Below, in pieces: positions 1-36,702 of a stretch of 36,702 bases of DNA (the first letter of the stretch is position 1; the number at the start of each line of letters is the position of its first letter). The stretch is from Crenothrix polyspora (GTDB lineage: Bacteria; Pseudomonadota; Gammaproteobacteria; Methylococcales; Methylomonadaceae): assembly GCF_900163745.1 (NCBI RefSeq), contig NZ_FUKJ01000458.1:1-36702 (forward strand). Direction: 5' to 3'. The notes under the pieces were generated by a model, which ran no database searches, had not been told where the DNA came from, and saw nothing but the letters and a program-made list of their open reading frames with translations. A program made the translations under genes and the position numbers.

Positions 1-2
1 TT

Positions 3-2594
3 ATTACCCATAACACGGGATTGTTGCAAAGCTTTTTTGAGTACAAGTGGCAACCAATAGGTACGCCACTTAGGGGGGGGCTGAATCGGGCCGGTGAATA
101 TTTTGAAAACACGGACAGTAAAACCGCACCCATTGTTGAAGCCTGCCAGCAAAATTATACGATTTTAATGACTGATGGTTATTGGAATGACCCTGATCCG
201 CTACCCGCCAAAATTGCCGATAATGATGGGGACGGCATTAGCCCAACCTTGGCGGATGTCAGTCAATATTACTACAGTAAGGATTTAAGTCCCCTGAATA
301 ATCAGGTTGTTACCACGGACTTTGACCAGGCTGACTGGCAGCACATGGTAACGTACACCATTGCTTTTGGCCTCCATGGCTTATTGGTTGATGACGATAA
401 CGACGGTTGGCCAGGCACTGCGCCTGGACTTTTGGAAAATGGCCTGTGGGGAAATCCTTTTAATGGTAAAAGTCGCCCTGAGAAAATTGATGATTTGTGG
501 CATGCTGCTTACAACGGGAGAGGGCAATTTATTGCAGCATCATCACCGGAAGAAATTTCCAAGGCACTGCAAGATGCCCTGGCCAGTATTGGCAAAGAAT
601 ACAACACGTCGGCGGCAGTTGCTTTTAATGGTGGCTCGTTGCAAAACAGCACAGTGCTCTATCAGGTAAAATTTAAAAACTTTACCGGCGATTTAGAAGC
701 ATACCCTTACGATGCCGCGCTAAAGGATTTTAGTGGCAGCCCCAAATGGTCAGCGGCAGGGCTGTTGAATAGCCTGCCTTCGCCCCATACCAGTCGTGCC
801 ATTATTACCCGTAATGATAGCCAAGGAGTGGCCTTTGATTGGCTTGGCCTGTCAGCCAATCAAAAAGCTGATTTGCTGGTTGATCCTAATGGAGCTACGG
901 GTAGCGCCACAAAAGCACAGGCCAGGGTAGATTATATCCGGGGCGATAAAAGTAACGAGGTTGGGGGCGGGTTTAATTTTAGAAAGCGTGACAGCTTATT
1001 GGGCGATATCATCAATTCCAGCCCTGTTTCTGTTGGCAAACCCAAGGCCACTTGGCCTAATGCCGCGCCATTCCCCACAACGGCGGGGCAAACCTACAGT
1101 GATTTTAGCATGGCTCAGGCGAGTCGGCCAGAGATGGTTTATGTAGGTGCTAACGACGGTATGTTGCATGGGTTTAAGGGGGCGGATGGGACTGAAGCTA
1201 TTGCCTATATTCCAAAAGCTGTATTTTCGGCCACGAAGGGGAGTGGTCTGCATTACCTGACCGATAGCAACTACAGCCACCGTTATTATGTGGACATGCC
1301 CTCTGTGGTTGAAGATACTTATTTTAATGCCGGCCCAGGTTCCGCATGGCATTCAGTGCTGATTGGTGGAACCCGCAGTGGCGGGAAAGGTATTTTTGCC
1401 CTGGATGTTACCAACCCTGCGGCCTTTTCAGAGGCCAATGCGGCAAGTATCGCCTTGTGGGAATTTAACAGCAGTGATGATGCCGATATGGGCTATTCAT
1501 TCAGCATTCCCACGATTGCCATGCTCAACAACAATCGTTGGGCGGCCATTTTTGGTAATGGCTACAACAATAACGGCGATGGCAAGGCCAAGTTGTTTAT
1601 TCTGTTTTTGGACGGTGGCCTGGACGGCATCTGGACAGCAGGTAGCGATTATATCGAGTTGTCAACCAATGCGGGTTCAATTGTAGCCCCCAAAAACTGT
1701 GCCGACCCGTTAAGTGATTGCAATGGCTTGTCGACACCACAGACGGTGGATACAAACAACGATCAGCTTGTCGATAGGGTTTATGCAGGGGATTTAAAGG
1801 GCAATTTATGGGCGTTCGACTTATCATCGGCTGATGCGGCCTCTTGGGGGGTTGCCTATTCCGGAAACCCGTTGTTTGTGGCAGCAAATCAACCGATCAC
1901 CACCAAGCCGGCTGTTGTCCGTCATCCAACAGAACTCAATGGTGCGGCCCCCAATGTGATGGTTTTTTTCGGCACAGGCCAATACCTGGCCACGGCCGAT
2001 ATAAACTCAGCGGCGACACAAGGTTTCTATGGTGTTTGGGATAATGGCAGTGCGTCGTTGACTTCGGCCAATTTGGTAGAGCAAACGTTTTTTACCTTTA
2101 CCGATAAGGCGGGTAATACGGTAGATGCGCAGAGCACACTTAGAGTGTTGTCAGACAATCCCGTTGATTACAGCGTAAAACACGGATGGTACATTCAATT
2201 TAAAAATGGTGAGCGTATCACTACCGATGCGTTAATATATGAAGAAGTGGTGTTATTTAACACTCGCTTGCCCAGCTCAACTGCCTGCACAAGTGGTGGA
2301 AATGGGAGCAGGATATTTGTGCCGCAGGCTACAGGGGGGCGCTCTACCTTTAATATTTTTGACGCTAATAAAGACAAGGTGGTCAGTGCCGCTGATTTTT
2401 TGCAAGATGCCAGTGATAGCAATTATGCGGTCAATAGTGTTGCTGTTAAGGACACGTTCCCTGAGCAGTTAAGCGTCATAGGCAACGTATTGGTTACGCC
2501 GCTCACAAATATGTCGAGGCTGCTGGATATTTTATATGTCCCAAATCAGGGGAGTATGAAACGCATTTCATGGCAAGAGCTTCAAAAAGAATAA
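3..2594 (+). CDS. pilY1: PilY1-like type IV pilus tip adhesin/assembly protein, 5'-truncated by window
   Basis: This is the C-terminal ~860 residues of a PilY1/PilC-family protein, the large surface-exposed factor at type IV pilus tips that promotes pilus extension and adhesion. The frame is open back to base 3, so the first start-like codon (TTG at 21) is not a real start and the N-terminal signal peptide and most of the VWA-like region lie outside the window. Seen: the family hallmark VYVGANDGMLHGF near base 1138; the calcium-loop motif DTNNDQLVD followed by YAGDLKGNLWAFD near base 1747, typical of the PilY1 beta-propeller; further Asp/Asn-rich loops (DNDGDG, DDDNDG, DANKDK). A pilin gene follows 16 bp downstream, fitting the common minor-pilin/pilY1/pilE arrangement. 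The family call is firm; whether it acts in adhesion, twitching or mechanosensing cannot be read from the sequence. Confidence 0.93.
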   Translation: MTHNTGLLQSFFEYKWQPIGTPLRGGLNRAGEYFENTDSKTAPIVEACQQNYTILMTDGYWNDPDPLPAKIADNDGDGISPTLADVSQYYYSKDLSPLNNQVVTTDFDQADWQHMVTYTIAFGLHGLLVDDDNDGWPGTAPGLLENGLWGNPFNGKSRPEKIDDLWHAAYNGRGQFIAASSPEEISKALQDALASIGKEYNTSAAVAFNGGSLQNSTVLYQVKFKNFTGDLEAYPYDAALKDFSGSPKWSAAGLLNSLPSPHTSRAIITRNDSQGVAFDWLGLSANQKADLLVDPNGATGSATKAQARVDYIRGDKSNEVGGGFNFRKRDSLLGDIINSSPVSVGKPKATWPNAAPFPTTAGQTYSDFSMAQASRPEMVYVGANDGMLHGFKGADGTEAIAYIPKAVFSATKGSGLHYLTDSNYSHRYYVDMPSVVEDTYFNAGPGSAWHSVLIGGTRSGGKGIFALDVTNPAAFSEANAASIALWEFNSSDDADMGYSFSIPTIAMLNNNRWAAIFGNGYNNNGDGKAKLFILFLDGGLDGIWTAGSDYIELSTNAGSIVAPKNCADPLSDCNGLSTPQTVDTNNDQLVDRVYAGDLKGNLWAFDLSSADAASWGVAYSGNPLFVAANQPITTKPAVVRHPTELNGAAPNVMVFFGTGQYLATADINSAATQGFYGVWDNGSASLTSANLVEQTFFTFTDKAGNTVDAQSTLRVLSDNPVDYSVKHGWYIQFKNGERITTDALIYEEVVLFNTRLPSSTACTSGGNGSRIFVPQATGGRSTFNIFDANKDKVVSAADFLQDASDSNYAVNSVAVKDTFPEQLSVIGNVLVTPLTNMSRLLDILYVPNQGSMKRISWQELQKE

Positions 2595-2610
2595 ACTGTT
2601 AGGAAAACTG

Positions 2611-3084
2611 ATGAAAACGCAAAAAGGCTTTACCTTAATTGAACTGATGATTACTGTGGCAATAGTTGGCATACTGGCCAGTATTGCCGTCCCTAATTAC
2701 CAAAAAAGCGTCATGAAAGCACGAAGGGCAGATGCCAAAGGTGCGTTGGTGTCATTGGCGAATGCAATGGAAAGACACTATACCGAGACAGGCGGTTACT
2801 GTGGTGCGGCTATGGATAGCGGTGTTGACAGTTGCGGCGACCTTGGTGGAATGGACACCGGAGCGCCATCGATTTATCCAGCGCAAAGCCCTGTAGATGG
2901 TGGAACCAAATACTATGACTTAACCATCGCTGCGGTAACCGACAATAGCTACACCTTGCAGGCGAAACGTATCAATCCAGGCGCTCAGGCCAACGATGAA
3001 TGCGGTGACTTAACGTTGATGCACACTGGCGAGCGGGGCATTGCCAACGCAGCAGATGGTATTACGAAGGAGCTGTGTTGGTAA
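2611..3084 (+). CDS. Type IV pilin, PilE-like minor pilin
   Basis: A 157-aa prepilin with a short positively charged leader (MKTQKG) and the prepilin peptidase site G6|F7, followed by FTLIELMITVAIVGILASIA. Glu11 is the conserved Glu+5 of the mature pilin, and the hydrophobic helix embeds in the inner membrane before assembly. The region after the helix (ARRADAKGALVSLANAMERHYTETGGY) is typical of PilE/ComE-like minor pilins, and the C-terminal half has cysteines suitable for a D-region disulfide (the last at NGI-TKELCW). ATG at 2611 is preceded by AGGAAA. It sits immediately after the PilY1 gene and is probably co-transcribed with it as a tip-complex pilin. It could instead be a major pilin; its position after pilY1 favours the PilE-type minor class. 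Confidence 0.93.
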   Translation: MKTQKGFTLIELMITVAIVGILASIAVPNYQKSVMKARRADAKGALVSLANAMERHYTETGGYCGAAMDSGVDSCGDLGGMDTGAPSIYPAQSPVDGGTKYYDLTIAAVTDNSYTLQAKRINPGAQANDECGDLTLMHTGERGIANAADGITKELCW

Positions 3085-3180
3085 GCAGGAATGATAATGC
3101 TTGACGCACCACCCCATGATGTTATGTTAGTTGACAGTAGTGCCTCCTCGCTGTGACTATTTGATAAAACCGGAAAATAT

Positions 3181-3519
3181 ATGAATCTGGAGCTACAAAA
3201 AATAAATGGTTACAGTGTGTTGTTTGTGCATGAAGAGCGCATTGATGCCCATAATTCCGGCGAATTGAAAACCTATCTTTTGCACCTGATTGAGCAAGGC
3301 CAGATACAGATTGTTGTTCAGCTTGAAGGTGTGCGTTTTATAGACAGCTCTGGCCTGGGTGCGTTGTTGTCGGGGCATAAAAACGCCATCACTAAATCCG
3401 GTAAACTGGCCTTAGTTAATGTGCAAAAACAGGTTTTATCCATGTTTGAATTGACCCGTCTCAATCGCGTTTTTGAAATTTATGCGAATGTGGATGAAGC
3501 GTTGAACAATGACACCTAG
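3181..3519 (+). CDS. STAS-domain anti-sigma factor antagonist (SpoIIAA/RsbV type)
   Basis: A 112-aa single STAS domain. The core motif is RFIDSSGLGALLSG, where Ser56/Ser57 in DSSG is the position phosphorylated by the partner kinase in SpoIIAA/RsbV proteins. In the family, the unphosphorylated form binds the switch kinase and releases the kinase's target (a sigma factor or another effector). The next gene, 9 bp downstream, is just such an HATPase kinase, so the two form a module. TTGACA at 3131-3136 lies upstream but without a convincing -10. The output target is not visible in the window: there is no sigma-factor gene nearby. Confidence 0.92.
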   Translation: MNLELQKINGYSVLFVHEERIDAHNSGELKTYLLHLIEQGQIQIVVQLEGVRFIDSSGLGALLSGHKNAITKSGKLALVNVQKQVLSMFELTRLNRVFEIYANVDEALNNDT

Positions 3520-3528
3520 AGGCTGAAC

Positions 3529-3981
3529 ATGGGCGCTGAAATTATTCAGGTAGATGTGATTATCCCCACACAGACCAAGTACCTGGAGCTGATTGGCCAA
3601 CTGGGTGAACAAATCGTGCAAAAAATCGATACCTTTGCCGCTGATAAAGACACCTTGGCCTATCATTTAAATCTGGTGCTGACCGAAGCCACCGCCAATG
3701 CCATCAAACACGCCCATCACAACAATCCCGAAGATACCGTCAAAATCGCTATTCATATCCAGGATGATGCCATCAATATCAAGGTTTATGATCACGGCCC
3801 GGGATTTGATCTTCAAGCGGTATTGTCACCCGATTTTGATCAGCCCAAAGAACACGGCATGGGCTTGTTTTTTATTCGTACCTTGATGGATTCAGTCGCC
3901 TACATCCGAACCGAGGACGGTAATGTGCTGGAAATTATCAAATACCTGAGGCCAACCGGTGCAAAACCAACGTGTAGCTGA
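3529..3981 (+). CDS. HATPase anti-sigma regulatory factor / switch kinase (SpoIIAB/RsbW type)
   Basis: A 150-aa GHKL ATPase domain. Seen motifs: N-box TEATANAIKHA with Glu53 and Asn57; G1 box YDHGPGFD (Asp88-Gly92); G2 segment EHGMGLFFIRTLMD (residues 109-121). In the family these proteins bind ATP, phosphorylate a partner STAS protein on serine and sequester a sigma factor or other target. It follows the STAS gene by 9 bp and overlaps the downstream glutamate dehydrogenase gene by 23 bp, so all three are probably one transcript with coupled translation. The matching PP2C phosphatase is encoded at 7294-8859 on the opposite strand. Confidence 0.92.
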   Translation: MGAEIIQVDVIIPTQTKYLELIGQLGEQIVQKIDTFAADKDTLAYHLNLVLTEATANAIKHAHHNNPEDTVKIAIHIQDDAINIKVYDHGPGFDLQAVLSPDFDQPKEHGMGLFFIRTLMDSVAYIRTEDGNVLEIIKYLRPTGAKPTCS

Positions 3982-6900
3982 CTCAATAGTGGCCTGGGAC
4001 AACGCGTTCCTGCGCCTGGCAACAAGGGCATTAGGCGACTCGTCCGCCATGCAGTTAAACCAGGCCTATCTCCCTGCCTTAACATCAGAATACAAGCACC
4101 TGGTTTCACCCCGCTACGCACTCAAGGATATGCTGCATCTTGACAACCTGGGCGATAGCAATGCCTATCAGGTGAGCTTGCTTAATCCCAGCCAAGGCAT
4201 CGTACATTATCGCCTGCATTTTTACAGCCCGCACGAACGTTACCTGGATGAATACATTCCAGCATTGGAAAATATGGCACTGCGAGTTATGGATCAGGTG
4301 CAATTTCGTATCACTGCGAACGGTGTGACCCGGTTTATTAAAAGCTTTACTGTTAAGGCTGCCAATGGTCAAAAATACCCATTTTGTCGTTTAAAACATC
4401 GGCTGTTAGAGGCTATTTCTGGGGTCATGAACAGTCATCTTGAAAATGATCCCCTGAATAAGTTACTGATTTTATCGGGCTTGTCCTGGCGTGCGATTGA
4501 TGTCCTGCGTGCCTATCGAAATTATTATTTACAGATCCATCATCAAACAACGCGTGCCAGTATTCATCATGCGCTGATCCACAATCCCGATATTGCCCTG
4601 TGTTTATTTACCTACTTTGAAGCGCGTTTTCGGCCACATCGACAATGGGATGATCCTGCCATAAGGGAAGAGCACGCGCTGTTTCCTTTGCGCTTGCAAT
4701 TGCTGGAAAGTATGACGGCGGTTGTTGATCTTAATGATGATCGCATTTTGCGTATCTTGTTTAATCTGATTGATGCCACCATGCGCTGTAATTTTCATCT
4801 ACACCGTGACTGGCCGGATTATTTTGTGGCGTTTAAAATTAACAGCCTGGGTGTTATCGACATGCCGGCACCCAAGCCGCAAAACGAAATTTATGTCCAC
4901 GCCGTCGATATGGAAGGCATCCATTTACGTGCCGGTAAAATTTCCCGTGGCGGTATTCGCTGGTCTGATCGCCCCGATGATTTTCGGGTAGAAATACTGG
5001 GGCTGATGCAAACCCAAGTCAGCAAAAATGCGCTGATTATTCCGACCGGCGCGAAAGGCGGCTTTGTGGTAAAGCATAACGGCTCTAGGGTAGATATTAA
5101 AGCCGCCGGGAAAAAAGCTTACATCACCCTGATGCGTGGTTTACTGGATTTGACCGATAATTACCAGGATAACCAAATAGTTCAGATGCCGCAGCTGGTC
5201 TGTTATGACGATCCCGATCCTTATTTAGTGGTTGCCGCTGACAAAGGCACGGCACAGTTTTCAGATACTGCCAACGCTGTTGCCGCCGAGTATCGGTTTT
5301 GGTTGGGTGACGCGTTTGCCAGCGGTGGTTCGCAAGGTTACGATCATAAAGTGTTGGGTATTACTGCGCGTGGCGCATGGGAATGTGTGAAACGCCATTT
5401 TCGTGAACTAGGTAAAGACATTCAGACCGAGGCCTTTACCGTCGTCGGTATTGGCAGCATGGACGGCGATGTGTTTGGCAACGGCATGTTGCTATCGCCG
5501 CATATCCGCTTATTGGCAGCGTTTAGTGGTCAGCATATTTTTATTGATCCTAATCCTATGGACAACGGTGCGTCGTTTCAAGAACGTAAACGCCTGTTTG
5601 AGTTGCCCGGATCTACCTGGATGGATTACAACAGCGCATTGATTTCGCAAGGTGGCGGTGTTTATCTGCGTTCTGCTAAAGATATAGCTATCTCATCCGA
5701 ACTGAAAAAATGGCTAGCTATTCGCTACAGCGTTTTGGATGGTGAGTCGTTAATCCGCTATTTGTTAACAGCGCCGGTGGAGCTATTGTGGCTGGGCGGT
5801 ATTGGTACTTACGTTAAAGCCAGTAGTGAGAAGCATGAGGATGTGGGTGACCGAAGCAACGATAACGTGCGGATAAATGCCAATGACCTTAAGGCGCATG
5901 TCGTCGGCGAAGGCGCAAACCTGGGCTTTACCCAAAAAGCACGGATTGAATACCATCTGAACGGCGGTCGTATTAATACCGATGCGGTTGATAATTCCGC
6001 TGGCGTTGATACCTCCGATCATGAGGTGAATTTAAAAATTCTACTGACCGGTTTGCACAACAAACACCTGATTAGCGACCCGCAAAGCGTATTTGACGAA
6101 CTTACCGGAGCGGTCTGCCGACAGGTATTAGCCAATAATATCGCGCAAAGTCTGTGTTTGTCACTGGAAGAAGTCCGCAACATGGAAAGCCCTGCTGATT
6201 TTTTGCAAGTGGCAGAAAAGCTGGAAGCCAGTAGTTTTCTCGATAAAACTGTAGAATCTTTTCCGTCCGACAAAGACATACTGAGTCGCCCCAAGCAGAT
6301 ATTGACCCGTCCAGAATTAGCTGTGCTTATGGCGGCCGGCAAAATGTATTTAACGCGACACATACAGGCTGAATCCGAGCTATTGCCTGAAGATGTTAGC
6401 AATATTTATTTAGAAAAGTATTTTCCCGAACAAATCAGCACACGCTATAAAACGTATCTAACCGCTCATCCGTTGGCGCAAGAAATTAAAGCCACTGTGC
6501 TCAGCAATAAAATGATTAATCAGGCGGGTTGTCGCTTTTTAAACGTGCTGGAAGAACACGAGGGCTTAACTGTACTCGATTACATCAATAACTACCTGAG
6601 CTTTGATGATGTTCTGGATGGGGACGTGCTCAGGCAAGCTATTTATGCACTGGATAATCAACTCGCCGCCGCTAAACAATATGAGCTATTGCTCCAGCTA
6701 GAAAACACCTTGTCTGATTTGTGCCGTTGGACGTTGGCGCAGGAAAAAAGTCTGGCAAACCCGCAAACCATTGCCAACTACAAACGCTATCTGGCCGCGT
6801 ATAACGATTATGTAAAACAGCATGATACGCAGTGTCAACAGCGCATAACAGCCTACCTGCAAGACGATATTCCGAGTGACATCGCAGAAAAAACGGCGTT

Positions 6901-7291
6901 ACTTGGGTGTATGTCTGTATTTCCTCTGATCGTAACGCTGGCGACAGAAACCGAACGGGATGTGACAGCTGTACTTGAGCTGTTTCACGAAACCGGCCAG
7001 TATTTGGATGTGGATGACATTCCTGCGCAACTAGCGCTCATGCCTGCGCCGAGAGATTGGGAGCGTAAAATTGTTGCTGATATCAATCAGGATATAACCC
7101 GCGTTGTCGGTGTTCTCGTTAAGACTATTTTATTAAGTCCGGCAGCAACCTGTGCAGGATACTTTGCAACATCGGCAAAAAAACAAAAAATCAACCAGTA
7201 TTGGCGAACACATCAAGCACTACACCGTAATCTGCCAGCCACTTTAGTGCATTACCTGGTGTTAAATAAAGCATTAGGCGAATTACTGTAA
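3959..7291 (+). CDS. NAD-dependent glutamate dehydrogenase, large family, N-terminally short form
   Basis: The 1110-aa product is a member of the large NAD-GDH family that deaminates glutamate to 2-oxoglutarate and ammonium. Seen: GGIRWSDRPDDFRVEILGLM and TGAKGGFVVK (about residues 330-370, glutamate-binding and catalytic lysine region), VVGIGSMDGDVFGNGMLLS (about 495-515, dinucleotide-binding region), LLWLGGIGTYVK and VGEGANLGFTQKARIEY (about 615-665). Classical GDH-180 enzymes are ~1600 aa; here the long N-terminal regulatory part is missing. An in-frame TGA at 3947 closes the frame, so GTG at 3959 (GAGG at 3948-3951 in front) is the first usable start. It overlaps the switch-kinase gene by 23 bp, implying translational coupling. 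The catalytic region looks intact, so it may be a naturally short form and not a pseudogene. Confidence 0.9.
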   Translation: MQNQRVADSIVAWDNAFLRLATRALGDSSAMQLNQAYLPALTSEYKHLVSPRYALKDMLHLDNLGDSNAYQVSLLNPSQGIVHYRLHFYSPHERYLDEYIPALENMALRVMDQVQFRITANGVTRFIKSFTVKAANGQKYPFCRLKHRLLEAISGVMNSHLENDPLNKLLILSGLSWRAIDVLRAYRNYYLQIHHQTTRASIHHALIHNPDIALCLFTYFEARFRPHRQWDDPAIREEHALFPLRLQLLESMTAVVDLNDDRILRILFNLIDATMRCNFHLHRDWPDYFVAFKINSLGVIDMPAPKPQNEIYVHAVDMEGIHLRAGKISRGGIRWSDRPDDFRVEILGLMQTQVSKNALIIPTGAKGGFVVKHNGSRVDIKAAGKKAYITLMRGLLDLTDNYQDNQIVQMPQLVCYDDPDPYLVVAADKGTAQFSDTANAVAAEYRFWLGDAFASGGSQGYDHKVLGITARGAWECVKRHFRELGKDIQTEAFTVVGIGSMDGDVFGNGMLLSPHIRLLAAFSGQHIFIDPNPMDNGASFQERKRLFELPGSTWMDYNSALISQGGGVYLRSAKDIAISSELKKWLAIRYSVLDGESLIRYLLTAPVELLWLGGIGTYVKASSEKHEDVGDRSNDNVRINANDLKAHVVGEGANLGFTQKARIEYHLNGGRINTDAVDNSAGVDTSDHEVNLKILLTGLHNKHLISDPQSVFDELTGAVCRQVLANNIAQSLCLSLEEVRNMESPADFLQVAEKLEASSFLDKTVESFPSDKDILSRPKQILTRPELAVLMAAGKMYLTRHIQAESELLPEDVSNIYLEKYFPEQISTRYKTYLTAHPLAQEIKATVLSNKMINQAGCRFLNVLEEHEGLTVLDYINNYLSFDDVLDGDVLRQAIYALDNQLAAAKQYELLLQLENTLSDLCRWTLAQEKSLANPQTIANYKRYLAAYNDYVKQHDTQCQQRITAYLQDDIPSDIAEKTALLGCMSVFPLIVTLATETERDVTAVLELFHETGQYLDVDDIPAQLALMPAPRDWERKIVADINQDITRVVGVLVKTILLSPAATCAGYFATSAKKQKINQYWRTHQALHRNLPATLVHYLVLNKALGELL

Positions 7292-7293
7292 CC

Positions 7294-8859
7294 TCAGTTA
7301 CGTTTGAAGACCATCAGGGTAATATCATCCTTAAGCGTGTCACGTTGGCAAAAGTGTTTTAATTCGCTTAACAAGGCATCAATAATGTCTTGTGGGGTTT
7401 GTTGAGAATGCTGCGTAAAAATATCACTGACCCGTTCCAGGCCAAAAAACTCACCTTCAGAGTTCTCCGCTTCCGTTAAGCCATCGGTATAAACCAACAA
7501 CACATCGTTTTGGGCTACTGGCAGGACTTTTTCTTCAAATAGCACCTGTTCACGCACGCCCAGTATTAAGCCATCGGCATCTAAGCGCTGGCATTGTGTT
7601 TGACCCGCATTCACCAATAACGGCGGTGGGTGTCCGGCATTGGCAAAGCGTAACGCGTGACGGGCAATATCATATTGCAAATAAAACAAGGTGATAAAAA
7701 AATCGGTATTATCCAGGTCTTTAAACAGAAAACGATTCAGCGTATCAATAATATGTGCGGGTGATTCTATGTTATTGGAGTATGTTCGGATGGCGCTACG
7801 GGCGGCAACCATGAATAGCGCGGGTGCAAAGGAATGTCCTGAAACATCGGCAATCACCATATCTAACTGGTTGTCAGTACGGAAAAAATAATCAAAATAA
7901 TCGCCCCCGACCTGATTGGCCGGTAAGCAGTAGCCGGTGATTTCAAAATCTTTTGTGGTGATCGGCGCTGACGGCAACAATGAGGCTTGAATGTGTCGTG
8001 CCATATTGATTTCACTTTGTGCAATCGCCAGGCTGATTTGTGTTTCACGCGCGTGCTGTTCAGAGGCTTTTCTCGCGGTAATATCATTGATAAAACCGCT
8101 AAAAATATAGGCATTGCCCAGTTTTAAAGGAGAGATGCTCAATTCCACCGGAAATTCTGAGCCATCCCTACGGCGGGCAGTATGCTCAACCAGTCGATTT
8201 AATATCTCGCCCTGTCCAGTCTGCAAAAACCGTTGCAGCCCTTGGCGATGGGCATCATGAAAACGCAGGGGAATAATCAGAAAATCAAGACGCTGGCCAA
8301 CGGCTTCCTGGTGAGACCAGCCGAACATGTTTTCAGCCTGGCGATTCCAGTCGGTGATGATGCCGTAAGAATCCATCATGACAATGGCACTCAATGCGCT
8401 TTCAATGACCAGGCGCAAGCGTTTTTCGCTGTCTAGCAGCGCATCCTGAAATTGTTTTTTTGCCGTGATGTCACGGTCAAGGCCGCGCCATTTAAGCAGG
8501 CGACCGGCATTGTTGATAATGGGCAAGCCGGTCGATTCGGTCAATACCGGATGACCGTCTTTATGCCGATAGTGATTGATTAGGTTGTGAAAAGCGTTTT
8601 GTTGCGTAATATAAATTTGTTGAGAAGCCTTATCCTGCGGTGTTAAAAATGCCGTATAGTGTTTGCCGATGACTTCTTCTGGCGTAAAGCCAAGAATTTT
8701 ATGAACGGCGACGCTGCTGTAACTGTAATAGCCTTGCGGATCTTGCTCCCACAGCCATTCACCGGCGATATCCGCCATTTGCCGAAAGCGTTGTTCGCTG
8801 TCTATCAATGCAGTTTCAATGTCCTGGCATTGGTTTGAAGGTTTGTTGGGCATCGTCAT
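7294..8859 (-). CDS. PAS-PAS-PP2C serine phosphatase (RsbU/SpoIIE type)
   Basis: 521 aa. Two PAS domains (about residues 20-135 and 142-263, the second with the WNRQAENMFGW signature and a PAC-like FSGFINDITARK) are followed by a short linker helix and a PP2C/SpoIIE phosphatase domain (about 300-521). Metal-binding and catalytic motifs are visible: GGDYFD 318-323, IADVSGH 336-342, NAGHPPP 407-413, YTDGLTEA 457-464, DDITLMV 511-517. In partner-switching systems such enzymes dephosphorylate the STAS antagonist in response to a PAS-sensed cue. The cue is unknown; no cofactor-binding Cys/His signature is obvious. It is convergent with the GDH gene (2 bp between the stops) and lies 12 bp downstream of folA on the same strand, so it may be read through from folA. 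ATG at 8859 was chosen; ATG at 8853 is an alternative. Confidence 0.93.
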   Translation of the reverse strand: MTMPNKPSNQCQDIETALIDSEQRFRQMADIAGEWLWEQDPQGYYSYSSVAVHKILGFTPEEVIGKHYTAFLTPQDKASQQIYITQQNAFHNLINHYRHKDGHPVLTESTGLPIINNAGRLLKWRGLDRDITAKKQFQDALLDSEKRLRLVIESALSAIVMMDSYGIITDWNRQAENMFGWSHQEAVGQRLDFLIIPLRFHDAHRQGLQRFLQTGQGEILNRLVEHTARRRDGSEFPVELSISPLKLGNAYIFSGFINDITARKASEQHARETQISLAIAQSEINMARHIQASLLPSAPITTKDFEITGYCLPANQVGGDYFDYFFRTDNQLDMVIADVSGHSFAPALFMVAARSAIRTYSNNIESPAHIIDTLNRFLFKDLDNTDFFITLFYLQYDIARHALRFANAGHPPPLLVNAGQTQCQRLDADGLILGVREQVLFEEKVLPVAQNDVLLVYTDGLTEAENSEGEFFGLERVSDIFTQHSQQTPQDIIDALLSELKHFCQRDTLKDDITLMVFKRN

Positions 8860-8871
8860 GAGATGATTGGT

Positions 8872-9387
8872 CTAATTGTTCTCGCTTTCGGGCAGCAGAC
8901 TATTTCTTTTATAAGTTATGAAGCTGTAACTGAATGATACTTGCGAATCGTCATTAATATCTTCTCGGTCGGTTTCTAGCCAGTCGGCTTTATTCCATGG
9001 CGGGAAAGCCGTGTCACCATTAAAATCCTGTTTTATTTCTGTGACATAAAGCGTGGTTGCATAAGGCAATGTGGCTTCATATAGAGTTGAGCCACCGATG
9101 ATAAAAACTTCGTTGTTAGTGTGACAACAGTTTTTTAGGACAGTTTCAATATTGTTAAAAACCGAGCAACCCGGTTGCTGGTAGTCAGGATTTCGGCTGA
9201 TGATAATATTGCTACGGCCTGGCAGGGGCTTACCTATGGATTCGAAAGTTTTTCGCCCCATTATTATTGATGCCCCCAGCGTTATTTTTTTAAAACGCTT
9301 TAAATCAGCCGACAAGTGCCAAGGCATCTGGCCATTGTGTCCTATAATGCCATTGCTGGCCATTGCGACGATAAGTGATATTTTCAT
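8872..9387 (-). CDS. folA: Dihydrofolate reductase
   Basis: 171 aa, near the usual ~160-aa bacterial length. It reduces dihydrofolate to tetrahydrofolate with NADPH in the cytosol. Seen: N-terminal ISLIVAMASNGIIGHNGQMPW with the Trp23/Asp28 pair (MPWHLSADLKRFK, the catalytic acid equivalent to E. coli Asp27), IIMGRKTFESIGKPLPGR (NADPH-binding segment) and the FIIGGSTLYEATLPYATTLYVTEI block. ATG at 9387 starts the protein. The phosphatase gene follows 12 bp downstream, an unusual pairing that probably reflects simple co-transcription. Confidence 0.97.
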   Translation of the reverse strand: MKISLIVAMASNGIIGHNGQMPWHLSADLKRFKKITLGASIIMGRKTFESIGKPLPGRSNIIISRNPDYQQPGCSVFNNIETVLKNCCHTNNEVFIIGGSTLYEATLPYATTLYVTEIKQDFNGDTAFPPWNKADWLETDREDINDDSQVSFSYSFITYKRNSLLPESENN

Positions 9388-9615
9388 GTGTGTTTATGGT
9401 GATTCGTAAGTAGGTGGATATTACGCCAACATGCTGAGCAACAGGTAAAGTTTTCTAAAGGATATTGTATATATTTTGAGACAAGCTATATTTTGTTATC
9501 TAGGTATAATTTGATGATTTTTAAATTTTTGTAAAATATTTTGAGTGCAGCGTAAATTCGAGCAGTATTGTTGTGACGGATGAGGTGGCTCTTACATAGG
9601 CGTAACCAATAAAAC

Positions 9616-11118
9616 ATGGACAATATTAGCAGCAAAATGGCCAAAGGTGCGGCCTGGATGGTCGGCTTTAAAATGCTGGAGCGTAGTATTGGTTTGGTCA
9701 GTACCATTATTCTGGCGCGTTTGCTGGAGCCCGGCGATTTTGGTTTGGTGGCAATGGCCACTGCCTTTTTAGGGTTGCTGACGTTGTTGACGAGTTTCAG
9801 TTTTGATGTTGCTTTAATCCAAAAACAAGATGCCGATCGCCATTTATATGATACTGCCTGGACATTTAATGTCATTTTTGGCGTGTTATTGGCGTTGGTT
9901 TTAGTTGCAACGGCAATACCTTTGGCGCAATTCTACAACGAAGTACGCTTGGAACAGATACTCTACGTGTTAGCAATCAGTACCTTATTGGGTGGTTTTG
10001 GCAATATTGGTCCGGTGGCATTTCGTAAAGATTTGCAGTTTCATAAAGAGTTTTATTTTTTACTGGCCAAAAAATTGATGGGATTTACTGTCTGTATGAT
10101 TTTGGCGTTTACTCTGCGTAATTATTGGGCATTAGTCTGGGGAACATTTGCCGGTAGAATTCTTGAAGTGTTATTGAGTTACCGTGTACATCCTTATCGG
10201 CCACGCTTTTGTTTGAAAGGTCGAAAGGAGTTGTTTGGTTTTTCTGGATGGTTGTTTTTAGTTAATACTATAGGTTTCATGTGTAATAGGGCACCAGAGT
10301 TTATCATCGGAAAACTGGTGGGGACTCAAGCTCTTGGCCTTTATAATATTTCAAATGAAATCGCTTCATTACCCACTAATGAGCTGGTACAGCCCATTAA
10401 TCGCGTTACTTTTCCTGCTTACAGTAAATTAATAGACGACGATATTGGGCTTGCAAACATATTTTTAAAAGTACAATCGATTATTACCCTTCTTGCATTG
10501 CCGATTGGCACAGGGATTGTACTAACGGCACACTTGTTTGTGCCAATTCTTTTAGGAAATAAATGGCTAGATACAATTCCCCTTATTCAGTTGTTCTCCG
10601 TATATGGCACACTAATGGCCGTACAAAGCAACGCATCTACCGTTTATCTTGCCAAGGGTAAGCCAAAAATTCAGGCGTTTTTGGCTGGTTTTTATATGTT
10701 TATGTTATTGCCAATTATGTTCGTTCTCACGGGCAAAAATGGAATAATCGGTGCTGTTAGCTCTGTTTTAATCGCATTAACGATAGTGACACCAATTTCG
10801 ATATGGCTATCTCATCGATTGTTGCATTTAGGTTTTATTACTCTGTTGGGTTATCTTTGGAGACCAGTATTAGCAACTTTTTCAATGGCAGCAGTTGTAT
10901 TTTGGCTAGATACTCGACTTGACCTAGTTCCGAGGTTACAACTTATTACAATTATCATTGTAGGCATAATTATTTATACGTTGACTATACTTGGCTTGTG
11001 GATGATCAGTGGGCGTAAAGATGGTGCGGAATCTTTCATAGTTAATTTTCTTCAGACGAAGTTGTTCAAATTACCACCAAAAGCATACCAAAATGTCAAA
11101 TCCAATTATAAAAACTGA
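9616..11118 (+). CDS. Polysaccharide flippase/export protein, MOP superfamily (Wzx/PST-like)
   Basis: A 500-aa polytopic membrane protein. The N-terminus (MDNISSKMAKGAAWMVGFKMLERSIG, then IILARLLEPGDFGLVAMATAF) is the characteristic opening of lipopolysaccharide/exopolysaccharide flippases (Wzx, WzxC/TuaB-like), which move undecaprenyl-linked repeat units across the inner membrane. About 12-14 hydrophobic segments can be picked out along the length. The C-terminus overlaps the methyltransferase gene by 26 bp, and two glycosyltransferase genes follow, so this is a surface glycan operon. Base composition shifts from balanced to AT-rich after about 10200. The glycan exported cannot be deduced. 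Confidence 0.92.
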   Translation: MDNISSKMAKGAAWMVGFKMLERSIGLVSTIILARLLEPGDFGLVAMATAFLGLLTLLTSFSFDVALIQKQDADRHLYDTAWTFNVIFGVLLALVLVATAIPLAQFYNEVRLEQILYVLAISTLLGGFGNIGPVAFRKDLQFHKEFYFLLAKKLMGFTVCMILAFTLRNYWALVWGTFAGRILEVLLSYRVHPYRPRFCLKGRKELFGFSGWLFLVNTIGFMCNRAPEFIIGKLVGTQALGLYNISNEIASLPTNELVQPINRVTFPAYSKLIDDDIGLANIFLKVQSIITLLALPIGTGIVLTAHLFVPILLGNKWLDTIPLIQLFSVYGTLMAVQSNASTVYLAKGKPKIQAFLAGFYMFMLLPIMFVLTGKNGIIGAVSSVLIALTIVTPISIWLSHRLLHLGFITLLGYLWRPVLATFSMAAVVFWLDTRLDLVPRLQLITIIIVGIIIYTLTILGLWMISGRKDGAESFIVNFLQTKLFKLPPKAYQNVKSNYKN

Positions 11119-11836
11119 CTTGTTTTCACGAATGGCACACTTAGAAGTCGGTAGTGTGGAAAAAAACTATAAAGGTCTTGCGATTCACGCTTTACAAGGA
11201 TTACATGAGCACATAGGTACGTTAGTCAAGGAGCTCTTCCCCCAACCTTCTAGTTTATTGGACATAGCGGCAGGTAGTGGTGCGCTAACTTTGCGCTTAC
11301 AGGATATAGGGCATAAGATGGCTGCTTGTGATTATGTTGCTGATAATTTTCGCTTAATGAATACTGTTGATTTTACGCAGGTAGACCTTAATAAAAATTT
11401 TTCAAAACGATTTAATACTCTTTTTGATGGAATTTTGGCAATAGAAATTATTGAACATATAGAAAATCCTCGGCATGTTATAAGGGAAATTTTTGCGTCC
11501 TTAGCGCCAGGCGGTAAACTGATATTAAGTACACCTAATATAGATAACCCTGTATCACTTGCATTGTTTGTCCGATTTGGTTGTTTTCAATGGTTTGCTG
11601 AAGAAAACTATCAAAATGATGGTCATATTACTCCTATTTCGCAATACAGTATGCGAACATTTCTTGAGGAATCGGGATTTGTAGATATTGAGATAAGCTC
11701 TTTTGGCGATCCTTTTCGTGTAACTCAGGGGTGGCCAAAAATCCGTCTATTAGCGAAAGTATTAGGTTTTCTATCAGCCATAGATAATCGTTCCCAAGGT
11801 GAAATTTTGGTTGTTAATGCCAGGAAACCTGGATAA
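11093..11836 (+). CDS. Class I SAM-dependent methyltransferase
   Basis: 247 aa. Rossmann-fold methyltransferase with motif I LLDIAAGSGALTLRLQ, an acidic post-I segment (CDYVADNF), motif II/III around FDGILAIEIIEHIENPRHVIREIF, and LAPGGKLILSTPN, all typical of Methyltransf_11/23-type enzymes. It starts inside the end of the flippase gene (26-bp overlap) and is followed 17 bp later by a GT2 gene, so it probably methylates a sugar or lipid intermediate of the encoded glycan. The substrate is not predictable. The coding sequence is AT-rich compared with the genes before 9600. Confidence 0.9.
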   Translation: MSNPIIKTDLFSRMAHLEVGSVEKNYKGLAIHALQGLHEHIGTLVKELFPQPSSLLDIAAGSGALTLRLQDIGHKMAACDYVADNFRLMNTVDFTQVDLNKNFSKRFNTLFDGILAIEIIEHIENPRHVIREIFASLAPGGKLILSTPNIDNPVSLALFVRFGCFQWFAEENYQNDGHITPISQYSMRTFLEESGFVDIEISSFGDPFRVTQGWPKIRLLAKVLGFLSAIDNRSQGEILVVNARKPG

Positions 11837-11853
11837 ATGTAAGCAGATTTATT

Positions 11854-12834
11854 ATGCAGCTTAAAGTTTCTGTCATTATGCCCGCCTACAATTGTGCAAA
11901 ATATATTGGTCATGCACTGGATTCTATCCAGCTGCAATCAATTCCAGAGTGGGAAGTCATTGTAATTGATGATGGCTCGACTGATGAAACCGCTGATATT
12001 GTCGATAGGTTAGCGGTTAAAGATTCAAGAATCCGTTTATTAAGGCAACCTGCATCTGGCAAGCCATCGATTGCTAGAAATACTGGTTTAGCGGTGGCAG
12101 TCGGTGAATTTGTTTGTTTTTTGGACGCAGACGATTTTTACGCTCCGACTAAGTTTGCTAGCTGTCTTAATGCGATAGAACAGTATCCTGATGTTGGTTT
12201 AGTTTTTCATGATGTTAGCTATGTAGATACGTTTGGAAAGGTATTACCTGACAGTTATTTAGAACGCAGTGATTTTAAAGCCAATGCCGAAAAATTTTTA
12301 GTTCACACTGAAAGCAATAGTTATTGTTGCGGATCAGATTTTTATTTTTTTATTTCTACTGCGAATAATTCGACGCTATTGATTTCATCTGTTTTCATTC
12401 GACGAAAATATTGTATTCGATTTTCAAATGAATTGCTTGTAGGTGAGGATTTAGATCTTTGGCTCAGATTATTATCACAAAGTATGCAATTTATGTTTGT
12501 TGAGGATGTGCTGGCTTATTATCGACGACATGATAATAATTTAACTGCACACCAACCTCCGATAGAAAGAGATCGAATTATTCTTCATGAAATAAATTAC
12601 TTTCGTAGTCGGAAAATATTTAGCTTTCACCAGCGGTGGGTATACCGTGGCTTTATTGCGCATTTATATTCTAATGGTGGATTTGGTCTTGGCCTAATTA
12701 ATAAAGATTGGGATGGTTTTAAAGCTTTTTTAAATTCTTTATTGTGGTTACCAAATTGGTTTGCATCTAAAGGGTGTATAAAAGCGCTGGGTAAAATATT
12801 AAGAAGTAAATGTTTTGAGGCTATGCCTCAATGA
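11854..12834 (+). CDS. Glycosyltransferase family 2
   Basis: 326 aa. The GT-A fold N-terminus is clear: VSVIMPAYNCAKYIGHALDS, then EVIVIDDGSTDETADIV, then ARNTGLAVAVGEFVCFLDADD, where DADD is the metal/nucleotide-sugar DxD motif. The middle region GEDLDLWLRLL carries the ED acceptor-site motif, followed by AYYRRHDNN. The C-terminal ~70 residues contain hydrophobic stretches but no clear multi-pass anchor. The stop overlaps the following GT4 start (ATGA, 4 bp), so translation is coupled. It adds a sugar to the growing glycan; donor and linkage are unknown. Confidence 0.93.
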   Translation: MQLKVSVIMPAYNCAKYIGHALDSIQLQSIPEWEVIVIDDGSTDETADIVDRLAVKDSRIRLLRQPASGKPSIARNTGLAVAVGEFVCFLDADDFYAPTKFASCLNAIEQYPDVGLVFHDVSYVDTFGKVLPDSYLERSDFKANAEKFLVHTESNSYCCGSDFYFFISTANNSTLLISSVFIRRKYCIRFSNELLVGEDLDLWLRLLSQSMQFMFVEDVLAYYRRHDNNLTAHQPPIERDRIILHEINYFRSRKIFSFHQRWVYRGFIAHLYSNGGFGLGLINKDWDGFKAFLNSLLWLPNWFASKGCIKALGKILRSKCFEAMPQ

Positions 12835-13994
12835 AGCAAGCATGGTTATATGTATTGCCTTGGGATATAGGTTTTCCCGGTGGTGTAAACCAGGTTGTTA
12901 TCAATTTAATTAACACACAGAAAAAAACACAAACACTCACGCCAAAACTACTAATCGATCAAAATTCTGGCAATGCCAATTACATAGCCAGCACTCCTGT
13001 TGATTATTTTCCACTGACGAATCCTTGTTGGTCTCCTGGCATTTTAGGCATTGTGAAATATCTGATTAAGCTGCCTTTCTTGTTATTTCGTTTGTACCGC
13101 TATATCGGTAACGATGTGCAGTGTATTAATCCACACTACCCTACACTAAATGTCCTCAATTTTGTTTTGTATAAGAAACTTGGCTTCTATGTGGGGAAGA
13201 TTATTTTGTCGTTCCACGGTACTGATGTAGTTTCAATTAAGAAAACAGTAGGTTTTGAAAAATATTTGTGGCATTTTATTTTTCAGCACGTTGATTTTAT
13301 GGCGTGTTGTTCGCAGAAATTAGCTGATGAATTAAATGATTATGTTGATAATTCTGTAGAGGGTAAGATTAAAGTCATACATAACGGCATTGCTGAGCAA
13401 ATAATCAAGGCTGCGACAGCCAATTCAGGTGTTTTGCCTATGGAACTGGATAATTCACGGTTTATTTTAAATGTTGCAACATTCGAACGCAAAAAAGGCC
13501 AAGATATACTTATTCGCGCATTTGCCAAAATAAGAGTATCGGTGAGTCCAATTAAGTTGGTTTTAATTGGTCGTAGCACCGACATTTTAATAAATTATCG
13601 TCAGTTAGTAAGTCAGTTAGATTGTGAGAATGATGTGGTTTTTATTGAAAACCTGGAGCATCAGTCGGTTTTAAATTTTTTCCGTAAGGCAAATGTTTTT
13701 TGTTTGCCGTCACGCTATGAGCCTTTTGGCATTGTATTGTTAGAAGCCGGTTATTTTTCGTGTCCAGTAATTGCATCCAATGTCGGGGGCATACCAGAAA
13801 TTATTGAGGATGGTTATGATGGTTGTTTGATTTCACCTGATAACATCGATGAATTAGCGAATAAGCTTATTGATTTGCTAAATAATAGCGATATGGCAGA
13901 GAAAATGGGGCGGCGACTTAGAAACAAGGTTATTAAGACTTTTACGTGGGATATCGCTGCATCGAAATATTTAAACTTGTTATCTAACAATTAA
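12831..13994 (+). CDS. Glycosyltransferase family 4
   Basis: 387 aa with a GT-B fold. Seen: the N-terminal glycine-rich acceptor side GFPGGVNQVVINLI, a short central NVATFERKKGQDILIRAF segment opening the C-terminal domain, and the donor-binding block PSRYEPFGIVLLEAGYFSCPV with the E-x7-E pair, followed by ASNVGGIPEIIEDGYDG. These are standard for GT4 retaining enzymes of LPS/EPS synthesis. It is the last gene of the glycan operon, overlapping the GT2 gene by 4 bp, and a strong hairpin follows at 14017-14052. Low GC throughout. Confidence 0.94.
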   Translation: MKQAWLYVLPWDIGFPGGVNQVVINLINTQKKTQTLTPKLLIDQNSGNANYIASTPVDYFPLTNPCWSPGILGIVKYLIKLPFLLFRLYRYIGNDVQCINPHYPTLNVLNFVLYKKLGFYVGKIILSFHGTDVVSIKKTVGFEKYLWHFIFQHVDFMACCSQKLADELNDYVDNSVEGKIKVIHNGIAEQIIKAATANSGVLPMELDNSRFILNVATFERKKGQDILIRAFAKIRVSVSPIKLVLIGRSTDILINYRQLVSQLDCENDVVFIENLEHQSVLNFFRKANVFCLPSRYEPFGIVLLEAGYFSCPVIASNVGGIPEIIEDGYDGCLISPDNIDELANKLIDLLNNSDMAEKMGRRLRNKVIKTFTWDIAASKYLNLLSNN

Positions 13995-14016
13995 CGTAAT
14001 TCGTTTTACCATAAAG

Positions 14017-14052
14017 AACGGATGCTAAAAGCTAAGTTTTAGGGCATCCGTT
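14017..14052. terminator. Hairpin between convergent genes, probable terminator
   Basis: Arms AACGGATGCTAAAA (14017-14030) and TTTTAGGGCATCCGTT (14037-14052) pair over 14 bp with a two-base bulge. The site lies 23 bp after the GT4 stop and before the minus-strand gene ending at 14118. No T-run follows directly, so factor-independent termination is plausible but not certain. Confidence 0.6.
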
Positions 14053-14117
14053 GTTAGCTTTGTGAATGTTGGTTGCAATACTTCTTGTAGCGGCCTATTT
14101 TTAGCGAAGTTGTTAAA

Positions 14118-14543
14118 TTAAAGCCCGTCTAAACCAGTTAGGCCATCTATTGTCCAGTTTTTAAAATCCGCAATACCCTCTTGGTCGTCACCGTTATCAT
14201 AAGTTATCCGGCAGGCGTATGTTTTTGGATTTGATGCGTTGCCAGCAACGGTGAATTCAGAGTGGATAATGTACTGGTAATTGCCGAAGCCCCATGCTTT
14301 AAGGGGTTTATCAGGAAAGCTGACAGTTACCTTGTCACCAAGTTCTGACTTTATATAACTATTGCAGTGGTCAAATGCGATTGCAGTCAGCGGTGTTGAT
14401 ATGCTGTTGGTTTGAGCTTCGTCTTTGCTTTCGACAAGAAATGTGTCCGACGCGACCACTTCGAGTACTAAAGGAAGTACCACAAGGCGCATGAAGGCTA
14501 TTAATGCCCCCAGTCCCACAAATAAAAGTAAGTATTTTTTCAT
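14118..14543 (-). CDS. Small membrane-anchored periplasmic protein, unknown function
   Basis: 141 aa, not recognised. MKKYLLLFVGLGALIAFMRLV and the following LPLVLEVV form an uncleaved signal anchor or long signal peptide (about residues 4-31). The rest is a small soluble domain with two cysteines, in DHCNSYIKSEL and TYACRITYDNG, that could form a disulfide in the periplasm. It ends in acidic, Gly-rich sequence (DGLTGLDGL). It stands alone between the convergent glycan operon and the divergent pmo operon. The ATG is a clear start for the hydrophobic segment. No function is proposed. Confidence 0.7.
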   Translation of the reverse strand: MKKYLLLFVGLGALIAFMRLVVLPLVLEVVASDTFLVESKDEAQTNSISTPLTAIAFDHCNSYIKSELGDKVTVSFPDKPLKAWGFGNYQYIIHSEFTVAGNASNPKTYACRITYDNGDDQEGIADFKNWTIDGLTGLDGL

Positions 14544-14846
14544 AGATTTAGGTGTTTTTTTATAATTTTAAGAGTTGAACTAAGATAGTTAATTTGCTTT
14601 GATAATATCAGAAATCAAGTAGTTAAAGATAATAAAATTTGGATCAGCGCTAATTGAGTAAGAATTATTTAATTCGTTGAGTGAATAGGCTTGACAAGGT
14701 TATTCGAACTGGTAAACTTTGGAAGCACTAAATAGATTTGGTGTGTCTTGATTCTGGCTGTAGTCAAAATTCAAGGGGGTAAAATGGACTTGTAACTATC
14801 GACACTGACTAATTTAGTCAGGTTTAATCATTTTTAGGAGATAGAA
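14544..14846. other. Divergent intergenic region upstream of pmoC
   Basis: About 300 bp with no gene. It holds the sigma70-like pmo promoter (14691-14718), a small hairpin CTGACT/AGTCAG at 14805-14821, and the pmoC ribosome binding site AGGAG at 14836-14840. The half nearer the minus-strand gene is very AT-rich. The leader from the promoter to the pmoC ATG would be about 120 nt, long enough for post-transcriptional control. Confidence 0.6.
14691..14718 (+). promoter_or_regulatory. Candidate sigma70 promoter of pmoCAB
   Basis: A perfect -35 hexamer TTGACA (14691-14696) is followed after 16 bp by TAAACT (14713-14718, four of six matches to TATAAT). pmo operons of methanotrophs are known to be transcribed from sigma70-type promoters upstream of pmoC, so position and orientation agree. 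The start site is inferred. Confidence 0.55.
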
Positions 14847-15599
14847 ATGGCAGCTACAACTGAATCAGTGAAAGCTGATGCTGCGGAAGCACCGCTGTTA
14901 AATAAAAGAAACTTGATCTTTGCAGTCGCAATTTATTGCGTGTTTTATGCATGGGTTCGTTGGTATGAAGGCGTTTATGGCTGGTCAGCTGGCTTAGATT
15001 CTTTCGCACCTGAGTTCGAAACATACTGGATGAACTTCCTGTATATTGAGTTCGTATTAGAAGTATCAACTGCTGGTATTCTATGGGGTTACCTGTGGAA
15101 ATCACGCGATCGTAAAGTGATGTCAATCACTCCAAGAGAAGAGTTGAGAAGACATTTCCATCATTGGGTTTGGTTGGTTGCTTACGGCGTAGCTATTTAC
15201 TTCGGCGCTAGCTACTTCACTGAGCAAGATGGTACTTGGCATCAAACAATCGTTCGTGACACTGACTTCACACCAAGTCATGTTATCGAATTCTACTTGA
15301 GCTACCCTGTATACATCATCACTGGTGGTGGCGCTTTCTTGTATGCAAAAACAAGACTGCCTACCTACCAACAAGGTAACTCTATCCAATATATGGTTGC
15401 GACCGTTGGTCCATTCATGATTCTGCCAAACGTTGGCTTGAACGAATGGGGTCACACATTCTGGTTTATGGAAGAGTTGTTTGTTGCTCCTTTACACTAC
15501 GGCTTCGTATTCTTCGGATGGTCAGCTTTAGGTGTATTGGGTGTTGTTGGTATTGAAGTCGCGGCAATTGCCAAGCTTCTGAAAAAAGACTTAGCTTAA
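14847..15599 (+). CDS. pmoC: Particulate methane monooxygenase subunit C
   Basis: 250 aa integral membrane subunit of pMMO, which oxidises methane to methanol. The metal ligands can be placed by pattern. D-x3-H-x12-H occurs as Asp128, His132 (QDGTWH) and His145 (TPSH), equal to M. capsulatus (Bath) Asp156/His160/His173, the CuC site. Asn199, His203 and His217 (LNEWGH...APLHYGF) match the CuD ligands Asn227/His231/His245. The constant offset of 28 supports both the alignment and the start. Several transmembrane helices are visible, and AGGAG at 14836-14840 fits ATG 14847. First gene of pmoCAB, followed by a hairpin-containing spacer. Confidence 0.98.
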   Translation: MAATTESVKADAAEAPLLNKRNLIFAVAIYCVFYAWVRWYEGVYGWSAGLDSFAPEFETYWMNFLYIEFVLEVSTAGILWGYLWKSRDRKVMSITPREELRRHFHHWVWLVAYGVAIYFGASYFTEQDGTWHQTIVRDTDFTPSHVIEFYLSYPVYIITGGGAFLYAKTRLPTYQQGNSIQYMVATVGPFMILPNVGLNEWGHTFWFMEELFVAPLHYGFVFFGWSALGVLGVVGIEVAAIAKLLKKDLA

Positions 15600-15619
15600 T
15601 TTAGTCTTTTGCTGTAAAT

Positions 15620-15683
15620 AACTATCTCCTTGGTTGCCTCTTTAATCCACTGGATTTCGGGGCAACCTTAAGAGAAGATAGTT
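15620..15683 (+). promoter_or_regulatory. pmoC-pmoA intergenic stem-loop
   Basis: Nested inverted repeats: outer arms AACTATCT (15620-15627) and AGATAGTT (15676-15683); inner arms GGTTGCCTC (15632-15640) and GGGGCAACC (15659-15667), 9 bp with one G-T pair. An AT-rich run follows. The position between pmoC and pmoA suggests partial termination, RNA processing or transcript stabilisation; which of these cannot be read from sequence. Confidence 0.55.
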
Positions 15684-15721
15684 TTAATAAAAATAATTTA
15701 ATCCTTTTTGGAGGTAAAGCT

Positions 15722-16465
15722 ATGAGCGCATCTCAATCAGCTGTACGTTCACGTGCTGAAGCGGTAAAAGTTTCACGTACGTTTGACTGGCTAATTTGTT
15801 TTACACTTTTCTTTGTTGTACTTGGTGGTTATCACGTTCACTTTATGCTTGTTGCAGGTGACTGGGACTTCTGGGTCGACTGGAAAGATAGACGTCTGTG
15901 GGTAACTGTTCTGCCAATTATGGCTATCACCTTCCCAGCCGCTGTGCAAGCGGTTCTGTGGTGGCGTTACCGCATCGCATTCGGTGCAACTTTCTGCGTA
16001 ATGGGTTTGTTATTCGGTGAGTGGGTCAACAGATATTTCAACTTCTGGGGCTGGACATATTTCCCAATTAACTTCTGTTTCCCATCACAATTGATTCCAG
16101 CCGCTATCGTTCTGGATGTTATATTGCTGATGTCTAACAGTCTGCAGTTGACCGCAGTAATGGGTGGATTAGCTTTTGGTTTGTTGTTTTACCCAAGCAA
16201 CTGGCCAGTTATTGCTCCATTACACCAACCTGTTGAATACAACGGTATGGTAATGACTTTGGCTGACTTATTAGGTTACCACTACATCAGAACCGGTATG
16301 CCCGAGTACATCAGAATGGTTGAAAAAGGTACACTAAGAACCTTCGGTAAAGACGTTGCTCCAGTATCAGCGTTCTTCTCTGGTTTCGTGAGTATCATTA
16401 TTTACTTCTTGTGGCATTTCTTTGGTAGATGGTTTGGAAGCACCGCTTTCACAACTGCATCATAA
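15722..16465 (+). CDS. pmoA: Particulate methane monooxygenase subunit A
   Basis: 247 aa, the standard PmoA length. Diagnostic blocks include GDWDFWVDWKDRRLWVTVLP, FPINFCFPSQLIPAAIVLD and MPEYIRMVEKGTLRTFGKDV. The classical A189 forward primer target is present without mismatch at 15857-15874, and the PmoA rather than AmoA character is clear (MPEYIRMVEKGTLRTFG). Six to seven membrane helices fit the known subunit. GGAGG at 15710-15714 precedes ATG 15722. The sequence type looks like gammaproteobacterial type Ia methanotrophs, by judgement from memory and not from a tree. Second gene of the operon. Confidence 0.99.
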   Translation: MSASQSAVRSRAEAVKVSRTFDWLICFTLFFVVLGGYHVHFMLVAGDWDFWVDWKDRRLWVTVLPIMAITFPAAVQAVLWWRYRIAFGATFCVMGLLFGEWVNRYFNFWGWTYFPINFCFPSQLIPAAIVLDVILLMSNSLQLTAVMGGLAFGLLFYPSNWPVIAPLHQPVEYNGMVMTLADLLGYHYIRTGMPEYIRMVEKGTLRTFGKDVAPVSAFFSGFVSIIIYFLWHFFGRWFGSTAFTTAS

Positions 16466-16507
16466 GAATCATTGTTATTAAGAAGATATACATAAAAAAC
16501 TGGTTAG

Positions 16508-16526
16508 AGACGATATATAATCGTCT
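16508..16526 (+). promoter_or_regulatory. pmoA-pmoB intergenic hairpin
   Basis: A perfect 7-bp stem AGACGAT/ATCGTCT around a 5-nt loop, in the 111-bp spacer between pmoA and pmoB. A second short stem CTCTA/TAGAG (about 16556-16568) partly covers the pmoB ribosome binding site GAGGAGG (16566-16572). Confidence 0.4.
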
Positions 16527-16576
16527 ACTGGCTAGATACTCAAGAACTATAGATTCTCTATTATAGAGGAGGATAT

Positions 16577-17821
16577 ATGAAAATGATTAAAGACAAGATT
16601 GCTAAATTGTCCTTTGTCGGCGTGTTAGTTGGTGTTACAGCAGCAATGTTTTATGCTCCAACAGCAGCAGCTCATGGTGAAAAGTCTCAAGCAGCGTTCA
16701 TGCGTATGCGTACTATTCACTGGTATGACTTGAATTGGTCAAAAGATACCGTAGCTGTTAATGACACAATGACTGTTACAGGTAAATTCCACGTTTTCAA
16801 AGGATGGCCTGAAACTGTTGATTTACCAGAATCATCTTTCTTGAACATCGGTACTCCAGGTCCTGTATTTATTCGTGCAGGATCTTGGATCGGTGGTCAG
16901 TTAGTTCCACGTTCATGCAGCTTGGAATTGGGTGAAACCTACGAATTCAAAGTATTGTTGAAAGCACGTCGTCCAGGCGATTGGCATGTTCACAGTATGA
17001 TGAACGTTAAAGGTGGTGGTCCAATCATCGGTCCAGGTAAATGGGTAACTATTACTGGTTCTATGAAAGACTTTAAAAACCCAATTACTACTTTGACTGG
17101 CGTAACAGTTGATTTGGAAACCTATAACATAGGTAACATCTACTTCTGGCACGCTTTCTGGTATGCAATTGGTTTGGCATGGATTGTTTATTGGTTACGT
17201 AAACCAGTATTTATTCCACGTCACCTTGCTGTTGAAGCCGGAAAAGCTGATACATTGATTACTCCAACTGATAAGAAAGTTAGTATTGCTTTCGCTGTTG
17301 GTACAATGGCGATCGTTGCAGCAACTATGGCTAGCACAAACGCTGAATTCCCAATTACAACCCCGCTACAAGCAGGTTTGTTACGTGGTATGAAGCCAAT
17401 TGAAATGCCAGCTCCAACAGTTGCTGTTAAAGTTGATGATGCTACTTACCGTGTACCAGGTCGTGCTATGCAAATGACACTGACTGTTACTAACAATGGT
17501 GATTCATCTGTTCGTTTAGGCGAGTTCAACACTGCTGGCGTACGTTTCTTGGATCCTGCTGTTCATGAAGATGACACTGGATACCCAGATGACTTGTTGG
17601 CTGAAGAAGGTTTGACTGTTAGCGATAACAGCCCACTTGCTCCAGGCCAAACAAGAACTTACCAAGTTACTGCGTCTGACGCGGCTTGGGAAGTTTATCG
17701 TTTAGCTGACTTGATCTACGATCCAGACAGCCGTTTTGCTGGTTTGTTGTTCTTCACTGATGAAGGCGGCAACCGTCAAATGGTTACTGTAGATGCTCCA
17801 TTAATTCCATCATTTATCTAA
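16577..17821 (+). CDS. pmoB: Particulate methane monooxygenase subunit B
   Basis: 414 aa: N-terminal signal peptide, periplasmic cupredoxin domain, two membrane helices (about residues 186-206 and 233-252) and a second cupredoxin domain. Processing after TAAA leaves His33 (HGEK) as the mature N-terminus. His33, His137 and His139 (GDWHVHS) are the CuB ligands at the same numbering as M. capsulatus (Bath), and His48 and His72 of the bis-His site are also present. Nothing looks degenerate. ATG 16577 is preceded by GAGGAGG. It is the last gene of pmoCAB; no pmoD follows before the terminator. Confidence 0.99.
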   Translation: MKMIKDKIAKLSFVGVLVGVTAAMFYAPTAAAHGEKSQAAFMRMRTIHWYDLNWSKDTVAVNDTMTVTGKFHVFKGWPETVDLPESSFLNIGTPGPVFIRAGSWIGGQLVPRSCSLELGETYEFKVLLKARRPGDWHVHSMMNVKGGGPIIGPGKWVTITGSMKDFKNPITTLTGVTVDLETYNIGNIYFWHAFWYAIGLAWIVYWLRKPVFIPRHLAVEAGKADTLITPTDKKVSIAFAVGTMAIVAATMASTNAEFPITTPLQAGLLRGMKPIEMPAPTVAVKVDDATYRVPGRAMQMTLTVTNNGDSSVRLGEFNTAGVRFLDPAVHEDDTGYPDDLLAEEGLTVSDNSPLAPGQTRTYQVTASDAAWEVYRLADLIYDPDSRFAGLLFFTDEGGNRQMVTVDAPLIPSFI

Positions 17822-17869
17822 TAAATGAATTTTATTAGCAATTTTTAATTGCTAAATAAAAGGGATTGA

Positions 17870-17904
17870 AACCCTCACTGCTTTTTAAGTAGTGGGGGTT
17901 TTTT
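17870..17904 (+). terminator. Rho-independent terminator of pmoCAB
   Basis: Arms AACCCTCACTGCT (17870-17882) and AGTAGTGGGGGTT (17888-17900) pair over 13 bp with two G-T pairs and run into a T tract to 17904. A weaker hairpin TAGCAATT/AATTGCTA (17836-17854) lies just before it, so the operon ends in tandem stem-loops. Confidence 0.88.
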
Positions 17905-18194
17905 ACGTTTAGACATTTTTGATTCAATCCGCGCTTTGCCATTATCTGTAATAATAACCTCCCCAACTTTATCAACATACGTAATTCAACTAATAAACTA
18001 TAATTTCTAATTGCAATGCCAATGCTATGCAATCAGTAGATTAGTAGGTATTATTGACATCGAAAACTATCAACGTATGGTATTATTTTTTGTACGGATA
18101 GCTCAGTTTTAATCTTCTATACTTTGTAAAAATAAAAGCACAGGGATTCACTTTAACCATTCGCTAAAAAATATGACTCACAGGAGGTTGATTT
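17905..18194. other. Intergenic region and leader of the Ter cluster
   Basis: Together with the terminator this forms a 373-bp gene-free stretch between pmoB and the first terD. TTGACA at 18054-18059 with TATGGT (18076-18081, 16-bp spacing) is a weak promoter candidate; TATACT at 18118-18123 is another possible -10 without a good -35. AGGAGG (about 18182-18187) is the strong ribosome binding site of the first TerD gene. Nothing else recognisable. Confidence 0.45.
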
Positions 18195-18770
18195 ATGGGT
18201 ATTTCATTAAGTAAGGGCGGTAATATTAGCCTGTCAAAAACAGATCCAACGTTAAAAAATATAACTGTCGGTTTAGGCTGGGATGCAAGGCCTACAGATG
18301 GTGTAGATTTTGATCTGGATGCTAGTGCCTTTATGGTAAAAGATGAGGGCAAAGTGCGTTCAGACAGCGACTTTATTTTTTATAATCAAACAAAATCCAT
18401 TTGTGGCTCGGTTGAACATACGGGTGACAATCGTACTGGTGCAGGCGATGGTGATGACGAAGCGATTATTGTTTTGTTGGATAAAATTCCTGTAGATATT
18501 CAACGTATTGTGTTTACAGTTACTATTCATGACGCAGATGCCCGCAAACAAAACTTTGGTCAGGTATCTCACGCTTATGTCAGGGTAGTTAATCGCGATA
18601 CTGACAATGAAGTTGCGCGTTACGATTTGAGTGAAGATGCGTCAATTGAAACAGCCATGATTTTTGGTGAAATTTATAAAAACGGCGCTGAATGGAAATT
18701 TAAAGCCGTAGGTCAGGGTTATGCCGGTGGATTATCGGCTTTAGCAAGACAATATGGAATTAATATTTAA
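18195..18770 (+). CDS. TerD-family calcium-binding stress protein (copy 1)
   Basis: 191 aa, the usual TerD/TerE length. TerD domains bind calcium and occur in cytosolic complexes linked to tellurite, phage, colicin and other envelope or chemical stress. Visible motifs: GLGWDAR (26-32), DFDLDAS (38-44) and [13 protein letters not shown] (77-89), which supply the two-calcium site, plus [21 protein letters not shown] and the C-terminal [13 protein letters not shown] strong AGGAGG precedes the ATG. It is 68% identical, gap-free by hand count (129/191), to the next gene, so the two arose by tandem duplication. It begins a same-strand cluster extending to 22408. Confidence 0.96.
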
Positions 18771-18826
18771 CGTGACTCAATAAGTCGCGTCAACACTACA
18801 TACATTTACAAAACACGGAGATTTTT

Positions 18827-19402
18827 ATGGCAATATCACTTAGTAAAGGCGGCAACGTTAATCTCAGCAAAGAGGTTCCAGGATTAAATAAAGTGCTGGT
18901 GGGTTTGGGATGGGATGCGCGTGCAACGGACGGTACGGCGTTTGATTTGGATGCCAGTGCATTTTTAGTCAAGCTGGATGGTAAAGTTCGTTCGGACAGT
19001 GATTTTTGTTTTTATAACAATAAAGTAGTGGCTGATGGCGCGGTACAACACGCAGGCGATAATCTGACAGGTGCTGGCGATGGGGATGATGAATGCCTTA
19101 AAGTAGAGTTGAGCAAAATACCCGCTGATTTAGACAAGGTTGTTTTCTCGGTAACTATTCATGATGCTGTGACCCGTAAACAAAATTTTGGTCAAGTCAA
19201 CCGTGCCTACATTAGAATTGTCAATGAAGATGGCGGCCAGGAAATTGCACGCTATGATCTTAGCGAAGATGCATCAGTAGAAACTGCAATGATCTTTGGT
19301 GAAATTTATCGCGTCGGTGCTGATTGGAAGTTTAAAGCGGTTGGCCAAGGTTTTGTTGGAGGATTAGGTCCACTGGCGGCTTCATTCGGGGTTAACGTTT
19401 AA
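18827..19402 (+). CDS. TerD-family calcium-binding stress protein (copy 2)
   Basis: 191 aa, collinear with the preceding protein without gaps. Calcium motifs are retained: AFDLDAS (38-44) and [13 protein letters not shown] (77-89). The most divergent segment lies at residues 61-71, where YNQTKSIC is replaced by [14 protein letters not shown] precedes ATG 18827. Two adjacent TerD/TerE-type paralogues are normal in ter operons, where they are thought to form mixed assemblies; which corresponds to TerD and which to TerE is not assigned. Confidence 0.96.
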
Positions 19403-19420
19403 CTGCCCATCAACACAATT

Positions 19421-20665
19421 ATGGAAATTCGTCGTGGCCAACGCCTGGCTATGGGTGATCTATGCCAAAATACTGATTCGTTTCAGGTTGGTCTATCTAT
19501 TTCTGGCTTAGGGAGTGAAATCGATTTTGCCTGTTTTGGCTTAAATGCCCAGCAAAAACTGTCAGATGAGCGTTATATGACGTTCTATAATCAGACTGAA
19601 AGTCCGTGCGGTGGGCTCAAATTGGTCAAGCCGGATCAAGATTCAGCCAGATTTCTATGTCAATTGACTGCATTGCCAGCGAATATTGATCGATTGGTTT
19701 TTACTGCGGCACTCAATAGTTCCGAAACCATGTGGCAATTACAAGGCGGTTATTTACGCTTTCTTGTCGCCAATCAGGAAGTTGCACGATTTTCATTTTC
19801 AGGTGCAGATTTTCTGGATGAAAAAGCGTTGATGGTGGGTGAAATTTATCGCAAAGACAATGGTTGGCGCTTTAGTGCTACCGGACAAGGTTTCAATGGA
19901 GGCTTGGCCGCCTTGGTTAAGCATTTTGGCGGTGACGTTGCTGAAGATTCACTGCAGCCGGTTGGTAAGCTTTCGCTTGAGAAGAAAATTGCCGCTGTTG
20001 CACCAAAATTGGTTGATCTGGCGAAGAAAGCCACGCTTTCTCTGGAAAAACACCGTTTGTCATCTACGGTTGCGCGGGTCGGCCTGGTATTGGATGCCTC
20101 TGGATCAATGTACGCGCAATACGATAAAGGTAAAGTACAGCAGGTTATTGAGCGCCTACTGCCATTGGCGGTACATTTTGATGACGATGGCGAACTTGAT
20201 GTTTGGGCATTTTCCAGCAAAACCTTGGCATTACCGGCGGCTACGTTGCAAAACTATGCTGATTATATCGCCAGCGCTGAATACGGCTGGCGTAATTGGG
20301 GCATGATGAGCATCAATAATGAACCCGCAGTGATTGAACAGGTTATTCAGCATTATTCCAATACGAATTTACCGGTATTGATTATTTTTATCAGCGATGG
20401 GGGTGTGAGCCAGAATGCAGCCATTAAAAAACTGCTGGTCGAAGCGGCAGCGTTACCCATTTTTTGGCAATTTGTCGGTATCGGCGGACGCAATTATGGG
20501 GTCTTAGAGAAACTTGATACCCTGGCAGGCCGAGTCGTTGACAATTGTGGCTTTTTTTCACTGGATGACATTAATAGCATTAGCGAACAGGCGTTGTACG
20601 AACGCCTGTTAAATGAATTTCCACTTTGGCTGGAAGCGGCTAAACTTAAAAGTATCATCCGGTAG
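19421..20665 (+). CDS. Degenerate TerD domain fused to VWA domain (TerF-like)
   Basis: 414 aa. Residues 1-170 follow the TerD pattern (MTFYNQTESPCGGL, ARFSFSGADFLDEKALMVGEIYRK, FSATGQGFNGGLAALV) but the acidic calcium loops are lost: where paralogues have DFDLDAS it reads DFACFGL, and no GDGDDE run is present. Residues 218-400 are a von Willebrand A domain with MIDAS motif LDASGSM (Asp225, Ser227, Ser229) and FISDGG (Asp326); the segment NNEPAVIEQV (299-308) is where the MIDAS threonine would be expected. Such TerD-VWA fusions are called TerF and are proposed metal-dependent scaffolds. It begins 18 bp after the second terD gene with no clear ribosome binding site, so coupling is likely. Confidence 0.9.
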   Translation: MEIRRGQRLAMGDLCQNTDSFQVGLSISGLGSEIDFACFGLNAQQKLSDERYMTFYNQTESPCGGLKLVKPDQDSARFLCQLTALPANIDRLVFTAALNSSETMWQLQGGYLRFLVANQEVARFSFSGADFLDEKALMVGEIYRKDNGWRFSATGQGFNGGLAALVKHFGGDVAEDSLQPVGKLSLEKKIAAVAPKLVDLAKKATLSLEKHRLSSTVARVGLVLDASGSMYAQYDKGKVQQVIERLLPLAVHFDDDGELDVWAFSSKTLALPAATLQNYADYIASAEYGWRNWGMMSINNEPAVIEQVIQHYSNTNLPVLIIFISDGGVSQNAAIKKLLVEAAALPIFWQFVGIGGRNYGVLEKLDTLAGRVVDNCGFFSLDDINSISEQALYERLLNEFPLWLEAAKLKSIIR

Positions 20666-20791
20666 CTTGGATTCAGGCTTTCGCATTTGAATCGTTTATG
20701 CCCTGAGTACAAACTGACTGATCAGAGCACCTCAATCTTCCTCCAGACGTACAACAATCCTTTATTCAACATTTTTTAGGAGTTTTTATTC

Positions 20792-21382
20792 ATGGGTATT
20801 AGTTTACAAAAAGGTCAAAAAATCTCTTTGACTAAAGAATCAGGCAGTACATTAACGAAAGTAATTATGGGCTTGGGCTGGGATGCCAAAAAAACCGGCG
20901 GCGCGTTGAAAGGTTTTTTTGGCGGTGGTGGCGGTGATTCCATCGATTTGGATGCTTCGTGTGTGCTGTTCAACGAACAAAATAAACTCGTTGATACTGT
21001 TTGGTTTAAACAGTTAAAAAGTCGTGACGGTAGTATTATTCATACGGGCGATAACCGTACTGGTGACGGCGATGGCGACGATGAACAAATTATCGTGGCG
21101 TTAGATAAAGTGCCCAGCGATGTCAAATCATTAGTGTTTACCGTTAATTCATTTACCAATCAAACCTTTGATGCGGTAGAAAATGCTTATTGTCGTTTGG
21201 TTGATGGCACAAATAACAGTGAAATTGCCCGCTATACATTGAGCGCACAAGGTAATCATACCGCGCAAATTATGGCCAAAGTCTATCGTCACAATGGCGA
21301 ATGGAAAATGCACGCTATTGGCGAGAATGGTAATGGCCGCACGATTGATAGCCTTTTACCGCAAATCGTCATACACCTATAG
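20792..21382 (+). CDS. TerD-family protein with Gly-rich insert (TerZ-like)
   Basis: 196 aa. A TerD domain in which a glycine-rich loop (GGALKGFFGGGGGDS, residues 36-50) is inserted between GLGWDAK and the calcium motif IDLDAS (51-56); the second motif GDNRTGDGDGDDE (86-98) is intact. This insertion is typical of the TerZ/TerX branch of the family, an attribution made from memory. TTTAGGAG lies before ATG 20792. It is separated from the VWA gene by 126 bp without a gene and from the ATP-grasp gene by 6 bp, so it and the latter are translated as a pair. Confidence 0.93.
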   Translation: MGISLQKGQKISLTKESGSTLTKVIMGLGWDAKKTGGALKGFFGGGGGDSIDLDASCVLFNEQNKLVDTVWFKQLKSRDGSIIHTGDNRTGDGDGDDEQIIVALDKVPSDVKSLVFTVNSFTNQTFDAVENAYCRLVDGTNNSEIARYTLSAQGNHTAQIMAKVYRHNGEWKMHAIGENGNGRTIDSLLPQIVIHL

Positions 21383-21388
21383 GCCAGT

Positions 21389-22408
21389 ATGAGAATTTGG
21401 TTTAACAAGACCTTTTCAACGATTTCGGCGGTGTTAAGAAATCTTCGTGAGTCGGCATCGTCTGATGAAATAACACTGATTTGTACACAAACCTACGCAA
21501 CGGCGGCCGCGTTTTTAGCGGCTGATGAATGTTATCTGGAACCTTCGGATCGGGTAGGGCAGGATTATTTAGACTGGTGTGTAGAATTTTGCGATCGGCA
21601 TAAGATCGACTTGTTTTGGCCGGGTAAGGAAGCGCCTTTAATCAGCGCCAATCATGCGCTCTTTGATGTCATCGGTGTACAGGTGATGTCGGTGGCCGAT
21701 GTGTCAACACTTACGTTGTTACACAACAAAGCCCATTTTTATCGTGATTTAAAGCCCAGTGTGGCCAATATAATGGATTTTATTGCGGTTAATAACCACC
21801 AAGAATTTGATGCCGCAGTTGAAACGTTATCTGCCAATCATGAAAAATTGTGTATTAAACCTGCTGTTTCAGTTTATGGATTAGGCTTTCGTATTCTGGA
21901 TACGCAACGCGATAGTATTACTCACATGCTAAAAGGGGTTGAGTACCAAATACCTCTGCAAGAATTACGACAAGGCATGCTAAATACGCCGCAATTCGAT
22001 ACGCTACTGGTTATGGAACATTTGGGCGGCGTTGAATGGAGTGTTGATTGTGTAGGACGGCGCGGCGAGCTATTGGCTGCGGTACAGCGAAAAAAATCGC
22101 CATTGGCAGGTCACGGGCAAACCATCGATAATCATCCTGAAATAAACGCTATGGTGAATCGATTAACTGAACACTATCGCCTGAATGGCATATTTAACAT
22201 TCAATTCAAAGAGGGTGCTCAGGGTGTACGCTTGTTGGAAATTAACCCACGGCCTTCGGGTGGTTTTGGTATGGCGTGTTTGTCGGGGGCAAATTTGGCA
22301 CATATCGCCCTTCAAGCTATTAAAGGTGAGACGGTTGTAGAGTCCAGTATCCGTTATGGCCTGAAAGTTAATGAAATTAATACGCCTGTTATCTTGCCGG
22401 ACTTGTGA
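21389..22408 (+). CDS. ATP-grasp superfamily protein of the Ter cluster
   Basis: 339 aa. ATP-grasp fold: pre-grasp N-terminus (about 1-105), LHNKAHFYRDL (Lys114), CIKPAVSVYGLGFRI (Lys157), MEHLGGVEWSVD (Glu210) and the metal-binding LEINPRPSGGFG (Glu284, Asn286). These enzymes join a carboxylate to an amine or thiol nucleophile via an acyl phosphate. ATP-grasp proteins are known companions of Ter genes, together with phosphoribosyltransferase, HAD and other enzymes, in predicted nucleoside-derived metabolite pathways. Here it is the only enzyme present. The substrate is unknown. It begins 6 bp after the TerZ-like gene and is followed by a strong terminator. Confidence 0.88.
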   Translation: MRIWFNKTFSTISAVLRNLRESASSDEITLICTQTYATAAAFLAADECYLEPSDRVGQDYLDWCVEFCDRHKIDLFWPGKEAPLISANHALFDVIGVQVMSVADVSTLTLLHNKAHFYRDLKPSVANIMDFIAVNNHQEFDAAVETLSANHEKLCIKPAVSVYGLGFRILDTQRDSITHMLKGVEYQIPLQELRQGMLNTPQFDTLLVMEHLGGVEWSVDCVGRRGELLAAVQRKKSPLAGHGQTIDNHPEINAMVNRLTEHYRLNGIFNIQFKEGAQGVRLLEINPRPSGGFGMACLSGANLAHIALQAIKGETVVESSIRYGLKVNEINTPVILPDL

Positions 22409-22446
22409 TATTGATTATAAGTTCGGCAAGATCTATTGATTGTCAG

Positions 22447-22479
22447 GCACGGACAGATTTGCATTTGTCCGTGCTTTTT
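22447..22479. terminator. Terminator between Ter cluster and RTX gene
   Basis: A 9-bp perfect stem GCACGGACA (22447-22455) / TGTCCGTGC (22466-22474) followed by TTTTT (22475-22479). It lies 38 bp after the ATP-grasp stop, and the convergent RTX gene ends at 22498, so it may serve both strands. Confidence 0.85.
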
Positions 22480-22497
22480 AGCTAATACTATTGCATT

Positions 22498-25212
22498 CTA
22501 GGCAATAATATCAATATTGGCAGCTGTCAAAGCCACGCCGGATCCAATGCCAACTAATTGAATAGGGAAAAATTGGTCACCGCTGCCATCTCTATCAAAC
22601 GATAAAATACCGTTGTCCTGGTTGTAAATAAAACGCTGCTCTGCTGTTGGTGCTTCTCCCTCGAAGGAAAATTGCTTAACAGTCAGGTTGACGATACCGA
22701 AAGCCGATGCAGAAATGGCAATAACATCGTTTTGATCCAAAGCAAAATCGCCAATTTTATCTGGGAAAGCATCAGGGGCAGAATTAAACACAAAGCTATC
22801 CGCGCCGACTGAGCCATATAAGGTGTCTCTACCTAATCCCCCTATTATCATGTCATCATTTAAGCCGCCGAAAATATTGTCATTACCGCTGCCGCCATTA
22901 AAGGTGTTTTTTGCACTACTGTTTTCTGCGGTCAGATAATCGTTACCGTCACCGCCTATCATGACAACTGTGCCGGTGGATCCGGAAGCATCCATAAAAT
23001 CATTGCCAGCGCCGCCGTCCAACGTATTTTCCGCTGCGGACTGTTTAGCGTAAATGCTATCGTCGCCTGCGCCACCCAAAAGCTTATTAGCGCCACTGTT
23101 TGCAGAAATACTTAGTTTGTCGTTGCTCTCACCGCCATCCAAAATATTGTTGCCCGAAGCGTTATATACTTCTATCGTGTCATTGCCTGCATCACCATTA
23201 AAGGTGTTATTGCCTGTGCTATTGGAGGACGATAAGTTATCGTTACCGATGCCGCCTTCAAGGATGTTATTTCCGGATGCATTGGCATCAACGTAAAGCG
23301 CATCATCGCCTTCTCCGCCTGACAGTGCGTTATTGCCTGCGCCCCCATTCAGTATGTCATTGCCAATCCCGCCTTTTAGGGCATCATCAAAGTTGGTGCC
23401 GGTAATTTTCAGCACCTCAATATTTGCAAATTTGATTTGATTGGTACCGGCAACAACGGTGCCGCTTGCGCCATCGCCTACATTGATAAACATGTTCAGC
23501 GCAGTGTTGGCATCGGTATAGTCGACAATTAGGGTATCAGATTGATTGCCACCATCCACCGTTTGTGTGACTAAAGTGGCGGCATTGCCAGCTGAAAGCG
23601 TAATGCGGTCATCGTCTTCTCCACCAAACAGCGCATTAGTGCCTTTTGGAGCGTCCAGGATTAAGCGATCACTACCACCCATGCCATAGATTTTATTATC
23701 GCCACTGGTATTGTTGGCCACAATATAATCATCACCAGCGCCGCCATTCAACACGTTATTACCGGTGCTGGAATCAGCGCGTATAGAATCGTTATCTGCA
23801 CCACCCGCAACAGTGTTGTCACCGCTAGCTGCGAAAAGGTTAAAGCGGTTGTCTCCTGCCGCGCCACCAAAATAATTGTTACCCGTAGACTTTATGGCGG
23901 AAAAACTGTCAAGTCCAATACCGCCATACAAGAAATTATTGCCCGCTGAATTATCTACGCTAAGGGTATCATCCCCGGCCTCACCGTACAGCTTGTTACT
24001 GCCTTCATCGTCGCTCAGTGTATCGTTATCATCGCCGCCACGTAAAGTGTCGTTACCGGCTCTACCGTCCAGGGTATCTTCTCCTGCGAGGCCCAACAGA
24101 ACGTTATTGCCAGCATTTCCGTTAATGATGTTATCCAGGGCATTGCCATTGCCATTGGCAACAGCACTTCCCGTCAAGGTAAGGTTTTCGAAAAGGGTTT
24201 CTAGCGTAAATGAAAAACTGGCATTGATGGTATCAATACCACCGGCATCGCTACCAAAGCCGTCGTCTTCGCTGGCATTATCGTCTACATTATCAAGAAA
24301 ATAACTGTCGTTACCGCTGCCGCCTAGCATGGTATCGATACCGGCTCCGCCTACCAGATAGTCATTACCAGCACCGCCTTTCAGGGTGTCATTACCGTCT
24401 CGACCATACAATATGTCATTGCCTGCCGCGCCGATGAGTATATTATTATCATCATTACCACTTATAATGTTGTTAAGCTTGTTACCCGTACCGTTAACGG
24501 CATTGCTTCCTGTTAATGTCAGGTTTTCAAACAAGTCGCTTAATACCGATGTAAAAGGTGTATTAATGGTATCAATACCACCGGTATCAAGACCTGCGTC
24601 AGTAGTTTCAATGGTCTGATCATCAATATTATCGACAAAATAGCTGTCGTTACCTGCGCCACCACGCATTTCGTCTGCACCGGTTCCACCAGAAAGCAAG
24701 TCATTCCCGTCACCACCCTGCAAAACATCATCTCCGGCCATGCCGTAAAGATCATCGGCACCAGCTCCGCCAATCAATGTGTTACTGTTGATGTTACCGG
24801 TAATTTGATTATCCAGCTCATTGCCAGTGCCGTTGATTGCACTTGTTCCATTCAATTTGAGGTTTTCCAGAAAACGTCCCAATGTAAAAGATACCGACGA
24901 ATTCACTAGGTCGGTGCCACCATCGTCGATTCCTACAACCGTTTCTTCGCTAATGGTATCACCCAGGCTGTCGACAAAATAAATATCGTCCCCAGTGCCA
25001 CCAAGCATTTTATCTTCTCCGATACCGCCATTTAAGGTGTCATTGCCTGCTAATCCAGTTAGGATGTCATTACCTTCTAATCCAGTTAGGGTATCATTAC
25101 CCTCTAATCCAGTTAGGGTATCATTACCTTCTAATCCATTAATGATGTCATCATCAGGCGTACCGATTAAATTATTGTCACCGGTATCACCATTAATTGT
25201 ATTTATGGCCAT
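22498..25212 (-). CDS. RTX (hemolysin-type) calcium-binding repeat protein, probably type I secreted
   Basis: 904 aa made almost entirely of GGxGxDxLx-type nonapeptides that fold as calcium-loaded beta-rolls. It opens with MAINTINGDTGDNNLIGTPDDD and no Sec signal, then a run of near-identical GLEGNDTLT units (residues 26-60). Residues ~78-416 contain three modules in exact 113-residue register (ENL at 116, 229, 342; YFVD/YFVD/YFLD at 78, 191, 304). The second half consists of SxGNNxLxGGxGxD repeats. The C-terminus (DKIGDFALDQNDVIAIS, SFDRDGSGDQ, VALTAANIDIIA) resembles the uncleaved C-terminal signal of type I substrates. No catalytic domain is recognisable, so it may be a surface-layer, adhesin or biofilm protein. 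GGAG lies before ATG 25212. No ABC/HlyD exporter is nearby. Confidence 0.92.
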   Translation of the reverse strand: MAINTINGDTGDNNLIGTPDDDIINGLEGNDTLTGLEGNDTLTGLEGNDILTGLAGNDTLNGGIGEDKMLGGTGDDIYFVDSLGDTISEETVVGIDDGGTDLVNSSVSFTLGRFLENLKLNGTSAINGTGNELDNQITGNINSNTLIGGAGADDLYGMAGDDVLQGGDGNDLLSGGTGADEMRGGAGNDSYFVDNIDDQTIETTDAGLDTGGIDTINTPFTSVLSDLFENLTLTGSNAVNGTGNKLNNIISGNDDNNILIGAAGNDILYGRDGNDTLKGGAGNDYLVGGAGIDTMLGGSGNDSYFLDNVDDNASEDDGFGSDAGGIDTINASFSFTLETLFENLTLTGSAVANGNGNALDNIINGNAGNNVLLGLAGEDTLDGRAGNDTLRGGDDNDTLSDDEGSNKLYGEAGDDTLSVDNSAGNNFLYGGIGLDSFSAIKSTGNNYFGGAAGDNRFNLFAASGDNTVAGGADNDSIRADSSTGNNVLNGGAGDDYIVANNTSGDNKIYGMGGSDRLILDAPKGTNALFGGEDDDRITLSAGNAATLVTQTVDGGNQSDTLIVDYTDANTALNMFINVGDGASGTVVAGTNQIKFANIEVLKITGTNFDDALKGGIGNDILNGGAGNNALSGGEGDDALYVDANASGNNILEGGIGNDNLSSSNSTGNNTFNGDAGNDTIEVYNASGNNILDGGESNDKLSISANSGANKLLGGAGDDSIYAKQSAAENTLDGGAGNDFMDASGSTGTVVMIGGDGNDYLTAENSSAKNTFNGGSGNDNIFGGLNDDMIIGGLGRDTLYGSVGADSFVFNSAPDAFPDKIGDFALDQNDVIAISASAFGIVNLTVKQFSFEGEAPTAEQRFIYNQDNGILSFDRDGSGDQFFPIQLVGIGSGVALTAANIDIIA
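25045..25140. repeat. 27-bp tandem repeat in the RTX gene
   Basis: Three to four near-identical 27-bp units reading TCTAATCCAGTTAGGGTATC on the plus strand plus a 7-nt spacer, encoding GLEGNDTLT on the minus strand. The nucleotide near-identity implies recent slippage or recombination within the coding region. Confidence 0.85.
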
Positions 25213-25747
25213 GTTTTTTCTCCAAATTGTTAGTGTTTAGTATCCCTTGAGCAAATTCAGTCAGGGATGAGATTTTAAGGGAGGTAAGCCTCGATATTAT
25301 CGAGTGTGAGCGTATGTTTGAATCACTTTGTTGGCGGTGGGGTTAATTGAAATCAGCAGCTTTACTGCTTTGATAAGGTAGGGATGATGTGCTGACTTGT
25401 CATCCGCGCAGTTTTATCAAAACAAATCCATTGATAAGCGTGAAGAGGTACAAAAAACCTTAGGCACAAATTGACTGGGGCATAGAATCGTTAGGCAGAC
25501 CTTATTAGGTCAAGCAAAATACACACCAAAAATATAAATAATTATAAAATCAATTGGATAAATAATAGTCCGTGTGGGTGGCAAGGTACTTTTACAGGTA
25601 ATCGTAAATTAATTGGACATTAATTATCTGGCGGTAATATTAAGTCCCTTATATTTTGCTAGTTTCGCAAATAACATGTGGTATGCAGAAATGTAACGCA
25701 CATTTCTTGGTTGTAAAAATAATAGACAAATCTATGGTTTAGTTTTT
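25213..25747. other. 535-bp intergenic region upstream of the RTX gene
   Basis: No gene seen. It contains several inverted repeats: ATCCCT/AGGGAT (25242-25247 and 25263-25268), CTCGAT/ATCGAG (25290-25304), and a nested structure at 25369-25421 (outer TTTGATAA/TTATCAAA, inner GGATGA/TCATCC). All lie in the probable 5' leader of the minus-strand RTX gene. The part near 25500-25740 is AT-rich, and no convincing promoter pair was found. Confidence 0.5.
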
Positions 25748-26908
25748 CTAAACAAGTGCCCTAATGCCAGCAATTAACTGTTGCATGGCAAGCGTTGTGC
25801 TAGTCTGATTCAACATACCATAAGACACTCGTAAATAACAGCCATCGGTCAAACCAAAAGCGCTACCAGGAATGGCGGCCACTTTAAAATCACGGATCAA
25901 CCTTTGTACAACATCTAAGTCATTGCGGTCGGTGTTTAATTTTAATAAAAAATAAAATGCCCCTTCCGTTATGGGTGCATGACAGACATCTTTCAAGTCA
26001 TATAATTGCGAAATAATGTGTTGACGCAATTGAGATAAAGGCTGTAATTGGGCTTTGCAGTAATCCATTCCGGTTTGTAGCGCGGCTAAAGCAGCGTGTT
26101 GAGTAATCAACGGTGGGCAAATTAAATTGGTATCCTGTGCTTTCAGTAAAGAGGACACCAATGCTTCGGGAATAACGGTATAACCGATGCGCCAACTGGC
26201 AAACCCATAAGCTTTCGATAATGAATACAAGGAAATAGTGTGTGCTTGTGCATCAGCAATACTGGCAGGGGAAAAGTGACGGGCATTATCATAAGTGAAA
26301 TACTCATAGGCTTCATCGCTGATATGATACAGGTCATGTTCGCGGCACAAGGCGTTAACTGCGCGTAAGGCAGCTTCTGGGTAAACCGCGCCACTGGGAT
26401 TGTTGGGCGATACGGTGACGATAGCACGGGTTTTTGTGGTGATGGCTGCACGCAGCTGGTCAATTTGCAGTTGATAATCTATATCGGTAGGTACGAAAAC
26501 CGGCGAGCAATGTAACATACGCACGGCCATTTCCTGATTAAAGTAATAAGGCAGCGGCAAGATGACTTCATCACCTGGGTCGACAATGGCCAGCAACACA
26601 TTTAAAAAGGCCATATTTGAACCAGCGGTGACCATTATGCGGTAGCCACGTTGGCAGTCTATATTATTTTCGCTGAGTAACTTTGTTTCAATAGTGCTCA
26701 ATAAAGCGGGCATTCCAAAAGCCGAACCATAGTAATGGTCTGTGGGCTGGACACCAAAATGCTGAATAGCTTGCATGGCGCTTGCGGGCGGTGGATAGGA
26801 AACCATGCCTTGTCCGAGTGATAGCGTATCCGGGTTATCACGTATCCATTCATTAACTACAGGAATTATGGCAGGTTGTACGGATGACATGGTTTGACTA
26901 ACGTGCAT
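25748..26908 (-). CDS. PLP-dependent aminotransferase, class I/II (aspartate aminotransferase fold type I)
   Basis: 386 aa. Seen: SLGQGMVSYPPP near the N-terminus, TVSPNNPSGAVY (Asn pair contacting PLP and substrate carboxylate), HISDEAYEYFTY (Asp and Tyr contacting the pyridine ring), SLYSLSKAYGFASWRIGY with the Schiff-base lysine (Lys232), and a C-terminal LRVSYG arginine that binds the substrate carboxylate. Substrate specificity is open: aspartate, aromatic or other 2-oxo acid. The frame can be extended one codon to GTG (26909-26911), but ATG 26908 next to the mobA stop is preferred; the two genes overlap by a base in TGATG, implying coupled translation. Confidence 0.93.
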   Translation of the reverse strand: MHVSQTMSSVQPAIIPVVNEWIRDNPDTLSLGQGMVSYPPPASAMQAIQHFGVQPTDHYYGSAFGMPALLSTIETKLLSENNIDCQRGYRIMVTAGSNMAFLNVLLAIVDPGDEVILPLPYYFNQEMAVRMLHCSPVFVPTDIDYQLQIDQLRAAITTKTRAIVTVSPNNPSGAVYPEAALRAVNALCREHDLYHISDEAYEYFTYDNARHFSPASIADAQAHTISLYSLSKAYGFASWRIGYTVIPEALVSSLLKAQDTNLICPPLITQHAALAALQTGMDYCKAQLQPLSQLRQHIISQLYDLKDVCHAPITEGAFYFLLKLNTDRNDLDVVQRLIRDFKVAAIPGSAFGLTDGCYLRVSYGMLNQTSTTLAMQQLIAGIRALV

Positions 26909-27549
26909 CACTTATGTCCCAATGCGGCTTGGTGTTGCGCCTCTAAGATTGATAATTCATTCATGGTATTAATATTGGTCAATATGTCCGGCTCGTTACT
27001 AAAATCCACGGGTATTATCCGATGCTGTCTTTGCCAGGTACTGACTTTACGTTGACCACTGGCCAAATAATCATGCAGGCTTTGTTGCAATGTCCTACGG
27101 ACTGCAAAAAAAACACCGTGCAGTTGGACACCATCAAAAGCAACGGTAATGTCGGCATTGTTTTCGATTTGTGCAGCCAATAATTTTTGTACGTGCCTTG
27201 TTTTAATCAATGGGCAATCACAGGGCATTACCAGCAATAAATCGGCATCGGTATAAGCCATTGTTGCTAGCACACCGGCCAGTGGGCCATTAAAGCTATC
27301 TGTTTGATCGGTAATAACCGATAAGCCAAAGTGTTGATAGCGTTCAATATTACGATTGGCATTGATTATAACCTGCGCCACGATGGGGCTGAGGGCGCTA
27401 ATAGCATAATAGATTAAAGGCTGTCCGTTATAATTAACCAGGCCTTTATCTTGATGATCCATGCGGGTTGCACGTCCTCCGGCCAGAATGACACCGACGG
27501 TTTTATTGGGATTGGTTATAGGTTTGGTGTTCATCGCGGTGTGGTTCAC
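26908..27549 (-). CDS. mobA: Molybdenum cofactor guanylyltransferase
   Basis: 213 aa. MobA attaches GMP to Mo-molybdopterin to make the MGD cofactor of DMSO-reductase-family enzymes such as formate dehydrogenase and nitrate reductase. Seen: VGVILAGGRATRMDHQDKGLV (GTP-binding loop and catalytic Lys/Arg), NANRNIERYQHFG, the LAGVLATM and LLVMPCDCPLI block (metal site), and FAVRRTLQQSLHDYLASGQRKV. The first 17 residues are a poorly conserved extension; ATG for Met6 (MNTKP) is a possible alternative start. It is followed directly by an aminotransferase, with which it is translationally coupled. Confidence 0.95.
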   Translation of the reverse strand: MNHTAMNTKPITNPNKTVGVILAGGRATRMDHQDKGLVNYNGQPLIYYAISALSPIVAQVIINANRNIERYQHFGLSVITDQTDSFNGPLAGVLATMAYTDADLLLVMPCDCPLIKTRHVQKLLAAQIENNADITVAFDGVQLHGVFFAVRRTLQQSLHDYLASGQRKVSTWQRQHRIIPVDFSNEPDILTNINTMNELSILEAQHQAALGHK

Positions 27550-27768
27550 ATCAGATCTTATGGGTGCAGATCATACCTAACTGTAGCTTTGTTGTCCGCT
27601 ACTTTGTAACCCGTATCCGTAAGCGGTATTAGATTTTGCGCTATTTAAATAGCGGGAATATTGGGGTAGAATCGATTGTCCAAATCATTTCTGTCAGCTA
27701 TTGTTGCGGGTGAGTAGTGCGGATGCAGTTTTTGGGTATTAAAATAATAATGAGAGGAGTTAAACGCT

Positions 27769-28353
27769 GTGAGCAAAATTTTAGATGAAGTGTTAGCTGC
27801 AAACCAGGCGTATGTCGCCGATTTTGGTGATAAAGGTGAATTACCATTGCCACCTGGTAGAAGTTTTGCAATCTTGACCTGTATGGATGCACGTTTAGAT
27901 CCAGCTAAATATGCGGGTTTATCAGAAGGTGATGCGCATGTTATTCGTAACGCCGGTGGACGTGCTAGCGATGATGCGATTCGCTCTCTGGTTATTTCCT
28001 ACAAGCTATTAGGAACCCGCGAATGGTTTGTTATTCATCATACCAATTGCGGTATGGAATTATTTACCGATGAAATTATGCGTCGTTTGTTAAATAGCAG
28101 CTTAAAAACTGCGTCGATTGATGCGGAAGGTTGGCATGATAGTGGTGATGGCCCAGGTTCTGCTGAGTGTAATTACATTGACTGGCTGACCATTAAAAAT
28201 CAAGAAGCCAGTGTGCTGGAAGATGTCACACGCATCAGAAATCATGCACTAGTGCCTGGAAATATACCGGTTTACGGGTATATTTATGATTGCAAAACAG
28301 GTCGTTTGATTGAAGTGCCTGCCGCAACCGAGGCAGGTAAAGCCTGCTGCTAA
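27769..28353 (+). CDS. Beta-class carbonic anhydrase
   Basis: 194 aa zinc enzyme interconverting CO2 and bicarbonate. Ligands: Cys38 with the Asp40/Arg42 dyad in TCMDARLD, His91 and Cys94 in [24 protein letters not shown] is the conserved core between them. Between the ligands and the C-terminus ([17 protein letters not shown]) it matches the short beta-CA subclass. GTG at 27769 is used, with GAGGAG 9 bp upstream at 27754-27759. No signal peptide, so it is cytosolic. In a methanotroph it may supply bicarbonate for carboxylases or handle CO2 from formate oxidation (inference). It stands alone, followed by a hairpin at 28365-28392. Confidence 0.96.
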
Positions 28354-28364
28354 TTGCAATGGGA

Positions 28365-28396
28365 CATGCCCGTGTCTTGTGATGTGGGCATGGTTT
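28365..28396 (+). terminator. Probable terminator of the carbonic anhydrase gene
   Basis: Stem CATGCCC (28365-28371) / GGGCATG (28386-28392) followed by GTTTT, 12 bp after the stop codon. The 14-nt loop is long, so it is a moderate candidate. Confidence 0.6.
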
Positions 28397-28691
28397 TCTG
28401 GTATTGTTGCGCTGTCTACGAAAGGCACGAAAAAAAGTAGGGTAGTAAAAGTCCGAAAAGTTGTCGTTTGTGTTAAATCAGGCAGCTATGACGTTTTTTC
28501 GTGGACTGAATCTTGATAAGTGATCGACCATAAGTTTTTTAACATTTTATGGCTCGCGTACCACGGAACATGGATATTGGACGTTAAAAAACTTTTGAAC
28601 GACTACTTATTGAAGGTACTTAATTCAATCACTACGTTAAAATTATCTACACTATTCGCCATATCGGCAGTCTACTGATTTATTGGAAGCT
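28397..28691. other. Intergenic region with two inverted-repeat structures
   Basis: Part of a 338-bp gene-free stretch. It holds an A-rich/T-rich imperfect inverted repeat (GTCTACGAAA 28414-28423 with TTTCGTGGAC 28497-28506; CACGAAAAAA 28426-28435 with TTTTTTCGTG 28494-28503) and a second, perfect 12-bp pair AAGTTTTTTAAC (28532-28543) / GTTAAAAAACTT (28583-28594). No protein-coding signal. Confidence 0.55.
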
Positions 28692-29075
28692 ATGAGAAAA
28701 CAATACAAATTACTCGTTTTAAGTGTGGTTCTTGCTGTTACTGGCGGTTGTGCGAGCGTGCAAGAGCAGCCTGCTGAACAATCAATACAGTTGAACGATT
28801 ATCCAACGCGGGATCGTGTCGAGTATGTTTTAAGCTGTATTGCACAACACGGCGGTCTAAATTATATCAATCAGTACGCCTGTGGCTGTAAAATTGACAA
28901 AATAGCTGAACAAATGAGCTTTGCAGAGTACGACACAGCAAAAACATTCAGTAATTTACGCAGTGTGCCGGGTGAAAGCGGGGCGGCGTTTCGTGATCCC
29001 AAACAATCCAAAGACTTGAAGAAGAAACTGAAAGAAGCTGAAGCATCTGCTGAGAAGAGTTGTTTTGTAAAATAG
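28692..29075 (+). CDS. Small cysteine-containing lipoprotein, unknown function
   Basis: 127 aa, not recognised. MRKQYKLLVLSVVLAVTGGC is a lipoprotein signal with Cys20 as the lipidation site. The mature part carries four more cysteines: Cys49 (VLSCIAQHGG), Cys64 and Cys66 (YACGCKID) and Cys124 (KSCFVK), suggesting two disulfides or a metal site in a small helical periplasmic domain, with a charged helix near the C-terminus (KDLKKKLKEAEASAEKS). A TTG three codons upstream could extend the frame, but ATG 28692 fits the signal peptide. It is monocistronic and followed closely by a perfect hairpin. Confidence 0.75.
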   Translation: MRKQYKLLVLSVVLAVTGGCASVQEQPAEQSIQLNDYPTRDRVEYVLSCIAQHGGLNYINQYACGCKIDKIAEQMSFAEYDTAKTFSNLRSVPGESGAAFRDPKQSKDLKKKLKEAEASAEKSCFVK

Positions 29076-29092
29076 CACTGTAGGGTATTAAC

Positions 29093-29127
29093 AATCTTCC
29101 TGCTTGAGTTGCTCAAGCAGGAAGATT
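29093..29127. terminator. Strong hairpin after the lipoprotein gene
   Basis: A perfect 16-bp stem: left arm 29093-29108, 3-nt loop, right arm 29112-29127, 17 bp after the stop codon. It shares the core TCCTGCTTGA/TCAAGCAGGA with a hairpin at 30057-30085. It probably terminates transcription from one or both convergent genes. Confidence 0.75.
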
Positions 29128-29180
29128 TCAAGCTAAGCTACAGCATTTTCATGTGTGGCGAATAACATTAATTTTACGGC

Positions 29181-29206
29181 GGAGTACAAACCTAGGTTTG
29201 TACTCC
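29181..29206. repeat. Perfect 26-bp palindrome
   Basis: The 26 bases are fully self-complementary around CCTAGG: arms GGAGTACAAACC and its complement. It lies between the convergent lipoprotein gene and the small exported protein gene, 48 bp from the latter's stop. No T-run follows. It could be a terminator or a protein-binding site. Confidence 0.7.
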
Positions 29207-29253
29207 ATCGAATATAATTAACCGTTACTGAAAACGCTGTAAGTGGAATGATC

Positions 29254-29655
29254 TTACCAAGTGCCGTGTGTTATCAAATATCTTAAGTCTTCAAATTTTG
29301 TTGTTGCTGTGGCCAGTTCTGCACTGGCCTCTGTCAAATTGCCTTCTTTAGCGTGTTTTTTCGCAGATTTCAAGATAGTATTGGCTTTCATACGGGCAGA
29401 ATCAACTTTATCATTGGCATTGATTTCTTTGCTAGCATGTAGTGCTTCTAAAATCATGCTAGCAACGTCTTCGCCGCTTTTCTTTGCTGCGATGCCTTCT
29501 TCAGCTATTTTAATTTTAGCTTTTACTAAATCAATGGCTTGTTCAGGGCCGTAGGCTATTCTACCTTCGTCAACTTCAGCCAAAACAGCGGTTGAAAAAG
29601 TACCGATAGCAGTTGCAATCAATAACGCTAAGCCGAATTTTTTTAAAAATTTCAT
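29254..29655 (-). CDS. Small exported helical protein, tandem paralogue A
   Basis: 133 aa. A cleavable signal peptide MKFLKKFGLALLIATAIGTF with likely cleavage after AVLA, then EVDEGRIAYGPEQAIDLV and a predominantly helical mature domain of about 107 residues with heptad-like Ala/Lys/Glu patterns (SARMKANTILKSAKKHAKEG). No cysteines. It is clearly homologous to the gene at 30144-30530 (shared GRIAYGP, AIDLV, ASKE-NAND, RMKAN, LKSA-HAK). The family is not recognised with certainty; a helical-bundle periplasmic protein of the SmbP/cytochrome b562 shape is possible, but the histidine-rich metal motif of SmbP is absent. The ~100 bp upstream of the ATG is also conserved with the paralogue, suggesting shared control. 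Confidence 0.8.
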   Translation of the reverse strand: MKFLKKFGLALLIATAIGTFSTAVLAEVDEGRIAYGPEQAIDLVKAKIKIAEEGIAAKKSGEDVASMILEALHASKEINANDKVDSARMKANTILKSAKKHAKEGNLTEASAELATATTKFEDLRYLITHGTW

Positions 29656-30143
29656 ATTACAGTCCCAAAGTTGTTCTATTTATTATTAATACGTTTTTTA
29701 TTGGCTATATACCAATTAACATTTTATTCGTATTTTAAAAAAATGCAATCAATCAGTTACGTGTTTTAAACGTTGCTTTGAGCGTAATTGTTGCGCCCCC
29801 TTTTTTTAAAAGAGGCTAGGGGGAGAGGTTTTTAAAATAATTCCCTTACTTTGCTATCTTTTTTTTAAAGAGAGGAAGAGTGAAAAATTGCTGTAAAACA
29901 GCGCAATTATTTTTAGGTTTGGGCAGTAATAAAGACCATGAATTGCCAGAAATTATCGGAGCAAGATGTGCGGGTATCTACACGTTTTTCTCAGGTGATG
30001 CTTATGGCTACAAGATGCGGGAATAAAGAAAAAATATTATGATTTTTATTCAGCTTCGTCCTGCTTGATAGGTTCAAGCAGGACGTTAGGGAGGTCAGGC
30101 TAGGTAATTACATCTAGCTTTATTTTGAGGTATAGAAAAAGTA
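29656..30143. other. Intergenic region between the tandem paralogues
   Basis: 488 bp with no gene. 29656-29756 is the upstream block shared with paralogue B (ATTACAGTCC, TTGGCTATATACC, AATCAATCAG in the same order). 29795-29880 holds C-rich/G-rich segments (CCCCCTTTTT with AGGGGGAG) that look like dispersed hairpin repeats. 30057-30085 is a 12-bp hairpin CGTCCTGCTTGA/TCAAGCAGGACG after paralogue B. The remainder is unremarkable. Confidence 0.6.
30057..30085. terminator. Hairpin downstream of paralogue B
   Basis: A perfect 12-bp stem with a 5-nt loop, 59 bp after the stop of the minus-strand gene ending at 30144. Same core as the hairpin at 29093-29127. No clear T-run on the relevant strand. 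Confidence 0.55.
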
Positions 30144-30530
30144 TTAGACCATGCCATGCAGTGCTTCGAAGGCTTTCTGTGCTTTTTCTAGTTCTTGCTC
30201 GGCTTCTTGTAAAGAACTGGCTTTGGCATGTGCTCTAGCCGATTTCAACATATCATTCGCTTTCATACGATTTCTATCGACGACATCATTGGCATTCACT
30301 TCTTTACTGGCATCCAGCGCCTCTTTAATCATTGGAGCAACCGCTGTGCCATCTGAGCCGCCTTTGATGGCTACAACAGCTGCTTTTATTTTACCGATAA
30401 CCAAATCAATAGCTTCATGGGGTCCGTAGGCTATTCTGCCTGGATCAACTTCAGCCAAAGCGGCGGTTGAAAAAGTACCCATAGAAGTTGCAATCAATAA
30501 AGCTAGTCCGATTTTTTTCAACGTTTTCAT
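30144..30530 (-). CDS. Small exported helical protein, tandem paralogue B
   Basis: 128 aa. Signal peptide MKTLKKIGLALLIATSMGTF with probable cleavage after AALA, then EVDPGRIAYGPHEAIDLVIG and a helical domain ending in HAKASSLQEAEQELEKAQKAFEALHGMV. About half of the residues match paralogue A along the whole length, including the signal peptide. Upstream, 30531-30634 repeats the ATTACAGTCC / GGCTATATACC / AATCAATCAG block of paralogue A. The arrangement shows a duplication of gene plus control region with a unit of roughly 0.9 kb. Probably periplasmic; function unknown. Confidence 0.8.
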   Translation of the reverse strand: MKTLKKIGLALLIATSMGTFSTAALAEVDPGRIAYGPHEAIDLVIGKIKAAVVAIKGGSDGTAVAPMIKEALDASKEVNANDVVDRNRMKANDMLKSARAHAKASSLQEAEQELEKAQKAFEALHGMV

Positions 30531-30882
30531 ATTACAGTCCTAAAGTTGTTGCTATTCGTTATTAATTTAAGTTTTTCATTGGCTATATACCGATTCACAT
30601 TCTATTCGTATTTAAAAAAATTGCAATCAATCAGCTATGCATATTGTTCTAAATAGTTATAAATCGATTTAACGACCTGAACCTGCTATATAGGTTGGGC
30701 AGTGTACGTCAAATAAATTACGGTTGTCTTGAGATTAATCAATTAAACACGTTTTATAAAGACGACAAATCAACCTAATTAACCCGATTCGGGCACGATT
30801 CTAGCATGAAAAAATGAATTAAAGCTGAATGACCCCGTTATGGCATTCATTTGCAGTAAAGGTTGTTTTGCCCTGCGAAATA
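30531..30882. other. Intergenic region upstream of paralogue B
   Basis: 352 bp without a gene. 30531-30634 is the duplicated upstream block shared with paralogue A. A short palindrome CCCGATTCGGG sits at 30783-30793, and a weak GAATG/CATTC hairpin near 30827-30848 may end the SUMF1-like gene. Nothing else seen. Confidence 0.5.
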
Positions 30883-31686
30883 TTATTCGATTTGCCTTAA
30901 CAATCGAAAACCAATGTCATTGCTGCGGGTCATGGGCAAGCCACTGAAGCGACCGGAAGAGCGTAGGCTGATAGCATCACCTACCCAGCTACCGCCCCGA
31001 TAAACGCGATATTGCCCTGTGCTGGAACCGCCCGGATCTTTGTCTGGGCTATTGCTGTAATAGCTAGGGTCGTACCAATCTTGTACCCATTCCCAGACAT
31101 TGCCGTGCATATCATATAGCCCCCAATCATTGGCTTTTTTCTGTGCGACTTCATGAGTATCGCCGCCGTAACCTTTATTGCCAAACCAGGCGTAATCACC
31201 TAAAGAGCTTGCGCTATCGCCATGAGAATACAATGTAGTCGAACCTGCTCTAGCGGCGTATTCCCATTCTGCTTCGCTGGGTAGGCGGTAGAGATTGCCG
31301 CCCTCTTTGGCATTCATGCGTCTAATGAATTCTTGTGTATCTTCCCAGCTGACTTTTTCCACCGGCTTGAAATGACCTTTAAATTTGCTGGGATTTTTAT
31401 CCATCAGCTCTTGCCATTGTTTTTGGGTGACTTCGGTTTCGCCCAGATAAAAAGGCTTGCTAATACAGATTTTGTGGCTGGGCATTTCCGCTTGACTACT
31501 GGCCTGGATTTCCTTAATGGTTTGATCCAGCCCCATTTGAAAGCAGCCAGGCTCTATTTTAATAAAATTGATGCCGCTGAAATTTTTGTGTTCGCCAGCG
31601 TGTGCCGCTTGTAAAAACAGCGTGCTTGCCAGTAAACTTAAAAGCATACCGTTTAACGGTGTTTTTGTTTTGTTGTGAGTTTTCAT
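30883..31686 (-). CDS. Exported SUMF1/FGE-fold protein lacking catalytic cysteines
   Basis: 267 aa. A signal peptide (hydrophobic about 14-27, cleavage near AHA|GEHK) precedes a complete formylglycine-generating-enzyme-like domain: INFIKIEPGCFQMG, YLGETEVTQKQWQELM, PVEKVSWEDTQEFIRRMN, YRLPSEAEWEYAARAG, GLYDMHGNVWEWVQDWY, YRVYRGGSWVGDAISLRSSGR, IGFRLLR. True FGEs carry two active-site cysteines in the RGGS segment; here it reads RGGSWVGDAISL, with none, and the only mature cysteines are near residues 48 and 73. It is therefore probably a non-catalytic SUMF1 domain of the kind used in binding or other modification roles, acting in the periplasm. Divergent from the thioredoxin/Asp-box pair. Confidence 0.92.
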   Translation of the reverse strand: MKTHNKTKTPLNGMLLSLLASTLFLQAAHAGEHKNFSGINFIKIEPGCFQMGLDQTIKEIQASSQAEMPSHKICISKPFYLGETEVTQKQWQELMDKNPSKFKGHFKPVEKVSWEDTQEFIRRMNAKEGGNLYRLPSEAEWEYAARAGSTTLYSHGDSASSLGDYAWFGNKGYGGDTHEVAQKKANDWGLYDMHGNVWEWVQDWYDPSYYSNSPDKDPGGSSTGQYRVYRGGSWVGDAISLRSSGRFSGLPMTRSNDIGFRLLRQIE

Positions 31687-31768
31687 AAACGCTCCGTGAG
31701 TTGTGCTACAGAAAAAACCATGAGACTGTGTTGCTACCGCGTTAAACTTCGAGTGAATAAAAGAACTT

Positions 31769-31789
31769 TTAGTGTTAATGGTACACTAA
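31769..31789. promoter_or_regulatory. Inverted repeat in divergent spacer
   Basis: TTAGTGT (31769-31775) and ACACTAA (31783-31789) form a 7-bp inverted repeat in the ~200-bp spacer between the divergent SUMF1-like and thioredoxin-like genes. A regulator-binding site for both is possible; no regulator is encoded nearby. Confidence 0.35.
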
Positions 31790-31893
31790 CTAAAACACAT
31801 TACAACTGCGTTGCTACGCATTATTATTGGCAGCCAATGTCAGTTAAAAAACACTACGATTAACCTCGATTGGGGACTACAGAGCGAACCGTT

Positions 31894-32385
31894 ATGCTAC
31901 TGAAAAAACTTGTTTTATCTCTATTGCTGCTTATGGTGCTGCTAACTAACGCTACGCAGGCCGGCCAAGCAACGTTGAAACCTTTTGTACCAGGCAGTTA
32001 TCAACAGATATTAACCGAAACTGCCAAGCAGCCATTCATGCTGGTGGTGTGGTCGATAACCTGTTCGTCTTGTTTGAAAGATATGGCTTTGTTAAATAGT
32101 CTTCATAAAAGTCATCCTAAGCTTAAGATTGTCATGTTGGCGACTGATGGCGCACAGGCGAGTGCACAAATCCAGGCTACCTTGCAGAAAAATGAACTCA
32201 CCGCTGTTGAAAACTGGAATTATGCTGATGACAACAGCCAAAAGCTGCAATACGAAATTGATCCCACCTGGTATGGTGAACTGCCCAGAACGTATTTTTT
32301 TGATAAGATTCACCAGCGAGAAGGCATTAGCGGCGTATTGACAGAAGTGGATTATCAGGCGTATTTTGCGAAAATTTTAAAATGA
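31894..32385 (+). CDS. Exported thioredoxin-fold protein (TlpA/redoxin-like)
   Basis: 163 aa. An N-terminal signal peptide or anchor (MLLKKLVLSLLLLMVLLTNA, likely cleavage near TQA|GQ) leads into a thioredoxin-like domain with MLVVWSITCSSCLKDM, where Cys57 and Cys60 form a CxxC pair after the typical WxxxC strand. The cis-proline side reads GELPRTYFFDK. It therefore looks like a periplasmic thiol-disulfide oxidoreductase. A longer frame from TTG 31870 exists, but ATG 31894 fits the signal peptide. The stop overlaps the next gene by 4 bp (ATGA), so it is translated together with the Asp-box lipoprotein, the probable client or partner. Confidence 0.88.
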   Translation: MLLKKLVLSLLLLMVLLTNATQAGQATLKPFVPGSYQQILTETAKQPFMLVVWSITCSSCLKDMALLNSLHKSHPKLKIVMLATDGAQASAQIQATLQKNELTAVENWNYADDNSQKLQYEIDPTWYGELPRTYFFDKIHQREGISGVLTEVDYQAYFAKILK

Positions 32386-33632
32386 CAACCGAAACATTTA
32401 AACAGCGTGTTTTGAGCAGGGCGATATTGGCGGCTACCGTCTCGGTATTGAGTGCTTGTTCAGATATGACGGCCTTAACGCGATTAGAAAGCACAGCTGA
32501 TTCGGCGATAAATTCAAATGTGTCGAAAACTGTTTTGAGTTTTTCCGAAACGACATCTTTTGATGTTTATGTAGATAATAACCGGATACACCTGATTGCT
32601 GCCGGTATGTCATTAAATGCTGACAAGCAAGCCGTGATCCGCCATGTATATTCGGACGATAACGGTAAGCACTGGTCTGAGCCATCAAATGTGCTAATTC
32701 CTAAACCGCCGTCGATGGCTACGCGAGGCAACGATATTCAATTGGCGGTTAAGGATGATAAGTTGGTGGCTTTGTGGCAAACAACCGGCGAACTTCTCGG
32801 TATGGGGGCTATGGTCAGCGTGTATTCCCATGATGGCGGTAAAACCTGGCAAGCCAGTCCAAATCCAGCCGCGAATGACAGTGGTGATCAATCGCATATC
32901 GATATTGCGGCGGCCAAGAATGGATCATTCCACGCCGTATGGCTGGATGATAGGGACGAAAATGGCTATCAGGGTTTGCGTTATGCCCGCTCAGAAAATG
33001 CGGGTATACACTGGCAAAAATCTGTCACTTTGGATGACACGACCTGCTCTTGTTGCTGGAACAAACTAGCGTTTACGCCCACAGGTACTATCAATGTGTT
33101 GTACCGTGATATGGAAGTTCGCGATATGGCCGTTAGCCAATCTACCGACAATGGTACAACATGGCAGAAATTGAGCAGGGCAGGGGATTTCAACTGGAAA
33201 TTTGAAGGCTGTCCGCATGTCGGGGGCGGTCTTGCTTATGGCAATATTAACGGTAATACGGTAATGCACAGTGTGGTCTGGACAGGCGCGGAACACAAAC
33301 AAGGCCTGTATTATGTGCGTTCTGTCGATAACGGTAAATTATGGTCACCACCGTATAAGCTGGGCAAAATGGCAGTTCATGGGGATGTGGCGGTTACTGG
33401 CGATAAACATATTAGAGTGGTTTGGGATGAAACCGGTGCTGAGGGTAGCCGTGTGTTTTCAGCACAATCTGACGACGGTGGACTGTCGTGGTCGGTTGCC
33501 AAACAATGGTCTTTACCGAATCATAACGCGGTACAGCCACGTATTGTTCCTGCCCAGAACGGATTTTTGCTGCTGTGGACAGAAAAACAGGCTAAGCAAG
33601 CCAGTCAGCTGATGACGGTATGGGTAGAATGA
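32382..33632 (+). CDS. Sialidase-like Asp-box beta-propeller lipoprotein with CxCC motif
   Basis: 416 aa. A lipoprotein signal ends at LSAC (Cys26). Six Asp-boxes (S-x-D-x-G-x-x-W type) lie at residues 91-98, 149-156, 204-211, 254-261, 314-321 and 363-370, the pattern of a six-bladed sialidase-fold propeller. A cysteine cluster TCSCCW (222-225) and a further Cys277 in EGCPHVGGG sit in the middle blades. True sialidases need an arginine triad and a nucleophilic tyrosine, which I cannot confirm, so 'sialidase' is a fold label only. Translational coupling to a CxxC thioredoxin-like protein suggests its cysteines are redox-maintained or bind a metal (inference). Surface or periplasmic lipoprotein. 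Confidence 0.88.
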   Translation: MTTETFKQRVLSRAILAATVSVLSACSDMTALTRLESTADSAINSNVSKTVLSFSETTSFDVYVDNNRIHLIAAGMSLNADKQAVIRHVYSDDNGKHWSEPSNVLIPKPPSMATRGNDIQLAVKDDKLVALWQTTGELLGMGAMVSVYSHDGGKTWQASPNPAANDSGDQSHIDIAAAKNGSFHAVWLDDRDENGYQGLRYARSENAGIHWQKSVTLDDTTCSCCWNKLAFTPTGTINVLYRDMEVRDMAVSQSTDNGTTWQKLSRAGDFNWKFEGCPHVGGGLAYGNINGNTVMHSVVWTGAEHKQGLYYVRSVDNGKLWSPPYKLGKMAVHGDVAVTGDKHIRVVWDETGAEGSRVFSAQSDDGGLSWSVAKQWSLPNHNAVQPRIVPAQNGFLLLWTEKQAKQASQLMTVWVE

Positions 33633-33674
33633 TTTTTTCTACGAGTAAACTGATGCCCAGCAGCTTCATGCTTC

Positions 33675-33904
33675 GTAACTACTCAGTCTTTCAAAAGATA
33701 GGGTACAGCGTTTTTATCTATCCACGGAAAACACAAAAAACACAAAAAACACAAAAAACACAAAAAACACAAAAAACACGGAAAAATGTCGATGTTTTTT
33801 CACAAAAAGAATGATTACCGAAAAATTTTTGTGTCTTTTGTGCCGCTTAAAAGCGCCTACTTTTGGTTTCCGTGGACTTTTTTTAACATCTACTGAGTAG
33901 TTAC
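33675..33904. mobile_element. MITE-like element with 13-bp terminal inverted repeats
   Basis: Perfect 13-bp terminal inverted repeats: GTAACTACTCAGT (33675-33687) and ACTGAGTAGTTAC (33892-33904). Inside is a second perfect pair TCCACGGAAA (33721-33730) / TTTCCGTGGA (33867-33876). The left inner arm opens an array of seven 9-nt units. No coding capacity and no clear target-site duplication (flanks ATGCTTC and CATTCTT). The symmetric structure suggests a non-autonomous transposable or fold-back repeat. Confidence 0.65.
33723..33785. repeat. 9-nt tandem array, seven units
   Basis: Seven contiguous 9-nt units, 63 bp: CACGGAAAA, five copies of CACAAAAAA, then CACGGAAAA. The first and last units are identical and differ from the identical inner five. 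Strongly strand-asymmetric (A/C on the plus strand). Degenerate reverse-oriented units (TTTTTGTGT, CTTTTGTGC) occur at about 33826-33843. Confidence 0.9.
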
Positions 33905-33933
33905 CATTCTTCTTATCAATACAGGAATTTTTC

Positions 33934-34413
33934 ATGACAGAAATCCATGAACCCCGTCCGCCATTTCCCCCTTTTATTTTTGATACCGCTACGCAAAAAG
34001 TGCGTATGGCTGAAGATGGTTGGAATAATCGTAATCCTGAGCGTGTGGCTTTGGCGTATACCGTTGATAGCCAATGGCGTAACCGTGCCGAATTTCCGGT
34101 AGGGCGCGAGCAAATTATAGAATTTCTTACCCAAAAATGGGCAAAAGAGCACGAATACCGCTTAATCAAGGAACTTTGGGCATTTAATGGCAACCGTATT
34201 GCTGTACGCTTTGCCTACGAATGGCATAATGACAACGGTGACTGGTTTCGTTCTTACGGTAATGAAAATTGGGAGTTCGACGAAAATGGTTTAATGCGCC
34301 GCCGCTACGCCAGCATTAATGATTTAGCCATTCAAGAAACTGACCGGAAATTTCATTGGCCGCAAGGTCGTCGTCCTGACGAGCATCCAGGCTTAAGTGA
34401 GCTGGGGCTTTAA
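33934..34413 (+). CDS. NTF2-like DUF1348 family protein
   Basis: 159 aa, full length for the family. Seen: the [21 protein letters not shown] opening, [62 protein letters not shown] and the C-terminal [15 protein letters not shown], all typical of DUF1348 proteins with a SnoaL/NTF2-like fold. The fold provides a small-molecule pocket; the biochemical function is unknown. No signal peptide, so cytosolic. It begins 30 bp after the repeat element, whose right end may therefore influence its expression. Confidence 0.92.
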
Positions 34414-34461
34414 TGTGTTTTCAAAAGCTAACAAGTGCTAGTTTTTTATCAATGGTACCGA

Positions 34462-34491
34462 TTAATACAGCCAATGGGTAAAAACTATAAT
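34462..34491 (+). promoter_or_regulatory. Candidate promoter of the DUF2782 gene
   Basis: A perfect -10 TATAAT (34486-34491) is preceded at 18-bp spacing by TTAATA (34462-34467, four of six matches to TTGACA). The -10 lies 38 bp upstream of the ATG at 34529. Confidence 0.5.
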
Positions 34492-34528
34492 AAGATAGCT
34501 GAAGTTTCATTCTGACAGGGCTTAATAT

Positions 34529-34867
34529 ATGCGCCGCTTTATTCTACTTAGTCTTTTTGCATTGCCTTTATTGGCTGCCGAAGAGCGGCCGCCTGTTCTT
34601 GAAGCTATTCCTGAGGTACCGGAAGCGCCCGCCTCTGTAGAGAGTGGCGAGGAAATGGAGCCGGACATCACCATTATACGTAAAGCCAAGAAGACGATTC
34701 AGGAATACCGTAGAGGCGGCAAATTGTATATGGTGAAAGTGATACCCGATATAGGGCCGCCCTACTATTTTATGGATATTAATGGCGACGGCAAGATGGA
34801 TGTGCGCCGTAGTGAATTGGATAGAGACAGTAATATCAATATGTGGAAGTTATTGGAATGGGATTGA
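34529..34867 (+). CDS. DUF2782 family exported protein
   Basis: 112 aa. A short signal peptide (MRRFILLSLFALPLLA, cleavage near LAA) precedes a Pro/Glu-rich linker (residues 18-45) and the conserved DUF2782 domain: EPDITIIRKAKKTIQEYRRGG, LYMVKVIPDIGPPYYFMD, then a calcium-loop-like DINGDGKMDVRRSELD. The family is widespread in gammaproteobacteria, is usually encoded as a single gene, and has no known biochemical function. Periplasmic. A sigma70-like promoter lies upstream and a hairpin follows. Confidence 0.92.
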   Translation: MRRFILLSLFALPLLAAEERPPVLEAIPEVPEAPASVESGEEMEPDITIIRKAKKTIQEYRRGGKLYMVKVIPDIGPPYYFMDINGDGKMDVRRSELDRDSNINMWKLLEWD

Positions 34868-34909
34868 TTGCGTTAATGCTGTCTACAGTGGTTAGGTAGA
34901 AATCTTACC

Positions 34910-34938
34910 ACGCTTAGCAATGACAGCTTGTTAAGCGT
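34910..34938. terminator. Hairpin between convergent DUF2782 and DUF2490 genes
   Basis: An 11-bp stem with one G-T pair: ACGCTTAGCAA (34910-34920) and TTGTTAAGCGT (34928-34938), 7-nt loop. Position between two stops suggests bidirectional termination, though no long T-run is present. Confidence 0.5.
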
Positions 34939-34955
34939 AGATATAGAAGTTCGGT

Positions 34956-35642
34956 TTAGAAGTTAATATTTAAATTGGTTAACCAAACGTGGTTATACAA
35001 ATCCTCTTTACCAAAATTATTGACATATTGCAGTTGATAGCCGGTATCAATATTGACGTTTGGCGTTACTTTGTAACCCACACCAAAATAAGAGCGGTTT
35101 TGATTGATGCCAGATTGCACTGAGTACTCCAGCCGTCCAGAATTTACCGAGTTAAGGTAAATAAATAACTCGTCAAAAGCGACCAGAAACAGCTTGGATT
35201 CAGGGATGGAATATTGAAATCTGAAACGATGGCGCATACGGTGCGATAAATCAGCATCAGCAAAGAAACGTTGTTCCAGGCGAAAGCGGTACTGAAAATT
35301 GAGTTGGGGTGTCAGATTATCAATCCACTGCACTTGCTCGACGAGATCCTTGGTCGCCAAATCGAATTTATCTTTGGAATTGTATTCACCCTGCCAGGCA
35401 AATCCTAGCGATGCCTGCAAATTTTTGGTGATTTTGTAACCAAAAAAGGGACGTATGATCAATTGGTTAAACTTGGTATCGTCTTTGTTAAAACGTGGTT
35501 GCAATTCCAAAAACGCCAAATACTTACTACCGCCAAAATCGGTTTGGTAAGTATTGCTTATCCAAATACTGGTATCGTCATCTGCTAAACTAACCCCCGA
35601 TACGGCAAGACCTAAGCATAACGCCAATATCTTTTTCATCAT
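34956..35642 (-). CDS. DUF2490 family outer-membrane beta-barrel protein
   Basis: 228 aa. A signal peptide (MMKKILALCLGLAVSGVSLA|DDD) precedes a barrel-like mature protein rich in alternating hydrophobic strands: LEFLELQPRF-type, FGYKITKNLQASLGFAWQG, LNFQYRFRLEQRFF, SHRMRHRFRFQYSIP, GVGYKVTPNVNIDTGYQLQY. It ends in LTNLNINF with the C-terminal Phe used by the BAM machinery. The DUF2490 assignment is from the LQPRF / RLEQRF / RFRFQYSI pattern. Role unknown; outer membrane location is inferred from strand pattern and terminal Phe. Confidence 0.88.
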   Translation of the reverse strand: MMKKILALCLGLAVSGVSLADDDTSIWISNTYQTDFGGSKYLAFLELQPRFNKDDTKFNQLIIRPFFGYKITKNLQASLGFAWQGEYNSKDKFDLATKDLVEQVQWIDNLTPQLNFQYRFRLEQRFFADADLSHRMRHRFRFQYSIPESKLFLVAFDELFIYLNSVNSGRLEYSVQSGINQNRSYFGVGYKVTPNVNIDTGYQLQYVNNFGKEDLYNHVWLTNLNINF

Positions 35643-35786
35643 CCCATGCCCACTTTTTCAAAACCGTCTATGGTAGCAAATTTTATTGTCCCGCCAAAAA
35701 ATCAATCTATTCGCAAACACCCTTCATGATTAATACGGATGATAATTTTTGGTCACGGATAGTTTTTTAATGCCATAATTAGCGCT

Positions 35787-36182
35787 ATGTTTTTATCGTT
35801 ACGCACGTTTATTATTGTTTTTCTGGTCATGTTGCAATTTATTGCACCGTTGGTGCATGCGCATACCGGCGAAAAAATTTTCGATAAAGGTCTTCACCTT
35901 CCTGGCCTTGAAGCGTATGAGTCCTCTCAAGACTTGGCGACACTACAAATGTATTCTTATCATGTCGACTCCGAAGGCGTGCTGGTAGGCATTAACACCG
36001 GTCTTAAAGCTAAGCAAAGCACTACACTGGATGACAGCGATGTTCAGGTTTATATAACGCCACCTGCCGTCGTCCTTAAAGCCGCATTACTTCAGTTTGA
36101 TAGCAACTTTTCCCCACATTTTCAGCATATTGTTGTACAAACCTTAGCTTTCGCCCATTCTGCACGCGCACCACCCCAGTAA
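35787..36182 (+). CDS. Small exported protein upstream of an efflux gene, unknown function
   Basis: 131 aa, not recognised. MFLSLRTFIIVFLVMLQFIAP is a clear signal peptide with cleavage after VHA, leaving HTGEKIFDKGLHLPGLEAYES at the mature N-terminus. The middle contains VYITPPAVVLKAA, and the C-terminus is short and His/Ala-rich (VQTLAFAHSARAPPQ). It lies 151 bp upstream of a TolC-family gene on the same strand and may be co-transcribed with it; small exported proteins of this kind often sit in front of heavy-metal RND efflux operons (general knowledge, not proved here). Confidence 0.7.
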   Translation: MFLSLRTFIIVFLVMLQFIAPLVHAHTGEKIFDKGLHLPGLEAYESSQDLATLQMYSYHVDSEGVLVGINTGLKAKQSTTLDDSDVQVYITPPAVVLKAALLQFDSNFSPHFQHIVVQTLAFAHSARAPPQ

Positions 36183-36333
36183 CACCCTCGCTTGACTTGG
36201 CACATGGCTCACGCCGTCGCCCCCTGTTTTCCGGCATCATCCGTAACACTGTATTGCATTTGCACTATCTATACAGATTGATTGCCGCATCGTACTGAAC
36301 CTTAACACGCGCTAACCCGCACCGAGTTCATCT

Positions 36334-36702
36334 ATGCTTGTTTTACATTTACTCAAAAGAAGCTTGCCGGTGTTTTTGCTGGCAACGTCGCTGACTTTTG
36401 CAGATACCCCCCCCATTGTCGATCACGAAGATCCGATTGAAGTTGACAGCAAGTTGACCTTATCGAAAGTGATTAGCGATGCTATGGAAAAATACCCCGA
36501 TACCGCCTGGCTTAATTCCCTGGAAGACGAAACTGCCGCTATTGCACAGCGTAGTAAAAGCTGGACAGCTGGCGCATCGCAAGCCAGTCTTCGTTTCCAG
36601 GAAGCTTCGAGCGGTACAAGGCATTATGTCGATGCTGGCGTACAGGTACCGCTGTGGAATCCTGGCCAACGCAATGCCGAAAAAGCGGTCGCCAGACAGG
36701 CT
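36334..36702 (+). CDS. TolC-family outer-membrane efflux protein, 3'-truncated by window
   Basis: The first 123 codons of an open frame that continues past the window end. MLVLHLLKRSLPVFLLATSLTFA is a signal peptide; the mature start TPPIVDHEDPIEVDSKLTLSK is followed by the coiled-coil beginning of the TolC fold (VISDAMEKYPDTAWLNSLEDE) and by DAGVQVPLWNPGQRNAEKAVAR, which matches the first outer-membrane strand and the following helix of CusC/CzcC-like TolC proteins. It probably heads an RND-type efflux operon with membrane-fusion and pump genes beyond the window. Substrate unknown; a metal is plausible. Confidence 0.85.
   Translation, partial: MLVLHLLKRSLPVFLLATSLTFADTPPIVDHEDPIEVDSKLTLSKVISDAMEKYPDTAWLNSLEDETAAIAQRSKSWTAGASQASLRFQEASSGTRHYVDAGVQVPLWNPGQRNAEKAVARQA

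Follow-up and report, generated by a model that had tools for sequence, protein, structure and literature searches.

The window, which is the whole stretch of 36,702 nucleotides analysed here, contains a 230-bp element located between two genes on the forward strand. The upstream ORF was called a BNR-repeat protein by a sequence-only reading of this DNA, and the downstream gene encodes a DUF1348 protein. The same reading counted 30 bp from the element to the DUF1348 ATG; the element does lie just upstream of that gene, and the gap is 29 bp (33905-33933). The features of the locus are as follows.

32382..33632, + strand: upstream ORF, 416 aa, putative BNR-repeat protein
33667..33674, no strand: left 8-bp target-site duplication CATGCTTC, 7/8 match to 33905-33912
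33675..33687, + strand: left terminal inverted repeat GTAACTACTCAGT, tip of the longer 'B' IS66-type arm
33688..33720, + strand: B-end subterminal sequence, including GGGTACAGCGTTTTTAT at 33701-33717
33721..33876, no strand: core, a palindromic repeat TCCACGGAAA...TTTCCGTGGA of 9-bp CACRRAARR-type units
33721-33730 and 33867-33876: inner 10-bp pair, TCCACGGAAA and TTTCCGTGGA
33728..33779, + strand: 9-bp tandem array, 5.8 copies of the unit AAAACACAA, longer than in the other family members
33843..33866, no strand: 24-bp module CCGCTTAAAAGCGCCTACTTTTGG, inserted in one core arm and including a 12-bp palindrome
33877..33891, + strand: short 'A' end, subterminal sequence CTTTTTTTAACATCT
33892..33904, + strand: right terminal inverted repeat ACTGAGTAGTTAC, exact reverse complement of GTAACTACTCAGT
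33905..33912, no strand: right 8-bp target-site duplication CATTCTTC
33934..34413, + strand: downstream DUF1348 gene, 159 aa (PF07080, E 8.7e-66)

The two inverted pairs that the sequence-only reading had described as perfect, one terminal and one inner, are both exact at these positions. The 8-bp near-duplication at the flanks, the 9-bp tandem array and the 24-bp module are additions to what that reading noted. The terminal repeats pair at 13/13 bases and form the sole perfect 13-bp inverted pair in the window whose starts lie no more than 300 bp apart. The element has a strong folding potential, both as RNA (z -5.7 for 33670-33910) and as DNA (z -4.4 for 33675-33904), in each case exceeding 200/200 shuffles. 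An Rfam search of the window at gathering thresholds returned no family. The element contains no transposase gene, and the sole listed same-strand ORF within it has 64 aa and a start that lies upstream.

Elsewhere in the window, a 904-aa ORF on the reverse strand (22498-25212) is rich in GGxGxD-type repeats and appears RTX-like by eye. Its DNA has tandem repeats of 27 bp in two places, 24339-24401 and 25038-25151.

Copies in the host genome and their target duplications

The host genome assembly (G000) comprises 3.53 Mb in 467 contigs, of which the window is one, and is 88% complete. The 12-mer TAACTACTCAGT has 40 exact matches in these 3.53 Mb and its reversed control has none, whereas the inner repeat TCCACGGAAA occurs 185 times against 6 for its control. 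This recurrence is decisive evidence against a chance origin. The end sequence GTAACTACTCAG, allowing at most one mismatch, was found 129 times in the host genome (control 21), compared with 11 (control 17) and 10 (control 19) times in two congeners. The excess in the host but not in the congeners indicates that the amplification is specific to the host's own lineage, in which the family numbers about 50 copies.

Forty-one full copies with both ends were extracted, although a handful of the longest may join neighbouring ends. Most are 168-196 bp long, with a mode at 168-173 bp and a second length class at 191-196 bp that carries the 24-bp module. The 12-bp end consensus is matched without mismatch in 14 of the 41. 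Over the same 41 copies, the two flanks reach an identity of 0.83 when 8 bp are compared and of 0.32-0.48 for the other lengths from 3 to 12, and the flanking 8-mers match at 7/8 positions or better in 30/41 copies, compared with 3% of random flank pairs. The duplicated 8-mers are 79% AT. The window copy itself has a duplication matching at 7/8 positions (CATGCTTC / CATTCTTC). Dispersed copies, shared ends and sharp 8-bp target duplications together bear out the suggestion of the sequence-only reading that the segment is a mobile, MITE-like element. In addition, several contigs end inside or just past a copy (L003, L018, and L021), as is expected of repeats, which break assemblies.

These observations also bear on a different explanation, in which the segment is not mobile but an intergenic hairpin with a domesticated or regulatory role, either REP/BIME-like or a transcription terminator, kept for its effect on the expression of the BNR or DUF1348 gene. 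The strong folding and the location between genes, 29 bp from a start codon, are in line with such a role. We rejected the reading as a terminator or REP because of the target duplications, which, together with the dispersed copies, make it improbable that the element arose as a conserved regulator. Moreover, no terminator-like site was found in a scan, and the single promoter-like site is at chance level (mean of 0.9 in shuffles). The scan speaks neither for nor against the possible influence on DUF1348 that the sequence-only reading suggested. The BNR-DUF1348 gene order is retained in the congener G002, where the spacer lacks the element, an absence that also favors the MITE reading; this spacer is too diverged for base-by-base alignment, and the empty site is not base-exact. 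We therefore give the regulatory explanation hardly any credence.

MITEs are short, non-coding elements with terminal inverted repeats and target duplications, which are present in many dispersed copies and are mobilised in trans by an autonomous element (PMC10969869). The window element resembles MITEs in general in its short length, inverted ends, fixed 8-bp duplication and dispersed copies. It differs from them in that a second repeat family forms its core, and in that the core orientation and the arm modules vary among copies. The 24-bp module is present in 16/41 copies, in either arm, and in both arms of one copy (L108). Its 17-mer GTAGGCGCTTTTAAGCG, allowing at most one mismatch, occurs 43 times in the host genome including the window copy, once in the congener G001 and not at all in G002. 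The core is inverted relative to the ends in five or six copies (for example L004, L019, L093, and L112). Both the core inversion and the presence of the module in either arm would follow from exchange between the two inverted arms. The window copy, with its 230 bp, carries the 24-bp module and about four extra 9-bp units, as the usual copy has one 9-bp unit where the window copy has 5.8. The BrickBuilt MITE of Porphyromonas gingivalis is likewise intergenic and multi-copy, with inverted ends around a tandem repeat (PMC4596501). BrickBuilt is an array of a 23-bp unit, whereas the unit in the window copy is 9 bp, and the two are also set apart by the description of their ends and core (PMC4596501).

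Outside the host genome, a collection scan for the end and the core together found only L062, which is a congener MAG, and L061, a single contig from Syntrophomonadaceae. The rest of the latter contig is unrelated, and we read it as carrying TCCACGGAAA by chance next to an IS66-type end. A plasmid collection searched with the MITE consensus gave no match.

Several copies have further insertions or neighbors. A second MITE of 180-181 bp, whose ends are GGCACCCTTCA and whose target duplication is apparently at least 8 bp long, is nested at differing positions in three family copies (L001:1591-1771, L011:1633-1813, and L087:404-583). The L004 copy, at 1500-1831, holds a third inverted-repeat insert, CTTTCCTGATTAGCAAGATG...CATCTTGCTAATCAAGAAAG. 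At another locus (from L024:720 on, in G000:C225), a small antitoxin-like gene and a RelE/ParE-like gene, both identified by eye, lie within about 70 bp downstream of a left MITE end; this arrangement suggests a truncated MITE copy beside a toxin-antitoxin pair.

IS66-type ends and the likely mover

The GTAA-initial ends and the 8-bp duplications pointed to the IS66 family. Three IS66-family loci from the same taxonomic family as the host (L214, L215, and L219) are 1.70-1.77 kb long, each with one IS66 transposase (NF033517 / PF03050), and have ends that are GTAACTACTCAGCG or a one-base variant of it. We take these single-ORF elements to be of the ISBst12-like type. The first 12 end bases, GTAACTACTCAG, are common to the window element and the IS66 elements L214, L215, L246, L250, and L251, and perfect 8-bp duplications flank L219 (GTTTTTTC), L246 (TATTTGTT), and L251 (AAAAATAA). 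A transposase with the same ends, which the sequence-only reading had suggested looking for, thus exists in the same taxonomic family and is of the IS66 type. Similarly, published tables give repeats of 8 bp for ISPpa5a and ISPpa7, which belong to IS66 (PMC3281130). The window family has in common with the single-transposase elements (L214, L215, L219, L246, and L251) the ends and the AT-rich 8-bp duplications. It differs from them in length, which is 170-230 bp as against about 1.7 kb, and in lacking a transposase gene. Sequence sharing is confined to the ends, and the likeness to known IS66 elements stops about 12-14 bp from the end.

Because IS66 elements from the host's taxonomic family share both the 12-bp ends and the 8-bp duplications, an IS66 enzyme of the single-transposase type is the likely mover. 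We consider it very likely that the segment is a non-autonomous IS66-type MITE of composite build, moved in trans by an IS66-family transposase. A search for the IS66 transposase (PF03050) found none in the host genome, an absence that is not firm at 88% completeness, and a genus-wide search found only a fragment. The partner transposase would either have been lost or lie outside the assembled part of the genome, and the element is probably immobile at present, since no IS66 transposase was found in the host genome.

The lack of such a gene in the host assembly would also fit a mover from another family. Several IS families, such as IS1595, ISL3, and IS256, make 8-bp duplications, and if one of them had moved the MITE, the GTAA ends would be coincidental. 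Against this stands the match of 12/12 terminal bases to actual IS66 elements from the host's taxonomic family, which also make 8-bp AT-rich duplications, which makes a mover from outside IS66 very improbable.

Probable separate origins of shell and core

The sequence-only reading had noted the inner repeat as nested symmetry within the element. The inner repeat is indeed present, but it is more than the symmetry of one element: it belongs to a repeat family of its own, members of which are found outside the element as well. The core arms, CCACGGAAARCACAAAAAACACGGAAAA, are inverted arms composed of 8-9-bp CACRRARR units. Most of the core loci read in the host genome have IS66-type ends, and a minority lack them (L084, L089, L090, L096, L098, L100, L108-L111, and L117). 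These free cores span TTGTCCACGG...CCGTGGACAA with variable middles, and they are flanked by no direct duplication at any length (identity 0.26-0.40). The congener G002 contains many free cores (L040, L043, L046, L049, and L053) and hardly any IS66-ended copy. The congener G001, in turn, has IS66-ended MITEs without a core (L202 and L203), which are flanked by the perfect 8-bp duplications ACCAATTT and CAATTTAG. The GGGTACAGCGTTTTTAT sequence of the B end is found at the same offset in 3/4 ends of L202 and L203 (P 0.001-0.01). Moreover, at one locus (L119) an IS66-type copy sits inserted in a free core. Shell and core are therefore separable, each being found alone in the host genome or its congeners.

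The prevalence of cores inside IS66-type ends in the host genome could also mean that the core was original to the IS66 mini-element and that free cores derive from MITEs whose ends decayed away. We regard this as unlikely. The free cores have a regular boundary of their own and no 8-bp duplication, they are numerous in G002 even though that genome has almost no IS66-ended copies, and G001 has end-bearing MITEs without the core. In addition, the same arm design brackets GxxExxY genes, as described below.

The window element is thus seen as a mini-transposon built from two repeat systems of differing insertion behaviour, one with an 8-bp duplication and the other with none, and as each half is found alone in sister species, the history of the element becomes readable. 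We infer both the identity of the mover and the order of assembly. In the simplest history, an ancestral core-less IS66-type mini-element would have taken up a palindromic repeat of another family (the CCACGGAAA core), and the composite would then have multiplied to about 50 copies in the host's own lineage. Its GTAACTACTCAG ends would be recognised in trans by a single-ORF IS66-family transposase, whose insertions would fall in AT-rich DNA between genes and duplicate 8 bp of the target. The expanded 9-bp unit and the 24-bp module, both present in the window copy, would be later changes, as core inversion and nested insertions would be in other copies.

GxxExxY nuclease genes and palindromic arms

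The sole GxxExxY gene (TIGR04256/PF13366) of the host genome (L124, G000:C361:745-1092) lies between TTGTCCACGGAAAACACAAAAGGCACGGAAAAA and an approximately matching inverted copy of it, and the GxxExxY gene of G002 is bracketed likewise. In a class-wide sample of 274 genomes, from which the best-scoring rather than random GxxExxY loci were taken, the best loci have inverted arms of 8-9-bp units whose sequences differ (CACAGAGG, CACGAAGG, CGCCAAGA, GCGCAAAGA, and others). Among the GxxExxY loci read (L123-L126 and L143-L171), bracketing of this kind, with degenerate tandem units, is seen in most sampled genomes. When the upstream flank was locally aligned with the reverse-complemented downstream flank, the median score was 26, and 27/34 best-scoring GxxExxY loci scored above 20, the maximum reached by 66 shifted positions in those loci. 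DUF1348 loci, used as control, scored 9-14. These loci resemble the MITE core in having arms of 8-9-bp CACRRARR-type units, and in the host genome the arm sequence is nearly identical. They differ in that a nuclease gene lies between the arms and IS66-type ends are lacking; the free cores, for their part, have no target duplication.

Triplet repeats of CACRRAG are found in 20/37 genomes with a GxxExxY gene and in 25/237 others (P 8e-9), and 13/17 genomes with at least 10 CACRRAG repeats have a GxxExxY gene (P 2e-8); both P values are uncorrected for phylogeny, and the genomes include related species. The reversed control gave 0 in all listed genomes. GxxExxY proteins have an invariant G-x-x-E-x-x-Y, an invariant E-x-K and an invariant Q, along with a nearly invariant D. 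Judged by sequence, the motif D...ExK...Q is a complete PD-(D/E)XK nuclease set. Sequence comparison gave no solved structural relative, the best matches being non-significant (T7 endonuclease I at E 0.31, and E 0.28 in a profile comparison). A PADLOC search gave no match, and the literature, most subscription journals aside, held no description of the end or core sequences and no link of GxxExxY to repeats.

By analogy with the REP/RAYT system, the core may belong to a widespread class of CACRRARR-like palindromes partnered by the GxxExxY nuclease, a proposal that we put forward tentatively and hold at somewhat below even chances. Gene-bearing units would be autonomous and gene-less units dependent, and the window MITE would represent a second route of spread via IS66 ends. 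The association is what we observe, and a functional partnership is our hypothesis; the main alternative is that the gene hitchhikes between repeats. Under the partnership, this orphan nuclease family would be a candidate partner of the common, unexplained intergenic palindromes of bacterial genomes, and a role open to testing would follow for the repeats as well as for the genes. The GxxExxY-repeat link is a more novel lead than the MITE, whose novelty lies in its composite build.

One further locus (L125, G003:C62) has its GxxExxY gene amid several close palindromes of the CACGCCAAGGCGCCA type, which have another unit sequence and the same architecture.
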